From: Anaeromyxobacter sp. Fw109-5
Lineage (GTDB): Bacteria > Myxococcota > Myxococcia > Myxococcales > Anaeromyxobacteraceae
NCBI RefSeq assembly: GCF_000017505.1
Contig: NC_009675.1
Span: forward strand, 4,840,501-4,904,500
Length of the DNA stretch: 64,000 nt
Direction: 5' to 3'
Shown here: piece after piece, positions 1 to 64,000 of the stretch
Layout of the letters: every line of letters starts with the position of its first letter
Position numbering within the stretch: position 1 is the stretch's first letter
The notes under the pieces: generated by a model
Told to the model about the DNA's origin: nothing
Database searches by the model: none
Seen by the model: only the letters and a program-made list of their open reading frames with translations
Translations under genes and position numbers: made by a program

Positions 1-3000
1 GCCCCGCACGCGATCCGCAGCACCGCGCCCTGCGCCGTGCCCGCCAGCAGCTCTCCCCCGCTCGCAGACAGGGCCGACACCGCGAGCCGCTCGAGCCCCA
101 GCGGCCGCCCGGCCCCGAGCCCGGTCTCCGTCGGCCGCGCGAACACGAGGCCGCCGCCCTGCGTGCCCACCACCACCGCCTCGCCCGCGACCGCCGCGGC
201 GCCCGGGTTCACCTCGTTCGCGCGCGCGTCGGCGAGCCTCAGCGCCGACACGGCGCCGTCCGCCCCCAGCCGCACGAGCCCGCCGTCGTCGGTGCCGGCC
301 AGCGCTCCGGCGCCCAGCGGCGCGAGGGCGGTGACCACGTTCGTCGCCGCGCCGGGGGCTCCGAAGACGAGGGGGTGCCAGGTCGCGATCCGCGACAGGA
401 GCGGCGCCTCCAGGCTCGCGCGCGAGAGCGCGTACGCGCCCGAGGCCGTCCCGATCCAGAGCTCCGTCTCGCTCGCGGCGAGCGCGCTCGCGCGGATGGG
501 CTCGCCATCGGGGCCGGTGACGGACATCGGCTCGGCCCCGCGCCCCGCCGAGACGCGGAAGACGCCCCGCGCGGTCCCGGCGTAGAGCCGCTGCCCCGCG
601 CGCGCGAGCGAGGTCACCCCCTCGCCCGCGAGCAAGGTGAGCGCGCGGCGCTCGCCGTCGAGGGCGACGAGCCCGCCCTGCGTCGCCGCCCACACGAGCC
701 CGTCGTGCTCGGCGAGCGCGTTCACGAACCGTTCGCGGCCCTCGAGCCCCGCGATCTCCTGGGCCGCCCCGTCGGTTCCGAGGCGCACGATCCCCCCGTC
801 GAACGTGCCGACGAGGGTCGCGCCGTCCGAGGCCGCCAGCACGGCGGTGACGCGCCGGCCCACCCGCGCGAGCTCGGCGCTGGCGCAGGGCGGCAGCGCG
901 GCGAGCGCGGCGAGAGGCTCCGGCGCGAGCGACGGATCGCTCACCGCGGGGAGCGCCAGGTGGCGGAGACGGGCGCGCTCCTTCCAGGCGAGGGCGGCCG
1001 TGGCCGCTGCGAGGAGCGTCGCGCCGCCGAGGACGGCGACGAGCATCGCGCGGGCGAGCGCGACCCGGCCCCGGCGTCCCGGGCGCGGGGGGGACACCGC
1101 GAGGGAGGCGGGGCGGGCGTGGCCGACTGCCGGCGCGAGCGCCAGCGCGAGCAGCGTCGCGCGACGGCGGCCACGCCGCTCCGCCCCGAGCCGGAGGAAG
1201 GCGGCGGCGAGCGCCGCGCCGGCGAGGGCGAGGACGACCAGCCTCGCGCCGACGTCGGCCCGGAGGGCTCCCGCCGTACCAGGAGCGCGCGCGGGCACGA
1301 CGGCGAGCGTCAGCCTGCGCCGGCTCACGTTGCCCGCCGCGTCGGAGGCGACCACCTCGAGTCCGGCCGCACCGGCGCGCGCGGCCACGGGGACGTGGAG
1401 CTCCGCCACCCAGGCGCCGAGCGGCCCCTCCATCCGCGCCCGCGCGCGCTCGCCCCACGGCGCGCGCACGAGCACCTCCTTCACCTCCATCGCCCCCTTC
1501 ACCGCGTTGCCGAGGCCGCCCGGCCGCCGAGCCAGCTCGGGGAGCCACGCGACCGGCAGCGCCGGCTTGAGCGCGAGGCGCACGGTCTCGCCGGGCGCCG
1601 CCGTCGCGGGAGCGGCGAGCACGGCGACGGCGGCGGGCGTGGTGTCCACGCGGATCGGGGCGACCCGCTCCTCGCGCCTGCCGTCCTCGTGCCGGATGGT
1701 GACCCGCGCGTCGTAGCTCCCGTCCGGCCAGGCGGGCGGGACGAGGAAGCGGAGCACGAAGTCGCCGCGAGCGGGGTCGCGGATCGCCTCGCGCGCGCTC
1801 CGCTCGAAGGGGAGCGCGACGGAGACCGACACCGCGCCCGGCGGCGCCACCACGCGCAGCTCAGGATCGCCGGGCTTCACGCGGGCGGGGGCGACGTCCA
1901 CCAGGGAGGCGGGTCCGAAGATGCCCTCGTACGAGACCCCCTCCGGCAGCTCGTTCGGGACCAGCGCCTGCGCGAGCGGCAGCGCCGGATCGACGCGGAG
2001 CTCGCGCTCGACCGCGACGAACGAGGTGTAGGGCGTGACCAGCTTGAAGCGCAGGGCGAGCGCGACGGTCTCCTCGATGGCGGAGCGCTCCGGCGCGGTG
2101 GGGCGCGCGCCGAGGAGGTCGTCGATCCGGCGTCGCGCCCAGAGCGTCCCCACCACCGGCTGCTCGGAGCCGTCGCCCACCGCGGCGCGCGCCGTCGCGA
2201 CCTCGACGCGCGAGACCCACGGCGCCTCGCCGAGCCGGCCGCGCAGGATCACGTGCGACGGCCTGCCGCCGCGGACGCGCGCCGCCACGACGAGCGGCTG
2301 CCCCGCGAACAGGTCCGGCAGGCGCGCGGGGAGCAGGTCCGTCACCTCCGCGCCCTCGAAGCCGACCTCGAGATCGGTGAGGAGCGGGCGATCGATCCGC
2401 GCGAAGAGGCGGGCCACCGCCGCGTCCGGTGGCTCGTCCAGCGACACCACCTCGGAGGCGCCCCGGCCCGCGCGCCCGACGCCCTCCACCAGGTAGCGGT
2501 TCACCGAGGAGCCGATGCCGAAGCCGAACACGCGCGCCCGGCCGCGCAGCGCCTCCACCGCCTCGATGATCTCCGGCTCGTTCCCGATGAAGCCGTCCGT
2601 GCAGAACACCACCATCCGCAGCCGGCGCGGATCCTCCGGCGGCGAGAGCGCGGCGCGCACCCCCTCGAGCATCTCGGTCCCGCCCCCGCCCTCCAGCGAC
2701 GCGAGCCACTCCTTCGCGCGCGCGATCGCGGACGGCGTCGCCGGCAACGGCGCCTCGCTCATCGCCTGCGCCGACCCGTCGAAGGCGACCACCTGGAAGG
2801 TGTCGTCCGGCCCCATCGCGTCGAGCGCCCGCGCCACTAGGGCGCGCACCCGGTCGAACGGCGCCCCCATCATCGACCCGGACTTGTCCACGAGGAACAC
2901 GAGCTCCTTCGGGCGGACCAGCGCCGGAGCGACGCCGGCGGGCGGCTGGACGAACAGCATGAGGAAGTCCTCGCCCTTCTCCCGCTGCACGAGCGCGTGC

Positions 3001-4043
3001 GCCCCCGGGACGACGCCGGCGGGGCGCCAGGTGAGCACGAAGTCCTTGTTCGGGATCCGGTCGTCCTCGGCGAGGGCGACCAGCCGCGCCCCCGCGGGCT
3101 CGAGGCCGGTGACGACGCGGTGGCTGCGCGTCTCCACCTCGTCGAACGCGCCGCCGGGCACGAGCCGGACGAGGAGGTCCACGTCGTGGCCCGAGCGCGT
3201 CCCCGGCGGTGAGACGGGCGGGGTGACGCGCGACGCATCCGGCACGCGGCCGGTGTCGGGCGAGGTGCCCGGACCGCGTGCGCCCCCTGGCGCGTCCGGG
3301 GCGAGCGCGGCGCCGGGGACGTACCGCGGCCCCACGGTGGTGGGGAAGTGGAAGGCGTAGCGGCCCCCGTCGAACGGGACCTCGTGCACGTAGCGCAGCA
3401 CGACCGCGACCGTCTCGCCGGGCGGGACGTTCGCGACCGACTGCGTGAAGAGGTTCGGCCGCTCCTGCTCGGTGAGCGCCGCCGTGCGACCCTCCCGCTT
3501 CGCCGCCTCGTACGTGCGGCGCGCCTCCTCGCGCCTGCGCACCTCGGAGATCACCACTCGGTCGCCGATGCGGAACAGCATGTCGGTGACGGCGGCATCG
3601 GGAGGCAGCGGGAACGCGTAGATCGCCTCGAGCCGGTCGGGCGAGGGGTTCGCGTAGAACTGCGTGACCTCGACCCGCGCCACGTCGCCGGTGATCTGGG
3701 CGGCCACGCGGGTGTGCACGAGCGGGAACTCGAGCACCGCCTCGCCGTCCGGGCCGCGGCCCGTGAGGCGCGGCGAGAACGGGACCGGCGCCGCCCCGGC
3801 CTCCGCGCCGTGCGGCTCGAGCGTCGTGTGGGCGGGGAGCGCCGCGACGAGCGCGGCGAGCCGGACGAGGTCCGCGCGCGGGGGCGCGCGGTCAGCGCTC
3901 GCTCGCGCCGCGCTCACGCCGGGCGGTCGCTGTGGGGACGGTGGAGCACCCCGGGGAGCCTCGCGCGAGCAGCCGAGCGCGAGGGCGACGAGCGCGGGGA
4001 CGAGGCGGGAGCGGTTCGGTTGGAAAGCGGGCGATGGGCGCAT
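1..4043 (-). CDS. VIT / von Willebrand factor A domain lipoprotein with C-terminal propeller-like repeats (partial)
   Basis: The frame stays open from an ATG at 4043 to the left edge, so the C-terminus is missing; at least 1347 residues are present. The N-terminus has a lipoprotein signal ending in the lipobox LALGC. Residues about 95-235 form a VIT (vault/inter-alpha-trypsin) domain, recognisable from QFYANPSPDRLEAIYAFPLP and RREEARRTYEAAKREG. Residues about 375-545 form a vWA domain with an intact MIDAS (DKSGS, then GGTEM and CTDG). Two hydrophobic segments lie near residues 935-955 and 995-1015. The part after about residue 1055 has repeated blocks such as GTFDGGIVRLG, ATQGGLVALDG, GTDDGGLVRLG and GTQGGGLVFA, like ligand-binding propeller blades. 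VIT-vWA proteins generally bind proteins or metal-dependent ligands at the surface. A role in envelope sensing or adhesion is inferred. No partner gene is visible. Confidence 0.85.
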   Translation of the reverse strand, partial: MRPSPAFQPNRSRLVPALVALALGCSREAPRGAPPSPQRPPGVSAARASADRAPPRADLVRLAALVAALPAHTTLEPHGAEAGAAPVPFSPRLTGRGPDGEAVLEFPLVHTRVAAQITGDVARVEVTQFYANPSPDRLEAIYAFPLPPDAAVTDMLFRIGDRVVISEVRRREEARRTYEAAKREGRTAALTEQERPNLFTQSVANVPPGETVAVVLRYVHEVPFDGGRYAFHFPTTVGPRYVPGAALAPDAPGGARGPGTSPDTGRVPDASRVTPPVSPPGTRSGHDVDLLVRLVPGGAFDEVETRSHRVVTGLEPAGARLVALAEDDRIPNKDFVLTWRPAGVVPGAHALVQREKGEDFLMLFVQPPAGVAPALVRPKELVFLVDKSGSMMGAPFDRVRALVARALDAMGPDDTFQVVAFDGSAQAMSEAPLPATPSAIARAKEWLASLEGGGGTEMLEGVRAALSPPEDPRRLRMVVFCTDGFIGNEPEIIEAVEALRGRARVFGFGIGSSVNRYLVEGVGRAGRGASEVVSLDEPPDAAVARLFARIDRPLLTDLEVGFEGAEVTDLLPARLPDLFAGQPLVVAARVRGGRPSHVILRGRLGEAPWVSRVEVATARAAVGDGSEQPVVGTLWARRRIDDLLGARPTAPERSAIEETVALALRFKLVTPYTSFVAVERELRVDPALPLAQALVPNELPEGVSYEGIFGPASLVDVAPARVKPGDPELRVVAPPGAVSVSVALPFERSAREAIRDPARGDFVLRFLVPPAWPDGSYDARVTIRHEDGRREERVAPIRVDTTPAAVAVLAAPATAAPGETVRLALKPALPVAWLPELARRPGGLGNAVKGAMEVKEVLVRAPWGERARARMEGPLGAWVAELHVPVAARAGAAGLEVVASDAAGNVSRRRLTLAVVPARAPGTAGALRADVGARLVVLALAGAALAAAFLRLGAERRGRRRATLLALALAPAVGHARPASLAVSPPRPGRRGRVALARAMLVAVLGGATLLAAATAALAWKERARLRHLALPAVSDPSLAPEPLAALAALPPCASAELARVGRRVTAVLAASDGATLVGTFDGGIVRLGTDGAAQEIAGLEGRERFVNALAEHDGLVWAATQGGLVALDGERRALTLLAGEGVTSLARAGQRLYAGTARGVFRVSAGRGAEPMSVTGPDGEPIRASALAASETELWIGTASGAYALSRASLEAPLLSRIATWHPLVFGAPGAATNVVTALAPLGAGALAGTDDGGLVRLGADGAVSALRLADARANEVNPGAAAVAGEAVVVGTQGGGLVFARPTETGLGAGRPLGLERLAVSALSASGGELLAGTAQGAVLRIACG

Positions 4044-4260
4044 GAGGCCCCTCCGTTCCCCGCCCCGCAGAGCAACGGCCGTGCCCCTCCGGGAAATGCA
4101 CGTCCGTGTGCACTCCACGACTCCCGTGTCCGCCCGGCCACGCCGGCGAGGACGCGGGGACGCGGTCGCCGGGAGCGCGTCCCCTGCGGGCGAGAGAGGT
4201 GTTGTCGTCGGGCACTACCCTCGCGAGATTTCCACCGGGGACGAACCGGAGGAGACGGAG

Positions 4261-4746
4261 ATGGGAATGCTGGACGCGCTGCTCGACGGGCTCGGAAGGG
4301 AGAGCTTCGAGGACTTCACCCGCCGCTGGGAGCAGGGCGCTCCCTGGGATGCGCTGCGGGACGACGAGACGATGGCAAACTACGACCGCGTCTCGGCCGA
4401 GCTCGGCCCGGCGGAGCTCCACGAGGCCGCCCTGGCGAGCGTGGAGCGTCTCTCCCCAGCGGAGCGGCGGCAGCTCGTGGAAGAGCTACAGCGCAACGCC
4501 AGGCGGGCGGACGTCAACTACCCCGGGGTCCACGACGACGGCCTCGACGAGCCGGCGGCGCTCGCCGCGCTCCTGTCGCGCATGCACGGCGAGCGCCGCG
4601 GGATGATCCGCCAGCTGCTGGCGGGGACCGAGGCGACGGCGGCCGCCGCAGGGAAGCTGTCCAGCCCGGTGGCGCGCGCCGCGCTGGCCGGCATCGCGGT
4701 GATGGCGGTGCGCCAGTTCACGAGCGCCGCGCGTCGCCAGGGTTAG
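4261..4746 (+). CDS. Hypothetical protein, about 161 aa
   Basis: The ORF starts at ATG 4261 after a strong purine-rich ribosome-binding site (ggaggagacggag). The protein is acidic and probably helical: the N-terminal half carries FEDFTRRWEQGAPWDAL, the middle has ELGPAELHEAALASVERLSPAERRQLVEEL, and the C-terminus is alanine-rich (ARAALAGIAVMAVRQF) and could be a short hydrophobic helix. There is no signal peptide. I do not recognise the family. It is transcribed divergently from the vWA lipoprotein, with about 217 bp between starts. The codon bias matches the neighbours and supports a real gene; the function is unknown. Confidence 0.7.
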   Translation: MGMLDALLDGLGRESFEDFTRRWEQGAPWDALRDDETMANYDRVSAELGPAELHEAALASVERLSPAERRQLVEELQRNARRADVNYPGVHDDGLDEPAALAALLSRMHGERRGMIRQLLAGTEATAAAAGKLSSPVARAALAGIAVMAVRQFTSAARRQG

Positions 4747-4983
4747 CTCGCGCCGGAGAGGTGTTGCGGATCTCAACGCCCGGCCGCGAGCGCGCCACCC
4801 GCGCCAAGCTGCTCCGGGCGAGTTCACGCTCCGCGCACCCTGGCGGAGCCCCTCGGCGGCGCGTCGCCGCCACGTCCGCCCCAATTCCTGCGTGCTCGCG
4901 GGGCCCGGCGCGAATAGACGGTGAGTACGGGCTCCGATCTCCGCGCCGTGGGCGTGTCCGTCCCGTGGCTCTTCTTTCACGCC

Positions 4984-5244
4984 ATGTCCACCACCTTCGC
5001 CCGGCGACTCACGCTCTGGAAGCTCCTCGCCACCGCGACGGAGCCCCTGCCGCTCGCCACCATCGCCGACCGCCTCGGCATCTCGAAGAACACGGCGCAG
5101 CGCGATCTCGACGCCCTCTCGGCGGCGGGGGTTCCCGTGCTCGAGGAGCGGCGCGGGCAGCGGCTGTACTTCAGCGTGTCGGGCGGAGAGTGGCTGATGG
5201 CGACCGGGCGACGGTCCAGCTCACACGGCGCCCGCCGCCGGTAG
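4984..5244 (+). CDS. Small helix-turn-helix (DeoR/HTH_11-type) protein
   Basis: An 86-residue protein is predicted from ATG 4984; a GTG at 4921 would add 21 residues with no family support. Residues about 20-60 give a classic winged-helix signature: LATIADRLGISKNTAQRDL, followed by DALSAAGVPVLEERRGQRLYF, as in the DNA-binding domains of DeoR-type and YafY-type regulators. No ligand-binding domain follows; the protein ends in a short basic tail. It may be a truncated regulator or a genuinely minimal DNA-binding protein. The target is unknown. It sits alone between a hypothetical gene and exonuclease III and is followed by a strong intrinsic terminator at 5359-5402. Confidence 0.6.
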   Translation: MSTTFARRLTLWKLLATATEPLPLATIADRLGISKNTAQRDLDALSAAGVPVLEERRGQRLYFSVSGGEWLMATGRRSSSHGARRR

Positions 5245-5302
5245 AGCGCCCGCGTGGACCGCCTCGCTCCGTGAACGCCGAGGCGGATCACCCTGGGCCC
5301 CC

Positions 5303-5329
5303 GGACCGCTCCGGGACCTGGAGCGGTCC
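5303..5329 (+). other. Perfect 10-bp inverted repeat (hairpin)
   Basis: GGACCGCTCC at 5303-5312 and GGAGCGGTCC at 5320-5329 are perfect complements around a 7-nt loop. The hairpin lies 58 nt after the small HTH gene and 30 nt before the intrinsic terminator. No T-run follows it, so by itself it is not a canonical terminator. It could be part of a 3' untranslated region, an operator for the neighbouring regulator, or the body of a short RNA that ends at 5402. Confidence 0.5.
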
Positions 5330-5358
5330 CCTGATACCGATCCACTCGCCGGGGGGGA

Positions 5359-5402
5359 GGGCCGTGGCGGCGCGCGTGGCGCCTCGCCATGGCCCTTTTT
5401 TT
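5359..5402 (+). terminator. Rho-independent terminator
   Basis: An 11-bp stem (GGGCCGTGGCG at 5359-5369 with CGCCATGGCCC at 5385-5395, one G-U pair) has a 15-nt loop and is followed directly by seven Ts (5396-5402). This is the clearest intrinsic terminator in the window. It would end transcription coming from the small HTH gene and insulate the exonuclease III gene at 5511. Confidence 0.8.
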
Positions 5403-5510
5403 GCGCCGTCCCCGAGAGCCGCCGCCGCGACGGAGCGCGAGCGGCCGGCGAGCGGCCCGGCAAGGACGTGCGGCCGGTGGACCGGCCCGTTCTTTTGAAG
5501 GGCCCGGGGG

Positions 5511-6263
5511 GTGACCTTGAAGATCGGTACGTGGAACGTGAACGGCATCCGGGCGCGGGAGGCGCAGGTCGCGGAGTGGATCGCGCGCGAGCACCCCGAC
5601 GTCGTGTGCCTTCAGGAGATCAAGGCCCCTCCGGCGCGGGTCCCCCCCTCGCTGTGCGAGCTCGAGGGGTACTGGTGCCTGTGGCACGGCGCCACCGCGT
5701 ACTCAGGAGTGGGCCTGCACGTGCGCCGCGAGCTCGCGGCCGAGCGTCCCGCCTTCACCCACCCCGACTTCGATCTCGAGACCCGCATCGCGGTCGCGGA
5801 GGTGGCGGGCGTCACCGTCGCCTCGGTCTACGTCCCGAACGGCGGCAAGGACTATCCGGCGAAGCTCCGCTTCCTCGAGGCGCTCGATCGCTGGGTCGAG
5901 GCCGCCTGCGCGGCCGGCCGTCCGCTCGTCGTGGCGGGTGACCTGAACGTCGCGCGCACCGATCAGGACGTTCACCCCAAGGAGCGGAAGGCTGGCGCCA
6001 TCGGCCAGAGACCGGACGAGCGCGCTGTCTTCGAGCGAATCCTGTCGCACGGGCTCGTCGACCTCGGCCGCGCCATGGATCCCACCAACGAAGGGCTGTT
6101 CACCTACTGGGCGCCCTGGCGCAACCTGCGCCAGCGAAACATCGGCTGGCGCATCGACTACGTGCTCGTGAGCGCCGCCCTCGCGCGGCGCGCGACGCGC
6201 TGCGCGGTCCTGGCCGACTTCGGGACGAGCGATCACGCGCCGCTGGTGGCCGAGCTGCCGTGA
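5511..6263 (+). CDS. xthA: Exodeoxyribonuclease III / AP endonuclease family
   Basis: A 250-residue protein of the exonuclease III (EEP) superfamily, the usual length for this class. It starts at GTG 5511 after a gggcccggggg stretch. The motifs are in order: GTWNVNGIRAR at residues 6-16, the metal-binding QEIK at 35-38, GDLNVAR near 143, the IDYVLVS block near 215, and the catalytic SDHAPLV near 240. The enzyme would cleave at abasic sites and degrade 3' ends during base excision repair in the cytoplasm. The gene faces the DUF72 gene, with only 25 bp between the two stop codons. The symbol rests on family motifs, since other EEP nucleases share them. Confidence 0.9.
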   Translation: MTLKIGTWNVNGIRAREAQVAEWIAREHPDVVCLQEIKAPPARVPPSLCELEGYWCLWHGATAYSGVGLHVRRELAAERPAFTHPDFDLETRIAVAEVAGVTVASVYVPNGGKDYPAKLRFLEALDRWVEAACAAGRPLVVAGDLNVARTDQDVHPKERKAGAIGQRPDERAVFERILSHGLVDLGRAMDPTNEGLFTYWAPWRNLRQRNIGWRIDYVLVSAALARRATRCAVLADFGTSDHAPLVAELP

Positions 6264-6288
6264 ACCCTGGCCCCCGCTCCGGCTCGCC

Positions 6289-7179
6289 TCAGAGGCCGTC
6301 ACGTCCTGCCGTTGGCTCCGCGGACGCGGCGTACGGCTCCAGCGCGGCGGCGTAGCGCCGGACGAGCTCCGGCGGCGCGTCCACCGGCCGGCCGGCCACG
6401 AGCGACTCGAGCATCAGGGCGTTCGCCGGGGCCTTGCCCTCGAAGTGGTTGTTCGTGACCACGTAGACGTCCGGGTGGGCGGGGGCCGCGTCGAGCGCGC
6501 GGATCCGCTCCGCCCACGGCGCGAGCTCGGCCGCCGTGTACAGGTAGTCGTAGCGCGCGTCGCGTCCGGCGGTCTTGCGGAACCAGTCCTTCCAGTTGCG
6601 CCCGTGGACCCGCACGTACGCGACGGGTGAGGTGACCTTCGCGCCGGGGCGGAGCGAGTGGTGGAAGAGCGGCTGGTCGACGTTGACGAAGCCGACCCGC
6701 GCCTCGGTGAGCTCCTCGAGGACCTCCCGCGCCCCCCACGAATCGTGGCGCACCTCGAGCACGAGCGGCAGGCCGGCGAACGCCCGGAAGAGTCCCCGCA
6801 GCCACTCCTCGTTGGGGCCGGTGCGCTTGAACGACCAGGGGAACTGGAGCAGCGCCGCGCCCAGCTTCCCCGCGCCGTGCAGGGCGTCGAGCGCGGCCCG
6901 CCCCTGCTCGACCTCCTCCGCCCCGTACGCCTCGCGCTCGTGCGTGAACCGGCGCCAGACCTTGGCGCCGAAGCGGAACTGCGGCACGTCGGAGACGCGC
7001 TCGAGCCAGCGCGCCGCCACCGCGGCGGGGAACGGGCGGTAGAAGGAGGCGTTGACCTCCACGGTCCCGAAGTAGCCGGCCAGGAACCGGAGCCGGTCGA
7101 ACCCGCGCGGCTCCGGCTTCGGGTAGACGATCCCGGCCCAGTCGTCGTACTCCCACCCCGCCGGCCCGAAGCGGATCAC
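6289..7179 (-). CDS. DUF72 (YecE-like) family protein
   Basis: A 296-residue protein begins at GTG 7179 with the family N-terminus (IRFGPAGWEYDDWAGIVYP), a TIM-barrel fold marker. It continues with VEVNASFYRPF, QFRFGAKVWRRFTHER, LLQFPWSFKRT, LVLEVRHDSW, YVRVHGRNW and YVVTNNHFEGKAPANAL, which are the conserved DUF72 blocks in the usual order and length. The biochemical role of the family is not established. No signal peptide is present, so it is cytoplasmic. It is convergent with exonuclease III and divergent from the FHA-GGDEF gene. Confidence 0.9.
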   Translation of the reverse strand: MIRFGPAGWEYDDWAGIVYPKPEPRGFDRLRFLAGYFGTVEVNASFYRPFPAAVAARWLERVSDVPQFRFGAKVWRRFTHEREAYGAEEVEQGRAALDALHGAGKLGAALLQFPWSFKRTGPNEEWLRGLFRAFAGLPLVLEVRHDSWGAREVLEELTEARVGFVNVDQPLFHHSLRPGAKVTSPVAYVRVHGRNWKDWFRKTAGRDARYDYLYTAAELAPWAERIRALDAAPAHPDVYVVTNNHFEGKAPANALMLESLVAGRPVDAPPELVRRYAAALEPYAASAEPTAGRDGL

Positions 7180-7324
7180 CCCCTGCGTCTAGCGCCGATC
7201 CCTCCGCGCGGCGAAAGTCAATCGGGGCGGCGGGCCGTCTCCGCGCACGTCGGGTGCGCGCGGGACGCCGAGGCGCGCCGCCGTGGGGTCGCCTCGGAGT
7301 AGAATCCGGCCCGGGGGGCGGACC

Positions 7325-8263
7325 ATGGCGGCGAGGCCCGACGAGAAGGAGCGCACCTACACCGCGCTGCCGAGCATCGCGGCGGCGGCGGAGCGGCACG
7401 GCTTCCTGCTCGTGCTCTCCGGGCCGCAGTTCGGCGACGTCTTCCCGCTCTCCCCGGGGCGGGACATCGTCGTCGGCCGGCGCGAGGACGCGGATCTGCG
7501 CATCGTGGACGAGGCGGTCTCGCGCCGCCACGCCGCCATCCGGATCGAGGGCTCGGGCGTCGTGCTGCTGCGCGACCTCGACAGCGCGAACGGCACCTGG
7601 GTGGACGGCCGCCGCATCGCCGAGGAGCGGCTCTCCGACGGCGCGCGCATCCAGATCGGCGGCGCCACCACCATGAAGTTCGTGTGGGCGGACGAGCTCG
7701 AGGCGCGCTGGCAGATGAAGATCGCCGAGGGCGCGCTCCAGGACCCGCTCACCGGCCTGTTCAACCGCCGGCACCTCGAGGAGCGGCTCGCCTCCGAGCT
7801 CGCCGCGGCCCAGCGCCACGGGCGCGAGCTCTCGCTGCTGCTCGTCGACGTGGACTTCTTCAAGGCGGTGAACGATCGCCACGGCCACCTGGCCGGCGAC
7901 GAGGCGCTCAAGATGGTGGCGTTCGTGCTCCGGGGCGCGATCCGCAAGGAGGACGTGCTCGCGCGCTACGGCGGCGAGGAGTTCATCGTCATCGCCCGCG
8001 AGACCGGGCTCCAGGGGGCGCGCGCGCTCGCGGAGCGCATCCGCCGCGCCGTCGAGCGGAGCCGGTGCGCCTGGCACGGGCACGACCTCGGGCTCACCGT
8101 GTCGATCGGCGTGACCGTCTCCATCGGCCTCGCCGAGTACGTCCCCGGCCGGAGCGATCGGGAGCTCCTCGAGACGGCCGACCGCGCGCTCTACCTCGCG
8201 AAGCAGGCCGGGCGGAACCGCGTGGTCGCGGTCGCCGCCGGCCCCGCCGCAGAAGGACGGTGA
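7325..8263 (+). CDS. FHA-domain diguanylate cyclase (GGDEF)
   Basis: The start is taken as ATG 7325, giving 312 residues; an upstream in-frame start at 7283 would add unsupported sequence. Residues about 35-115 are an FHA phosphothreonine-recognition domain (VVGRREDADLRI, SRRHAAI, NGTWVDG). Residues about 140-295 are a GGDEF domain with the active-site GGEEF near residue 217 and an intact inhibitory I-site RKED exactly five residues upstream of it. The predicted reaction makes cyclic di-GMP from two GTP with product inhibition. The FHA domain suggests recruitment to a Ser/Thr-phosphorylated partner, which is plausible because a Ser/Thr kinase is encoded at 52786. The segment VSIGVTVSIGLAEY contains a local duplication of the usual SIG motif. 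Confidence 0.93.
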   Translation: MAARPDEKERTYTALPSIAAAAERHGFLLVLSGPQFGDVFPLSPGRDIVVGRREDADLRIVDEAVSRRHAAIRIEGSGVVLLRDLDSANGTWVDGRRIAEERLSDGARIQIGGATTMKFVWADELEARWQMKIAEGALQDPLTGLFNRRHLEERLASELAAAQRHGRELSLLLVDVDFFKAVNDRHGHLAGDEALKMVAFVLRGAIRKEDVLARYGGEEFIVIARETGLQGARALAERIRRAVERSRCAWHGHDLGLTVSIGVTVSIGLAEYVPGRSDRELLETADRALYLAKQAGRNRVVAVAAGPAAEGR

Positions 8264-8283
8264 CGCGCCGCTCGCGCGGCGCG
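8264..8283. terminator. Candidate bidirectional hairpin between convergent genes
   Basis: CGCGCCGC (8264-8271) and GCGGCGCG (8276-8283) form a perfect 8-bp stem with a 4-nt loop, starting one base after the stop of the diguanylate cyclase and 20 bases past the tolC stop on the other strand. There is no T-tract, so it may act as a weak bidirectional or Rho-assisted terminator. Confidence 0.4.
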
Positions 8284-8303
8284 CCCCCTGCGCCCGGCCC
8301 GGT

Positions 8304-9797
8304 TCAGCGCTGCGGCGCGGGCACGGCTGCCTCCGGCGACTGCGCCGGCTGCCGCACCGCCTCCAGCCGGCGGAACGGATCGAACTCGCCCGCCACCTGG
8401 AGGAGCCTCACCGCCGCGAGCTGCGCGGACAGCGACTCGGTCGTGACGGCGATCTCGGAGTTGCGGAGCTCGGCGGTGGCGTCCGCCTGCTCCACCGCGG
8501 TGGCGGCCCCCGCGCGGTAGGAGACGTCGACGAGGCGCTGGTTCTCGGCGGCCAGGTCGCGCTGCTCCCTGGCCTTCGCGGCGTTGGCGCGCGCGCTCTC
8601 GAGGTCGAGGATCGCCTGGCGCACCTCCCTTCGCGCGAGCGCCTCCGTGCTCGCCGCGCTGGCCTCCGCCTCGGCGACCTTGGCGTTGCCCTCGCGGAGC
8701 TGGGACTCGCGCAGCCCGCCGTCGAGGAGGGTCCAGGAGAGCCCGACGCCGGCGGCCCACGCCGTCTCCTGGCCGCTGAACCCGGCGGCGTTTTGACCCT
8801 GATACAGCCCGAACGCGGCGACGTCCGGGAAGTAGCGCCCCCAGCTGGCGTTGCGGCTCGCGCGCTGCAGCTCGACGTTGCGGCGCGCCGCCTGGACGTC
8901 GTTCCGGTGGCGCAGGGCGGCCTCCTCGAGCTGCGCGAGGTCCGGCGGCAGGTCCGGCTCGGGCGGGTCCGTCACCTCGAAGTCGACCGGACGATCGAGG
9001 AGCGTGGCGAGCGCGATGCGGGCGGACTCGTAGGAGTTGCGCGAGCGGCGGAGATCCTGCTCGGCGCGCGCGCGGTCGATCTCCGCGCGCAGGTAGCCGA
9101 CCTTGGCGATGGTGCCCGCCTGGTAGCGCACGCGGGCGTCGCTCTCCTGCCGGCGCGCGATCTCGAGGAGCCGCTCGGTGACCTCCACCGACTGCTTCAG
9201 CGCCGCCACGCCGTAGTACGCCTGCGCCACGCCGAAGAGCAGATCGCGGCGGGCGTTCTCGATGCTGTGCCTCGCCACGGCCTCGCCCTTGTGCGCGGCG
9301 CGGATGCCGAACCACAGGGCGGGCGAGAACAGGACCTGGGTCGCCTCCAGCTGGCCGGTGAGCTGGTCCTTGGGGACGATGGTGATCTTCGGGCTGGGCG
9401 GCCGCACGCCGGGGACTCCCGGATCGAAGGCGCCCTCCGGGATCGAGCTCTCGCGCTCGTTCCGCGTGTACCGGCCGCTCGCCGTGAGCTGCGGCAGGAA
9501 CCCGGCCCACGCCTGCGCCGACGCCTCGTCCGCCTGGCGGAGCCGCGCGTCGAGCGCCTTCAGGTCGAGGTTGCGCGAGGCGGCGATCCCGAGCGCCTGC
9601 TGGAGCGTGATGATCTCTCCGGCGGGCGCGGGCTGCGGCGCGGGCTGCGCGTCGAGGCTGGGCCGCTGGGGTCCGCCCTCCTGCGCCGCCGGCGGGGCCG
9701 CCTGCTCGGGCTGCGGCGCGGGCGCGGCGCTCGGGGCAGGCTCCTGCGCCTGCGCCGCCGCGAGCACGAGCATGGTCACTGCGGTCACTGCGTTCAT
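8304..9797 (-). CDS. TolC-family outer membrane efflux protein
   Basis: A 497-residue protein starts at ATG 9797 with a clear ribosome-binding site (ctggaggagcc). The N-terminus is a signal peptide (MLVLAAAQAQ) followed by a Pro/Ala-rich linker to about residue 60. The mature part has two OEP repeats: ITLQQALGIAASRNLDLKAL and ARLRQADEASAQAWAGFLPQL in the first, and RNDVQAARRNVELQRASRNASWGRYFPDVAAFG in the second, with coiled-coil stretches between. This is the trimeric channel of type I secretion or RND efflux. The marR gene lies directly upstream on the same strand (154-bp gap). No inner membrane pump or adaptor is adjacent, so the partner must be elsewhere. Confidence 0.9.
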   Translation of the reverse strand: MNAVTAVTMLVLAAAQAQEPAPSAAPAPQPEQAAPPAAQEGGPQRPSLDAQPAPQPAPAGEIITLQQALGIAASRNLDLKALDARLRQADEASAQAWAGFLPQLTASGRYTRNERESSIPEGAFDPGVPGVRPPSPKITIVPKDQLTGQLEATQVLFSPALWFGIRAAHKGEAVARHSIENARRDLLFGVAQAYYGVAALKQSVEVTERLLEIARRQESDARVRYQAGTIAKVGYLRAEIDRARAEQDLRRSRNSYESARIALATLLDRPVDFEVTDPPEPDLPPDLAQLEEAALRHRNDVQAARRNVELQRASRNASWGRYFPDVAAFGLYQGQNAAGFSGQETAWAAGVGLSWTLLDGGLRESQLREGNAKVAEAEASAASTEALARREVRQAILDLESARANAAKAREQRDLAAENQRLVDVSYRAGAATAVEQADATAELRNSEIAVTTESLSAQLAAVRLLQVAGEFDPFRRLEAVRQPAQSPEAAVPAPQR

Positions 9798-9910
9798 GGC
9801 TCCTCCAGCCGGGTGGCGTGGCTGCGTGTTGCTACCGCGTATCCGCCCGCTTCCGCCGCTCCCTGCAAGGGGACGGGCGAGCCGGCGGGTCGCGCGCGAT
9901 GACGAGCGGG

Positions 9911-9933
9911 CCGCGCCGCGGCGTGCGGCGCGG
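9911..9933. promoter_or_regulatory. Perfect 9-bp inverted repeat between marR and tolC
   Basis: CCGCGCCGC (9911-9919) and GCGGCGCGG (9925-9933) pair perfectly around a 5-nt centre, about 20 bp after the marR stop and 110 bp before the tolC start. It could be an attenuating hairpin or an operator. Its all-GC composition makes chance occurrence more likely than for a mixed sequence. Confidence 0.35.
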
Positions 9934-9951
9934 AGCTTCGCGCGACGCCCG

Positions 9952-10428
9952 TCACCTCCGGCCGCCCTCCTCCGGCGCGGCGAGGCGGGCGACGAGCTTG
10001 TCGAGGATGCGCGTCAGCGCCCTGCGATCGTCGAGGTCGAGGGCGCCGAGGAGCGCGGTGATCCTGTCCTCGATGTCGGCGTCGATGCGCCGGAAGAGCT
10101 GCTCGCCGCCCGAGGTGAGCCGCGCGCGCACGAGCCGCCGATCCTCCGCGTCGCGCTCCCGCTTCAGGTGCCCGTCGCGCTCGAGCCTGTCGACGATCCC
10201 GGTGACGGTCTTCTCGGTCACCGCCACGCGCCGGGCGAGCTCGCCCATCGTCAGCGGCCCGTCGTGACCGAGCCAGAGCAGCGCGTGGATCTGCGGCGGG
10301 GTGAGCTCGAGGTCGGCGCAGCTCGCCGCCACCGGGTCGCGCAGCGAGCGGTGGCGCGCCAGCGCGATGACGCGCCCGCGCAGCGCCCGCGCCTCGCGGC
10401 GCAGCCCGGCGTCGGAGGTATTCCGCAT
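9952..10428 (-). CDS. MarR-family transcriptional regulator
   Basis: A 158-residue protein with the MarR winged-helix core: LTPPQIHALLWLGHDGPLTMGELARRVAVTEKTVTG (recognition helix region, residues about 40-75), then RLERDGHLKRERDAEDRRLVRARLT, the diagnostic wing with DxRxxRxxLT-like residues. The flanking helices are for dimerisation. MarR proteins typically repress efflux genes and release DNA on binding phenolic or other ligands. Its position just upstream of tolC on the same strand makes tolC control the obvious inference. The predicted promoter puts the transcript start only a few bases before the ATG. Confidence 0.92.
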   Translation of the reverse strand: MRNTSDAGLRREARALRGRVIALARHRSLRDPVAASCADLELTPPQIHALLWLGHDGPLTMGELARRVAVTEKTVTGIVDRLERDGHLKRERDAEDRRLVRARLTSGGEQLFRRIDADIEDRITALLGALDLDDRRALTRILDKLVARLAAPEEGGRR

Positions 10429-10437
10429 TCCGGACTG

Positions 10438-10466
10438 TCTCTAGGGCAGAAGGTCGCGCCGGTCAA
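10438..10466 (-). promoter_or_regulatory. Candidate sigma-70-type promoter of marR
   Basis: On the minus strand TTGACC (10466-10461) and TAGAGA (10443-10438) are separated by exactly 17 bp. The predicted start near 10431 is only about 3 nt from the marR ATG, implying a leaderless or nearly leaderless message. The -10 match is weak (3 of 6). Confidence 0.35.
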
Positions 10467-10488
10467 GCGTCCCGGGAGCGCGTCTCAC

Positions 10489-13400
10489 CTACAGCGCCCC
10501 GCCCAGATCCTCGATCTCCCCCTCGATGTCCTTCCGCTCGTCCGCGTCGGGCCTCAGGGCGAGGAAGGCCTTGAACGCCTCGACCGCGCGGCGGCGCTCG
10601 CCCCGCTCCTTGTAGAGGTAGCCGAGGTAGTAGTGCGGCATCGGGTTGCCCTTGTCCTCGCGGGCGGCGCGCTCGTACCACGGCAGCGCCGCGCGCTCGC
10701 CCTCCGACTCGTGCAGCGCGCGCCCCAGGCGGTAGAGCACCGGCACGGCCTTCGCGTCGGCGCGCAGCACGGCGCGGAACACCTTCGCCGCGTCCTCCGC
10801 CTTCCCCACGCGGAGCTGGCAGTCGCCGAGCGCGATCTGCAGCCGCGCCAGCCGCGGGGCGGCGGCGACCGCCTTCTCGTACGCGGGGATCGCCGCGTCG
10901 CAGCGGCCGTTCGCGGCGAAGAGGAGCGCGAGCCGCTCGTGCGCGTCGGCGCGGCGCGGGTCGGCCTTGGCGGCGGCGCGGTAGGCCGCGAGCGCCTCGT
11001 CGAGCGCGTTCGCCCGCTCGAGCGCCGCGCCGAGGTGCAGGTGGTGGTCGACGTTCGAGCCGTCGAGCTCGACCGCCCGGCGGAGCTTCGCCACCGCGGA
11101 CGGGGTCTCTCCCCTGGCCAGCAGCGCGCGCCCGAGCCACTGCTGCGCCTCCGCCAGCTGGGGCGCCTCGCCGGCCGCCGCCGTGAGCCGCTGCACGGCG
11201 CCGTCCACGTCGCCACGCTCGAGCTTCACGGCGCCGAGCCGCATGAGCGCGGTGGCGTTGCGCGGCTGGAGCTCGACCGCGGTCTGCAGCGACTTCTCCG
11301 CCCCCGCCAGATCGCCGGCCGACCAGAGCAGGGTCCCGAAGGCGACGTGCCCCTCCGCGTCCCGGGGATCGAGGGCGAGGGCGCGATCGAGCCGCGCCCG
11401 CGCGGCCGCCGCGTCCCCGCGGGCGAGGGCGATCCGGGCGAGGCCGGTCTCGGCGGCCGCGCTCTCGGGCTCGACCGCGAGCGCCTGGCGGAAGGCCGCC
11501 TCGGCGCCCGCGGCGTTCCCCTGGGCGAGCCGGAGATCGCCCACCCCCACGTGCACGGCGGCGACGCGGGGCGCGCGCTCGACCGCCGCCTCGAGCTCCA
11601 CGGCCGCCGCGTCCAGCTGCCGGCGCGTGAGCGCGATCCGGCCGAGCGCGAGCCGCGGCTCCCACGCCTCGGGGCTCCTCGCCGCCACCGCCCGGTAGAG
11701 CTCCGCCGCGTCCTCGATGCGGCCCGCCCCGGCGAGCGCGGCCGCCTTCGCGAGCGACAGGTTCGCGTCCGCCGGCGCGCTGGCGAGCGCCACGTCCGCC
11801 AGGGAGAGGGCGTCGAGCGCCCGCCCGGCGCCCGCGAGGGCGCGCACACGCACCGCCGCGAGCGCCGCGTCCTTCGCGGCGGACGCGGCGACGGGCTCGG
11901 TCGCGGCGACCGCCCCGCCGGCGTCGCCGTGGGCGAGCCGGTGCCGCGCGAGCGCGACGCGGATCTCGGTCGCCCGCGGATCGATCGCCGTCGCCGCCTC
12001 CCAGGTCCGAACGGCCTCGGCGGCGCCCGCCGCGCTCCGCGCGAGGAGCTCCGCGCGCAGCGCGAGCGCGCGCGCCCGCTCGCCCGGCGCGAGCTTCGCC
12101 TCCGCGTCCTTGGCGAGGAGCGGCGCGAGGTGGCGCTCCGTTCCCGCCGGGTCGCCGGCGGCCTGGGAGAGGGTCGCGAGCCCGAGCCGCGACGGCAGGT
12201 GACCTCCGTCCCGGGCGAGCGCGGCCTCGAAGGCGGCCTTCGCCGCCGGTGCGTCGCCGCGGGCGAGCGCGGCGAGCGCCTTGCCGTGCAGGGCGCGCGC
12301 CCCCTGGGGCTCGAGCGCCGCGAGCGCCTCGAAGCGCGCCGCGGCGGCCGCGGCGTCGCCCCTCAGCAGCGCCGCGCGCGCCAGCAGCGCGACCACCTCC
12401 GGGTCCCTCGCCGCCGCTCCGCCCGAGCGCTCGAGCGCGGCCTCCTGCGGCGCGGTGGCGCCGCCGCCCCCGGCCACGCTCAGCGCGAGCCGCGCGGCGA
12501 GCGCCGGCGCGTCGGGAGCGTCGCCGCCGGCGAGCCGGTCCGCGGCCCGGCGCGCCTGCTCCAGCGCCGCCGGCGGCGCGCCGTGCCGCAGCTCGAGCGC
12601 CGCCACCACCATCGCGTGCAGCGCCGCCGCGTCGCGCGCGTCCGGATCCGCCGCCACCGCCCGGGCCGCGAGATCGAGCGCGGTGCGCTCCGACGGGTAG
12701 TCGCCCTTCGCGAGCGCCGCGCGCGCCTGGGCGACGAGCGCCGCCGTGCGCGCCCCGTCCTTGCCGCGCAGCGCGGCGGTGAAGAAGTAGCCGTGGGGCG
12801 TGAAGCCGGCGCCGACGCCCACCGCGAGCACGATCGCGAGCGCGGCTCCGGCCACCGCCACCCCGGAGGCGCGGGGCCGGCCGGCGCCGCGGCCGAGCTT
12901 CGCGACCCGGCCGCCCTGCCTCGCCGGCGCCGCGGCGGCACCGGCGAGCGCATCGACCTCGCTCATGGGCGACCAGTCGTCCTCGCCCTCGCGGCAGACC
13001 TCCTCGTCGCCGGTGAGCTCGCCGCGCACGCGCAGCCCCATGACCTGCGGCACGCCGAGCGGCCCGACGATCTTCCCCGACCGTAGCCGCACCTGGTAGC
13101 GCACCTCGTCCGCCGGCGGAGCCTCGGCCCCCTCGCCGTAGAGCGTCTCGAGGGGTTCGCCCGCGGCGGGTGGCTCGCGCCGCGGCGCGCTCGCCGGGTC
13201 CTCGGGCTTCGCGAAGGGATCGGCGCCGCTCGCCGCGGCGAACGGCTGCGCCGCCGGCGCGGCGCTCGAAGGAGGCCAGGACGTCGCTCCCGGCGCGGGC
13301 GCGAACGGATCCGTGTCGTCCAGCGAGGGAGCTGCGCGCGCCGCGGGCGCGCCCCCGCCGAGGTCGACCTCGCCGAACCCGAGGGCCTCGCCCTCGGGCG

Positions 13401-13863
13401 CGGCCTCGACGGCGTCGGCGGTCGCGTCCGGCACGTCCATCCCGAACGGATCCGCGCCGGGCGGGGCCGCGAACGGGTCGGTGGATGCGTTGCCTGCGGG
13501 GATGGGCGGCGGCAGCGGGATGCCGGCCGAGGTGACGAGGTCCGGGGCCACGGCGGGAGCGGCGCGGGGGGCCGGCAGCGGGACGCCGCCAGAGGCCGGC
13601 GCCGCGGGCGGCGGGAGCGGAACGCCCGGCGCGGCGCCGGGGCGACCTTCGCTCGCGCTGGAGGGGGGCGCGAGCGGAACGGCGCCGGACGCCTGGCCGG
13701 TGCCGGTTGGGAGCGGGACGGGAGCGCCCTGCCCGGCGGGGTCGGCGGGACGCACGGGAAAGGTCTCCCGGCACTTCGGGCAGCGCACGTTCAGGCCCGT
13801 CGCCGGGATGCGGCGGTCGTCGATGTTGTACGCGGCGTGACAGTGCGGGCAGCCGACCCTCAT
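10489..13863 (-). CDS. Large TPR protein with N-terminal MJ0042-type zinc ribbon and GYF_2-like domain
   Basis: A protein of 1124 residues starts at ATG 13863. Residues 1-35 form a zinc ribbon (C5, C8, C28, C31: CPHC and CPKC). A long Pro/Ala/Gly-rich linker follows, then a GYF_2/DUF4339-like segment near residues 240-305 (SGKIVGPLGVPQVMGL and EDDWSPMSEVDAL). One transmembrane helix lies near residues 330-352 (VAVAGAALAIVLAVGVGAGF). The remainder, about 380-1120, is a solenoid of TPR repeats (for example PEAWEPRLALGRIALTRRQL). The architecture is common in Myxococcota; the precise job is unknown, and a membrane scaffold is inferred. The gene is upstream of marR-tolC on the same strand and divergent from the acyltransferase gene. 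Confidence 0.88.
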   Translation of the reverse strand: MRVGCPHCHAAYNIDDRRIPATGLNVRCPKCRETFPVRPADPAGQGAPVPLPTGTGQASGAVPLAPPSSASEGRPGAAPGVPLPPPAAPASGGVPLPAPRAAPAVAPDLVTSAGIPLPPPIPAGNASTDPFAAPPGADPFGMDVPDATADAVEAAPEGEALGFGEVDLGGGAPAARAAPSLDDTDPFAPAPGATSWPPSSAAPAAQPFAAASGADPFAKPEDPASAPRREPPAAGEPLETLYGEGAEAPPADEVRYQVRLRSGKIVGPLGVPQVMGLRVRGELTGDEEVCREGEDDWSPMSEVDALAGAAAAPARQGGRVAKLGRGAGRPRASGVAVAGAALAIVLAVGVGAGFTPHGYFFTAALRGKDGARTAALVAQARAALAKGDYPSERTALDLAARAVAADPDARDAAALHAMVVAALELRHGAPPAALEQARRAADRLAGGDAPDAPALAARLALSVAGGGGATAPQEAALERSGGAAARDPEVVALLARAALLRGDAAAAAARFEALAALEPQGARALHGKALAALARGDAPAAKAAFEAALARDGGHLPSRLGLATLSQAAGDPAGTERHLAPLLAKDAEAKLAPGERARALALRAELLARSAAGAAEAVRTWEAATAIDPRATEIRVALARHRLAHGDAGGAVAATEPVAASAAKDAALAAVRVRALAGAGRALDALSLADVALASAPADANLSLAKAAALAGAGRIEDAAELYRAVAARSPEAWEPRLALGRIALTRRQLDAAAVELEAAVERAPRVAAVHVGVGDLRLAQGNAAGAEAAFRQALAVEPESAAAETGLARIALARGDAAAARARLDRALALDPRDAEGHVAFGTLLWSAGDLAGAEKSLQTAVELQPRNATALMRLGAVKLERGDVDGAVQRLTAAAGEAPQLAEAQQWLGRALLARGETPSAVAKLRRAVELDGSNVDHHLHLGAALERANALDEALAAYRAAAKADPRRADAHERLALLFAANGRCDAAIPAYEKAVAAAPRLARLQIALGDCQLRVGKAEDAAKVFRAVLRADAKAVPVLYRLGRALHESEGERAALPWYERAAREDKGNPMPHYYLGYLYKERGERRRAVEAFKAFLALRPDADERKDIEGEIEDLGGAL

Positions 13864-13992
13864 TGGCGCGTTTCCTTCCCAGCGTTTGGCGGGGGTGCTC
13901 GGCGTGCGGGCGACGGAGCCCTCGCAGGTCACGGAAGGTAGCACCCGGCGCGAGGAGCCTTCAAGGAAGCAGGCCCGTGATAAACGGAGGGA

Positions 13993-14847
13993 ATGTCGGA
14001 GTTGTCGGACGCCGTGCGCGAGCGGCTCAAGACGTGGACGTACCGCCTCGGCGGCCCCGGCACGCGCGCCCGCCTCGAGAAGATCACCGCCCCCGCCAAC
14101 GAGTTCGGCGTCGACCCCTACGGCCTCGACCTCGACTTCGCCGTGGCGGCCGCGGCGCCGCTCAGCTGGCTCTACCGCAAGTACTTCCGGGTCCAGCTGC
14201 ACGGCATCGAGCGCGTGCCGCCGGAGGGACGCGTGGTCCTCGTGTCGAACCACTCGGGTCAGCTGCCGTTCGACGCCGCGATGATCGAGATGGCGCTCCT
14301 CCTCGAGAAGGACCCGCCCCGCGTCGTGCGCGCCCTCGTCGAGAAGTGGGTGCCCACCCTCCCGTTCGTCTCGACGTTCATGGCGCGCTGCGGGCAGATC
14401 GTCGGCACGCCCGAGAACTGCCGCAGGCTGCTCGCCGCCGACGAGGCGATCCTCGTGTTCCCGGAGGGCGTGCGGGGCCTCAACAAGCCGTTCCGCGAGC
14501 GCTACCGCCTGCGCAAGTTCGGCCCGGGCTTCATGCGCCTCGCGCTCGAGTCCGGAGCGCCCATCGTTCCGGTCGGCGTGGTCGGCGCCGAGGAGCAGGC
14601 CCCGGCGCTGCTCGACCTCAAGCCGCTCGCGCGGCTGCTCGCCTTCCCCGCCTTCCCCATCACGCCCACGATCGTCCCCTTCCCGCTCCCGGCGCGTTAC
14701 CACCTCCACTTCGGCGAGCCGCTCCGGTTCACCGGCTCGCCCGACGAGGACGACGCCGAGCTGGAGCGCAAGGTGGAGGAGGTCCAGGCCGCGGTCGCCG
14801 CGCTGCTCGAGCGCGGCCTCGCCGAGCGCAAGCACGTCTTCTGGTAG
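13993..14847 (+). CDS. Lysophospholipid / glycerol acyltransferase-family protein
   Basis: A 284-residue protein with a good ribosome-binding site (aaacggaggga before ATG 13993). It has PlsC-type motifs: the NHSGQLPFD block for motif I, with the Asp two positions further from the His than in the canonical HX4D spacing, GQIVGTPENCRRLL for motif II, and FPEGVRGLNKPF for motif III. The central LESGAPIVPVGVVGAEEQ block is also typical. It would transfer an acyl group to a glycerol-type or similar acceptor at the membrane; the substrate cannot be read from the sequence. It is followed after 8 nt by an epimerase gene, so the two are probably co-transcribed. Confidence 0.85.
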   Translation: MSELSDAVRERLKTWTYRLGGPGTRARLEKITAPANEFGVDPYGLDLDFAVAAAAPLSWLYRKYFRVQLHGIERVPPEGRVVLVSNHSGQLPFDAAMIEMALLLEKDPPRVVRALVEKWVPTLPFVSTFMARCGQIVGTPENCRRLLAADEAILVFPEGVRGLNKPFRERYRLRKFGPGFMRLALESGAPIVPVGVVGAEEQAPALLDLKPLARLLAFPAFPITPTIVPFPLPARYHLHFGEPLRFTGSPDEDDAELERKVEEVQAAVAALLERGLAERKHVFW

Positions 14848-14855
14848 GAGCCGCC

Positions 14856-15809
14856 GTGGCGCCCCACCTCGATCCCTCCACGTCCCTGGACCTGCCGCGG
14901 AAGGTCCTCGTGACCGGGATCTCCGGCAACCTCGGCCGCGCGCTCGCGAAGCTCCTCCACACCGAGACGCGCGTCATCGGGCTCGACCGGCGGCCGTTCG
15001 CGGGCAAGCCGAAGGACCTCGCCCACCACCAGCTCGACCTCCGCAAGGCGCGCGTCGAGGAGGTCTTCCGGCGCCACCGCCCCGAGGCGCTCATCCACAT
15101 GGGCATCATGCACGACCCTCGGGACCCCCGCAGCGAGGCCCACTCCTTCAACGTCCTCGGCACGCACAAGATCCTCGATCTCTGCGTGCGCCACGGCGTG
15201 AAGAAGGCCGTCGTGCTCTCCTCCGCGAACGTCTACGGCCCGCGCCCCGACAACTCGAACTTCCTCCCGGAGGAGACGCCGCTCATGGCGGGGGAGCGGT
15301 TCAGCGAGATGCGGGATCTCATCGAGCTCGACATGTACGCGCAGTCGTTCATGTGGAAGCACCCCGAGCTCGAGACGGTGGTGCTGCGCCCGGTGAACAT
15401 CATCGGCCCCACCGTCCGGAACGCGCCCTCGAACTACCTCCGCCTCGAGCGGCCGCTCACGGTCCTCGGCTTCGATCCGATGGTGCAGATCATCCACGAG
15501 GAGGACGTGTGCCGCGCCCTCGTGCTCGCGCTGAAGCCGGGCCTGCGCGGGATCTTCAACGTGACCGGGCCGGGCCAGCTGCCGCTCTCGGCCATCCTGC
15601 GCGAGCTCGGGCGGCGCCCCGTCCCGGTGCCGCACTTCCTCATCCGGTCCCTGCTGCGCCGGGCCTTCGAGGCGCGGCTCACGAGCTTCCCGCCGGAGGA
15701 GGTCGATCACGTCCAGTACCTCTGCATCGTGGACGGATCCCGGTTCGCCCGGGAGGCGGGCTGGGCCCCTCAGCTGTCCCTTCGGGAGACCATCCGCAGC
15801 GTGGCGTAG
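14856..15809 (+). CDS. NAD(P)-dependent epimerase/dehydratase-type SDR protein
   Basis: The start is taken as GTG 14856, preceded by taggagccgcc, giving 317 residues. The Rossmann motif is VLVTGISGNLGRALAKLL, followed by VIGLDRR (cofactor specificity), LIHMGI, SFNVLGTHKILDLC and SSANVYGPRPDN, all typical of extended SDR enzymes. At the catalytic position the sequence is MYAQSFMWKHPE: the Tyr is present but the expected YxxxK lysine is Phe. This may be an atypical or non-catalytic member. The C-terminal part has a substrate-domain pattern (RPVNIIGPTVRNAPSNYLRL, GIFNVTGPGQLPLSAILREL). The tight spacing after the acyltransferase suggests an envelope lipid or glycan role, as inference. Confidence 0.85.
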   Translation: MAPHLDPSTSLDLPRKVLVTGISGNLGRALAKLLHTETRVIGLDRRPFAGKPKDLAHHQLDLRKARVEEVFRRHRPEALIHMGIMHDPRDPRSEAHSFNVLGTHKILDLCVRHGVKKAVVLSSANVYGPRPDNSNFLPEETPLMAGERFSEMRDLIELDMYAQSFMWKHPELETVVLRPVNIIGPTVRNAPSNYLRLERPLTVLGFDPMVQIIHEEDVCRALVLALKPGLRGIFNVTGPGQLPLSAILRELGRRPVPVPHFLIRSLLRRAFEARLTSFPPEEVDHVQYLCIVDGSRFAREAGWAPQLSLRETIRSVA

Positions 15810-15838
15810 CGCGAGGGCGCTCTGCTATGGGTGATCCC

Positions 15839-16399
15839 ATGCGTCCCCGCGCCGCCGCCCTGCTGATCGCCGCCTTCGCCTCGTCGCACGCCTCCGCCCA
15901 GGAGGAGCTGCCGTTCGAGCCCACGGGCGAGATCCGCTTCCACGCCACCTCCGGGCTGGGCAGCGGCGCCTCGTTCGATCAGTACCGCATCGTGGGACCG
16001 GCCGTGAACCTGACGCGCCGCGAGGACGGCAGCTGGGCGGGGGACATCGCCGGAAACGACGTCAGCCTGGTGGGGAACGACTCGAAGCTCACCGGGCCGA
16101 ACGTGAGCCTCACGTTCAAGCAGAAGGGCGGCACCACGGAGGTCGAGGGGCTCTTCTACGGCACCCGCGTCCGCCTGGCGGTCGACGGCAAGAAGCTCAA
16201 GGGCCGCTACGGCACCTGCTCGTTCGACCTGAAGCGCCGCGGGCCGCCGATGTACCGCGGCGACGTGGGGTGCATGCGCCAGGAGACGCGGCTGCCCATC
16301 GCGGGCACGGCCGCCGTCGAGCTCATCGGAGAGGCGGCCAGCGAGAAGCCGCCCGCGGCGCAGGTCGGGCTCGCGCTCGTCGCGATCCTCCCGCGCTGA
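15839..16399 (+). CDS. Exported hypothetical protein
   Basis: A 186-residue protein is predicted from ATG 15839; an in-frame ATG at 15827 would add four residues. The N-terminus is a Sec signal peptide (MRPRAAALLIAAFASSHASAQ) with a likely cut after ASA. The mature chain looks beta-rich (EIRFHATSGLGSGASFDQYRIVG, NVSLTFKQKGG, VRLAVDGKKLKGRYG) and has two cysteines, at GTCSF and GCMRQ, that could form a disulfide. I do not recognise the family. It lies between the epimerase and hsp33 in the same orientation, with 29 and 54 nt gaps, so co-transcription is possible. Confidence 0.75.
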   Translation: MRPRAAALLIAAFASSHASAQEELPFEPTGEIRFHATSGLGSGASFDQYRIVGPAVNLTRREDGSWAGDIAGNDVSLVGNDSKLTGPNVSLTFKQKGGTTEVEGLFYGTRVRLAVDGKKLKGRYGTCSFDLKRRGPPMYRGDVGCMRQETRLPIAGTAAVELIGEAASEKPPAAQVGLALVAILPR

Positions 16400-16428
16400 C
16401 CCGCGCGACGGGTTCAGTAGCGCCGGGC

Positions 16429-16460
16429 CGGACATCCGGCCAGAATCCTCCGGATGTCCG
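16429..16460 (+). promoter_or_regulatory. Hairpin overlapping the hsp33 start codon
   Basis: CGGACATCCGG (16429-16439) and CCGGATGTCCG (16450-16460) form a perfect 11-bp stem with a 10-nt loop. The right arm contains the hsp33 ATG (16454-16456). No Shine-Dalgarno sequence is visible upstream. Folding would bury the start codon, which fits thermosensor-like or co-translational control; a DNA operator is the alternative. Confidence 0.55.
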
Positions 16461-17338
16461 ATCGTCTCTGCCGCGGCCTGTTCCCCGAGCGCGGGCTCCG
16501 GGCCGTGTTCGTCCGCGTGGGTGACACCGCGCGCATGGCGCGCGTCCTCCACGGCCTCTACCCGACGAGCGCCCACCTGTTCGCCCAGGCGCTGGCCGCG
16601 GGCGCGCTGCTCGGCGCCCTCCAGAAGGAGCGAGGACGCGTCAACCTGCAGCTCGAGTGCGACGGCCCGCTGGCGGGCCTGTTCGTGGACGCCGACACCG
16701 AGGGCAACGTCCGGGGCTACGTCCGCCGCCCCGACGTGCACTTCCCGGGCGACCCCGCCCGCGGTGCACGCGCGGCGCTGGGGGGCGCCGGGTTCCTGTC
16801 CGTCCTGCGCCAGCTCGGCGACGGCCAGCACTACCGCAGCGCGGTCGAGCTGCGCGCGGCGGACCTCGCGGAGGACCTCCGGCGCTGGTTCGCGGCGAGC
16901 GAGCAGGTCGCGACCGCCCTCGACCTCGCGGTCGTCCCGCTGGACGGCGAGCCGCTCGGGGAGGTGGCCGGCGTCCTCCTCCAGCGCTTGCCCGACGGCG
17001 ACGACGGCGCCATCGAGGCCGCGCGCGCCCGGCTCGCCGCGGGCGCGCTGCCGGCGGCCCTCGCCCGCGGCGCCTCCGCCCAGGAGGTGATCGCCGAGGT
17101 GGGCGGCGCGGGGTTCGAGCTGCTCGCCGACGTGGAGGTCGCCTACCGGTGCGGCTGCAGCCAGGAGCGGGCGAGGACGGCCGTCTCGGCGCTGGGGCGC
17201 GAGGGCGTGCTCGAGGTGCTCGAGACGGAGCGACAGGCGGTGATCACCTGCGAGTTCTGCAGGTCCAGGTACGTCGTCGACGAGGAGGCGCTCCGCGAGA
17301 TCGCGCGCCGGCTCGCCGAGCGCGAGGCGAGCGGGTGA
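16454..17338 (+). CDS. hslO: Redox-regulated chaperone Hsp33
   Basis: A 294-residue protein matching Hsp33. The N-terminal domain has GDTARMARVL, AQALAAGALLGALQKERGRVNLQLECDGPLAGLFVDADTEG-type blocks (the first part reads LFAQALAAGALLGAL, followed by the substrate-binding region GNVRGYVRRPDV). The C-terminal redox switch has all four cysteines: CGC near residue 234 and CEFC near residue 270, binding zinc in the reduced, inactive form. On oxidation it unfolds and holds aggregating proteins. Its stop overlaps the start of the phosphoribosyltransferase gene by 4 nt. The start codon lies in a perfect 11-bp hairpin (16429-16460), an unusual feature for a stress chaperone. Confidence 0.95.
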   Translation: MSDRLCRGLFPERGLRAVFVRVGDTARMARVLHGLYPTSAHLFAQALAAGALLGALQKERGRVNLQLECDGPLAGLFVDADTEGNVRGYVRRPDVHFPGDPARGARAALGGAGFLSVLRQLGDGQHYRSAVELRAADLAEDLRRWFAASEQVATALDLAVVPLDGEPLGEVAGVLLQRLPDGDDGAIEAARARLAAGALPAALARGASAQEVIAEVGGAGFELLADVEVAYRCGCSQERARTAVSALGREGVLEVLETERQAVITCEFCRSRYVVDEEALREIARRLAEREASG

Positions 17339-18090
17339 GCGTGGCTGTGGTAGATTCGCCTCCCCTGTCGGGCCGGAAGCGCCCGCTCTCCCGGAGGATC
17401 GTCATTCCGACCTCGAAGAAGAGGAAGACCGCCGCGGCCCGGCGCCCGGCGAAGGCTCGCGGCCGCGCGGCCGCGACCTCCCGCCGCCGCAGCTCCGCGC
17501 GCGCGACCCAGGCCCGCGGCCCCGCGGAGCAGCCGCTCGGCATGGGCGTCGCGGACGGCTTCGCCATGGACCGCCTCGCCGCCCCGGTGCGCGCGAGGCG
17601 CTCGCCCAAGAAGGAGGTGCGCGAGATCGGCTGGGCCGCGTTCGGCGAGGTCGCGCGCACCCTCGCCCAGCGGATCTCCGCCCGCTTCCGGCCGGACGTC
17701 GTGGTCGGCGTCGCCAAGGGCGGCGTCTTCGTCGGGGGAGCGCTCGCCGCCGCCCTCGGCGTGGACTTCTACCCGGTCCGCATCGAGAAGCGCCGCCGCG
17801 ACGCCGCTCCGCTCCCGGAGCCGGTGGTGGAGCTGCCCGACCTCTCCCGCAAGAAGGTGCTCGTCGTCGACGACGTCGCCTCGAGCGGCGCGACCCTCGC
17901 CAAGGCGCGCGCCGTCGCCCGCAAGGCGGGCGCACGCGAGGTGCGCACCGCGGTGCTCGTCGTCCGGCCGGACGGCGCGCGGCCCGACTTCTCCGCGATC
18001 GAGACGGACCAGCTCGTCCTCTTCGGCTGGGACTACCAGCTCGACGGAGGGCCGGCGGGCGGCGTCGATCCCGGAGAGGTGGGGGTCTGA
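17335..18090 (+). CDS. Phosphoribosyltransferase-domain protein with a Lys/Arg-rich N-terminal tail
   Basis: The start is taken as GTG 17335, which overlaps the hsp33 stop (GTGA), giving 251 residues. Residues 1-90 are low-complexity and very basic (KKRKTAAARRPAKARGRAAA). The type I PRT domain follows: FRPDVVVGVAKGGVFVGGALAAALG and the PRPP-binding loop VLVVDDVASSGATL near residue 180. It is similar in layout to hypoxanthine/xanthine-type or uncharacterised PRTases that move phosphoribosyl groups from PRPP; the acceptor is unknown. A GGAGG six bases before an ATT at 17404 would fit a shorter product, but ATT starts are rare. The next gene is selB, 34 nt downstream. Confidence 0.82.
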   Translation: MSVAVVDSPPLSGRKRPLSRRIVIPTSKKRKTAAARRPAKARGRAAATSRRRSSARATQARGPAEQPLGMGVADGFAMDRLAAPVRARRSPKKEVREIGWAAFGEVARTLAQRISARFRPDVVVGVAKGGVFVGGALAAALGVDFYPVRIEKRRRDAAPLPEPVVELPDLSRKKVLVVDDVASSGATLAKARAVARKAGAREVRTAVLVVRPDGARPDFSAIETDQLVLFGWDYQLDGGPAGGVDPGEVGV

Positions 18091-18124
18091 TCCCAGGAGT
18101 CCGGGTCTCACGACCGGGGTGCAC

Positions 18125-20074
18125 ATGAAGCGCGTCGTCGTCGGCACTGCCGGTCACATCGATCACGGCAAGACCTCGCTCGTCCGGGCGCTGACCGGGA
18201 TCGACACCGATCGGCTCCGGGAGGAGAAGCGCCGCGGGATCACCATCGAGCTCGGCTTCGCGCACCTCCCGCTGCCCGACGGCACCGTGGCGGGCGTGGT
18301 GGACGTCCCCGGTCACGAGCGGTTCGTTCGCGCCATGGCCGCCGGCGCGGGCGGGATCGATCTCGTCGTGCTCGTCATCGCCGCCGACGAGGGCGTCATG
18401 CCCCAGACGCGCGAGCACCTCGACATCTGCCGGCTCCTCGGCGTTCCGCGCGGGCTCGTGGCGGTGACGAAGTCGGACCTCCTGCCCGAGCTGGGGACAG
18501 ACTGGCTCCCGCTGCTCGAGCAGGACGTCCGCGAGGTGACGCGGGGCACGTTCCTCGAGGGCGCGGCGATCGTCCCGGTCTCCGCCGCCACCGGCGAGGG
18601 GCTCGACGAGCTCCGCGCTGGGCTCGGCCGGCTCGCGGCCGAGGTGCAGGAGCGGCCCGCGGACGGGCCGGTCTTCCTGCCGATCGATCGCGCCTTCTCG
18701 ATGAAGGGGTTCGGGACGGTGGTCACTGGGACGCTGCTCTCCGGCCAGATCGCCGAGGGGGACGAGGCGGCCTTGCTGCCGTCCGCGCCCGGCGCCCCCG
18801 CGCTGCGCGTCCGCTCGGTGCAGGTCCACGGCAAGCCCGCCGCGCGCGCGCTCGCCGGCCAGCGCACCGCGGTGAACCTCCCCGGCGTCGAGCCCGCCGC
18901 GATCCAGCGCGGACAGGCCCTCGTGCACGCGGGCGTGGTGCCGCAGTCGTCGATGCTCGACGTGGAGGTGACGCTCCTCGCCGCCGCGCCGAGACCGCTC
19001 AGGCACCGCGCGAAGCTGCTGCTCCACGTCGGGACCGCGCAGGTCCCGGCGGCGGTCGCGCTCGTGGACCGCGGCGAGCTCCGGCCCGGGGAGACGGCGT
19101 TCGCCCAGCTCCGGCTCGGCCAGCCCGTCGCGGCGCTGCCGGGGCAGCGCTTCATCCTGCGCGGCTTCACGGTCCTCCAGGGCCGCGGCAAGACGCTCGC
19201 CGGCGGCCGCGTCCTCGCGGTCGCCGCCCCGCGCCGCCGCCGGGGGCGCCCCGAGGGGCTGCGCCAGCTCGAGGTCCTCGCGCGCGGGGAGCCCGACGCG
19301 CGCGTCGCCACGGTGCTCGAGATGTCCGGTCCCGCCGGGCTCGAGCTCGGGGGGCTCGTCGGGCGGACGGCGCTCTCGCCGAAGGCGGCGCAGACGGCGC
19401 TGGACCGGCTCGGCGCCAAGGGCGGTGCGCTGCTCTTCGACCGCGAGCGGCGCGCCTACGTGGCGGGGACCGTCGCGCAGGAGCTCGCCCAGCGGCTCCT
19501 CGCGGCGGTGGACGCCTTCCACGCGGAGCGGCCGCTCGCGGCCGGCGTCGGGCGCGAGGAGCTGCGCGGGCGCCTCCCGCCGGTCACCGACCCGCGCCTG
19601 TTCCAGCGGCTCCTCGCGCAGCTCGCCGACAGGGGCGAGCTGGTGCTCGAGGGCGACCACGTGCGCCGCAAGGGGCACGCGGCGGCGTCCGGCGCCGACG
19701 CCGGGGCCCTCAAGGAGAAGGTCGCGCAGGCCCTCTCGAAGGGCGGCCTCACGCCGGCCTGGCTCGCCGAGCTGCCCCCGCTCGTCGGCGGCTCTCCCGC
19801 CGACGTCCAGGCGGTGCTGAAGCTCCTGCTCGCCGAGGGGCGGGTGGTGCGCGCGTCGTCGGAGCTCTGGTTCGACGGCGCCGCCGTGGCCGCGCTGCGG
19901 GAGCGGCTCGTCGCCTTCCTGCGCGAGCGGCGCGAGATCACCACCCAGGAGTTCAAGGAGCTCGTGGGCGCCACCCGCAAGCACGTCATCCCGCTCGCCG
20001 AGTACTTCGATCGCGAGAAGGTGACGCTGCGCGTCGGCGAGAAGCGCGTGCTGAGAGGCGAGGGGCGAGGATGA
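18125..20074 (+). CDS. selB: Selenocysteine-specific elongation factor SelB
   Basis: A 649-residue protein is predicted from ATG 18125; a GTG at 18119 is also possible. The translational GTPase domain has [13 protein letters not shown] (P loop), the switch I region [30 protein letters not shown] (G3) and TKSDLL (G4). After the beta-barrel domains the C-terminal third (from about residue 380) contains the winged-helix repeats that bind the SECIS hairpin in selenoprotein mRNA; the last one ends [32 protein letters not shown]. It delivers Sec-tRNA to UGA codons. selA is 12 kb away at 31944. Its stop overlaps the histidine kinase start by 4 nt (ATGA), a strong sign of one operon. Confidence 0.96.
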
Positions 20075-23000
20075 GGGAGGCGGCGTCGCTCGAGGCCGTC
20101 GGCACCCTCGTCGTCCGCGACGGCCGGATCCTCTACGCGAGCCCGCTCGTGGCGGCGCTCGCCGAGTCCGCGCCGGAGGCGCTCGTCGGCACCGATCCGT
20201 TCGCGCTCATCGCGCCCGAGGATCGCCCGCGCACGGCGGAGCGGTACGCCCGGCGGCTCCGCGGCGAGCCCACCCCCGCCGAGTACGAGGTGGCCCTCGC
20301 CCTCCCCTCGGGCGAGCGGCGCGCGGTCGAGCTGCGCGTGGACGTGGACGGGCCCGACGTGGTGGTGCGCCTGCGGGACGTCTCCGCCCGGGCCGACCGC
20401 CGCCCGCGCCTCGAGGCGCTCGCGGCGCTGGGCGCCGCGATCCAGCGGGAGCGCAGCGAGGCGGCCGTCTTCGAGCGCGTCCGCGACGGCCTGCGCGGGA
20501 TCGGGCTCACCGCGCTCCTCATGCGGCCGGACGGGGACGGGGTTCGCATCGAGTGGGCGTCGCCGGCGCCGGATGTGGCCACGGCCTTCGAGGAGCGGGC
20601 GGGCCCCCTGGTCGGCCGGCCGGGCCGGTGGAGCCCGTTCTCGCGCACCGTCTGGGAGGAGGGCGCGGCGTACTCCGACGACTGGGGCGCGGACGTCGCC
20701 GCGTTCGTGGGCGAGGTCCGGGCGGAGGAGGCGCGCGCCACCGCCGTCGCGCTCGGGCTGTCGCGCGCCATCGCCGTGCGGCTCGACGAGCGCGCCGCGA
20801 TCCGCCACTACCTCGTGATCGTCGGCGACTGGCTCGACCGCGGGGACCTCGCCGCCGTGCGCCTCTTCGGGGCGCAGGTGGCCGCCGCGCTCGACGCGTC
20901 GCGAATCATCGCGGACCTGTCGCGCCGGAACGCCGAGCTCGCCGCGCTGAGCCGCCTCGGCGCGATCGCCGGAGACGCCCCGGACCTCCCGAGCTTCTTC
21001 GCGCGCGCCGCCGATCTGGTCCGCGCCGCGAGCGGCTGCGACGGGCTGTGCGTCTACGTGCTGGACGACCGCGCCGGCGAGCTCGTCTGCCGGTTCCACG
21101 ACGGCGTGGACGCCCCGCCGCCCGGGCAGCCTCGCCTCTCCCTCGCGTCGCCGATCGGCGACGTGGTGCGCGATCGCGCCGCGCGCGTGGTGGAGGGCGG
21201 CGGCGAGGGGCCCGGCGCCAGGCTCGCGGCGAGCGCCGGGTTCGCCGCGAGCGCCTGGGTGCCGCTCGTCGCCCGCTCCCGCGTGGTGGGCGTCATGGTC
21301 GCGGGCTACCGGGACGGAGCGGAGCGGGCGCGCGCGCGCCTCGACGTCCTCGCCGCCGGGGCCGCCCACTTCGGCGGCGCCATCGAGTCGCACGGGCTGC
21401 TCGCCGACCTCCGCCGCCGCGTGGGCGAGCTGACGCTCCTCAACGACCTCGCGCTCGCCTCGGCGCAGCTCGACCCGGTCCTGCTGCTCGACGCCGCCCT
21501 CCGCCGGGTGTGCGACACCCTCGACGCGGGCGGCGCCGCCTTCCTGCGGGACGGCGACAGGCTCCTGCTCGTCTCGGGCGTGGGCCTCGCCCCGGACGCG
21601 GCCCGCGCCGTCTCCCAGCTCCAGGTGGGCGAGGGGGCGCCCGGGCTCGCGGTGACGCGGCTCGCGCCGGTGGACGGCCGCGACGCGGCCGCGCGCGGCG
21701 CGGCGTGGGACGCGTTCCGCGCCGTCCGCGGCGACGGCCCGCTCGTCGCGGTGCCGCTCCTCGCGAAGACCCACGCGCTCGGCGCGCTGGTGCTGGGGCG
21801 GCCGGCGGGCGGGCGCGACCTCGAGCCCGGCGACGTGGGCCTCCTCTCGGCCATCGGCGTCCAGCTCGGGGTGGCGGTGGAGAACGCCCGCCTCTTCTCC
21901 GACGTCCGGCGCCGCCTCTCCGACCTCGAGGCGGTCCACGCGCTCGCCCTGCGCATCTTCGGGAACGCGCCCGGGGACGTTCGCGCGCTGCTGGAGGACG
22001 GCTGCCGCGAGACCGCGCGGGCGCTCTCGGCGCGGGCGGCCGCGGTGCTGCTGGTCGAGCCCGACGGCAGATCCCTCCGCGGCGTGGCGGCCTTCGGCAC
22101 GCCGATGGACGCCAGCCAGCTCCGCGTCTCGCTCGACGAGGACGCCCTCGCGGCCGAGGCGTTCCGGCGCCGCGCCCCGGCGTGGACCCCCGACACGAAG
22201 ACCGACCCGCGGACGACGTTCGGCGCGGCCCCCGCGATGCCGCCGCTCGCGCTGCTGGCCGTGCCGCTGTCCTCGCGCGCGGCGACGCGCGGCGTCCTGT
22301 ACGTGGCCGACGACGCCGGCCGGACCTTCGGCGATCCCGAGCTCGCCCTCGCGAACGCGCTCGCGGGCGAGCTGGCGGTCGGGCTCGAGAACGCGGAGCT
22401 CTACGCCGAGACGCGCGCGCGCGTCGAGGAGCTCTCCCTGCTGAACGAGATGGGCCGCACGGTGGCGGCCTCGCTGGATCTCGAGCAGGTGCTGCGCGAG
22501 GGCGTCGAGGCGGCGCGCCGGCTGGTGGGCGCGACGCGCGGGGCGGTGCTGCTCTACGATCCGGTCGCGAACGCGCTGCAGCTCGCGACCGGGACCGGCC
22601 TCACCCCCGAGGAGGTCGCCGCCTCCCGGGGCGCCATGCGCTCCGGCGGGATCTCGCTCCGCGTGATCCGCGAGCGGCGCGCCATCGTGGTCGACGACGT
22701 CGCCGCGGACCCGCAGATCAACGCGCTGTTCAGGCAGCGGCTCGCGCCGCGCTCGCTGCTCGCGGCGCCGATCCTGCTGCGGGGGGAGCCGCTCGGAGTC
22801 CTCCTCCTCGACGAGTCCCGCCGGCTTCGCCACTTCACGGAGGCCGAGGTGCAGCGCGTGGCCGCGGTCGGGAACCAGCTCGCGGTGGCCATCGAGAACG
22901 CGCGCCTGTACCAGGCCGCGCGGAATCGGCTCGCCGAGCTCTCGGCGGTGATCGACGTCGCCCGGGTGGTGTCCTCCTCCCTCGAGCTCGAGGAGGTGCT

Positions 23001-24630
23001 GGGCGCGGGCGCCGAGCAGCTGATGCGCACGCTCGAGAGCCCCGCGTGCGCGATCCTCCTCGGCGACGGGCGCGGTCAGGCGCTGCGCCGCGCGGCCTCA
23101 CGGGGCGCCCTGATCGGAGCGGAGCGGCTGTCGCTGGCCGAGCCGTCGCTCGCGCGCGCCGCGCTCGAGGCGCGCGCGCCCCTCACCGGGCCCGCGGACG
23201 CGGGCGCGGCGGACGGGCCGCCCGTCCTCGCCGTGCCGCTCCACGTCCGCGACCAGCCGGTCGGGGTGGCGCTCGTGGCCGGGGCGGACGCGGAGCGCAC
23301 CTTCACCCCCGGAGAGCTCTCGCGCGCCATGGCCATCGCGAGCCAGCTCGCCGTCGCGGTGGACAACGCCCGCCTCTACTCGGAGACGCGCCGCCGCGCC
23401 GAGGAGCTCGCCCTCCTGCACGACGTGGGACGCTCGCTCGCGACCCTCGACATCGAGCAGGTGCTCGGCGAGGGCGTGAAGAACCTCGCGCGCATCGTCG
23501 AGTGTCCCGCGGCGTTCCTGGCGCTGGGCACGAGCGAGGGGGCAGACCTCGACGTCCGCGCCGTGGCCGGCCCCATCCGCCCCCTGCTCGGGAAGCGCCT
23601 CTCGGCGGGCGCGACGGCGCTCGTGGCGCGGGTCCTCGAGCGGCGCGAGCCGCTCGCGCTCGAGAACGTCGACGAGGACGCTCGCATCTCGGCGGAGGCC
23701 CGGGCGCTCACGGGGGCGCGCGCGGCGGTCGTCCTGCCGCTCCTCGTGCGCGAGCGCGCCATCGGCGTCGCCGTCGTCCTCGACACGCGCGGGGAGCGGC
23801 GCTTCACGTCCGCCGAGATCCAGCGGGCGGCGGCCATCTCGAACCAGCTCGCCGTCGCCGCCGACAACGCCCGCCTGTACGAGGACCTGCGCGGGAGCTA
23901 CGCCGAGCTCGGGCGCGCGCAGCGCCAGCTCATCCAGCAGGAGCGGCTCGCGGCGCTCGGCGAGCTCTCCGCGGTCGTCGCCCACGAGGTGCGCAACCCC
24001 CTCGGCGTCATCTTCAACTCGCTGGGCTCGCTGCGGCGCCTGCTCCGCCCCGCCGGCGACGCGAAGCTGCTCCTCGACATCGTGGGCGAGGAGGCGGACC
24101 GGCTGAACCGGATCGTCGGCGACCTGCTCGACTTCGCCCGCCCCTCCGACCCGCAGCTCCGGCCCGAGCGGCTGGAGCGCGTCGTCGAGGAGGCCATCCA
24201 CACCGCGCTCGCGCAGAACCCGCAGGGGGTGGAGGTGAGCCGGGACGTGGACCCGGAGCTGCCGGCCGTGCCCATCGACGCGCGGCTGGTGCGGCAGGCG
24301 GTGATCAACGTGGCGGTGAACGCCATCCAGGCGATGCCGCGCGGCGGCCGGCTCACCGTGCGCGTCCGCCGCGAGGACGGCACGGCCGCGCTCGACGTCG
24401 AGGACACCGGCCCGGGCATCCCGGACGAGGTGAAGCACCGCATCTTCGAGCCGTTCTTCACGACGAAGGCCAGCGGCACCGGGCTCGGGCTCGCCGTCGT
24501 GAAGCGGATCGTGGACGGACACGGCGGCGAGCTGGTGGTACACAGCCGTCCGGGGGCCGGCACGCTGTTCCGCATCCGCCTGCCGCTGCGCGACCCCGCG
24601 TCCGCCGAAAAGGAGCCCCGCCTTGGCTGA
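20071..24630 (+). CDS. Multi-GAF sensor histidine kinase
   Basis: A 1519-residue soluble kinase with no membrane segment. A PAS-like domain occupies residues about 5-110 (GTLVVRDGRILYASPLVAAL). About seven consecutive GAF domains follow to about 1275, separated by recurring coiled-coil linkers such as NQLAVAIENARLYQAARNRLAELS and SQLAVAVDNARLYSETRRRAEEL. The HisKA dimerisation domain has the H-box GELSAVVAHEVRNPLG with the phospho-acceptor His near residue 1304. The HATPase domain (about 1400-1510) has the N, G1, F and G2 boxes: NVAVNAIQAMP, VEDTGPGIPDEV, IFEPFFTTKASGTGLGLAV. It overlaps selB by 4 nt and the NtrC gene by 8 nt, so the regulator at 24623 is almost certainly its partner. The signals sensed by the GAF array are unknown. 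Confidence 0.95.
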   Translation: MREAASLEAVGTLVVRDGRILYASPLVAALAESAPEALVGTDPFALIAPEDRPRTAERYARRLRGEPTPAEYEVALALPSGERRAVELRVDVDGPDVVVRLRDVSARADRRPRLEALAALGAAIQRERSEAAVFERVRDGLRGIGLTALLMRPDGDGVRIEWASPAPDVATAFEERAGPLVGRPGRWSPFSRTVWEEGAAYSDDWGADVAAFVGEVRAEEARATAVALGLSRAIAVRLDERAAIRHYLVIVGDWLDRGDLAAVRLFGAQVAAALDASRIIADLSRRNAELAALSRLGAIAGDAPDLPSFFARAADLVRAASGCDGLCVYVLDDRAGELVCRFHDGVDAPPPGQPRLSLASPIGDVVRDRAARVVEGGGEGPGARLAASAGFAASAWVPLVARSRVVGVMVAGYRDGAERARARLDVLAAGAAHFGGAIESHGLLADLRRRVGELTLLNDLALASAQLDPVLLLDAALRRVCDTLDAGGAAFLRDGDRLLLVSGVGLAPDAARAVSQLQVGEGAPGLAVTRLAPVDGRDAAARGAAWDAFRAVRGDGPLVAVPLLAKTHALGALVLGRPAGGRDLEPGDVGLLSAIGVQLGVAVENARLFSDVRRRLSDLEAVHALALRIFGNAPGDVRALLEDGCRETARALSARAAAVLLVEPDGRSLRGVAAFGTPMDASQLRVSLDEDALAAEAFRRRAPAWTPDTKTDPRTTFGAAPAMPPLALLAVPLSSRAATRGVLYVADDAGRTFGDPELALANALAGELAVGLENAELYAETRARVEELSLLNEMGRTVAASLDLEQVLREGVEAARRLVGATRGAVLLYDPVANALQLATGTGLTPEEVAASRGAMRSGGISLRVIRERRAIVVDDVAADPQINALFRQRLAPRSLLAAPILLRGEPLGVLLLDESRRLRHFTEAEVQRVAAVGNQLAVAIENARLYQAARNRLAELSAVIDVARVVSSSLELEEVLGAGAEQLMRTLESPACAILLGDGRGQALRRAASRGALIGAERLSLAEPSLARAALEARAPLTGPADAGAADGPPVLAVPLHVRDQPVGVALVAGADAERTFTPGELSRAMAIASQLAVAVDNARLYSETRRRAEELALLHDVGRSLATLDIEQVLGEGVKNLARIVECPAAFLALGTSEGADLDVRAVAGPIRPLLGKRLSAGATALVARVLERREPLALENVDEDARISAEARALTGARAAVVLPLLVRERAIGVAVVLDTRGERRFTSAEIQRAAAISNQLAVAADNARLYEDLRGSYAELGRAQRQLIQQERLAALGELSAVVAHEVRNPLGVIFNSLGSLRRLLRPAGDAKLLLDIVGEEADRLNRIVGDLLDFARPSDPQLRPERLERVVEEAIHTALAQNPQGVEVSRDVDPELPAVPIDARLVRQAVINVAVNAIQAMPRGGRLTVRVRREDGTAALDVEDTGPGIPDEVKHRIFEPFFTTKASGTGLGLAVVKRIVDGHGGELVVHSRPGAGTLFRIRLPLRDPASAEKEPRLG

Positions 24631-26065
24631 GATCCCCCCCGGCATGCCCGCCCCGGACGAACCGCGCCTGGAGCCGCGCGGCGGCGCGCTCGTGGCCGGC
24701 AAGATCCTGGTGGTCGACGACCAGAAGAACATGCGCGCCACCACGGCGATCGTGCTGCGCCAGGGGGGGCACACCGTCGAGGAGGCGGAGGACGGCGCGG
24801 CGGCGGTCCAGCGCATCCAGCAGGAGACCTTCGACGTCGTCCTGACGGACCTGCGCATGCCCAGCGTCGACGGCATGGAGGTGCTGCGCGCGGCGCAGCG
24901 GCTCGCTCCCGAGACGCAGGTCATCGTCATGACCGCCTACGGGACCATCGAGTCCGCGGTCGACGCGATCCGGCAGGGCGCGTACGACTTCCTCGCGAAG
25001 CCCTTCAAGGAGGACGAGCTCCTCCTGCGCGTCTCGAAGGCGCTCGAGAAGCGCCGCCTGCTCGGCGAGGTGAGCCTCCTCGCCGGCGAGTTCCGCAAGC
25101 GGTACGGCCTCGAGCACATCGTCGGCCGCTCCTCGGCCATGCGCGACGTGCTCGATCGTGTCGTGCGCATCGCCCCCACCGACGCCACCGTCCTCGTCAG
25201 CGGAGAGTCCGGCACGGGCAAGGAGCTCGTCGCGCGGGCCATCCACGTGGCGAGCCGCCGCGGCGACAAGCCGTTCGTGCCGGTGAACTGCGCCGCCATC
25301 ACCGAGACGCTCCTCGAGTCGGAGCTCTTCGGGCACGCGAAGGGCGCCTTCACCGGCGCCGTCCGCGCCCGGCGAGGGATGTTCGAGGAGGCGAACGGCG
25401 GCACGCTCTTCATCGACGAGATCGGCGAGACCGCGCCCGGCTTCCAGGCGAAGCTCCTGCGCGCCCTGCAGGAGGGAGAGATCCGCCGCGTGGGCGAGTC
25501 GACGCCCGTCCAGGTGGACGTCCGCGTGATCGCGGCGACGAACCAGGATCTCCGCCGCGCCATCGCCGAGCGCCGCTTCCGCGAGGATCTCTACTACCGC
25601 CTCGCGGTGGTGCCGGTCCGGATCCCGCCGCTCCGGGAGCGCCGCGAGGACGTTCCCCTGCTCGCCGCGCACTTCCTCCAGCGATACAACCGCCGCACCG
25701 CCGAGGGGAAGACCCTCGCCCCCGAGGCCCTCGCGCGCCTCGTCGAGCACGACTGGCCCGGCAACGTCCGCGAGCTCGAGAACGCCATCGAGCAGGCGGC
25801 GGCGCTCTCGCCCGGGCGGGAGATCCGCGAGGGCGACGTCCAGCTCGAGCACGCGCGCGGGCTCCCCGCCGCGCCGGCGGAGGAGGCCCGTACCCTCGCC
25901 GAGGCGGTGGAGGAGGCGGAGCGGTGCGCGATCGAGGCGGCCCTGGCTCGCTGCGAGGGCGATCTCGGCCGCGTCGCGCGCGAGCTCGGCGTCTCCGCCA
26001 CGACGCTGTGGCGGAAGATGAAGCGACTCGCCATCGAGGCGCGCGGGGCGCCGACGCAGCCCTGA
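24623..26065 (+). CDS. NtrC-family sigma-54-dependent response regulator
   Basis: A 480-residue activator starts at TTG 24623, chosen for the aaaaggagccccgcc site just upstream; its first 8 nt overlap the kinase gene. Residues about 27-145 are a receiver (VVDDQKN, phospho-acceptor Asp near 76 in VVLTDLRMPSVDG, KPF lysine). Residues about 165-390 are the AAA+ domain with Walker A GESGTGKE near 194, the sigma-54 contact loop GAFTGA near 242, Walker B GGTLFIDEIGE, and the R-finger region RFREDLYYRL. The C-terminus is a Fis-type HTH (LGRVARELGVSATTLWRKM). It should open sigma-54 promoters when phosphorylated by the upstream kinase. A near-perfect -24/-12 promoter lies 156 bp after its stop codon. 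Confidence 0.96.
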   Translation: MAEIPPGMPAPDEPRLEPRGGALVAGKILVVDDQKNMRATTAIVLRQGGHTVEEAEDGAAAVQRIQQETFDVVLTDLRMPSVDGMEVLRAAQRLAPETQVIVMTAYGTIESAVDAIRQGAYDFLAKPFKEDELLLRVSKALEKRRLLGEVSLLAGEFRKRYGLEHIVGRSSAMRDVLDRVVRIAPTDATVLVSGESGTGKELVARAIHVASRRGDKPFVPVNCAAITETLLESELFGHAKGAFTGAVRARRGMFEEANGGTLFIDEIGETAPGFQAKLLRALQEGEIRRVGESTPVQVDVRVIAATNQDLRRAIAERRFREDLYYRLAVVPVRIPPLRERREDVPLLAAHFLQRYNRRTAEGKTLAPEALARLVEHDWPGNVRELENAIEQAAALSPGREIREGDVQLEHARGLPAAPAEEARTLAEAVEEAERCAIEAALARCEGDLGRVARELGVSATTLWRKMKRLAIEARGAPTQP

Positions 26066-26087
26066 ACCCCGGCCCGTTTTTCAGCGC

Positions 26088-26115
26088 TGCAATGGGGTCT
26101 TTCACCCGTGCAATG
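26088..26115 (+). promoter_or_regulatory. Direct repeats, possible upstream activator sites
   Basis: TGCAATG occurs at 26088-26094 and again at 26109-26115, exactly 21 bp apart (two helical turns), about 105-130 bp upstream of the sigma-54 promoter at 26221. This spacing and distance are typical of enhancer sites for NtrC-type activators. A 7-bp repeat is short, so this is a candidate only. Confidence 0.4.
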
Positions 26116-26220
26116 CGGCGCTCGACGTCCGTGTGTGCGGCGCCTCCGCGCAGGCAGGAGCGATCCGCGAAGCGGGCGAGATCGCTCAGGACGCTTCGCG
26201 TGGTGGGGCCGGCCCCCAAA

Positions 26221-26236
26221 TGGCACTGAAGTTGCT
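26221..26236 (+). promoter_or_regulatory. Sigma-54 (-24/-12) promoter
   Basis: TGGCAC (26221-26226), five bases, then TTGCT (26232-26236) reproduce the sigma-54 consensus TGGCAC-N5-TTGC, with GG and GC separated by exactly 10 bp. The start of transcription is predicted near 26247. The element is immediately downstream of the gene for an NtrC-type activator. Confidence 0.72.
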
Positions 26237-26246
26237 ATGCGTGAGG

Positions 26247-26330
26247 GAAGAGAAGTGCAAAGCAGCCTGGTTGAAGGAGGTCCCCCCCCGCCACTTCAGC
26301 TGCGCTTTGCACTTCTCTTTTCTTTTTCTC
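26247..26330 (+). ncRNA. Candidate sigma-54-dependent small RNA or structured leader
   Basis: The predicted transcript starts at the base of a perfect 16-bp inverted repeat: AAGAGAAGTGCAAAGC (26248-26263) and GCTTTGCACTTCTCTT (26304-26319), with a 40-nt loop. A pyrimidine/T-rich tract follows (ttctttttctc, 26320-26330), as in an intrinsic terminator. The loop carries AAGGAGGT (26273-26280), which resembles a Shine-Dalgarno element or a CsrA-type GGA site but has no start codon at a useful distance. The stem is 21 nt from the receiver gene's ATG, so it could instead be a 5' leader that attenuates that gene. The gene set around it (histidine kinase, NtrC regulator, sigma-54 promoter, stem-loop) recalls the Pxr sRNA locus of Myxococcus xanthus; homology was not tested. 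Confidence 0.45.
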
Positions 26331-26339
26331 GCGGCGCGC

Positions 26340-26672
26340 ATGGCCTCGTTCCTCATCGTCGACGCTGACCGCAACTTTCGCGAGGCAATCGCCATCGCGC
26401 TCAGGCTGGACGGGCACACCGCGGTGGTGGTGGCGAGCGCGGACGAGGCGCTCGCCCGGATCGGCCACGGTCCGCTCGACTGCTGCGTCGTGGACGCGCA
26501 CCTGCTCGGCGCCGACGAGGTGCTGGAGGCGGCGGGCGCCGCCGGCGCGCGCACGGTCGTGACCGGACCCCACGAGGACCTGCTCGCCCACGCCGCCCGT
26601 CGCCACCCGCTCGCGCAGCCGCTCGCCAAGCCCTTCGCCGCCGACGCGCTGGCGCACCTGCCGGCTTCCTGA
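26340..26672 (+). CDS. Stand-alone response regulator receiver domain
   Basis: A 110-residue protein starts at ATG 26340. It keeps the receiver residues: the acidic pair in FLIVDADRNF, the phospho-acceptor Asp in CCVVDAHLLGADEV (near residue 50), the Thr in TVVTGPHED and the Lys in LAKPFAADAL. There is no output domain, so it would act as a phosphorylation sink, a phosphotransfer step, or through protein contact. No Shine-Dalgarno sequence precedes the ATG. The frame is open upstream to 26220 across the sigma-54 element and the stem-loop, but I see no start signal there. It lies just after the kinase/NtrC operon. Confidence 0.7.
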   Translation: MASFLIVDADRNFREAIAIALRLDGHTAVVVASADEALARIGHGPLDCCVVDAHLLGADEVLEAAGAAGARTVVTGPHEDLLAHAARRHPLAQPLAKPFAADALAHLPAS

Positions 26673-26753
26673 TCCCGGACGCGAACGCAGGCGCGCCCGC
26701 CGTACCGCGCGGTGCGCGGCGCGACGGGCGCGAACACGCCGTCGATGCGCGGC

Positions 26754-28223
26754 CTACAGGAGGATCGCGCCGGCCGCCTGCGCGAGCCGCACGACCGGAT
26801 CCGCGACGATGCCGAGCAGCACGACCACCGCCACCGCGGCCGCCAGCGCGAAGGACATCGCGGGAGACGAGAGCGTCTCGCTCTCCCCCACCGCCGGCCG
26901 CATGTACATGTAGACCACGACGCGCAGGTAGTAGTAGACGCCCATCGCGCTCGTCACGACGCCCAGGATCGCGAGGCCGTAGAGCTCCGCGCCGACCGCC
27001 GCCTGGAAGATGTAGAGCTTCCCGACGAAGCCGGCGGTGGGCGGCACGCCCGCCAGCGAGAGCAGGAACACCGCCATCGCGAAGGCGAGCGCCGGGCGCC
27101 GCCGCGCGAGGCCCGCGAAGCGCTCGAGGTCCCAGGCCTCCGCCGGCTCGTCGTCGAGCCGCGACCGCCGCTCGAGCGCCCCCACCACCGCGAACGCGCC
27201 GATGGCCGTCGCCGCGTACGCGGCGAGGTAGAAGAGCAGCCCCGCGAGCGCCTTCTCGCGCGCGCCCGCCACCGAGGCGGACAGCACGCCGACGAGCAGG
27301 TACCCGGCGTGCGCCACCGAGGAGTACGCGAGCATCCGCTTCACCGAGCGCTGCGGCACGGCGAGCAGGTTCCCGAAGATCATGGTCAGCACGGCGAGGC
27401 CGGCGAGGATGCCGGAGAACGCGCTCGCCTGCGCGACGGTGCCCGCCTCGGCGGAGAGGAAGATGCGGACGAGGAAGGCGAACGCGGCGGTCTTCACGCC
27501 GGCCGCCATGAACGCGGTCACGGGCGTCGGCGCGCCCTCGTACACGTCCGGCGTCCAGGCGTGGAACGGGACCGCCGCGATCTTGAAGGCGATGCCGGAG
27601 GCGACGAGGGCGAGCCCGGCGAGGTAGAGCGAGGAGCCCCGCCCCTTCGCGAGCTCGGCGAACAGCGTCGAGCCGCTCGCCCCGTAGAGCAGCGCCGTGC
27701 CGTAGAGCAGCAGCGCCGAGGAGATGGCGCCCAGCACGAGGTACTTGAACGCCGCCTCCGACGGGCGCTTGCCGCGGCGGAGGTAGGCGGCGAGCGAGTA
27801 GGTCGCGAGGCTCATGACCTCGATGGCGATGAACGCCACGAGGAGGTCGGTCGCCATCCCGAGCAGCGCCATGCCGGCGGAGCCGAACAGGGCGAGCGCG
27901 TAGAACTCGCCGCGCTCCGCGTTGCGGGCGCGCAGCCAGCCCGCGCCGATCAGGGCGGAGAGGGCGAGCCCTCCGCAGACGACCACGGTCACGAAGGCCG
28001 AGAAGTCGTCCGCCACCGCCTGCCGGCCGAAGACGTAGCCCGAGACGGGGCGCAGCACCGCCGCCGCGCCGGCGGCCGCGGCGAACACGACCGTGATGCC
28101 GGCCTGGTACCCGCGCCGCCCCGAGACGAGGAACACCTCGCTGAGGAGCACCGCGAGCGCCCCGACCGTGAGGATCGCGATCGGCAGGAGCGCCAGGAAG
28201 TCGTTCGTCGGGAAGCCGTTCAT
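26754..28223 (-). CDS. nuoN: NADH-quinone oxidoreductase subunit N
   Basis: A 489-residue polytopic membrane protein is predicted from ATG 28223, one base after the nuoM stop; a GTG at 28238 is a less likely start. It has about 13-14 hydrophobic helices of the Mrp antiporter-like fold. The key proton-channel residues are visible: the TM5 glutamate in [14 protein letters not shown] and the TM7 lysine in [33 protein letters not shown] (only the first part quoted counts as the helix). It is the third gene of nuoL-nuoM-nuoN. In complex I it is the antiporter-like subunit nearest the quinone arm. Confidence 0.95.
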
Positions 28224-28224
28224 G

Positions 28225-29829
28225 TCAGTGAGCCCCACCGGTGGGGAGGACGATCGGGAGCGTGGGGGCGGGGGCCGCGGCTCCGGCGCGGACGGACACC
28301 GCCGGCGCGATGGTGCCGACCTGCGGCCCGGTGCCCAGCCGCTGCTCGACCTGCTGGAAGCGCGCGATGAGCCGATCGACCGCCGGCTTCGCCGGCGCGA
28401 GGAACGGCCCCGGCAGGATCCCCATCACCACGATGAGCGCGATCATCGGGGCGAGCACGAAGCCCTCGCGCACGGAGAGATCCGGGAGCCCCCGGTTGGC
28501 CGGGTTGCGCATCGGCCCGAAGAACACCCGCTCGACCAGGATCAGCATGTAGACCGCGCCGAGGATGACGCCGAGCGCGCCGAGCGTCGCGAAGAGCGAC
28601 GCCGACTGCAGCCGCGAGAGCCAGCTGCCCGAGAGGATGAGGAACTCGCCCACGAAGCCGTTCGTGCCCGGGAGGCCGACCGACGAGAGCGTGACGATCA
28701 CGAACGCGGTCGCGATCAACGGCACCTGCCGCGCGAGCCCGCCGTACTCTGCGATGAGGCGCGTGTGGCGCCGCTCGTACAGCATGCCGACGATGAGGAA
28801 CAGCGCCCCCGTCGACACGCCGTGGTTCAGCATCTGGTAGACCGAGCCGGTGAGCCCCTCCGCCGAGAGGGCGACGAGCCCGAGCATCACGAAGCCGAGG
28901 TGCGAGACCGAGGAGTAGGCGACGAGCCGCTTCATGTCCGTCTGCACGAGCGACATGAGCGCGCCGTAGATGATGCCGATCACCGCGAGCGTCGCGATGG
29001 CCGTCCGGTACTGGAGCGCCGCCTCGGGGAAGAGCGGGAGCGCGTAGCGGAAGAAGCCGAAGGTGCCCATCTTGAGGAGCACGCCGGCCAGGATCACCGA
29101 CCCGGCCGTGGGCGCCTCGGTGTGCGCGTCGGGCAGCCAGGTGTGGAGCGGGAACATCGGCACCTTCACCGCGAACGCCAGGGCGAAGGCGAGGAAGAGC
29201 CAGCCGGCCGCCTGCGGCGTCACCGCCAGCGACTGCCGGGCCTGGACGTAGTCGAAGGTCCCGCCGTCGTGGAAGTACACGTACAGGATCGCGAGCAGCA
29301 TGAGGACGCTCGCGGCGAAGGTGTAGACGAAGAACTTCACCGTCGCGTACAGCCGGTTCTGCGAGCCCCACACGCCGATGAGCAGGTACATCGGCACGAG
29401 GATGAGCTCCCAGAACACGTAGAAGAGCACGAGGTCGAGGGCGGCGAAGGTCCCGATCATCGCCGTCTCGAGCACGAGCAGCGCGATCATGAACTCCTTC
29501 ACGCGCTCCTCGACCGCCCGCCACGCCGAGAGGATCACGATCGGGGTCAGCACGGTCGTGAGCATCACGAGCAGGAGCGCCACGCCGTCGAGCCCGACGT
29601 GGTAGCCGATCCCGATCGACTGGATCCACGGCGTGAACTGCTCGAACTGGAACTCCGGCGCGCCGGGCGAGGCGTCGAACCCGAACCACAGCCCCAGCGA
29701 CAGCAGGAAGGTGAGCAGCGAGAACGACAGCGTGATGGCCCGGTGCTGGCCCGGCTCGTCGCGCGGGACGAGCACGAGCGCGAGGGCGCCGGCCGCGGGG
29801 AGGAAGGTGACGACGGTGAGCAGGTTCAC
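28225..29829 (-). CDS. nuoM: NADH-quinone oxidoreductase subunit M
   Basis: A 534-residue polytopic protein starts at GTG 29829, three bases after the nuoL stop. Family blocks include [39 protein letters not shown] with the TM5 glutamate, [20 protein letters not shown] with the TM7 lysine, and [15 protein letters not shown]. It would translocate protons as a central antiporter-like subunit of complex I. The nearly abutting gene order nuoL-M-N indicates translational coupling. Confidence 0.96.
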
Positions 29830-29832
29830 GAG

Positions 29833-31863
29833 CTAGCGCCCTCCCGCGCCGAGGACCGTCCAGAGGATCACCGCCGCGGCGACGGCCATCACCGCCGCGT
29901 AGCGCTGCAGGTCGCCGTTCTGCGCGACCCGGAACATCGACCCGGCGAACCCCACCGCGCGCGCGACGCCGTTCACGAACAGCCCGTCGATGGCGAAGAC
30001 GTCCACGATGCGCCACAGGCCGTAGGCGACGAGCCGCAGCGGCTCGATGATGATCGCCTGGTAGAGCTCGTCGACCCGGAACTTGTCGTAGGCGAAGCGG
30101 TACACGCGCGGGAACGCGAGCGCGAGCTTGCCGGGGACCGCGATGGCGGGGCCGGCGTACATCGTCCAGGCGACGAGGGTGCCGAGCGCGGCGATGCCCC
30201 AGGCCGCGAAGTACGGCCAGCTCGGGTGCTCGCCGGCGTGCAGGTGCTCCACCTCGAGGAGCCGCGCCGTGCCGGCCGCGAACACCGGCTGGACGAAGCG
30301 CTCGAACACGTGGCCGAGCGGGCCGTGCACCGGGAGCGCCAGCACCGCCGCGACCACCGCCAGGATCGCGAGGATCCAGAGGGGGATGGTCATCACCGGC
30401 GACGACTCGTGCGCGTGCTCGGCGGCGTGGGTGCGGGGCTTGCCGACGAAGGTGAGGAAGAACAGGCGCGACATGTAGAAGGCGGTGCCGAGGGCGGCGA
30501 CGGCCCCGAGCACGTAGGCGATCTGGCCGACCTGGTGCCACGCCGGGTTGTGGCTGAAGAGCGCGTTCCCGAGGATCGCGTCCTTCGACCAGAAGCCGGA
30601 GAGCGGGACGAAGCCCGTGATGGCGAGCGTCGCGATCCCGAAGGTCGCCGCCGTGTGCGGCATCTTCTTGAGGAGCCCGCCCATCTTGCGGATGTCGGTC
30701 TCGTCGCCCATGCCGTGCATCACCGAGCCGGCGCCGAGGAAGAGGCAGGCCTTGAAGAACGCGTGCGTGACGAGGTGCAGCACGCCCGCCCACCACGCAC
30801 CCACGCCCACGCCGATGAACATGAAGCCGAGCTGGCTCACGGTCGAGTAGGCGAGGACCTTCTTGATGTCGGTCTGGACGAAGGCGATGAGCGCCGCGAA
30901 CAGCGCGGTGAGCGCGCCCACGATGGTCACCGTCGCCATCGCGGCGGGCGCCAGCGAGAAGAGGTACGCGTTGCGCGCCACCAGGTAGACGCCGGCGGTG
31001 ACCATGGTCGCCGCGTGGATGAGGGCGGAGACGGGGGTCGGGCCGGCCATGGCGTCGGGCAGCCAGACGTAGAGCGGGAGCTGGGCGCTCTTGCCGCACG
31101 CGCCGACGAAGAGCCCGATCAGCGCGAAGGTGATCGCCCACTGGAAGGTGCGGCCCGCGAAGGTGCCCACCTGGATCGTGGCGGCGGGGTCGATCGTCCG
31201 GGCGATGGCCTGCAGGTCACCGTAGCTCGCGGTGCCGAAGATCGAGAGGAGCGCGAACAGGCCGATGAGGAAGCCGAAGTCGCCGATGCGGTTGGTGACG
31301 AACGCCTTGCGGCCGGCGAACGCCTTCGCCGGGTCCGTGTACCAGAACCCGATGAGCAGGTAGCTGCAGAGGCCGACGCCCTCCCAGCCCACGAACGTCA
31401 GCACGAGCGTGTCGCCGAGGACGAGCGTGAGCATCGCCGCGACGAACAGGTTCAGGTACGTGAAGTACCGGGCGTACCCGGCGTCGTCCTCATGGGACAT
31501 GTACGACGCCGAGTAGATGTGGATGAGCGTGCCGACGCCCGTGACGACCATGATCATCGTCCCGGAGAGCCGGTCGACGAACAGCCCCCAGCCGATCGAG
31601 ACGAGCGCCCGTCCGTCCGGACCGGCGACCCGGATCCAGGGCTCGCCGCGGAAGTGCAGGACGCCGCCCTGCACCACCCACGCGAAGGCGACGGTCGAGA
31701 CGATGAGCGCACCGATCATCGCGCCGAGCGCGACGAGGGTGACGTTCCCCTTCCCGATCCGCCGCCCGACGAGCCCGTTCACGATCGCGCCCGCGAGCGG
31801 GAAGAGGATGATCGCCCAGAGATAGGACTCTGCAGCCGTAGGAGAGGCTACGATAGGGGGCAT
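29833..31863 (-). CDS. nuoL: NADH-quinone oxidoreductase subunit L
   Basis: A 676-residue protein is predicted from ATG 31863; upstream in-frame codons to 31956 would enter the selA gene region and are not used. Conserved blocks include GWGLFVDRLSGTMIMVVTGVG, FVGWEGVGLCSYLLIGFW (TM5 glutamate), CGKSAQLPLYVWLPDAMAGP (TM7 lysine) and STVSQLGFMFIGVGVGA. The C-terminus has the extra amphipathic and final helices expected of NuoL, the distal proton channel. The gene heads a three-gene nuoLMN unit; nuoA-K do not lie upstream, where selA is transcribed in the opposite direction. The remaining complex I genes must be elsewhere, or this serves as a separate membrane module. Confidence 0.96.
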   Translation of the reverse strand: MPPIVASPTAAESYLWAIILFPLAGAIVNGLVGRRIGKGNVTLVALGAMIGALIVSTVAFAWVVQGGVLHFRGEPWIRVAGPDGRALVSIGWGLFVDRLSGTMIMVVTGVGTLIHIYSASYMSHEDDAGYARYFTYLNLFVAAMLTLVLGDTLVLTFVGWEGVGLCSYLLIGFWYTDPAKAFAGRKAFVTNRIGDFGFLIGLFALLSIFGTASYGDLQAIARTIDPAATIQVGTFAGRTFQWAITFALIGLFVGACGKSAQLPLYVWLPDAMAGPTPVSALIHAATMVTAGVYLVARNAYLFSLAPAAMATVTIVGALTALFAALIAFVQTDIKKVLAYSTVSQLGFMFIGVGVGAWWAGVLHLVTHAFFKACLFLGAGSVMHGMGDETDIRKMGGLLKKMPHTAATFGIATLAITGFVPLSGFWSKDAILGNALFSHNPAWHQVGQIAYVLGAVAALGTAFYMSRLFFLTFVGKPRTHAAEHAHESSPVMTIPLWILAILAVVAAVLALPVHGPLGHVFERFVQPVFAAGTARLLEVEHLHAGEHPSWPYFAAWGIAALGTLVAWTMYAGPAIAVPGKLALAFPRVYRFAYDKFRVDELYQAIIIEPLRLVAYGLWRIVDVFAIDGLFVNGVARAVGFAGSMFRVAQNGDLQRYAAVMAVAAAVILWTVLGAGGR

Positions 31864-31900
31864 AGGAGTGCGCGAAGGATTACCCGCTCCAGACAGGTTA

Positions 31901-31915
31901 GACAAGGCTCTTGTC
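31901..31915. promoter_or_regulatory. Palindrome in the selA-nuoL divergent region
   Basis: GACAAG-GCT-CTTGTC (31901-31915) is a perfect 6-bp inverted repeat in the 80-bp space between the nuoL and selA starts. AGACA also repeats at 31891 and 31900. It is well placed to be an operator controlling one or both genes. Confidence 0.4.
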
Positions 31916-31943
31916 AGCGGAAAACCTCCGGTAGCATGCGGAC

Positions 31944-33380
31944 ATGAGCACTCCAAATTCCGGGACGAGCCCCCCGTCCGAGGCTCGGAAATTGCCTCGC
32001 GCCGACAGGCTGCTGGAAGCGGCCGACAGGGCGGGCCTCGTACGCAGGCTCGGCCACGGCGCGGTGATGGAGGCGGTGCGCGCTGCCCTGGAGCGGCTCC
32101 GGGCGGAGATCCTGGCCGGCGCGGCCTGTCCAGCGCCCGAGGCCATCGAGCGTGACCTCCTCGAGCGGCTGGAGTCCGCCGCGCGCGGCTCCCTCCGGCC
32201 GGTGATCAACGCCACCGGCGTGGTCGTCCACACCAACCTCGGCCGCGCGCCGCTCTCGGAGGAGACGATCGACGCGATGCGGCGTGCCGCCGCGGGCTAC
32301 ACGAACCTCGAGTACGACCTCGAGGCCGGGGAGCGCGGCGATCGCTACGGCCACGCCGAGGCCCCCCTGTGCCGGCTCACCGGAGCCGAGGCCGCCGTGG
32401 TGGTGAACAACAACGCCTCGGCGGTGATGCTCGCCCTCGCCGCGCTCATGCCTGCGCGCCCAACGGGCGACTCGCCGGCGGAGGGGGCGCCCGAGGTGGT
32501 CGTCTCCCGTGGCCAGCTCGTCGAGATCGGCGGCGGGTTCCGCATCCCGGACGTCCTGCGTCGCTCCGGCGCAACGCTCGTCGAGGTGGGCACGACGAAC
32601 CGCACCTACCGGCGCGACTACGAGGACGCGATCGGCCCCCGCACGCGCATCCTCATGTCGGTGCACCGCTCGAACTTCCGGGTACAGGGGTTCGTGCACG
32701 ACCCGTCGCTGGAGGACCTCGTGTCGCTCGGGCGCGAGCGCGATCTGTGGGTGGTGGACGACCTCGGCTCGGGCACGCTGCTCGCCACGGCGCCCCACGG
32801 CCTGGGCGTCGAGCCGACCGTGCAGGAGCGGGTCCGCGCCGGCGCGGACCTCGTCTGCTTCTCCGGCGACAAGCTGCTCGGCGGTCCGCAGGCGGGGATC
32901 CTCGTCGGCCGGCGCGAGGCGATCCGGCGCGTGAAGCGCCACCCGCTCATGCGCGCGCTCCGCGTGGACAAGGTCACCCTGGCCGGCCTCTCCGCGACGC
33001 TCGCCCACTACGAGCGCGGCGAGGCGCTCGAGGCGATCCCGGTCTGGCGCGCCATCTCGGCGCCGGCGCAGGCGCTGCGGGAGCGCGCCGAGCGCTGGCG
33101 GGCGGCCCTCGGCGACGCGGGCGCGGCGTGCGCGGTGCTCCCCGGTCAGTCGGCGGTGGGCGGCGGCTCGCTGCCGGAGGTGACGATCCCGACCTCGGTG
33201 CTCGCCCTCCCCCCCGGCGATCCCCACGCGCTGCTCGCGCGGCTGCGGCGCTGCGATCCGCCCGTGATCGCGCGCATCGAGGAGGACCGGGTCGTGCTCG
33301 ATCCGCGCACGGTGCTGCCGGGGGAGGACGAGCCGCTGGTGCGGTGTCTCGTGGAGGCGCTCGGGCGCTCGGGGCGGTAG
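31944..33380 (+). CDS. selA: L-seryl-tRNA(Sec) selenium transferase
   Basis: A 478-residue PLP enzyme starts at ATG 31944. The family sequence is clear: PVINATGVVVHTNLGRAPLS, AAGYTNLEYDLEAGERGDRY, VVNNNASAVMLALAAL, HRSNFRVQGF, VVDDLGSGTLL and the PLP-lysine block FSGDKLLGGPQAGILVGRR. It converts Ser-tRNA(Sec) to Sec-tRNA(Sec) using selenophosphate, supplying SelB (18125). The gene diverges from nuoL by 80 bp. Its stop codon (33378-33380) directly abuts a hexanucleotide repeat array. Confidence 0.97.
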   Translation: MSTPNSGTSPPSEARKLPRADRLLEAADRAGLVRRLGHGAVMEAVRAALERLRAEILAGAACPAPEAIERDLLERLESAARGSLRPVINATGVVVHTNLGRAPLSEETIDAMRRAAAGYTNLEYDLEAGERGDRYGHAEAPLCRLTGAEAAVVVNNNASAVMLALAALMPARPTGDSPAEGAPEVVVSRGQLVEIGGGFRIPDVLRRSGATLVEVGTTNRTYRRDYEDAIGPRTRILMSVHRSNFRVQGFVHDPSLEDLVSLGRERDLWVVDDLGSGTLLATAPHGLGVEPTVQERVRAGADLVCFSGDKLLGGPQAGILVGRREAIRRVKRHPLMRALRVDKVTLAGLSATLAHYERGEALEAIPVWRAISAPAQALRERAERWRAALGDAGAACAVLPGQSAVGGGSLPEVTIPTSVLALPPGDPHALLARLRRCDPPVIARIEEDRVVLDPRTVLPGEDEPLVRCLVEALGRSGR

Positions 33381-33486
33381 GTCGGGGTCGCGGTCGCGGT
33401 CGCGCGCGGGGTCGCGCGTCGCGGGCGCGGTCGGGGTCGCGGGCGCGGTCGGGGTCGCGGTCGCGGTCGGGGTCGCGGTCGGGTGT
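33381..33486. repeat. Hexanucleotide tandem array (GGTCGC/GGTCGG), left boundary
   Basis: About 106 bp made of degenerate GGTCGC, GGTCGG and GGGCGC units begin at the base after the selA stop. A short remnant, GGTCGGGGTCGCGGTC, recurs at 33499-33515 after a unique stretch. The same repeat type recurs at 35381-35440 on the other side of the HNH gene. Confidence 0.85.
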
Positions 33487-34019
33487 GTAGGATCGAAAGG
33501 TCGGGGTCGCGGTCTCTTCATTCGTCACATCCCACTGCGACAGCACGCGCATTCGGGCAGGTCGTGTGCCGTCGCCCGTACGCAGACGGGGGCTCGGGCA
33601 TCGAGGGAGAAGCGCTCAGTTCTCGGCGCGCCTCGCGCATCGCACGGGCGGGTCTTCGTCGCCGTCGACGCGAGGACTGGGGAGCGGGCGGAGCAGGTCC
33701 GAGGAAGGTCGCGCAACCGTCTAGCAGCATTCACTAATAGTCCCTGCTATCTCCAGCGACAGCGCTTGCGGGCCACTCGAGTCCCAGTTGCGGTGGGTGA
33801 ATGTTGCCCTCTTGACGAGGTTCGAGACGAAACGCGCTCACACGTCTTCGGCGCGTCGGGAACACGCTCCTCGCGAGCGTAGGCAGGGCGCGCCGTGCGC
33901 GTCCTGCGCGCCGCGTGGATGGCGAAGGGGCGGGCCCGGAACGCAGCGCAGGCGCGAGCCTGGTGCGTTCCAGGAGAGCCGCAAATCGCGTGTTACGAAC
34001 GGTGCACAGGAGGTGCACC
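33487..34019. other. Gene-free region upstream of the HNH nuclease
   Basis: About 530 bp with no convincing gene. It is visibly less GC-rich in places than the surroundings (for example around 33517-33560 and 33721-33760). It holds a short repeat remnant at 33499-33515, a 6-bp inverted repeat (TAGCAG at 33722, CTGCTA at 33744), and the hairpin next to the HNH start (34001-34019). I see no tRNA or terminator here. Confidence 0.6.
34001..34019 (+). promoter_or_regulatory. Hairpin presenting the Shine-Dalgarno of the HNH gene in its loop
   Basis: GGTGCAC (34001-34007) and GTGCACC (34013-34019) form a perfect 7-bp stem whose 5-nt loop is AGGAG, the core of the ribosome-binding site. The ATG follows at 34020. 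The arrangement may expose or restrict the site, and so tune expression of a potentially toxic nuclease. Confidence 0.5.
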
Positions 34020-35186
34020 ATGCCCGCGATCGCCCCTTCCGCCCTCGACTCGACCCTGCTCGCCCAGCGCCTGCGCGAGCTCGCAGGCCAGGAGCGCGAC
34101 GTCCAGGTCGAGTTCCTCCTCCACCTCGAGGAGTTCGATCGCCGCCGCGCCTACGTGGAGGCCGGCTACCCCTCGCTCTGGGCGTATTGCCTGGAGGTGC
34201 TCCACCTGCGCGAGGGCGCTGCCGGGCGACGCATCCAGGCGATGCGGGTGCTGTGCCGGTTCCCCAGCCTCGAGGACGCCCTGCGCGACGGGCGCCTGGG
34301 TTTGTCCACCGTCCAGCTGCTCGGCCAGGTGCTGACCGAGGAGAACCTGCCCGACCTCGTCGGCCGTGCCGCCTACCGCACCAAGGCCGAGGTGGATCAC
34401 CTCGTCGCCTCGCTCCAGGCGCGCACGGCTCCGCGGACGGGCCTGCGCAAGCTGCCCGACCGCGCCTCAGCCGCGAGCGCCCCGGCGCTGCCGCTGGCGA
34501 CAGTCCATGCCGGACCTGCCGAGCCGCAGGAGGCGATCCCCGCGCCGGCGGCGGCTGGTGGGTCGCTGCCGCCCACGGTCTCCGCGCTGCCCGACGTTCC
34601 TCGCCCGAAGGCGCGGGCGGAGACCCGCGCCGTGAGCGAGAGCGGCTGGTCGCTGCGGGTCACCATCGACCGGGGCTGCAAGGAGGACCTCGAGACGCTC
34701 ACCGCGCTGCTCTCGCACAAGATCCCGGACGGCGATCTCGCGGCGGTGCTCCGGGAGGCCATCCGCTGCGCCGTCGAGAAGCACGGCAAGCGCAAGGGCG
34801 CGATCGCGCCGGAGCGGCAGCGGAAGGCCGACCGGGAGACACGTCCCTCCGCCGAGCCCGCCGCGCCCACGAGCACGATCCCGGCGATAGTGCGGCGCGA
34901 GGTCTGGAAGCGCGACGGCGGACGCTGCGCCTGGGTCGCTCCGGACGGGCGGCGCTGCGACAGCCGCTGGCAGCTGGAGCTCGACCACATCCAGCCGCTC
35001 GCTCTGGGGGGGCTCTCGACGCTCGACAATCTCCGGGTCGCCTGCAAGCCCCATAACCTGTTGCACGCCGAACAGACCTATGGGCGCGAGCACATGGATC
35101 GTTTCCGGCGTGAGAGCGTCTCCGAGCGGACGGGGCATGCCGGCACCGCGCCAGCTGCCATTCAGCAGGGCTTGTGGGCAACGTGA
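34020..35186 (+). CDS. DUF222-like HNH endonuclease
   Basis: A 388-residue protein starts at ATG 34020. The N-terminal helical domain (about residues 1-145) has the repeated-family pattern RRRAYVEAGYPSLWAYCLEVLHL, RIQAMRVLCRFP, RLGLSTVQLLGQVLTEEN and KAEVDHLVASLQARTAPRTG. A Pro/Ala linker follows. The C-terminal HNH domain has RREVWKRDGGRCAW, a CxW/RRC zinc-type pattern, ELDHIQPLALGG and NLRVACKPHN. The HNH His residues are intact, so nuclease activity is plausible; its target is unknown. Related genes occur in many copies in Myxococcota and Actinobacteria, and their role is unsettled. Repeat arrays lie on both sides, and each array adjoins the 3' end of a conserved gene. Confidence 0.88.
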   Translation: MPAIAPSALDSTLLAQRLRELAGQERDVQVEFLLHLEEFDRRRAYVEAGYPSLWAYCLEVLHLREGAAGRRIQAMRVLCRFPSLEDALRDGRLGLSTVQLLGQVLTEENLPDLVGRAAYRTKAEVDHLVASLQARTAPRTGLRKLPDRASAASAPALPLATVHAGPAEPQEAIPAPAAAGGSLPPTVSALPDVPRPKARAETRAVSESGWSLRVTIDRGCKEDLETLTALLSHKIPDGDLAAVLREAIRCAVEKHGKRKGAIAPERQRKADRETRPSAEPAAPTSTIPAIVRREVWKRDGGRCAWVAPDGRRCDSRWQLELDHIQPLALGGLSTLDNLRVACKPHNLLHAEQTYGREHMDRFRRESVSERTGHAGTAPAAIQQGLWAT

Positions 35187-35380
35187 CCGCGGTCGGCGGA
35201 ACGGGAGCAAAGCCGACCGCAGCGCGGCGCGGCGACGCGGCGGACGCGCGGCGACGCCGCCTCTCCGGCCCCTCGTGCCCGCATCTTTTCGCTCGTACTG
35301 CTCCCTCTCGCGTGCCCACCGCGGTCGCGCGGTCGGCACCTCGTCCCGAGTCCAGGACGAGCCGATGTGATGAATGACAA

Positions 35381-35440
35381 GGTCGCGGTCGGGGTCGCGG
35401 TCGCGGTCGGGGTCGCGGTCGCGCGCGGGGTCGCGGTCGA
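35381..35440. repeat. Hexanucleotide tandem array (GGTCGC/GGTCGG), right boundary
   Basis: Sixty bp of GGTCGC and GGTCGG units lie 195 bp after the HNH gene and end 10 bp before the stop codon of the response regulator on the other strand. It shares at least a 20-bp stretch (GTCGCGGTCGCGCGCGGGGT) with the left array at 33381-33486. Confidence 0.85.
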
Positions 35441-35450
35441 CGGTCGACCC

Positions 35451-36143
35451 CTACGGATTGAACCGGTACCCCACCCCTCTCACGGTCTCCAGATGCCTGG
35501 GCCTCTCGGCGTCGTCGCCGATGTGCGCGCGGAGCCGGGCGATGAAGTTGTCGACGGTGCGCGCGGTGCCGAAGTAGCGCGAGCCCCACACGTTCTCCAT
35601 GAGCTGCTCGCGGCTGAAGACGCGATCCGGGTGGGTGACGAAGAAGGCGAGGAGGTCGTACTCCCTGCTGGTGAGGTCGAGCGTGCTGCCGCCCACGGTC
35701 GCGCGGCGCGCCTCGAGGTCGAGCTCGATCTGGCCGACCTTCCGCACGGCGCGGTTCGGGCCGGTCTCGCCGCGCGAGCGGCGGCGGCGGAGCAGCGCGT
35801 CGATGCGGGCGAGCAGCTCCTTGAGGCCGAACGGCTTCACCAGGTAGTCGTCGGCGCCGAGCTGGAGGCCCGCGACCTTGTCGCCCTCCTGCCCCTTCGC
35901 GGACAGGATCAGGATCGGGAGCTCGGGATCGGTCTTGCGGATCTCGCGGACCACCTCGAGGCCGCCGAGCCGCGGCAGCATCACGTCCACGAGGACGAGG
36001 TCCGGGCGCTCGGTCTTCGCGAGGCGCAGGCCGGTCTCGCCGTCGCTGGCCGAGCGCACGCTGTAGCCCTCCATGCCCAGGTTGAGCTGCAGGCCGCGGA
36101 GGATGGAGGGGTCGTCCTCGATGATCACGATCTTCTCTGCCAC
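35451..36143 (-). CDS. OmpR/PhoB-type response regulator
   Basis: A 230-residue regulator. The receiver (residues 4-118) has IIEDD, the phospho-acceptor D53 in LVLVDVMLPRLGG, the Thr/Ser position as LILSAKG, and K in YLVKPFG. The C-terminal winged-helix domain (about 135-230) has LTSREYDLLAFFVTHPDRVFSRE, VDNFIARLRAHIGD and LETVRGVGYRF. It should bind DNA as a dimer and partner the histidine kinase whose gene precedes it by 9 nt. The signal and regulon are unknown; the cytochrome gene just upstream on the same strand is one candidate target. Confidence 0.94.
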   Translation of the reverse strand: MAEKIVIIEDDPSILRGLQLNLGMEGYSVRSASDGETGLRLAKTERPDLVLVDVMLPRLGGLEVVREIRKTDPELPILILSAKGQEGDKVAGLQLGADDYLVKPFGLKELLARIDALLRRRRSRGETGPNRAVRKVGQIELDLEARRATVGGSTLDLTSREYDLLAFFVTHPDRVFSREQLMENVWGSRYFGTARTVDNFIARLRAHIGDDAERPRHLETVRGVGYRFNP

Positions 36144-36152
36144 TCGCTCTCC

Positions 36153-37088
36153 CTAGGCTGGCCGCGCGGCGCGCTCGGCCTGCGGCGCCTGCTCGGTGAC
36201 GCCCGCCGCGGGCAGCGAGATGGTGAACGTCGCCCCGTGGCCCACCTTGCTCGCCACCGAGACCTTGCCGCCGTGGCCGTTCGCGATGTGCTTCACCATC
36301 GCGAGCCCGAGGCCGGTGCCCTCGATGGTGCGCGAGAGCGGATCGCGGGCCCGGTAGAACTTCTTGAAGATGCGCTTGTGCTCGCGCTCGGGGATCCCGG
36401 GGCCGTTGTCGGTCACGCTGATCTGCACCGTCGGTCCGGACGCCTCGACGCGCACCGCGATCCGCTTCTCCGGCCCGGTGTACTTGTGGGCGTTCTGCAG
36501 GAGGTCGAGGATCGCCTCGGAGAGGGCCTCCCGATCGGCCATCACGAGCGGCAGGGCCGGCGCGATGTGGCAGTCCACCTCGGCCGCGTGCTGGAGGAGC
36601 ATCGCCTCGAACGCCTCGAGCGCCGCGTCCACGATGGGCGCCAGCGGCTGGCGGACGAGCTGGTAGGTGCGCCGGCCCGACTCCATGCGCGCCCAGTCGA
36701 GGAGCCGGTTGATGAGCCCGGAGAGCCGCGCGGTCTCCTCGGAGATGATCTCCAGCGCCTCGCGCTGCCGGGCCGGGTCGGGGATGCGGCCGAGCTGGAG
36801 CGTCTCCACGAACATGCGGATGGAGGTGAGCGGCGTCCGCAGGTCGTGCGAGACCTTGTTCACGAACTCCGTCTGGAGCTTCGCGAGCCGCGCCTCCCGG
36901 AAGATGACGGCCAGGGTGGCGGCCGAGCCGAAGATGGTGGTCGCCACGAGCGCGACGATGAGCCAGCCGAAGACGTAGTCCCGCGGGAGGGTGCCGTAGA
37001 CGAGGATCAGGATCCCCACCGTCAGCATGAGCGCCGCGGGGACGAGGACGAAGCCGATGACGAGCGGCAGGACGCGGCGGAGCTTCAC
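36153..37088 (-). CDS. Membrane sensor histidine kinase
   Basis: A 311-residue kinase with two transmembrane helices (residues about 7-31 and 39-63) separated by only about eight residues, so almost no periplasmic sensor is present. HisKA follows at once (FVNKVSHDLRTPLTS, H81), then the HATPase domain with LLQNAHKYTG, VTDNGPGIPERE, FKKFYRAR and TGLGLAMVKHIANGHGG. Such short-loop kinases often sense the membrane itself or an accessory protein. It forms a two-gene unit with the PhoB-like regulator downstream. Confidence 0.94.
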   Translation of the reverse strand: MKLRRVLPLVIGFVLVPAALMLTVGILILVYGTLPRDYVFGWLIVALVATTIFGSAATLAVIFREARLAKLQTEFVNKVSHDLRTPLTSIRMFVETLQLGRIPDPARQREALEIISEETARLSGLINRLLDWARMESGRRTYQLVRQPLAPIVDAALEAFEAMLLQHAAEVDCHIAPALPLVMADREALSEAILDLLQNAHKYTGPEKRIAVRVEASGPTVQISVTDNGPGIPEREHKRIFKKFYRARDPLSRTIEGTGLGLAMVKHIANGHGGKVSVASKVGHGATFTISLPAAGVTEQAPQAERAARPA

Positions 37089-37197
37089 GGTGGAGCCATC
37101 TTAGCGGAGCGCCGCGGGGCTCGCCCGGGACCCTGCGGGACGGGCGCCCGCGCGCAGCGGGGCGGGCGAGCCGCTCTCCTCCCGTCCGAGACGAACT

Positions 37198-37227
37198 GCG
37201 GGGCCCTCTCCAGGGAGAGGGCCCCGC
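37198..37227 (-). terminator. Strong hairpin downstream of the cytochrome gene
   Basis: GCGGGGCCCTCTCC (37198-37211) and GGAGAGGGCCCCGC (37214-37227) are perfect 14-base complements. The hairpin lies 53 nt past the cytochrome stop on the minus strand and 110 nt before the kinase start. No T-tract follows, so termination may be hairpin-only or Rho-aided; 3'-end protection is the alternative. Confidence 0.6.
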
Positions 37228-37279
37228 GGGTGCTGCCGAGATGGCGAGCGTGGGCCGGAGCCCACCTCGCCCGTCTCGC

Positions 37280-39637
37280 CTACTTGAACAGCGCCATGAG
37301 GCTCTTGATCGTGGCGTCGAGCACGCCGGTGCCGGCCTCGATGAGCGTGCCGAACGTCGCCGTGTGATCGTTGATCGCCGTGAGCGCCCCGGCGTTGTCC
37401 TGGTTGATCACCTGGGTCCGGTGGCAGGAGCCGCAGGCCCGCGAGGCAGGACCGGTCACGTAGCTCGGCACGCCGGCGATGGCGCGGTTCGCGACCGTGT
37501 CGGACGCCGAGAGGACGCCCGGCAGCGACGCGGACTGATCCGGCACCTCGTACGTCCCAGGGTTGTGGCAGGACTCGCAGTTCAGGAGCGTGAAGTTGGG
37601 GTAGGTGGACGCGATGTGATGCTCGTAGCGCATCTTCGCCACCTTCCCGGCATCCGTCGTCACGTCGAAGTTGATGTCGCCGATGTCGAAGGGCTGCATC
37701 GCGTGGATCGCGTGGACGTAGGAGTCGATCGACCGCGACTGCATCTCGAGGTGCGACCCGCCGTTGAGGGTGGTGTGGCAGAGGCGGCACGCGACGACGT
37801 TCCCGCCGCGATCGGCGGTGTGGAAGGTCGTGCCGAGCGCGTCATGGCACGCGTTGCACTTGTTGGCGTCGACGATGGCGACGGCAGGGGCGAACCGCTT
37901 GGCGACGAGGTCGAACGTCTTCGTCACCGCGTTGAGGGCGACCGGGGCGGTCGCCGGCGTGGTGGCGCCGTGCGGGATGTAGGTGACCCCATCGAGGTTG
38001 GGCAGGAACGCCAGCACGGCGAGCTCGACGCGCTTGATCGTGCCGTCCTTGATCTTGTCGGTCCAGGTCGCACCGCCCACGACCGCCAGGTCGGCGGACA
38101 CGAGCCAGCTCTTGCTGGTCGCGGTGCTGGTCCCCGCGGTGATCGTCCACCCCGCGGCGGCCGTGGCCGTGAGCTTCTGGTTCTTGGCAGCGAGGATGAA
38201 GTCCTTCGTGCCGTAGCCATACGGAGCCACGTACGCCGTCGGGACGACCTCGTTCACCGACAGGCCAGCGACGTCGGCGTTCTCGGTCACGGTGACCGTG
38301 AACTTGAGGAGGTTGGCGTTGGCGGCGTCCAGGGAGGCGTTCGAGATGTCGGCCGTGAAGGCGCTCGAGTACTTCGTCAGCGCGCCGGCGACGTCGGCGT
38401 AGATGAGCTTGTCGTAGCCGGAGTGGAGCTCGCTGAACGCCTTCCCCAGCCCGCCAGCCTTGTGGCACCCCGTGCAGGCGGTGGCACCGGCCGTGTACAG
38501 ATCCGGGTGCATGGCCGCGGCGTTCTTGGCGGCGATGAGGTCCTTCAGCGCGGGCGCGCGCTTCTCGTCGGTGCCGCCCGTGCCGGTCACGGGGTGGCAG
38601 GTCTTGCAAGTCGCCGGCGTGAAGTTGGCGTCGGCGAGGACGAGGTCGAGCTTCCCCTCGTGACAGGTCACGCAGTTCGCCATCGACTGCGGATAGGCGA
38701 ACTCCATCGCGTGCGACATGTGCGTGTCGGCCATGACGGAGCGCTTGTACGCGTACTTGGTCTTCTGCGCGTCCGTCAGCACGCCACCCTGGGTGGCGTA
38801 CGCGAGCGGATCGTCGACGAGGAGCTGCCATCCCTGGTGGCCGCCCGCCTTGTTGTCCAGGTGGCAAGCCTTGCAGGCGGCGAAGTCCGGCAGGCCCTCG
38901 ACCGCGGCCGCGCGGTAGCCGTGCTTCAGGTACGGGGAGCCGTGGCACTTCTCGCAGCCGGACACGTTGGCGGCGGACTCGTAGGTGCCCACGTCGCCGA
39001 ACGCCAGGCCGGCGTTCGAGACGTCCGTGTAGAGCGTCATCCCCTCGGACCCGATCACGCCGGCGGCGACGTACACGTAGGCCTGGGCGTTCGAGCTCTC
39101 GGGCGCGAAGGTCGCGGTCGCGCTGGTCACCTCGTACTGCCCGGCGACCGCCGTCGCGGTCGGATTCCCGTACGTGATCTCGGTCGTGACGAACTGCCGC
39201 GTGGCGCTGTCGTACTTGTTCGCGATGAAGCGCTTCTGGTCGAGCTGGGCGAGCCCGGCGTCGACGTACGGGGCCCCGCCCTTGGTGACGGTGAACGTCA
39301 GCGTGGACGTATAGGTCGTGTTGTCCGCGTTGAGGACGCTCGAGACGCCGTCGATCGTGACGTTCAGGGTGGAAGCGTCCGTGTACTGATCGTAGATCGC
39401 CTGGTGGCGGGCCCCGGCGTCGGTGTGGCACCCGGCGCAGGACTCCAGCGTCGCGGTACGCGTGACATCCGTCCCGTCCGTGCCGTTCGTGCCGTCCGTG
39501 CCGTTCGTGCCGTCGGTGCCGTCCGTGCCATCACGACCCGGCGCTCCAGCGGCCCCGTTCTCGCCCGAGCAGCCCGCGAGCGCGAGCGAGCCGGCGAGGA
39601 GGAGCACCCCCATGCCCTTGAAAAACTGTCTCATCAT
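37280..39637 (-). CDS. Decaheme c-type cytochrome lipoprotein, OmcA/MtrC type
   Basis: A 785-residue protein with a lipoprotein signal (LALAGC, Cys at 23). A collagen-like Gly-X-Y linker follows (GAAGAPGRDGTDGTDGTNG and on, to about residue 58). Ten CXXCH heme-binding motifs are present: CAGCH, CEKCH, CKACH, CVTCH, CKTCH, CTGCH, CNACH, CRLCH, CESCH and CGSCH, in two clusters separated by a beta-rich domain near residues 430-600. This matches outer-surface cytochromes that pass electrons to metal oxides or other extracellular acceptors; the specific acceptor is not readable. No porin or periplasmic decaheme partner is adjacent. The gene is single, with its own promoter and a 3' hairpin. Confidence 0.93.
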   Translation of the reverse strand: MMRQFFKGMGVLLLAGSLALAGCSGENGAAGAPGRDGTDGTDGTNGTDGTNGTDGTDVTRTATLESCAGCHTDAGARHQAIYDQYTDASTLNVTIDGVSSVLNADNTTYTSTLTFTVTKGGAPYVDAGLAQLDQKRFIANKYDSATRQFVTTEITYGNPTATAVAGQYEVTSATATFAPESSNAQAYVYVAAGVIGSEGMTLYTDVSNAGLAFGDVGTYESAANVSGCEKCHGSPYLKHGYRAAAVEGLPDFAACKACHLDNKAGGHQGWQLLVDDPLAYATQGGVLTDAQKTKYAYKRSVMADTHMSHAMEFAYPQSMANCVTCHEGKLDLVLADANFTPATCKTCHPVTGTGGTDEKRAPALKDLIAAKNAAAMHPDLYTAGATACTGCHKAGGLGKAFSELHSGYDKLIYADVAGALTKYSSAFTADISNASLDAANANLLKFTVTVTENADVAGLSVNEVVPTAYVAPYGYGTKDFILAAKNQKLTATAAAGWTITAGTSTATSKSWLVSADLAVVGGATWTDKIKDGTIKRVELAVLAFLPNLDGVTYIPHGATTPATAPVALNAVTKTFDLVAKRFAPAVAIVDANKCNACHDALGTTFHTADRGGNVVACRLCHTTLNGGSHLEMQSRSIDSYVHAIHAMQPFDIGDINFDVTTDAGKVAKMRYEHHIASTYPNFTLLNCESCHNPGTYEVPDQSASLPGVLSASDTVANRAIAGVPSYVTGPASRACGSCHRTQVINQDNAGALTAINDHTATFGTLIEAGTGVLDATIKSLMALFK

Positions 39638-39684
39638 CTGTCGTTGTCTCCAGGGAGACCGCGCCGGCGAGGCGCGGGTCGCGC

Positions 39685-39713
39685 ATGAAAGGCGCGAGTT
39701 GCTGACGCGTCAA
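39685..39713 (-). promoter_or_regulatory. Candidate sigma-70-type promoter of the decaheme cytochrome
   Basis: On the minus strand TTGACG (39713-39708) and TTTCAT (39690-39685) are exactly 17 bp apart, with a predicted start near 39678, 41 nt before the ATG. The -35 box lies inside the perfect palindrome TGACGCGTCA (39703-39712), so a regulator binding there would occlude it. Confidence 0.5.
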
Positions 39714-40073
39714 CTTGCGCGCCACCCACTTGCGTCAGGTGCGCCAAACCCGGCCCTCCCCGGCGCGCAGATCCTTCGTGACGGACGTTGAGTGAACGTC
39801 GGATCGACGCATTGCGAAAACCCGTGATTCCTGCGAGTGAATTTTACGGACCGGCGACAGAGGAGCCCGAGTGGTCGGCGTCTGCGGCGCGGCGACGCGC
39901 AAAGCTCGCGTCTTGACGGCGCGCAATCACGGGGCGCTTATCGCGCGTAATTGCTCGGTCGGAGATTTTCTGTCGAGAATCGCACGTTAATCGGTCCGGC
40001 GGGACCCGGGTACAGTTGCCCGACCCGCGACGGACAGTCGCAGGGCGCGCGCGGGGAGACGCCGCGGAATGAC

Positions 40074-40108
40074 GCGGCCCCGCGACGCGCAGGGCGCCGC
40101 GGGGCCGC
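40074..40108 (-). terminator. Perfect GC hairpin after fadJ
   Basis: GCGGCCCCGCG (40074-40084) and CGCGGGGCCGC (40098-40108) form an 11-bp stem with a 13-nt loop, 27 nt past the fadJ stop. No T-run follows on the minus strand. It is a plausible end for the fadI-fadJ transcript. Confidence 0.5.
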
Positions 40109-40134
40109 AGAGAGGTCGCGCCGGACCGCGAGGG

Positions 40135-42306
<2,172 letters not shown>

Positions 42307-42337
42307 GCGCTCCCCCTCCGTTCCGGGCCCGGGCCGT

Positions 42338-43645
42338 TCACTCGCGCTCGAGGACGAGCGCCGCCCCGAGGGCGCCCGCCGCGCACACCGTCAGCAGCGC
42401 GTGCTGGCCCTGGCGCCGCTCCAGCTCGCGCAGCGTCTGCAGGATCATCCGCGCGCCGGTCGCCGCGAACGGGTGGCCGAGCGCGATGGAGCCGCCGTTC
42501 ACGTTCAGCTTCGCCGGGTCGATCTCGCCGAGCGGCTCCTTGCGCCCGAGCTCGTTCTCGGCGAAGTCCTTCGAGGCGAACGCCTTCAGGTTCGAGAGCA
42601 CCTGCGCCGCGAAGGCCTCGTGCATGTCGACGAGGTCCATGTCGGCGAGGCGGAGCCCGGCGCGGTCGAGCGCCACCGGCGCGGCGTAGGCGGGGCCCTG
42701 CAGGAGCTGGTCGAGGGGATCGAGCGCGGCGTAGGCGTAGGAGCGCACGAAGCCGAGCGGCCGGAGCCCGAGGGCGCAGGCCTTCTCCTCGCTCATGAGC
42801 ACGAGCGCCGCGGCGCCGTCCGTGAGCGGGGAGGCGTTCCCCGCGGTGATCGTGCCGTACCTCCGGTCGAAGACCGGCTTGAGCGCCGCGAGCGCCTCGA
42901 GGGTGGTCTCCTTCCGCACGACGTTGTCGCGCGCGGCCACCCGCTCGAAGCGCGGGGGCACGGCGACGTGCATCACCTCGCCGTCGAACTTGCCGCTCTC
43001 CCAGGCGGCGGCGGCGCGCCGGTGGCTCTCGTACGCCACGCGGTCCTGCGCCTCCCGCGAGATGCCGTTCTTCTGCGCCATCAGCTCGGCGCTCTCGCCC
43101 ATGGTGAGCCCGGTGGTCGGCTCCTTGAGCGCGGGCGGCTGCGGGGTGAAGTCCCTGGGCCGGAGGGCGGAGAGGATCCGTAGGCGATCGGCGAGGGTCT
43201 TCGCGCGCGACACCTCCACGAGCGCCTGCGCGAGCGTGCGGGTCGCGAAGATGGGCGCGTCCGAGAGCGACTCGGCGCCCCCGGAGATGGCGCAGTCGGA
43301 GTGGCCGAGCAGGATCTGGTCGGCGGCGTCGGTGGTGGTCTGGATCGACGTCGCGCACGCACGGGCGACGGTGTGGGCCTGCACGCTGCGGGGCAGCTGG
43401 GTGCGGAGCACCATCTCGCGGCCGATCAGCGTGACGGTCGGGGACGGGATCACCTGCCCGAACACGACCGAGTCGAACTCCTTCGGCGGGATGCCGCTGC
43501 GGGCGAGGAGCTCGTTCACCACCAGCGCGCCGAGCTCGACGGCGGAGAGGTCCTTGAAGTCGGTACCCGCCTTGACGAACGGCGTGCGCAGGCCGGCGAC
43601 GACCGCCGCCCTGCGGCCCGGTGGAACGGAACCGTACATGCTCAT
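42338..43645 (-). CDS. fadI: Acetyl-CoA acyltransferase (FadI-type thiolase)
   Basis: A 435-residue thiolase starts at ATG 43645, with GGAG nine bases upstream; a second ATG lies at 43639. Catalytic residues are present: the nucleophilic Cys in ARACATSIQTTTDAADQIL, the His in GGSIALGHPFAATGARM, and the C-terminal Cys in VCAAGALGAALVLE. It cleaves 3-ketoacyl-CoA with CoA to give acetyl-CoA. It heads a two-gene operon with fadJ and has a candidate promoter at 43692-43720. Confidence 0.94.
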   Translation of the reverse strand: MSMYGSVPPGRRAAVVAGLRTPFVKAGTDFKDLSAVELGALVVNELLARSGIPPKEFDSVVFGQVIPSPTVTLIGREMVLRTQLPRSVQAHTVARACATSIQTTTDAADQILLGHSDCAISGGAESLSDAPIFATRTLAQALVEVSRAKTLADRLRILSALRPRDFTPQPPALKEPTTGLTMGESAELMAQKNGISREAQDRVAYESHRRAAAAWESGKFDGEVMHVAVPPRFERVAARDNVVRKETTLEALAALKPVFDRRYGTITAGNASPLTDGAAALVLMSEEKACALGLRPLGFVRSYAYAALDPLDQLLQGPAYAAPVALDRAGLRLADMDLVDMHEAFAAQVLSNLKAFASKDFAENELGRKEPLGEIDPAKLNVNGGSIALGHPFAATGARMILQTLRELERRQGQHALLTVCAAGALGAALVLERE

Positions 43646-43691
43646 GGGGACGCTCCGATTGACTCGAGAATCGGCCGGCTGCTCGCCCTTG

Positions 43692-43720
43692 GGTTTAAGG
43701 CCCTTGGCGCGGAGCGTCAA
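43692..43720 (-). promoter_or_regulatory. Candidate promoter of fadI-fadJ
   Basis: On the minus strand TTGACG (43720-43715) and TAAACC (43697-43692) are 17 bp apart, with a start predicted about 40 nt before the fadI ATG. CCCTTGG is directly repeated (43686 and 43701) across the spacer, a possible operator. Confidence 0.4.
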
Positions 43721-43816
43721 TGGTGGAGCGGGCCGCTCCCCGGTGGGGGTCGCACGCACGCCCGCCCGAGGAGCGGTTCCCTTGCGCGCCCCCGGCTTCT
43801 CCGACACCATCCCAAC

Positions 43817-44296
43817 ATGAAGCGGTCGCGGGCGCTGAAGCCTCTGTCGAGCGAGCACCACCAGGCGCTGCTGCTGGCCTTCCAGCTGAAGAAGGGACTC
43901 GCGGGCCACTCCGAGTCGGCCGGCGCGCCCAAGGACCTGCCCGGGCTGCTCGCGCTCGCGCGCCGCTTCGAGGAGCAGATCCTCCGGCCGCACTGCCGCG
44001 CGGAGGAGGAGCTGCTCGGCAGGTACCTGACCGAGGTGGACATGCGCCGGCTGCGCGGCGAGCACGCGGAGCTGCAGAGGCTGCTCGACGAGGCCAAGGG
44101 GGCGCGCCCGGGCGAGCAGCGGGCGCGGCTCGCGGCCTTCGCGGACCTCATCGAGCGGCACGTGCGCTGGGAGGAGCGGGATCTCTTCCCCTACGCCGAG
44201 CTGCACGTCGACGAGGCGGCGCTCGCGACCATCGGCGGGGAGCTGGAGAAGCGGCTCGTGCTGGCGCGGTCCGAGGCGAGGACCGCGCGGAGCTGA
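43817..44296 (+). CDS. Hemerythrin HHE-domain protein
   Basis: A 159-residue helical protein. The expected metal ligands for a hemerythrin-like four-helix bundle are present: SSEHHQALLLAF, LRPHCRAEEELL, RRLRGEHAELQRLL and LIERHVRWEERDLFPYAE, giving His and Glu residues in the usual order for a di-iron site. Proteins of this group bind oxygen or NO or take part in iron-sulfur repair; the role here is not known. It diverges from the fad operon and its stop codon abuts that of the ParB-like gene. Confidence 0.9.
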   Translation: MKRSRALKPLSSEHHQALLLAFQLKKGLAGHSESAGAPKDLPGLLALARRFEEQILRPHCRAEEELLGRYLTEVDMRRLRGEHAELQRLLDEAKGARPGEQRARLAAFADLIERHVRWEERDLFPYAELHVDEAALATIGGELEKRLVLARSEARTARS

Positions 44297-45271
44297 TCAG
44301 TCCGTCGCCTCCGCCTGGCCGCCGGAGCGCGCCACGTCCTCCCCGCGCACCTTGGACGGATCCATCCCGCGCGCCCGCTTCGTCATCTGCGCGAAGAGCT
44401 CGTCGAACGGCGGGGCGCTCCCCTTCATGAAGCGGAGCGGGTTCACGCGGGCGACGACGAACGCCTTGAGGTAGGGCGAGTCGAAGCCCCGCTCCTTGAG
44501 GCGCGCCACCGCCTCGGCCACCGCGTCGTCGAGCTCCAGCACCGCCCTGGCGCGACGCTCGCGCTCGGGCACTGCCTCGGAGAGCCGCTCGTCCACGAAG
44601 CCGTCCACCTTCTTGAGGATGGGAGCGTAGGCGCCTCCCGAGAGCCGCGGCCGCTCCTCGTACGCGAAGCCCAGGGTCACGAGCCCGGGCTCCTCGAACT
44701 CGAGCGCCATCTCGCTCTCCTTCGGATCGACGGAGCCCGCGAGATCGCGGTACATGCGCACCACCTCGAGCGCCTTCTCACGCAGGTTGTGGGCCTTCTC
44801 GATGTTGAGGGCGAGGATCTGGTAGGCGACCTGCCGCTCCGGCACGACGAGCGCGAGGACGCTCCGCGCCCCGAGCTCCTTCAGCGCGGTGAGGCGGTGG
44901 CCGCCGTTCGGCGTGAGCCAGGCGTCCTTCTCCCGCACCACGATGATGGGATCGAGGTAGCGGCGGGTCTTGTCCATCGCGACGGTGAGCTTGCGGACGT
45001 GAGCGTCCGAGACGTCGCGCTGGAACGGTGTCCGCTCGACCTTGTCGACCGGCAGGGCCGCGAAGAGCAGGGCGTGGCCGCCGAGCGGCTCGCGATAGGT
45101 GGCGAGCACCGCCCCGCCGTCGTGCTCGATCTCGCCGGCGAGCTCCTCCAGCTCCGGCGGGCGCTCCGCCAGCGCGAGCTGCGGCGGGGCCAGCTCGGTG
45201 GGCGTGAGCTTCACCCCCTTGCGGGCGCGCGGCCGCCCGCTCTTCGTCACCGGGCGCTTCTTCTGGGCCAT
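44297..45271 (-). CDS. ParB N-terminal (ParB/Srx fold) domain protein, orphan
   Basis: A 324-residue protein with a basic N-terminus (AQKKRPVTKSGRPRARKG). The ParB-like core is near residues 70-190: FAALPVDKVERTPFQRDVSD, LDPIIVVREKDAWLTPNGGHRLTALKELGARSVLALVV and NIEKAHNLREKALEVVRMYRDLAG. The usual GERRxRA nucleotide motif reads NGGHRLTAL, so the CTP-binding site is altered. No parA or parS is in view and the known chromosomal partition genes are not here. It is best treated as a ParB-related DNA-binding or nucleotide-binding protein of unknown role, not a partition protein. Confidence 0.85.
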   Translation of the reverse strand: MAQKKRPVTKSGRPRARKGVKLTPTELAPPQLALAERPPELEELAGEIEHDGGAVLATYREPLGGHALLFAALPVDKVERTPFQRDVSDAHVRKLTVAMDKTRRYLDPIIVVREKDAWLTPNGGHRLTALKELGARSVLALVVPERQVAYQILALNIEKAHNLREKALEVVRMYRDLAGSVDPKESEMALEFEEPGLVTLGFAYEERPRLSGGAYAPILKKVDGFVDERLSEAVPERERRARAVLELDDAVAEAVARLKERGFDSPYLKAFVVARVNPLRFMKGSAPPFDELFAQMTKRARGMDPSKVRGEDVARSGGQAEATD

Positions 45272-45342
45272 GAACGCATTGTAACGGCGGCCTCGCGACG
45301 AGGGGCTTGCCCCGTCGAGGGCGCCACCGCTAGATCCCTCCG

Positions 45343-46341
45343 GTGATCGACGTCCGCGGCCTCCGCAAGCACTACCAGGTCCACCGCCGCCCGCCCGGGC
45401 TCGGGGCCGCCCTCCGCTCGGTCTTCCGCCGGCGCTACGAGACGGTGCGCGCGGTGGACGGCATCTCTTTCTCGGTCGGTGAAGGGGAGCGCGTCGGCTT
45501 CCTCGGCCCGAACGGCGCCGGCAAGACGACGACGCTCAAGATGCTGTCGGGGCTGCTCCACCCGACGGAGGGCGAGCTCACCGTCGCCGGCCACGTGCCG
45601 CGCCGGCGGGAGTCCGCCTTCCTGAAGCAGATCACCCTCGTCATGGGCCAGAAGCAGCAGCTCTTGTGGGACCTGCCGCCCGCCGAGACGTTCGCGATGA
45701 ACCGCGCGATCTACGACATCCCGCGGGCGCAGTTCGACGAGACCCTGGAGGAGCTCGTGCGCCTCCTCGAGCTCGGCGAGCTCGTCCAGAAGCCCACCCG
45801 GCAGCTCTCGCTCGGCGAGCGGATGAAGTGCGAGCTCGCCGCCGCGCTCCTGCACCGCCCGCGCGTGCTCTTCCTCGACGAGCCCACCATCGGCCTCGAC
45901 GTGTCGATGCAGGCCACCGTGCGCAGCTTCGTCCGCGCCTACAACGAGCGGTTCGGCGCGACCGTGCTCCTCACCAGCCACTACATGGAGGACGTCGTCC
46001 AGCTCTGCCCGCGCGTCATCGTCATCGATCGCGGCCGGCTCATCTACGACGGCGACCTGCGCGCGCTCGCGCTGAAGGTCCGGCCCGACAAGCGGATCGT
46101 GGTGCGCTTCCAGGACGCGAACGGCGGCGGGGCGCCGAGGGACCTCGCGCGCTTCGGCCAGGTGGTGTCGAGCGAGCCCGGCCAGGCGACGATCCAGGTG
46201 GCGGCGGAGGACGTCTCGGGCGCGGTGGCGCGCATGCTGGGCGCGCTCGCCGTCGCGGACCTCACCGTGGAGGATCCGCCGCTCGAGGAGGTCATGTCCG
46301 AGCTGTTCCGGGCGTCGCGGGAGCGGGTGGCGGAGGGGTGA
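45343..46341 (+). CDS. ABC transporter ATP-binding protein, ABC-2 export type
   Basis: A 332-residue ATPase starts at GTG 45343. Motifs in order are Walker A GFLGPNGAGKTTTLKML, the Q-loop region ITLVMGQKQQL, the signature LSLGERMKCELAAAL, Walker B VLFLDEPTIGLD, and the H-loop LLTSHYMEDV. The long insertion before the Walker A (RRPPGLGAALRSVFRRRYETVRAV) is typical of ATPases that pair with PF06182-type permeases, such as the viologen exporter family. Two such permeases are encoded at 49992-51586 on the opposite strand, 3.6 kb away, so they are probable partners. The substrate is unknown. Confidence 0.93.
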   Translation: MIDVRGLRKHYQVHRRPPGLGAALRSVFRRRYETVRAVDGISFSVGEGERVGFLGPNGAGKTTTLKMLSGLLHPTEGELTVAGHVPRRRESAFLKQITLVMGQKQQLLWDLPPAETFAMNRAIYDIPRAQFDETLEELVRLLELGELVQKPTRQLSLGERMKCELAAALLHRPRVLFLDEPTIGLDVSMQATVRSFVRAYNERFGATVLLTSHYMEDVVQLCPRVIVIDRGRLIYDGDLRALALKVRPDKRIVVRFQDANGGGAPRDLARFGQVVSSEPGQATIQVAAEDVSGAVARMLGALAVADLTVEDPPLEEVMSELFRASRERVAEG

Positions 46342-46362
46342 GGCCGGCGCTCCGGTCGAGCT

Positions 46363-47169
46363 CTAGCGATGGAACGGGCAGGCGGAGCCGCCGCACTGCT
46401 TGTTCACCGGCCGCCACTCGCACTCGGGCCCGCGCGCCGAGAGGTCGACGCGCAGGTGCTCGCGCGCGAACTTCACGGCGGCCAGGATCGAGAGCATCGA
46501 GTCGCGCTTGCAGCACCGGGCGGCGTCGGTCGCGCCGACCACCGTGAGCGCCCGCGCCGTCATCCGGTTCGCGAGCCCGCGCTCCTTGCCCTTGAGCGGG
46601 GTCGCCTCGGTGACGATGGAGACGAACGTGCCCGTGCCGACGGCCGCGCCGCACGCGCCGAGCATCGCGCAGGAGCCGCCCATGATGGGCGCCACGCGCC
46701 GGCGCGCCTCGGCGACGCGCTCGGCGCGCTTCTTCGGCTCGCCCTTCACGTTCGAGTAGGCGGCGACGAGGACCGCCGGGACGAGGAAGTGGTGCTCCGG
46801 GCCGTGCAGCTTCACGGCGGCGTGGCGGAGCATCCGCAGCGCGAGCGCCATCGGGTCGCGCTCGTCGGAGGTCGCGCAGACCTTCTCGATGACGTCCATC
46901 GCGGGCGCGGCGTGGCACGCGTCGCAGGCGAAGTGTCCGGACTTGCAGCGGGCGGAGCCGAGCTTGGCGGCGCCGCACAGCACGCAGACGAGCTCGGCCG
47001 ACACCGGCAGGTAGACGAGGTCCTCGCCGCACACGAGACAGCCGGTGAAGGGCGTCTCGTCGGAGGAGGTGGCGAGGTCGCCGCCGTCGCAGCCGGCGTC
47101 GCACGGTGCGGACGGCGGCTCGGGCTTCGCGGCGGCGGGCGGGGGGCTCGACTTGAACAGCTTGAACAC
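46363..47169 (-). CDS. Cysteine-rich DUF5714-type protein
   Basis: The start is taken as GTG 47169, preceded by GAGGA at a good distance; ATG 47202 upstream is possible. The N-terminal part has clustered cysteines like zinc ribbons: CLVCGEDLVY, VCVLCG, and CKSGHFACDACH. The rest follows the DUF5714 pattern as I recall it: MLRHAAVKLHGPEHHFLVPAVLVAAYSN, APIMGGSCAMLGACGAAVGTG, KERGLANRMTARAL, RCCKRDSMLSI and the C-terminal CGGSACPFH. Function is not established; the cysteines could bind zinc or an iron-sulfur cluster. It ends an operon with rnz and an Rsm22-type methyltransferase, 55 nt or less between genes. Confidence 0.75.
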   Translation of the reverse strand: MFKLFKSSPPPAAAKPEPPSAPCDAGCDGGDLATSSDETPFTGCLVCGEDLVYLPVSAELVCVLCGAAKLGSARCKSGHFACDACHAAPAMDVIEKVCATSDERDPMALALRMLRHAAVKLHGPEHHFLVPAVLVAAYSNVKGEPKKRAERVAEARRRVAPIMGGSCAMLGACGAAVGTGTFVSIVTEATPLKGKERGLANRMTARALTVVGATDAARCCKRDSMLSILAAVKFAREHLRVDLSARGPECEWRPVNKQCGGSACPFHR

Positions 47170-47224
47170 GCGGAGTCCTCGATCCGGGGGGATCCTCACC
47201 ATGGAACCGTCGCCGGGCGCAAGA

Positions 47225-48478
47225 TCATCCCCCCGCCGGCCGCTCGCCCGGCGGGACCGGCCGCCCTGCGGGGGCGAGGACCCTCACCGACGACCCCTCG
47301 CCGAGCGCGAGCCCGTCGCCGCGCGGCTCGGCGCCCGCGATCTCGACCACGTCGCCGCGGAGGAGCGCTCCGAAGCGGCGGTTCCCGTCGCCGACGTGCT
47401 TCTCCTGCAGGGAGAGCCCCACCCTCCCCTCGGGCCCGCACCCCATGTAGCGGAGCCGCCCCTTCGACGCGAGCGGCTCCGACACCACGCGGAACACGCG
47501 CCCGGGAGGCGGCTCGACCCAGCCCTCGCCCTTCGGCGCGAGGACGAGGTAGCTCATCTTCGCCGCCTCCTTGCGGAGGCCGGCGGCCTTGCCCAGCTGC
47601 GCGACGATGGGCGGTGGCTCGATGGGGCGCTCGGCGTGGCACCAGTCGGTCTCGCGCAGCAGCGCGGGGCAAGGGCCACGGAACAGGCAGGGCGCGCGCA
47701 CCGCGTGGCCGCGCGCGACGAGCAGGTCGCGCACGCGGAGCAGCGCGCGGGAGGTGTCGCGCAGCGCCGGCTCGATGACCACGAGCGAGCCGCCCGGCCC
47801 GACGAGGTCCAGCGCCCCCTCGAGCAGATCGGCCCTGCGCGCGTCGGCGTCGGGCCCGGGGAAGAGCTCGTTCACGACGTGGCCCATCGTGACCACGTCG
47901 AAGCGGCGTCCCCCGGCGAGCTCCGCGAGCGGCCGCCCGCGGGTGGGGTTCCACTCGCGCGTGGCGATCGGCTCGCCCGCAGCCGCCGCCAGCGCCCGCG
48001 CCGAGGCGAGCGCCCGGGCGGAGCGATCCGCGGCGACCACCTCGGCGGCGCCGGCGTCCAGGGCCGCGAACGCGACCGGCGCGGGGCCGCTGCCGAGGTC
48101 GAGCGCGGTGCGCGGGCGGCGCGGCAGCTCGGAGAGGATCCCCCGCGCCTGGAGGTACGAGATGGGCCAGTAGAAGAGCAGGTACGCGCCGAGCAGCCGC
48201 TCCTCGTCCAGGTAGCGCGCCCCGGCGAGCTCGCGCTCGCGCGTGAGCCCCCTCGACAGGCGAGCGACCGCGGCGCCCACCTCGCGCAGCTCGTCGGGCG
48301 CGAGCAGGCCCCCGTCGGCGGCTGCGCCTCGGGGCGCGGCGCGCGGCTGGGGGCGCTGGCCGTGCCTGCCGCCGCGGATCGCGCCGCGAGGTCCTCTCGA
48401 CCCGCCGCGGCTCTCGCGCCAGACGCGGACGAGGTGCGGGACCCAGCGGGCGAGGTCTTCGGCGGGAGCGCGCGGCAC
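47225..48478 (-). CDS. Rsm22 (METTL17)-family methyltransferase
   Basis: A 417-residue protein starts at GTG 48478. The Rossmann SAM-binding site is LDLGSGPAPVAFAALDAG, followed by VVAADRS, FDVVTMGHVVNELF and GGSLVVIEPALRDTSRALL. After it come the family features of small-subunit methyltransferase Rsm22: cysteines in RAPCLFRGPCPALL and TDWCHAERP, and the block LGKAAGLRKEAAKMSYLVL. In mitochondria the related proteins bind an iron-sulfur cluster and assist small-subunit ribosome assembly; activity in bacteria is less clear. It is 12 nt downstream of rnz. Confidence 0.82.
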   Translation of the reverse strand: MPRAPAEDLARWVPHLVRVWRESRGGSRGPRGAIRGGRHGQRPQPRAAPRGAAADGGLLAPDELREVGAAVARLSRGLTRERELAGARYLDEERLLGAYLLFYWPISYLQARGILSELPRRPRTALDLGSGPAPVAFAALDAGAAEVVAADRSARALASARALAAAAGEPIATREWNPTRGRPLAELAGGRRFDVVTMGHVVNELFPGPDADARRADLLEGALDLVGPGGSLVVIEPALRDTSRALLRVRDLLVARGHAVRAPCLFRGPCPALLRETDWCHAERPIEPPPIVAQLGKAAGLRKEAAKMSYLVLAPKGEGWVEPPPGRVFRVVSEPLASKGRLRYMGCGPEGRVGLSLQEKHVGDGNRRFGALLRGDVVEIAGAEPRGDGLALGEGSSVRVLAPAGRPVPPGERPAGG

Positions 48479-48490
48479 GGGCCCCGCGTT

Positions 48491-49435
48491 CTAACCCGGA
48501 GCGGGCGCGCCGGCCAGCTCGTCCGGGAGCGGCACCTCGATCGTCATGCCGTCGCTCGCCACGGAGAGCGACCCCGCCCACTCTGCGCGCGCCTCGTCCA
48601 CGAGCGGCTGCCAGTCGCGGTCGTAGCGGGTGGACAGGTGCGTCAGCACGAGCTCGCGGACGCCCGCCTCGCGCGCGACGCCCGCCGCCTCGCGGGCGGT
48701 CGAGTGCATCGTCTCCCTCGCCCGCGCCTGCTCGGCGTCGCCGAAGGTGCAGTCGTGCACCAGCAGGTCCGCGCCCCGCGCCGCGGCGATGGTGCCCGCG
48801 CAGGGCCGGGTGTCGCCCGTCACCACCACCGTACGGCCGCGGCGGCGCGGCTCGACCACCTGCTCCGGCTGCACCACGCGCCCGTCCCCGAGCGTCACCG
48901 CCTCGCCGCGCTGGAGGGCGCCGTACAGGGGACCCTTCGGCACGCCCAGCGCGGCGGCGCGCTCCGGGTGGAACCGCCCCGGCCGCTCGTCCTCGACGAG
49001 CGCCCAGCCGACGGACGGCGTGCGGTGCACCGTCGCGAACGGGCGCATGAGACAGCCGTCGCGCCGCACGTCGGCGCCCGGCGCGACCTCGTGGATGCGC
49101 ACGTCGAACGCGAGCCGCTCGGTCCCGGTGAAGAGCATGACGTCGAGGAGGCGCTTCGCCGGGCGGGGTCCGTACACGTCCATGGCCGTGGTGCGCCCCT
49201 GCATCGAGAGGGTGCGCAGGAAGCCGATGGCGCCGAGGTAGTGGTCGGCGTGGAAGTGCGTGAAGAAGATCGCGTCCACGTCGAAGCCGGTGCCGAAGCG
49301 GATCATCTGCCGCTGCGTCCCCTCCCCGCAGTCGACGAGGAACAGCTCCCGGTCGCGGCGCACCGCGAGGCCGGTGAGGTTCCGGTGGATGGTCGGCTGG
49401 GCGGCCGAGGTGCCGAGGAAGGTGAGGCGAAGCAT
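48491..49435 (-). CDS. rnz: Ribonuclease Z
   Basis: A 314-residue metallo-beta-lactamase-fold enzyme, about the usual length for RNase Z. The zinc ligands are in FFTHFHADHYLG (H60, H62, D64, H65), with further motifs VTGDTRPC, LLVHDCTFG and LVLTHLSTRY. The N-terminus LTFLGTSAAQPTIHRN and the block GEGTQRQMI are also standard. It trims tRNA 3' ends. It leads an operon with the Rsm22-type and DUF5714 proteins, a set that suggests RNA or ribosome maturation. Confidence 0.93.
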   Translation of the reverse strand: MLRLTFLGTSAAQPTIHRNLTGLAVRRDRELFLVDCGEGTQRQMIRFGTGFDVDAIFFTHFHADHYLGAIGFLRTLSMQGRTTAMDVYGPRPAKRLLDVMLFTGTERLAFDVRIHEVAPGADVRRDGCLMRPFATVHRTPSVGWALVEDERPGRFHPERAAALGVPKGPLYGALQRGEAVTLGDGRVVQPEQVVEPRRRGRTVVVTGDTRPCAGTIAAARGADLLVHDCTFGDAEQARARETMHSTAREAAGVAREAGVRELVLTHLSTRYDRDWQPLVDEARAEWAGSLSVASDGMTIEVPLPDELAGAPAPG

Positions 49436-49536
49436 CGGCGGGAATGTAACGGAAGCGGGGCGCGCCGGGGGCGCGGTCGGAGGGCGGGCCCGTCGGGTCC
49501 GTTGCCTCGGGCGGACCGGGCGGGGAAGATGCTCGG

Positions 49537-49989
49537 ATGCCGAAGTGGTTCGCGATCGCGCTCTGCGGCCTCGGCGCGCTCCTCCTCGCGATCGCGGTGC
49601 GCCAGTCGAGCCGCGGGCGCGAGTCGCGCCACTGGACGCGCACCCTCGGGCGCGTGGTCGAGTCGCGGGTGGACCTGCTGAACGAGGCGGACGAGCAGCG
49701 CGCGCGGCGGTGGAGGTTCGTGATCCGCTACGCGTACGAGGCGCGCGGGCGGACCCGAGCGTCGGGGCAGGTCTGGGTCGGCTCCGGCGGCGCCGCGTTC
49801 GACGACGAGGCCGGGGCGCGCGCGTGGGTGGAGCGGTATCCCGTGGGGCGAGAGGTGCCGGTCTGGTTCGATCCGGCCGACCCGGACCGCGCGGTGCTCG
49901 TGACGGGCGCGCCGCGCGGGCAGGTCGCCGTGCTGGTCGTGGCGGGGCTCGCGCTGGTGGGGGTCGGGATCTTCGCGCTGGCGCGGTGA
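49537..49989 (+). CDS. DUF3592-family membrane protein
   Basis: A 150-residue protein with an N-terminal hydrophobic helix (residues about 3-20, FAIALCGLGALLLAIAV), a central domain with the DUF3592-type pattern (TLGRVVESRVD, IRYAYEARGRTRASGQVW, YPVGREVPVWFDPADPDRAVL), and a second helix at the end (VAVLVVAGLALVGVGIFAL). The middle part is probably extracytoplasmic. Function is unknown. It starts 101 bp from the rnz start, divergently, and ends two bases before the stop of the ABC permease. Confidence 0.85.
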   Translation: MPKWFAIALCGLGALLLAIAVRQSSRGRESRHWTRTLGRVVESRVDLLNEADEQRARRWRFVIRYAYEARGRTRASGQVWVGSGGAAFDDEAGARAWVERYPVGREVPVWFDPADPDRAVLVTGAPRGQVAVLVVAGLALVGVGIFALAR

Positions 49990-49991
49990 GG

Positions 49992-50780
49992 CTACGACGA
50001 CGCGGAGGTGTAATGCCCGATGGAGCGCAGCCAGACGATGCGCGCGAAGGCCGAGAAGGCGAGCGCGCCGAGCAGCACGAAGGCGCCGTGGGAGAACGCC
50101 AGCGTGCCGAGGAGGGCGCGCGCCGGGTACGTGGTCATGAGCGCGAGCGGGATGACCGCGGTGAACACGAACCGCAGCACGCCGCGGAACACGTCGGCCG
50201 GCCAGCGGGCGGCGTCGAAGATGGAGAGCAGCAGGAACGACAGGTTGTCCACCTTCACCACGAAGAACGCCGACGAGACCACCAGGATCCAGAGCGCGTA
50301 CAGGATGAGCGTCGCGCAGACGAGCAGCAGGACGGCGGCGAGGACCGCGCCGGGCGAGGGCCAGCGCCCCATGCGGTGGAAGGCGACCGCGAAGATGACG
50401 AGGCCGCCCAGGACGTCGAGCGAGCGCCACGGCGCGAACTTGGCGGTGGACACGAGGAACTGCGCGTCGGCGGGCTTGAGCAGCACGAAGTCGAGGGTGC
50501 CCTTGCGGATGTGCTCGACGACCGCCGCCAGCGACGGGTTCACCGCCCCCTCGAGGACGCCCTTCATCACGGTGAACCAGCCGATGACCACGAGCGCCTC
50601 GTCGAACGTCCACCCCGCGATCGACGCGCGCTGCCCGTAGACCACCAGGACGGGGACGAGCGACCACGAGATCCAGAAGAGCGCGAGGCCGCCCTGGACG
50701 AGGAAGTCCACCCGGTACTGCATCGCGATGGCGGTCGAGGCGCGGAGCTGGATCCCGAGCAGCGTGAGGTAGCGGCGCAT
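49992..50780 (-). CDS. ABC-2-type transporter permease
   Basis: A 262-residue protein is predicted from ATG 50780; a GTG at 50786 is possible. About six hydrophobic helices are present (for example LVQGGLALFWISWSLVPVLVV, VLAAVLLLVCATLILYALWIL). The loop KGVLEGAVNPSLAAVVEHIRKGTLDFVLLKP is characteristic of this export permease type. The gene starts 8 bases after the stop of the second permease, forming an operon. It likely pairs with the ATPase at 45343. Confidence 0.9.
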   Translation of the reverse strand: MRRYLTLLGIQLRASTAIAMQYRVDFLVQGGLALFWISWSLVPVLVVYGQRASIAGWTFDEALVVIGWFTVMKGVLEGAVNPSLAAVVEHIRKGTLDFVLLKPADAQFLVSTAKFAPWRSLDVLGGLVIFAVAFHRMGRWPSPGAVLAAVLLLVCATLILYALWILVVSSAFFVVKVDNLSFLLLSIFDAARWPADVFRGVLRFVFTAVIPLALMTTYPARALLGTLAFSHGAFVLLGALAFSAFARIVWLRSIGHYTSASS

Positions 50781-50788
50781 CGTCACCC

Positions 50789-51586
50789 TCAGCCCCCGAA
50801 CGCGGCGAAGCGGCGCAGCCCGGCCCGCCAGGTGATCCGGGCGGCGAGCGCGAGCACGGCCACGTACGTCCACTGGATGGCGAGCTCGCGCAGCGCGTCC
50901 GCCCGCGGCGTCAGCCCGATGATCATCTCGACCGGGAAGGAGAGCATGAAGCGGAACGGCGACACCTTCGCGGTCACCTCGAGCCAGCGCGGGAAGAGCT
51001 CGAGCGGGACGAGGTACCCGGAGAACACGCCGTAGAGCCCGAGCCACAGCTCGAACACGGACGAGGACGAGTCGATCGCGAAGGCGAGCGCGCCGATGAC
51101 CGCCATGGCGAGGAAGGTGATGAGCCACGCGCCGATCACCGTGAGCGGGAAGAGCGCGAGGAGCAGCGGGTCCTGGGTGAAGCGGCCCGTCCCCAGCGTC
51201 GCCAGCGCGAGGACGACGACGGGGATCGAGGCGAGGAGGCGGAGCGGCATCGCGCCGACGTTGGCGCAGGCGTAGGACACGAGCGGATGGATGGGCCGCA
51301 GGAGCCGGTACGCCAGCGTCCCCTGGCGGATCTCGAAGTTCACCTCCCAGATCACCCAGGCGCCCGCGTTGAGCCGCACCACCAGCGCGGCGAGGTAGTA
51401 GGCGCCGAACTCCGCCTGCCCGAAGCGGCCGATGGGCGCCTCGCGGGCGACGGCGCTCATGAGGGCGAGCATGACGAGCGGCATCGTCGTGGAGAGCAGC
51501 CACACGAGCATCTCGGCCCGGTAGGCGACCGCCTCGGCGAGGCCGACGCGGAGGAGCGTGGGGATGGCGCGGAGGGTGCTGCGCAC
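50789..51586 (-). CDS. ABC-2-type transporter permease
   Basis: A 265-residue membrane protein starts at GTG 51586. It has about six hydrophobic segments, including MLVWLLSTTMPLVMLALMSAV, FGAYYLAALVVRLNAGAWVIW and LWLGLYGVFSGYLVPLELFP. The cytoplasmic loop EVNFEIRQGTLAYRLLRPIHPL is equivalent to the GTLDFVLLKP loop of the companion permease. It is the first gene of the permease pair and probably forms a heterodimeric export channel with it, driven by the ATPase at 45343. The substrate cannot be read from sequence. Confidence 0.9.
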   Translation of the reverse strand: MRSTLRAIPTLLRVGLAEAVAYRAEMLVWLLSTTMPLVMLALMSAVAREAPIGRFGQAEFGAYYLAALVVRLNAGAWVIWEVNFEIRQGTLAYRLLRPIHPLVSYACANVGAMPLRLLASIPVVVLALATLGTGRFTQDPLLLALFPLTVIGAWLITFLAMAVIGALAFAIDSSSSVFELWLGLYGVFSGYLVPLELFPRWLEVTAKVSPFRFMLSFPVEMIIGLTPRADALRELAIQWTYVAVLALAARITWRAGLRRFAAFGG

Positions 51587-51680
51587 GATCGTACGGTAAC
51601 CCGCGGCCGGCCGGTTCGCCCGGTTCGCGTCGCCTCCCGCGGCGCGGGCGCCAGCCGGGAGCGGCCGCTAAGCCTGGAGG

Positions 51681-52496
51681 GTGGCGCACGCCGAGCTCAA
51701 CGCCGTCCTGACGCACCGGATCGAGGTCGCGCCCGGCCTCGTCATCCTGCGCGTCGCCCCGGACGGCTGGACGTACCCTCCGTTCCAGCCCGGCCAGTTC
51801 GCCGTGCTGGGCCTGCCCCCCAGCGCCCCGCGCGTCGCGCTCTCCGACCCCGAGCCCCCGCCCCGGGATCCCGACCGCCTCATCCGGCGCGCCTACTCCA
51901 TCGCGTCGTCCTCCCTCGAGCGCGGGCCGCTCGAGCTGTTCGTCACGCTCGTGCGCTCCGGCGAGCTCACGCCGCGGCTGTTCGCGCTCTCCCCCGGCGA
52001 CCGGCTCTGGCTCGGGCCCAAGCCCGCGGGCATGTTCACCCTGAGAGACGTCCCGCCAGACCGCCACGTGGTGCTCGTCGGGACGGGCACCGGGCTCGCG
52101 CCGTACATGAGCATGCTGCGGACCGAGCTCGCCTGCGGCGGCCTGCAGCGCTTCGCCGTGCTCGCGGGCGCGCGCCACTCCTGGGACCTGGGCTACTCGG
52201 CGGAGCTCATCACCATGGCGCGGCTCTGCCCGAACTTCACCTACCTGCCGACGGTGAGCCGGCCCGACGCCGAGCCGGCGCCGTGGGGCGGCGCGACGGG
52301 ATACGTGCAGGCGCTCTGGACGGAAGGGGCGCTCGCGCGCGCCTGGGGCTCGCGGCCGACCCCCGCCGACACCCACGTGTTCCTGTGCGGCAACCCCGCC
52401 ATGATCGACGACATGACGCTCCTGCTCGAGCGCGAGGGGTTCCGCGAGCACGCGCCGCGGCAGCCTGGGGAGGTGCACGTCGAGCGGTACTGGTGA
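51681..52496 (+). CDS. Ferredoxin/flavodoxin-NADP+ reductase (FPR type)
   Basis: A 271-residue flavoprotein starts at GTG 51681; a ggagg is immediately adjacent, closer than ideal. The FAD site has PPFQPGQFAVLG and RRAYSIASSS (RxYS), and LSPGDRLWLGPKPAGMF. The NADP domain has LVGTGTGLAPYMSML and VFLCGNPAMIDDM. The C-terminus ends VHVERYW, as in the bacterial FPR subclass where an aromatic residue stacks on the flavin. An insert of about 15 residues after VLGLPP (SAPRVALSDPEPPPRDP) is longer than in E. coli Fpr. It passes electrons between NADPH and ferredoxin or flavodoxin. Confidence 0.92.
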   Translation: MAHAELNAVLTHRIEVAPGLVILRVAPDGWTYPPFQPGQFAVLGLPPSAPRVALSDPEPPPRDPDRLIRRAYSIASSSLERGPLELFVTLVRSGELTPRLFALSPGDRLWLGPKPAGMFTLRDVPPDRHVVLVGTGTGLAPYMSMLRTELACGGLQRFAVLAGARHSWDLGYSAELITMARLCPNFTYLPTVSRPDAEPAPWGGATGYVQALWTEGALARAWGSRPTPADTHVFLCGNPAMIDDMTLLLEREGFREHAPRQPGEVHVERYW

Positions 52497-52637
52497 GTCG
52501 ATCGGACCGCGCGGACGGGATCCCCTCCGCCCACGGCTCGCCGCGGTGCGCAGGGCTGCGCCCCCTCCGGGGCGACTCCGCCGAGAGGTCGCGAGCGGCG
52601 CGCGAGGCGCGACGGCCGAGCGGGTCAGGAGGTATTC

Positions 52638-52796
52638 ATGGCTGGAACAGCGAGGAGAGGCGACGCGGAGACATCCGCCGCGCGAAGGGAGGGGGTGATT
52701 TCACGGCCTCTTTCAGGCGCCCGCCGCTCGCGTCGGGTAACGGTATGGGAGCCTCGGACGTGGGAAGTCGACGGATGGAGCTGGCGTGGCGCGTGA
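52638..52796 (+). CDS. Possible 52-aa leader or coupled small ORF
   Basis: ATG 52638 is preceded at ideal distance by a full AGGAGGT site, and the frame runs 52 codons to a TGA at 52794-52796. It ends 11 nt inside the kinase-TPR gene, whose GTG is at 52786. The peptide is basic and Trp-containing (WEPRTWEVDGWSWRGA at the end) with no recognisable domain. Translation through it could couple to the kinase start. The good site argues for translation; the composition is not typical of a conserved gene. Confidence 0.4.
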   Translation: MAGTARRGDAETSAARREGVISRPLSGARRSRRVTVWEPRTWEVDGWSWRGA

Positions 52797-55758
52797 ACGC
52801 GGTCACCTGACGGCAGAGCCGGACGCGGTCGGCGCGGCAGCCGGCGCGCAGGGCGTGTCGGCGCTGCTGGGCGAGCTGGCGCGCGCTCCCGAGGTCGAGC
52901 TCGGCTCCGCCTGGGAGCACGTGCTCCGGCCCGGCGCGGTGGTGGGTCGCTTCGAGCTGGTGCGCGAGATCGGGCGCGGCGGGTTCGGCGTGGTGTACGA
53001 GGCCCGGGATCGCGAGCTGGGACGCTCCGTGGCCTTCAAGGCGGTACGCGCGGGAGACCGCACCTCGCTGCAGGAGGAGCGGCTCCTCCGCGAGGCCGAG
53101 GCCGCCGCGCGCCTGTCGCACCCGAACATCGTCACGGTCTACGACGCCGGACGCTGCGAGCACGGCCCCTATCTCGTGCTCGAGCTGCTCCGGGGCCGGG
53201 CGCTCGCGGAGCGGCTCTCCGGCGAGCCCCCGGCGCTGCGAGAGTCGCTGCGGGTCGCCTCGGAGGTGGCGAGCGCGCTCGCCCACGCGCACGCGGAGGG
53301 CGTCGTGCACCGCGACCTGTCGCCCGGGAACGTGTTCCTGTGCGACGACGGCCGCGTGAAGGTGCTCGACTTCGGGCTCTCGCACGCCTTCGGGCGGCGG
53401 CGGATCAGCGGGGGGACGCCCGGGTACATGGCGCCGGAGCAGTGGCGCGGGGCGCCCGAGGACGAGCGCACCGACGTCTACGCGCTCGGCGTGATGCTCT
53501 ACCGGATGATCTCCGGGACGCTCCCGTTTCCCGAGGACGAGGACGGGCGCGCCACCATGGGCCCGAAGGCGGCGCCCGCGCTCGAGGTCCCCGACGCGGC
53601 CCCCCTCGGCGCCCTGGTCGCGCGCATGCTCGCCAAGGACCCGGTGGACCGTCCGCGGGACGGCGCCGCGGTCGCCGCCGCCCTGCTGGCGCTCCGCGCC
53701 GAGCTCGACTCCGCCCCGGCGCCGGCGCGCCCCGCGCCGGCCGGACGCCCGCCTCATCCCCGGCGGCGCTGGGCCGCGGCCGCTCTCGCGGCGGTCGCGC
53801 TCGCGCTGATCGCGGGCGGCGTCTCGCTGCGCCAGCGCCAGGGTCTCGACTCACCGCCCGCGGGCGCGGGCGAGGCGCGCGTGATGGTGGCGGTGGCCGA
53901 CTTCGAGAACCACACCGGTGAGCCCGAGCTGGGCGGCCTCTCCGGGATGCTCATCACGTCGCTCGAGCAGTCGCGCCGGCTCTCGGTGCTCACCCGGGTG
54001 CGGATGCTCGACATCCTCCGGCAGCTGGGCCGCGAGAACGTGGCGGGAGTCGACGAGGCGCTCGGCCGCGAGGTGGCGCGCAGCGCGGGGGTGCGCGCGC
54101 TGGTCCTCGCGTCGATCCGGCGGTTCGACGATCTCTACTCCATCGAGCTGAAGGCGCTCGACCCGCTCACGAGCGAGTACCTGTTCACGCTCAAGGAGAC
54201 CGGCCGCGGCAAGGCGAGCGTGCCCAAGATGATCGACCGCCTCTCCGAGGAGACGCGCCAGCGGCTGCGCGAGAGCCCGGCGGAGGTGAGCGCCTCGCGG
54301 GTGGACGTCGCGTCGGCCACCACCGGCGACTTCGAGGCCTACGCGAGCTTCTTCCGCGGCGATCAGGCCATGGACGCGACGCGCTACGAACAGGCGCTGT
54401 CCGAGTACCGGGCCGCGCTCGCCGCCGATCCCGGGTTCGCGCTGGCGCACTACCGCATCGCGTACCTGGGCGAGTTCACCGGCATCGATCCGTCGGCGCG
54501 GCGGGCCTCGATCGAGGCGGCCATGCGGAGCGCGGACCGCGTCCCCGAGAAGGAACGGCTGCTCATCCAGGCGTGGAAGGCGCACGTGGACGGCGACGGG
54601 GAGCGGGCGCACCAGCTCTACGCGCGCGCCGTGGCCGCGTACCCGCAGGACAAGGAGGTCCTCTACATGGCGGGGGACCTCCACTTCCACGAGGGGAACC
54701 TGCCCGAGGCGCTCGGCCTGTTCGAGCGCGCGCTCGCGCTCGATCCGTTCTGGGAGCCGGCGCTCATGCACGTCGTGGACGCCCTCGGCAAGCTCGGCCG
54801 CGTGGACGAGGTGCTCGCCCGCGCCCGGCGCTGGGTCGAGCGGGTGCCGGGCGGCGCGTCGTACCGCTCGCTGGCGCACGCGGAGCTGCTGGCCGGGCGC
54901 ATCGAGGACGCCGAGCGCGACGCGCGACGCGCGCTCGAGCTGGACGGCAACATCTTCTCGCGCACCGCGCTCGCCGAGGCGTTGATGCTCGGCGAGCGGT
55001 ACGGCGAGGCCGAGGCCCTCCTGCGCCCCGCCACGGAGCCCGGAGCGGCGCCCACGGATCGCATGAAGGCCTCGGCCCAGCTCGCCGCCGCGCTCGCGTA
55101 CCAGGGACGGCGCCGGGCGGCGCTGGAGGTGCTCGATCGCCTCCCCTCGCGCACGCCGGGACCGAACGAGCCGAGCCAGCGGCTGCTGCTCCTCCTCGGC
55201 GAGCCGTCCCACGACGCCGCGCGCGCCGAGGTCGTGCGGCTCGCCGCCGCGGGAGTGCGCTGGGACGGGCTCCCCACCATCCTGGCGCTCACCGGGGAGC
55301 TGGAGGCCGCCGCGGAGCACGCGCGCGCGCTCGAGCCCGGCCCCGCGCGCGCGCTGTACGAGGCGGTCGCGGCGTGGCGAGGGGGAGACCGCGAGCGGGC
55401 GCTCGCGCTGCTCGGCCCCCTGCTCGACAACCCTCGCCGGGGCGGCGACGTCGGCTTCGCCGCGACGTGGATCGCGGCGAACGTCGCGCTGGAGGCCCGG
55501 CGCGACGAGGACGCCATCGCCTCGCTTCGCGGCGTGCGACAGCTCCCCGGCGGGCTGACCCGCAGCTGGATGTACCCGCGCAGCTTCTACCTCGAGGCGC
55601 TGGCGCTGGAGCGGCTCGGCCAGCGAGCCCGCGCCCGGGAGAGCCTCGATCACCTGCTGGCGCTGCTCCGCGGCGCCGATCCCGATCTGCCGCTCCTCGC
55701 CGAGGCGAAGGCGCTGCAGCGCCGGCTCGCCGCGCCCGCCCGCGCCGCGCGGCGGTGA
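52786..55758 (+). CDS. Serine/threonine protein kinase with TPR sensor domain
   Basis: A 990-residue protein starts at GTG 52786, with GGAG five bases before. The kinase domain (about 50-315) has GRGGFGVVYEARD (Gly loop), SVAFKAV (ATP lysine), HRDLSPGNV (catalytic loop, with Ser in place of the usual Lys), VLDFGLSHA (DFG) and GYMAPEQW (APE). A transmembrane helix lies near 330-350. Next comes a TolB/CsgG-like segment (VMVAVADFENHTGEPELGGLSGML), then TPR repeats over about 520-985. Kinase-TPR fusions are abundant in Myxococcota. The extracytoplasmic part may sense proteins or envelope state. It is followed after 3 nt by the isoprenylcysteine methyltransferase-like gene. Confidence 0.93.
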   Translation: MARERGHLTAEPDAVGAAAGAQGVSALLGELARAPEVELGSAWEHVLRPGAVVGRFELVREIGRGGFGVVYEARDRELGRSVAFKAVRAGDRTSLQEERLLREAEAAARLSHPNIVTVYDAGRCEHGPYLVLELLRGRALAERLSGEPPALRESLRVASEVASALAHAHAEGVVHRDLSPGNVFLCDDGRVKVLDFGLSHAFGRRRISGGTPGYMAPEQWRGAPEDERTDVYALGVMLYRMISGTLPFPEDEDGRATMGPKAAPALEVPDAAPLGALVARMLAKDPVDRPRDGAAVAAALLALRAELDSAPAPARPAPAGRPPHPRRRWAAAALAAVALALIAGGVSLRQRQGLDSPPAGAGEARVMVAVADFENHTGEPELGGLSGMLITSLEQSRRLSVLTRVRMLDILRQLGRENVAGVDEALGREVARSAGVRALVLASIRRFDDLYSIELKALDPLTSEYLFTLKETGRGKASVPKMIDRLSEETRQRLRESPAEVSASRVDVASATTGDFEAYASFFRGDQAMDATRYEQALSEYRAALAADPGFALAHYRIAYLGEFTGIDPSARRASIEAAMRSADRVPEKERLLIQAWKAHVDGDGERAHQLYARAVAAYPQDKEVLYMAGDLHFHEGNLPEALGLFERALALDPFWEPALMHVVDALGKLGRVDEVLARARRWVERVPGGASYRSLAHAELLAGRIEDAERDARRALELDGNIFSRTALAEALMLGERYGEAEALLRPATEPGAAPTDRMKASAQLAAALAYQGRRRAALEVLDRLPSRTPGPNEPSQRLLLLLGEPSHDAARAEVVRLAAAGVRWDGLPTILALTGELEAAAEHARALEPGPARALYEAVAAWRGGDRERALALLGPLLDNPRRGGDVGFAATWIAANVALEARRDEDAIASLRGVRQLPGGLTRSWMYPRSFYLEALALERLGQRARARESLDHLLALLRGADPDLPLLAEAKALQRRLAAPARAARR

Positions 55759-55761
55759 CCG

Positions 55762-56259
55762 ATGTTCGCCCGCGCGGTGCTCGCGTTCCTGGCGATGCCG
55801 GCCGTGGTCGGGATCCTCGTCCCCCTCTGGATCGCGCAGCGAGACGGCTCGCGAGGTCCGGCTCACGGCGCCGGGCTCGTGCTCGCCGGCCTCGGCCTCC
55901 TCGCGCTCCTCTGGTGCGTGCGCGACTTCTACGTCATCGGGAAGGGCACGCTCGCGCCGTGGTCGCCACCGAGGCGGCTGGTCGCCGTGGGGCTCTACCG
56001 CTTCACGCGCAACCCGATGTACCTCGCCGTGCTCCTGCTCGTCGCCGGCATCGCCGCGTGGCGGAGCTCCCCGTCGGTGCTGGCCTACGCGCTCGTCCTG
56101 GCGCTCCTCTTCCACCTGCGCGTGATCCTCAACGAGGAGCGGGCACTCGCGCGCAGCTTCCCGGAGGAGTGGCGCCAGTACGCGCGCGCCGTCCCGCGCT
56201 GGCGGCCGCGTCTCTCCCCGTGGCGCGGCCCCGCTCCGGGTCCTGGGCGGGACGCCTGA
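55762..56259 (+). CDS. Isoprenylcysteine carboxyl methyltransferase-family membrane protein
   Basis: A 165-residue membrane protein with about four hydrophobic helices. The family signature is YRFTRNPMYLAVLLLVAGIA and the C-terminal block VILNEERALARSFPEEWRQYARAVPRW, which form the SAM-binding part of ICMT/PEMT-like enzymes. In bacteria such proteins methylate small or membrane substrates, and most are unassigned. It is tightly linked to the kinase-TPR gene (3-nt gap). A GAGCCC-rich hairpin follows the stop. Confidence 0.85.
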   Translation: MFARAVLAFLAMPAVVGILVPLWIAQRDGSRGPAHGAGLVLAGLGLLALLWCVRDFYVIGKGTLAPWSPPRRLVAVGLYRFTRNPMYLAVLLLVAGIAAWRSSPSVLAYALVLALLFHLRVILNEERALARSFPEEWRQYARAVPRWRPRLSPWRGPAPGPGRDA

Positions 56260-56308
56260 TGGCGGCGCTCGATTGGCACGATCCCGTGAACGTGAACGCG
56301 CCCGAGCC

Positions 56309-56350
56309 CGAGCCCGAGCCCGGCTTTACTCGGGCACGGGCGCGGGCTCG
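56309..56350 (+). terminator. GAGCCC-repeat hairpin downstream of the methyltransferase gene
   Basis: Three GAGCCC hexamers (56304-56321) pair with a later stretch: CGAGCCCGAGCCCG (56309-56322) against CGGGCGCGGGCTCG (56337-56350), 14 bp with one mismatch and a 14-nt loop. It is 50 nt past the stop codon and lacks a T-tract. It may end the kinase-methyltransferase transcript; it is also a third hexameric repeat locus in the window. Confidence 0.45.
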
Positions 56351-56469
56351 TGCACGGGCTCGACTCGAGTGATCACGGCCATGAGCCCCCTGTACGGGAG
56401 GGCCGCCCCGCGCACGACGGGTGAACTCACCGCCTCGCTCTGCTAGCCTCGGTTCCGGAGGTGCCCCCC

Positions 56470-57762
56470 ATGTCGCCCTCGCGTGCCGCCGTCCTCGTCC
56501 TCGCGACGCTCACGCTCGTCCCCGCCTGCGGGAACGGCTCCGGATCCGAGCCGCCGCCGGCCGCGCCGGGGGAGCGGGTCGGCTCGACCTCGGCGCGGGT
56601 GACGGCACCGGCCCCCGCCGAGGATCTCGCCGCCGCGGTCGCCGGGAACGGCGCGCTCGCCCTCGACCTGTACCGGGTCCTCTCCCTCGAGGCCGAGGAG
56701 AACCTGTTCTTCTCTCCGCAGAGCATCGCCTTCGCGCTCTCGATGACCTACCCGGGCGCCGCCGGCGAGACCGCCGCGGCCTTCGAGCGGACGCTCCACG
56801 TCTCCATCCCCGAGCCGGATTACCACCGCGCGATGAACGACCTCGACCGGCAGCTCCGGTCGCGCGGGGCGGGGGCGAAGGCGGCCGACGGGCAGCCCTT
56901 CCGGCTCCGGCTCGTGAACCAGCTCTTCGCGCAGCGCGGCTTCGCGTTCGAGCCCCCGTTCCTCGACGTGCTGGCCCAGGAGTACGGCGCGGACGTGCGC
57001 CTGCTCGACTTCGCGAGCGCGCCGGAGCCCTCGCGCGGGGCGATCAACGGCTGGGTCGCGCAGGAGACCGAGGACCGCATCCTCGACCTGCTGCCCCAGG
57101 GGACGATCACGACCGACACCCGCGCCGTGCTCGTGAACGCCATCTACTTCAACGCCGCCTGGGCGAAGCCCTTCGATCCGGCGCTCACGCGCGACCGCGA
57201 GTTCACGCTCCTCGACGGCTCGCGGGTCGCGGTCCCGACGATGTCGAGCGCCGATCTGGCCGCCCGCGCCGCCCAGGTGGACGGCGTGGAGGTGGTGGAG
57301 CTGCCCTACGACGGCGGCGAGCTGTCGATGCTGCTGCTCGTGCCGCCGTCCGGCGCGCTCGCGGCGCTCGAGCAGGCGCTCACGCCCGAGCGCCTCGCCG
57401 AGTACGTCGCCGCGCTGCGCGCGGAGCACCTCGCCCTCACGCTGCCGAGGTTCGAGGTGCGCAGCTCCCTCGCGCTGAAGCCGCCGCTCGCGGCGCTCGG
57501 GCTCGAGGTGGCGTTCTCGGAGCTGGCCGACCTCTCGCGCATGTCGAGCCAGGCGGACCTGCTCGTCTCGGACGTGGTGCACCAGGCGTTCGTGAAGGTG
57601 AACGAGGCCGGCACCGAGGCGGCGGCGGCGACGGCCGTCATCATCGGCGTCACGAGCATGCCCACCATCCGGCCGGTGGCGATCGACCGGCCGTTCCTGT
57701 TCGTCGTCCGCGACGACGCGACGGGCGCGCTGGTGTTCGTGGGGCGCGTCACGAGGCCCTGA
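56470..57762 (+). CDS. Serpin-family lipoprotein
   Basis: A 430-residue protein starts at ATG 56470 with GGAGGTG upstream. The signal ends in a lipobox (VPAC, Cys20), so it is probably membrane-anchored. Serpin blocks follow: ENLFFSPQSIAFALSMTYPGA, VNAIYFNAAWAKPFDP, VVELPYDGGELSMLLLVP, LTLPRFEVRSSLALKPPLAALGL, and the C-terminal PFLFVVRDDATGALVFVGRV. The reactive loop hinge is NEAGTEAAAATAV, small residues as in inhibitory serpins; standard alignment places Thr-Ser as P1-P1' (in VIIGVTSMP). It would trap serine proteases, perhaps host or competitor enzymes or its own. Serpins are uncommon in bacteria, so transfer is possible. Confidence 0.9.
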   Translation: MSPSRAAVLVLATLTLVPACGNGSGSEPPPAAPGERVGSTSARVTAPAPAEDLAAAVAGNGALALDLYRVLSLEAEENLFFSPQSIAFALSMTYPGAAGETAAAFERTLHVSIPEPDYHRAMNDLDRQLRSRGAGAKAADGQPFRLRLVNQLFAQRGFAFEPPFLDVLAQEYGADVRLLDFASAPEPSRGAINGWVAQETEDRILDLLPQGTITTDTRAVLVNAIYFNAAWAKPFDPALTRDREFTLLDGSRVAVPTMSSADLAARAAQVDGVEVVELPYDGGELSMLLLVPPSGALAALEQALTPERLAEYVAALRAEHLALTLPRFEVRSSLALKPPLAALGLEVAFSELADLSRMSSQADLLVSDVVHQAFVKVNEAGTEAAAATAVIIGVTSMPTIRPVAIDRPFLFVVRDDATGALVFVGRVTRP

Positions 57763-57774
57763 CGGTCGAGGCGA

Positions 57775-58251
57775 TCAGAGCCGCTTCCGCAGCAGCACGC
57801 GCGACTCGCCCGGCCCGTCGTAGTCGGACGAGTACGGCACGCCGTCGGCCTCGTCGTCGCCGGGGAGCACCTCGAACCCCATCGCGGCGTGGAACGCCAG
57901 CGATCCTCGGTTGACCGGCGACGTCACCCCGTGCACCTCCGTCGCGCCGAGCTCCCGCGCCGCCGCGAAGAACCGCTCGTAGAGCGCGCGCCCGAGCCCG
58001 GCGGCACGGAACGCGGGATCGACGCCGACGAAGTGGATGTACGCCTGCTGGAGCTGCGTCTGCGAGCGGAAGCCGGAGAGAAACGCGACCGCGCGCCCCT
58101 CGGCCTCGGCGACGAAGCTCGTCGGGCGGAAGTGGACGAAGAACAGGCGGGGGAGCATGTCCGCCATGCGGCGGCCGCCCCACCAGTCGTTCACCACGCG
58201 GATGATGGGATCGTAGTCCCGCGGCTCGGCGTGGCGGATCGTGAACGTCAT
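57775..58251 (-). CDS. GNAT-family N-acetyltransferase
   Basis: A 158-residue protein starts at ATG 58251 with GGAGGTG five bases ahead. The acetyl-CoA site is VDPAFRAAGLGRALYERFFAAA (Q/RxxGxG/A), preceded by the beta strands FVAEAEGRAVAFLSGF and YIHFVGV, and followed by SPVNRGSLAFHAAMGF. The order is that of GNAT enzymes. The acceptor amine is unknown. It converges on the serpin gene with 12 bp between stops. Confidence 0.92.
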   Translation of the reverse strand: MTFTIRHAEPRDYDPIIRVVNDWWGGRRMADMLPRLFFVHFRPTSFVAEAEGRAVAFLSGFRSQTQLQQAYIHFVGVDPAFRAAGLGRALYERFFAAARELGATEVHGVTSPVNRGSLAFHAAMGFEVLPGDDEADGVPYSSDYDGPGESRVLLRKRL

Positions 58252-58317
58252 CGGGCACCTCCGGCGCGGAGCATCGCCCGGCCCGCGCCGGAGCGGAAGC
58301 GGGCGCGCGCTGCAGCG

Positions 58318-58794
58318 TCAGGGCGCGCAGAGCCCCCCGCAGTCGGCGCCGCGCGGCGGCGCGCAGTCGTCGCGTGGATCGTCCACGCAGGCGCGCTCGC
58401 CCGGGCAGCGGATGGCGGCGATCCCCCCGCAGAAGACCGGCGCGACGCACACGCCCTCGCAGCCGGGGTCAGCGGGATAGGTGCACGCGTCCCCCGGCAC
58501 GTCGACGCAGACCAGCGCCTCGGCGCAGGCGGCCACGTTCGCGCCGCCGCAGGGCACGGGCGGCGGGCACTCGCGGATCTCCCAGCCGCACTGTCCGTTC
58601 GCGTGCTCGAGGCAGCGGCCGGTCGGCCCGCCCGTGCTCCCGTCGGCGCACGTGAAGTTGGGCATCCCGAGCTGCGGCCCGCACGCTTCGGGATCGCAGA
58701 CGCCGCCGCCTCCATTCGAGCCCGAGTCGAGGCTGGCGTGGTCGCCGGCGCAGGCGCCGGAGAGGGCGACGAGAACGAGGAGGAGCTTGCGCAT
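58318..58794 (-). CDS. Cysteine-rich lipoprotein
   Basis: The start is taken as ATG 58794 (MRKLLLVLVALSGACAG), giving 158 residues; longer starts lack a signal. The lipobox is LSGAC. The mature chain has a Ser/Gly linker and then many cysteines, arranged in repeated blocks (CGGANVAACAEALVCVD, CGGIAAIRCPGERACVDD, and CGGLC at the end), suggestive of disulfide-rich small modules. I do not recognise a family with confidence. Function is unknown; it is probably outer-membrane anchored. Confidence 0.75.
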   Translation of the reverse strand: MRKLLLVLVALSGACAGDHASLDSGSNGGGGVCDPEACGPQLGMPNFTCADGSTGGPTGRCLEHANGQCGWEIRECPPPVPCGGANVAACAEALVCVDVPGDACTYPADPGCEGVCVAPVFCGGIAAIRCPGERACVDDPRDDCAPPRGADCGGLCAP

Positions 58795-58958
58795 GACGCG
58801 TCCGGTCGGCTCGAGCTCGACGAGCCTTCGACACCATAGCGCGGCTGCCGGCGCGCGGCCCAGCGTACGCGCCATCACCCGCCGGGACCGCGCATGCCCG
58901 GCAAGCGGCACCTCGTCGACGGGGTGTGTTCGCCCATCCATCGGCTACACTTGGAGCG

Positions 58959-59516
58959 ATGGGAGCGCCCGGGAAGATGGCGACGGTGGATCTCATCCTC
59001 GCTCGCATCGCGCGGGACGAGGCCGGCGGCCGGATGATGCTGTCGCTCGTCGCGTCCCCCGCGGTGGCCTGGCTATGGGCAGGGACCTGCGCCGCCGCGA
59101 GGCGCTTCGAGGCGGGACAGCTCACGTTCACCCACCGCGATCACCACCCGGTCACCTTCCTCTGGCACCATCTCTGGATCGCCCTGTACGTGTGGCTCGG
59201 CATGCCCGGGCTTCACGCGCTCTTCGGGGCGTTGCTCGTCGCGGTGACGGGGGTCGGCGCATGGAGCTGGGCTCGCCACCGGGCAGTCGAGCGGCGCGTG
59301 GGGCCGGAGGTGCTGCGCGAGTGGCGATTCGGGCTGCTTCGGACGTCACCCGAGCTCGCCGCCCGGGTGGCGGCGGCGGGGGAGGCTGGGCACCCGAACC
59401 GGAGCAGCGGAGGCTCCGGCACCCTCGTCACGGTCTTGCGCGTCGTGATCTGGCTCGTCCCCGTCGCCTCGGCCCTGGCGACGATCGCGCTCGTCAGCGC
59501 CGCGCTCACACGCTGA
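58959..59516 (+). CDS. Hypothetical membrane protein
   Basis: The start is taken as ATG 58959; GTG 58926 and ATG 58977 are alternatives. About 185 residues. Hydrophobic segments are near residues 25-42 (MLSLVASPAVAWLWAG), 68-100 (LWIALYVWLGMPGLHALFGALLVAVTGV) and at the C-terminus (VVIWLVPVASALATIALVSAAL). There is a His-rich stretch (THRDHHPVTFLWHHLW) that could bind metal. I recognise no family. It converges on the M3 peptidase gene with a hairpin in between. Confidence 0.7.
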   Translation: MGAPGKMATVDLILARIARDEAGGRMMLSLVASPAVAWLWAGTCAAARRFEAGQLTFTHRDHHPVTFLWHHLWIALYVWLGMPGLHALFGALLVAVTGVGAWSWARHRAVERRVGPEVLREWRFGLLRTSPELAARVAAAGEAGHPNRSSGGSGTLVTVLRVVIWLVPVASALATIALVSAALTR

Positions 59517-59518
59517 GC

Positions 59519-59547
59519 AGCGGCGCGCGCGTCCCGCGCCCGCCGCT
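59519..59547. terminator. Candidate bidirectional hairpin between convergent genes
   Basis: AGCGGCGCGCGC (59519-59530) and GCGCCCGCCGCT (59536-59547) pair over 12 positions with one mismatch and a 5-nt loop, in the 54-bp gap between two convergent stops. There is no T-tract. Confidence 0.4.
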
Positions 59548-59570
59548 CCCGTGAAATGGGCGCGGGGGGC

Positions 59571-61505
59571 CTACGCGTTCAGCCACTGCTCGTACGCGTC
59601 GAACGCGTGCGGCCTGCCGAGGAAGTCCTTCACCAGCTCGGCGGCGGGCTTCGAGCCGCCGGCCTCGAGGATGGCCCGCCGGTAGCGGCGGGCGGGCTCG
59701 GGGTCCATGAGGCCCTTCTCGCGGAACGGGCCGAACAGGTCCTTCGCGATCACGAGCGACCACATGTACGTGTAGTAGATGGCGGAGTAGCCGTCGAGGT
59801 GGCCGAAGGACTCGTGGAAGTAGGTGCCGTCCACGTGGCGGAAGGGGGTGTAGCGCTCCTGCAGCTCGGCCACGACGGCGGTGGTGTCGAGTCCCCTCGG
59901 ATCGCGGCGGTGCAGCTCGAGGCTCGTCGCGGCGTAGAACATCTGCTGCCGCACCATGAGCCCCTTGCCGTACTCGTCCGCCGCCTTCATGCGGCGCACG
60001 GCGTCGGCGGGGAGCGACTCCCCGGTCTCGACGTGGCGCGCGAACCCCGCGAGCACTCCGGGATCCCACACCCACTCCTCCAGCATCTGCGAGGGGGCCT
60101 CGACGAAGTCCCACTCGGTGGCGACGCCGGACTGGCCGGCCCAGCGCGTGTGGCCGCCGAGCACGTGGTGGAGCAGGTGGCCGAACTCGTGGAAGAACGT
60201 CTTCACGTCCCCGTGCTCCATGAGCGCGGGCGCGCCGCCCTGCGGGCGCGGGAAGTTGCAGACGAGGACGCCCTCGGGGAGCTGGCGCCCCTCCTGCCCC
60301 GAGGCGAGGGTGAACTGGGCGTAGTGCTTGTACTTGCCGTCGCGGGGGTGCATGTCGAGGTAGACGCGCCCGAGAGGCCGCTCGCCCTCGACCACGTCGT
60401 ACGCCTCCACCTCCACGTCCCACACCGGCGCGGCGACGCGACGGTAGGCGATGCCGAAGAGGCGGCCGGTGACGTCCAGGACGCCCTCCTTCACGCGCTC
60501 GTAGTCGAGGTAGGGGCGCACCGACTGGGAGTCGAAGCCGTACTGCTCGGCCTTCACGCGCTCCTGGAGGTACGCGCTGTCCCACGGCTCGACCCGCTCC
60601 GCGCCGGGGACGTCGACGCGCTTGCGCTCGAGGAGCTGCGCGAAGTCGCGCCGCATGCGCGCCTCGGCGGCGCGCGCGATCCGCTCGATGAACTCGGCCG
60701 CCGCCGCCTGGCTGCCGATCATCTTGTCCTCGGTGACGTACGCGGCCCAGGTCTCGTAGCCGAGGAGCCCGGCCAGCTCGGCGCGGCGCGCGAGCAGGCG
60801 CGCGAGCACGTCGAGGTTCTTCGGGTGGGCGCGCAGCCGGTACAGCCGCCAGAGCGCCTCCCGCGCGGGCTCGCTGCGGGCGTAGGTCATGAACGGCACG
60901 TAGTCCGTGTTGTCGGTCGTGACGACGACCTTGCCCTCCGGGCCGGGGGGGTGCGCCCGCCGCCAGTCCTCCGGCAGGCCCTCCAGGTCGGCCGGCTCGA
61001 GCTCGAGACGCCGCACGTCGTCCTTGATGTTCCGGCCGAACTCCTGGCCGATGCGGACGAGCTCCTCGCGCAGGGCTCGCACCCGCGCGCGGGTCTCCTC
61101 GTCGCGATCGACGCCGGCGCGGCGGAAGTCTCGCAGGCTCTTCTGGAGGTAGTAGCGGGTCGCGGCGTCCTCGCCGGACACGTCGAGCGCGGCGAGCGCG
61201 TCGTAGAGGCCGCGGTCGAGCGACAGCTCGGTCGAGAGCGCGTCGATCTCCTGCTCCGAGCGCTCCGCGGCGTCGCGCATGCGCGGATCGGGGTGGACGT
61301 TCCGGGCGAGGCTGGCGCGCGCGGCGGCGTCGGAGAGCGCGCCGAACGCGGCGTCGAAGGCGGCGAGCGCGGCCGGCGCGGGGCGCGGCGCCGGCATGGC
61401 CTTCAGCCGCCCGGCCTCCGCGCGGGCGCGCTCCATGTCGCGGCGGCAGCCGTGCTCGAACTCCTCGGGGGTCCCGCACAGCTCGCGGGAGGCGTGGGGA
61501 TGCAT
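59571..61505 (-). CDS. M3-family zinc oligopeptidase
   Basis: A 644-residue peptidase starts at ATG 61505. The zinc site is FFHEFGHLLHHVLGG (HEXXH) near residue 433, with the third ligand Glu in DFVEAPSQMLEEWVW about 25 residues on. Further M3 landmarks are GRVYLDMHPRDGKYKHYAQF and the C-terminal YFHESFGHLDGYSAIYYTYMWS. It would cut short peptides in the cytoplasm, without a signal peptide. This is shorter than thimet oligopeptidase (about 690 residues) but within family range. Confidence 0.94.
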   Translation of the reverse strand: MHPHASRELCGTPEEFEHGCRRDMERARAEAGRLKAMPAPRPAPAALAAFDAAFGALSDAAARASLARNVHPDPRMRDAAERSEQEIDALSTELSLDRGLYDALAALDVSGEDAATRYYLQKSLRDFRRAGVDRDEETRARVRALREELVRIGQEFGRNIKDDVRRLELEPADLEGLPEDWRRAHPPGPEGKVVVTTDNTDYVPFMTYARSEPAREALWRLYRLRAHPKNLDVLARLLARRAELAGLLGYETWAAYVTEDKMIGSQAAAAEFIERIARAAEARMRRDFAQLLERKRVDVPGAERVEPWDSAYLQERVKAEQYGFDSQSVRPYLDYERVKEGVLDVTGRLFGIAYRRVAAPVWDVEVEAYDVVEGERPLGRVYLDMHPRDGKYKHYAQFTLASGQEGRQLPEGVLVCNFPRPQGGAPALMEHGDVKTFFHEFGHLLHHVLGGHTRWAGQSGVATEWDFVEAPSQMLEEWVWDPGVLAGFARHVETGESLPADAVRRMKAADEYGKGLMVRQQMFYAATSLELHRRDPRGLDTTAVVAELQERYTPFRHVDGTYFHESFGHLDGYSAIYYTYMWSLVIAKDLFGPFREKGLMDPEPARRYRRAILEAGGSKPAAELVKDFLGRPHAFDAYEQWLNA

Positions 61506-61633
61506 CCGCCTAAACTAGGGGAAACACCGCCCGGGCGCACGCGCGGCGCGATCCCGATCTCCGACCGGCGCGGGCGGGCCCCGCCGGAGGGAGGCGCAGA
61601 GCCGCAGGCCCGGGATCGTGCGCCGAGGCGCGA

Positions 61634-62632
61634 TCACATCTCCGGCTTCGTCTCCCGCATCATGATCGCCGTCACGGCGTCGCGCGGCGGGACGCCCTCG
61701 TAGAGCACGCGGTACACGGTGTCGGTGATGGGCATGTCCACGCCCAGCCGCCGAGCGAGGTCGCGCGCGCTCCTCGCGTTCCGGACGCCCTCCGCCACCT
61801 GGCCGATCTCCTTCTGGATCTGCTCGACCGTCTTGCCGGCGGCGAGCCCGCGCCCCACGGTCCGGTTGCGCGACAGGTCCGACGAGCAGGTGAGGACGAG
61901 ATCGCCGAGCCCCGAGAGGCCTGAGAGCGTGAGCGGGTTCGCGCCCTTGCGGACGGCGAGGCGGGTGATCTCGGCGAGGCCGCGCGTGATGAGCGCAGCG
62001 AGGGAGTTCGCTCCGAACTCGAGCCCGTCGGAGATGCCCGCGGCGATCGCGACCACGTTCTTCACGCAGCCGCCGATCTCCGCGCCCACGACGTCGCCGG
62101 AGGTGTAAGGCCGGAAGGTCCGGGTGTGGAAGGCGTCCTGGACCTGCTTCGCCACCCGGTCCCAGCGCGCCGCCACCGTCACCGCGGTCGGCAGCCCCTT
62201 CGCGACCTCCCTGGCGAAGGACGGCCCGGACAGCACCGCGATGTAGGGGTGGAGCGGCACGGGCAGCACGTCCTCGAGCACCTCGCTCATCGTCATGAGG
62301 GTGTCGAGCTCGATGCCCTTCGCGACGCAGACGACGGGCGTGCCGGCGTGCACGTGCCGCTTGGCCTCGATCGCCACCTGGCGCACGGCGTGCGACGGGA
62401 CCGCGACCACGACGAGCTCCGCCCCCTCGAGCGCCCGGGCGATGTCGCGCGTGGCGAGCAGGGTGGGCGGCAGCGCCGTGCCGGGGAGGTAGCGGTCGTT
62501 GCGGTGGTTCTTCGCGATGTCCTCGATGACGGCGTGGTCCTTGTCCCAGGTGGTGACGGAGTACCCCTTGGACGCGAGGAGCGAGGCGAGCGCGGTCCCC
62601 CAGGACCCGGCGCCGAGGACGGTGCAGCGCAT
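61634..62632 (-). CDS. gpsA: Glycerol-3-phosphate dehydrogenase [NAD(P)+]
   Basis: A 332-residue enzyme starts at ATG 62632 (upstream open sequence is out of family). The nucleotide-binding motif is [16 protein letters not shown] at residues 4-19. Further blocks are [41 protein letters not shown] (substrate loop), [19 protein letters not shown] and [22 protein letters not shown]. It reduces dihydroxyacetone phosphate to sn-glycerol 3-phosphate for phospholipid synthesis. The gene is separate from the flavoprotein gene by 164 bp. Confidence 0.96.
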
Positions 62633-62796
62633 GATGAGCCTCCTTGCAGCGAATGCTACGCCGCGGGTCTCCCGCTCCCCCGGGAACTCGGGGGCCGCGG
62701 GGTCGGAGGACATACCCCGAACGCGGCCCAGCGTCGAGGAGGCGGACGGGCGTGCCCCTCGTCGGGCGCGCGTCCCCCCGGGCCGGTGCGCGCCGC

Positions 62797-63885
62797 CTAG
62801 CCGACCGCGAACCGCACCGCGCGCTCGAACGGCTCGGGACGGGACGCCGCGAGCGCGAGCAGCCGGTGGCGCAGCGCCGGGTGTCGCGTGAGGCTCAGCA
62901 CGAGGCGCGTCCACGCCCAGTACGGCACGAAGCGCCGCCTCCAGACGCGCTCGTACGGCGCGAGCGCCTCGCGCGTCGCGCCCGCGCGCAGCGCCTCGGG
63001 CAGCAGCGCCGCGAGCTCCTGCGCGCAGCCGAACGCGAGGGAGAGCCCCTCGCCCGTGACCGCGTCGAGGTAGCCGGCGGCGTCGCCGAGCAGCACCAGC
63101 CGGTCCGCGATGCGCGCGCTGGCGCGGCGTGCGAGCGGTCCGGCGCCGCGCGGCGCGGTGATCGCCGGGGCGTCCTCGAGCAGCCGCGCGAGGGCGGGGA
63201 AGCGCGCGAGGAGCGCCTCGTACTCCACCGGCCCCTGCCGCTCGAACAGGAACGCCACGCCCACCCGGCGCGCGCCGACGGGCGTGACGTAGGCCTCGGC
63301 CCCCGGGCCGAAGTGCACCTCCACCGCCTCGGCCCAGGGCGGGACCGCGAAGTGGCGCCGGAGCCCGTAGCGGGCCGGGCCCGGCGCGGGCAGCTCGAGC
63401 CCCTCGCGGCGGCGCACCTGCGAGCCGAGCCCGTCGGCGGCGACGAGCACCTTCGCGGCGAGGTCGCCGGCCGTCGAGAGCGCCCAGATGCGATCGCGCT
63501 CGCGGCGATGGGCCTGCACCTCCGCCTGGAGGAGCTCGACGCCCGCCTCCCGCGCCCGCGCCGCGAGGGCCGCCGAGAGCGCCACGCGCCGCACGCCGAG
63601 CCCGCCGGGCTCCGGGAGCCGCACGCGCGCCATGTCCCGGCGCTCGATCCAGCGGATCTCGCGGATGGGCGCGGAGTGTTCGGGGTCGATGCGCCCGGCC
63701 ACGCCGAGCCGCGAGAGCGCGCGGACGCCGGCGGGGAGGATCCCCTCGCCGCACGCCTTGTCCACGGGCCGGTCCCGCTTCTCGACCACCGTCACCGCGA
63801 GCCCGCGCCTCGCCGCGGCGATGGCGAACGCGAGCCCGGCCGGCCCGCCGCCCACCACCACGGCGTCGCGCGCCGGACCGCTCAC
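62797..63885 (-). CDS. Geranylgeranyl reductase-family FAD-dependent oxidoreductase
   Basis: A 362-residue flavoprotein starts at GTG 63885, overlapping the stop of the upstream gene by 3-4 nt. It has the dinucleotide fold [17 protein letters not shown], the family hallmark [32 protein letters not shown] and the third FAD motif [24 protein letters not shown]. Such enzymes reduce isoprenoid chains or hydroxylate small molecules; the substrate is unclear. The coupling to the truncated gene before it suggests a biosynthetic operon. Confidence 0.9.
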
Positions 63886-64000
63886 GGGTGCCGCCCAAGG
63901 CGCGCCTGGACGAGGCCGAGCTGCCCGCGCGCGAGCTCGAGGGCGAGCCGGAGCGGCGTCACCCTCCGCGGCGGCGAGAGGGCACCGGCGAGGAAGCGCC
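63882..64000 (-). CDS. C-terminal fragment of an unidentified protein (partial)
   Basis: The last 39 or so codons of a gene enter from the right edge and end at a TGA (63884-63882) that overlaps the next start codon (GTGA). The visible end contains [16 protein letters not shown] with a preceding basic stretch, too little to assign a family. The overlap indicates an operon with the flavoprotein gene. Confidence 0.65.

Follow-up and report, generated by a model that had tools for sequence, protein, structure and literature searches.

Within the analyzed window, a 64-kb stretch (G000:C1:4840501-4904500) of the 5,277,990-base single-contig Anaeromyxobacter genome G000, a histidine kinase gene and a gene for an NtrC-type sigma-54 activator are followed by a tandem pair of palindromes, a sigma-54 promoter element and a predicted small RNA made of one hairpin (Table 1). 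The group is flanked by selB and nuoN, with a gene for a receiver-only protein between the RNA and nuoN. In Myxococcus, the small RNA Pxr prevents the onset of multicellular development, and the gene order selB-kinase-NtrC-[RNA]-nuoN-nuoM is identical in the window and around the true pxr genes of Myxococcaceae (those above the Rfam cut-off).

Table 1. Coordinates of genes and predicted elements at the hairpin locus, counted from the first base of the window
Feature	Position	Strand	Basis or remark
selB, selenocysteine elongation factor, left synteny marker	18119..20074	+	ORF; synteny
Histidine kinase at PxrK position	20071..24630	+	Pfam: PAS, 6 GAF, HisKA, HATPase
NtrC-type sigma-54 activator, PxrR (nla19/SpdR) ortholog	24623..26065	+	Pfam: Receiver, Sigma54_activat, HTH_8; best match, tree
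Palindrome 1 of tandem pair, TTTCAGCGCTGCAA, inferred PxrR enhancer site	26079..26092	.	Motif TTKCA-N4-TGMAA
Palindrome 2, TTTCACCCGTGCAA, 21 bp further on, inferred PxrR enhancer site	26100..26113	.	Motif TTKCA-N4-TGMAA
Sigma-54 promoter TGGCAC-N5-TTGC (-24/-12)	26221..26235	+	Start predicted near 26247
Predicted small RNA, ~83 nt	26247..26329	+	One hairpin, pyrimidine/U-rich tail; fold z = -6.5, covariation
Outer stem, 5' arm	26247..26263	+	Exact inverted repeat, fold
Apical hairpin, homologous to Pxr stem-loop 1	26270..26300	+	Identity, Rfam Pxr alignment
Terminal loop CCCCCCCC (C8), inferred pairing seed	26282..26289	+	Fold; loop C columns invariant
Outer stem, 3' arm	26304..26320	+	Exact inverted repeat, fold
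T-rich tract 3' of stem, inferred intrinsic terminator	26316..26330	+	Sequence; T-rich in nearly all A1 homologs
Receiver-only small protein, lineage-specific	26340..26672	+	Weak Response_reg, 25.8 bits vs cut-off 30.2
nuoN, right synteny marker	26754..28238	-	ORF; synteny

The flanking genes occupy the same places in Myxococcaceae, selB left of the pxr operon (mostly 56-61% identity) and nuoN, on the same strand, to the right of pxr (49-57% identity). That a kinase and an NtrC-type activator are encoded upstream of the hairpin, as the sequence-only reading had it, is borne out by their Pfam domains. The C-terminal part of the kinase is 44-49% identical to the pxr-adjacent kinase of Myxococcaceae; apart from this region, only single GAF-containing stretches of the six-GAF protein align with those kinases. 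The best match of Myxococcus (G050) PxrR in the genome of the window is the NtrC-type protein of the locus (62% identity and 540 bits; the runner-up has 49% and 383 bits), and in a PxrR tree the proteins of the order are grouped with support of 100/98, along with two from class mates without the RNA. Synteny, best match and tree thus meet one published feature of Pxr, orthologs of pxrK and pxrR directly upstream. The conserved PxrR recognition helix was not discriminating, since it is common to related proteins lacking the RNA.

A second published feature, a sigma-54 promoter just downstream of pxrR, is also met. The promoter proposed from the sequence alone is present as TGGCACTGAAGTTGC and is the sole TGGCAY-N5-TTGC in the window, where 0.10 were expected from shuffles. 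Loss of the -24/-12 element in relatives would have counted against the proposal; the element is kept, with a sigma-54-like match 55-59 nt 5' of the C-loop in 22 hairpins, although a few of these are weak (TGGCCC, TGGCGC). The distance from promoter to loop is 58 nt in the window vs 59 nt in Myxococcus, and most Myxococcaceae pxr fall within 56-60 nt.

Upstream of the promoters lies the palindrome TTKCA-N4-TGMAA, usually in two copies ~19-22 bp apart. Sixty-five instances were counted in 42 hairpin loci, with 0.01 expected from mononucleotide shuffles, and the motif occurred in only 2 of 27 loci with a PxrR-like NtrC gene and no detected hairpin. The count is partly descriptive because the motif was first spotted by eye in part of the same loci, some of which are duplicates or close relatives. 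Most of the non-syntenic hairpins, which were inspected later and are independent of motif discovery, bear the palindrome too. Two of the three sites in the genome of the window are at this locus. The motif is likely the PxrR site, although binding is inferred, and the sharing of the palindromes makes PxrK/PxrR-dependent expression likely. The part of an earlier report on Pxr that was available mentions an upstream enhancer-binding region without this motif (PMC5684412).

The predicted RNA has a folding energy of -41.9 kcal/mol (z = -6.5), and none of 200 shuffles was equally stable. The perfect 16-bp inverted repeat described earlier (26248-26263 with 26304-26319) is exact and the fold extends it to 17 bp; the pyrimidine/T-rich tract said to follow the stem is there as well. 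Above the outer stem, the apical stem pairs 26269-26276 with 26294-26301 and 26279-26281 with 26290-26292. The sequence-only reading erred in placing AAGGAGGT in the loop: 26274-26281 contributes to the upper stem and to an internal loop, and the terminal loop consists of C8. Its suggestion that AAGGAGGT might bind the ribosome or a CsrA-like protein found no support: this stretch is paired and variable (GTAGGT, GCTGGT, GTTGGT), while the C-loop is constant. A ribosome-binding role for the stretch was rejected on the grounds that it is base-paired and not conserved. The outer stem and U-tract look like the terminator of a single-hairpin RNA. A simple terminator scan did not call the tract or hairpin, perhaps because of the limits that it sets on stem and loop length. 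Many Rfam microRNA families matched the hairpin and were rejected, as long perfect stems make this likeness structural only; no Rfam match to the 6C family was found at the hairpin.

A DNA search detected the element both within Anaeromyxobacter and in further families of its order. The hairpin is present in eight of nine Anaeromyxobacter genomes; the ninth (G008, 66% complete) has tandem palindromes near a contig end. In an alignment of 21 homologs (A1), seven loop C columns are invariant and the Shine-Dalgarno-like stretch varies. The structure pairs in 95.9% of cells, and changes on both sides of a pair occur in 40 cells; shuffles gave 11.6 such cells and slid controls no more than 7. Double changes affect 7 of the 12 pairs of helix 1. 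Stem changes without compensation, which would have refuted a functional hairpin, were looked for in this alignment, and compensatory changes were abundant instead. One locus (L085:4898-5001) keeps the promoter and has a wholly rewritten outer stem, a C6 loop and no clear T-tract; it is possibly decaying or changed in function.

These data bear on two readings in which the hairpin is not a regulatory RNA in its own right. The first holds that it merely terminates the kinase-NtrC operon and that the promoter-like match arose by chance. The hairpin does follow the operon and ends in a T-tract, but promoter and palindromes are similarly placed in many genomes and the loop is invariant, so that conservation refutes this reading and we give it almost no credence. 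The second makes the hairpin a cis-acting leader or attenuator of the receiver gene, the expression of which would be set by termination or read-through. The gene starts 10 nt past the T-tract (its Shine-Dalgarno sequence is not obvious), and Anaeromyxobacter as well as several other members of the family retain it downstream. It was found only in Anaeromyxobacteraceae among 20 loci compared, however, and the hairpin occurs without it in families f9 and f4 and in genome G020, as well as in non-syntenic places. The conserved part is moreover the loop and not an anti-terminator alternative, and we regard attenuation as very unlikely.

In order to ask whether the RNA is related to Pxr, covariance models were used in both directions. 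The search with the Rfam Pxr model (RF01812, gathering score 80 bits) that had been proposed as a check fell short: at 26270-26300 it reached 13.8 bits, over model positions 8-38 only, and across the whole genome of the window it gave no match at E up to 10. The score stays below the cut-off because the window RNA lacks stem-loops 2 and 3; Pxr as published has three stem-loops, and the window has one hairpin and then a U-tract. Rfam searches of four relatives found nothing relevant, and weak Rfam Pxr matches (E 0.2-0.6) in two other Anaeromyxobacter genomes do not lie at this locus and were not taken as evidence. A reciprocal model (R1) was built from A1, which contains no Myxococcaceae. It finds Myxococcaceae pxr with E values of 1.6e-7 (G099), 4.2e-7 (G095) and 0.015 (G050, Myxococcus), for example, in each case where the Rfam Pxr model also places the gene. 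The 31-nt apex is identical at 29 of 31 positions to stem-loop 1 of a deep Myxococcaceae pxr and at 26 of 31 to that of a Myxococcus, whereas every non-apex position among 362,212 reached at most 22 of 31. With its C8 loop, the apex thereby meets by sequence the published stem-loop 1 with C-rich loop; its function is inferred.

The sequence-only reading had left it undecided whether this was a Pxr relative or an independent sigma-54-dependent RNA. On the latter view the RNA would be only analogous to Pxr, its C-loop hairpin having evolved on its own downstream of an NtrC operon. The failed Rfam model and the difference in architecture, one hairpin vs three, would suit separate origin. It is largely refuted by the location of the RNA in the same place between orthologous genes, the 29/31 apex, the shared palindromes and the graded intermediates in deep Myxococcaceae, and we see very little room for it. 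Relatedness to Pxr is strongly supported by position, regulator orthology, promoter, enhancer motif and stem-loop 1 sequence, all of them sequence comparisons. Given 13.8 bits and no whole-genome match, the RNA counts as an ortholog of Pxr on the strength of its position, regulator, promoter and stem-loop 1, and not as a member of the Rfam family; it is a single-hairpin variant of Pxr, outside Rfam Pxr as defined.

The two forms differ in how they end. In Anaeromyxobacter and families f9, f3 and f2, a T-tract lies directly 3' of the C-loop hairpin, while Myxococcaceae have a separate terminator hairpin, stem-loop 3, after it. In Myxococcaceae pxr, the leader (predicted start to Rfam start) forms base pairs with the flank 3' of stem-loop 1, and a long hairpin tipped by stem-loop 1 is therefore common to both forms. 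An alignment of these genes (A2) has changes on both sides in 33 cells over the whole structure vs 8.2 in shuffles, with 6 of 8 pairs of the outer helix doubly changed; the covarying outer stem comprises columns 11-19 with 67-75, partly beyond the Rfam model. Separate terminator-like hairpins also occur in f7 and f6 and at a second Anaeromyxobacter locus. The family f7, in which they are found, is the first-branching one, but its placement is weakly supported (90/61).

At E <= 0.001, R1 matches families f1, f2, f3, f4, f7, f8 and f9 of the order. By inspection, f6 (G028, G034) has palindromes, promoter and a C-run downstream of PxrR, and in f5 (G027, R1 E 0.011) a promoter and a hairpin lie between selB and nuo, with no local PxrR found. 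The sole R1 match outside the order is in G188, where a PxrR of 68% identity is directly followed by two palindromes, a promoter and a hairpin with a C9 loop. This circuit (L226, G188:C85:1-14000) lies in an A+T-rich genome assigned to another class of the phylum. Its PxrR adjoins Anaeromyxobacteraceae in the tree, which suggests transfer or a misplaced genome. No hairpin was detected behind PxrR in several Anaeromyxobacteraceae (L082, L084, L243, L244, L255-L257), and some genomes of the family without one there (G009, G011, G016) have it elsewhere.

Further copies were observed as well. Related hairpins with the loop context GGGGACCCCCC(C)GCACCUC occur away from PxrR in other Anaeromyxobacteraceae (L192, L193, L194, L204, L208), with a sigma-54 promoter and mostly with palindromes. 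The genome of the window has a second locus downstream of another NtrC-type gene (L232, G000:C1:2362000-2376000, minus strand, ~6680-6878), with two TTKCA-N4-TGMAA-like palindromes, GGCAC-N5-TTG(C/A), a short hairpin with a C7-8 loop and a strong terminator-like hairpin. It looks like a paralogous RNA and has counterparts in three other Anaeromyxobacter genomes (L234, L236, L237). Three tandem copies ~270 bp apart, each with a promoter-like element, were found on one contig (L076/L098, G040:C158); tandem pxr paralogs are known in Cystobacter and offer a parallel.

We consider it probable that the locus encodes a compact, single-hairpin pxr ortholog under PxrK, PxrR and sigma-54, the C-loop of which acts on mRNAs. 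Orthology of position and regulator and conservation of promoter, palindromes, structure and loop are established, as far as comparison of genomes can do so; transcription, binding by PxrR, the point of termination, pairing of the loop and its targets are inferences. The kinase at the PxrK position and the PxrR ortholog, encoded just upstream, would sense an unknown signal. PxrR would then bind the two palindromes (26079-26113) and activate sigma-54 polymerase at the promoter, and an RNA of ~83 nt would begin near 26247 and end in the U-rich tract past its own outer stem. The C8 loop, at the tip of Pxr stem-loop 1, may pair with G-rich sequence around translation starts and thereby repress those mRNAs. 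Synthesis of Pxr needs PxrK and PxrR (PMC10217877) and is controlled by them (PMC10217877, PMC5684412). The latter report also states that a C-to-A change in the loop of stem-loop 1 abolishes the function of M. xanthus Pxr and that stem-loop 3 is required for its accumulation (PMC5684412).

The main rival to mRNA pairing is titration of a protein by the RNA, whether one that binds C (Rho, for example) or, via GGA, one resembling CsrA. A stiff stem capped by a long C-loop could plausibly be bound by a protein, and direct pairing targets of Pxr are unestablished in any species (PMC11928866). The GGA of the stem is not conserved, however, no protein partner is known, and a C-loop RNA that has been tested, mycobacterial B11, acts via its C-rich loops to repress an mRNA whose 5' UTR contains six G (PMC10470900). 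Titration is unlikely in our estimation, but it cannot be dismissed as readily as the readings above. Sites with G8 upstream of ATG numbered 40 as listed (some overlapping) in nine genomes vs 8 in a reversed control; there were few per genome, with two in the genome of the window. They were rejected as targets, as Shine-Dalgarno sequences alone could explain the excess. No obvious conserved G8 target set was seen in the nine genomes, and therefore no target is claimed for the pairing that we prefer.

Among known systems, Pxr of M. xanthus and other Myxococcaceae shares with the window the orthologous position, PxrK/PxrR-type genes upstream, sigma-54 promoter, upstream palindromes and stem-loop 1 with its C-loop, and tandem paralogs occur in some relatives. 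The window RNA differs in having one hairpin without stem-loop 2 or 3, in which outer stem and U-tract are probably the terminator, in scoring under the Rfam cut-off, and in belonging to a host without described fruiting bodies. Mycobacterial 6C and B11 are alike in their C-rich hairpin loops and the G tracts in target 5' UTRs (PMC10470900); they differ in having two C-loops and another promoter and regulators, and no sequence homology is claimed. The Qrr RNAs of Vibrio, often present in several copies, are likewise small RNAs under sigma-54 and an NtrC-type activator governed by a kinase relay, but they are unrelated in sequence and Hfq-dependent. An Hfq homolog has not been found in sequenced myxobacteria (PMC5568312).

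Pxr is well known and has been portrayed as evolutionarily recent. The literature differs on where pxr arose, with one report placing it as basal to the suborder Cystobacterineae (PMC5568312) and another favouring an emergence within Myxococcaceae (PMC11928866). Anaeromyxobacter belongs to Cystobacterineae, family Anaeromyxobacteraceae, in the NCBI taxonomy, and our result agrees with the basal origin and contradicts an origin in Myxococcaceae only. No description of Pxr in Anaeromyxobacter was found in the literature searched, which did not cover the original 2014 survey. Anaeromyxobacter has, to our knowledge, no described fruiting bodies, which is why the ancestral role is likely to have been control by nutrient or growth state, with the RNA later recruited to gate development in Myxococcus. 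As a compact relative of Pxr sits in the same place, under the same switch, in a bacterium not known to form fruiting bodies, the RNA circuit probably predates the gating of development. We lean, with only moderate confidence, towards a wider conclusion: that a family of sigma-54 C-loop hairpin RNAs, controlled by PxrR and spread across the order, is older than Pxr, which would be one derived branch of it. This family would have at least one locus per genome, move between loci and have been at work before multicellular development was tied to it, and the Myxococcaceae form would differ from it by a separate terminator hairpin (stem-loop 3).

The finding suggests that the minimal form of Pxr is stem-loop 1 with an outer stem, and it supplies a likely binding site for PxrR, with binding still inferred. 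The Anaeromyxobacter circuit, whose signature recurs in most of the families that make up the order, provides an outgroup for the pre-developmental role of the RNA, and comparison of species with such different lives could expose a shared core of Pxr targets.
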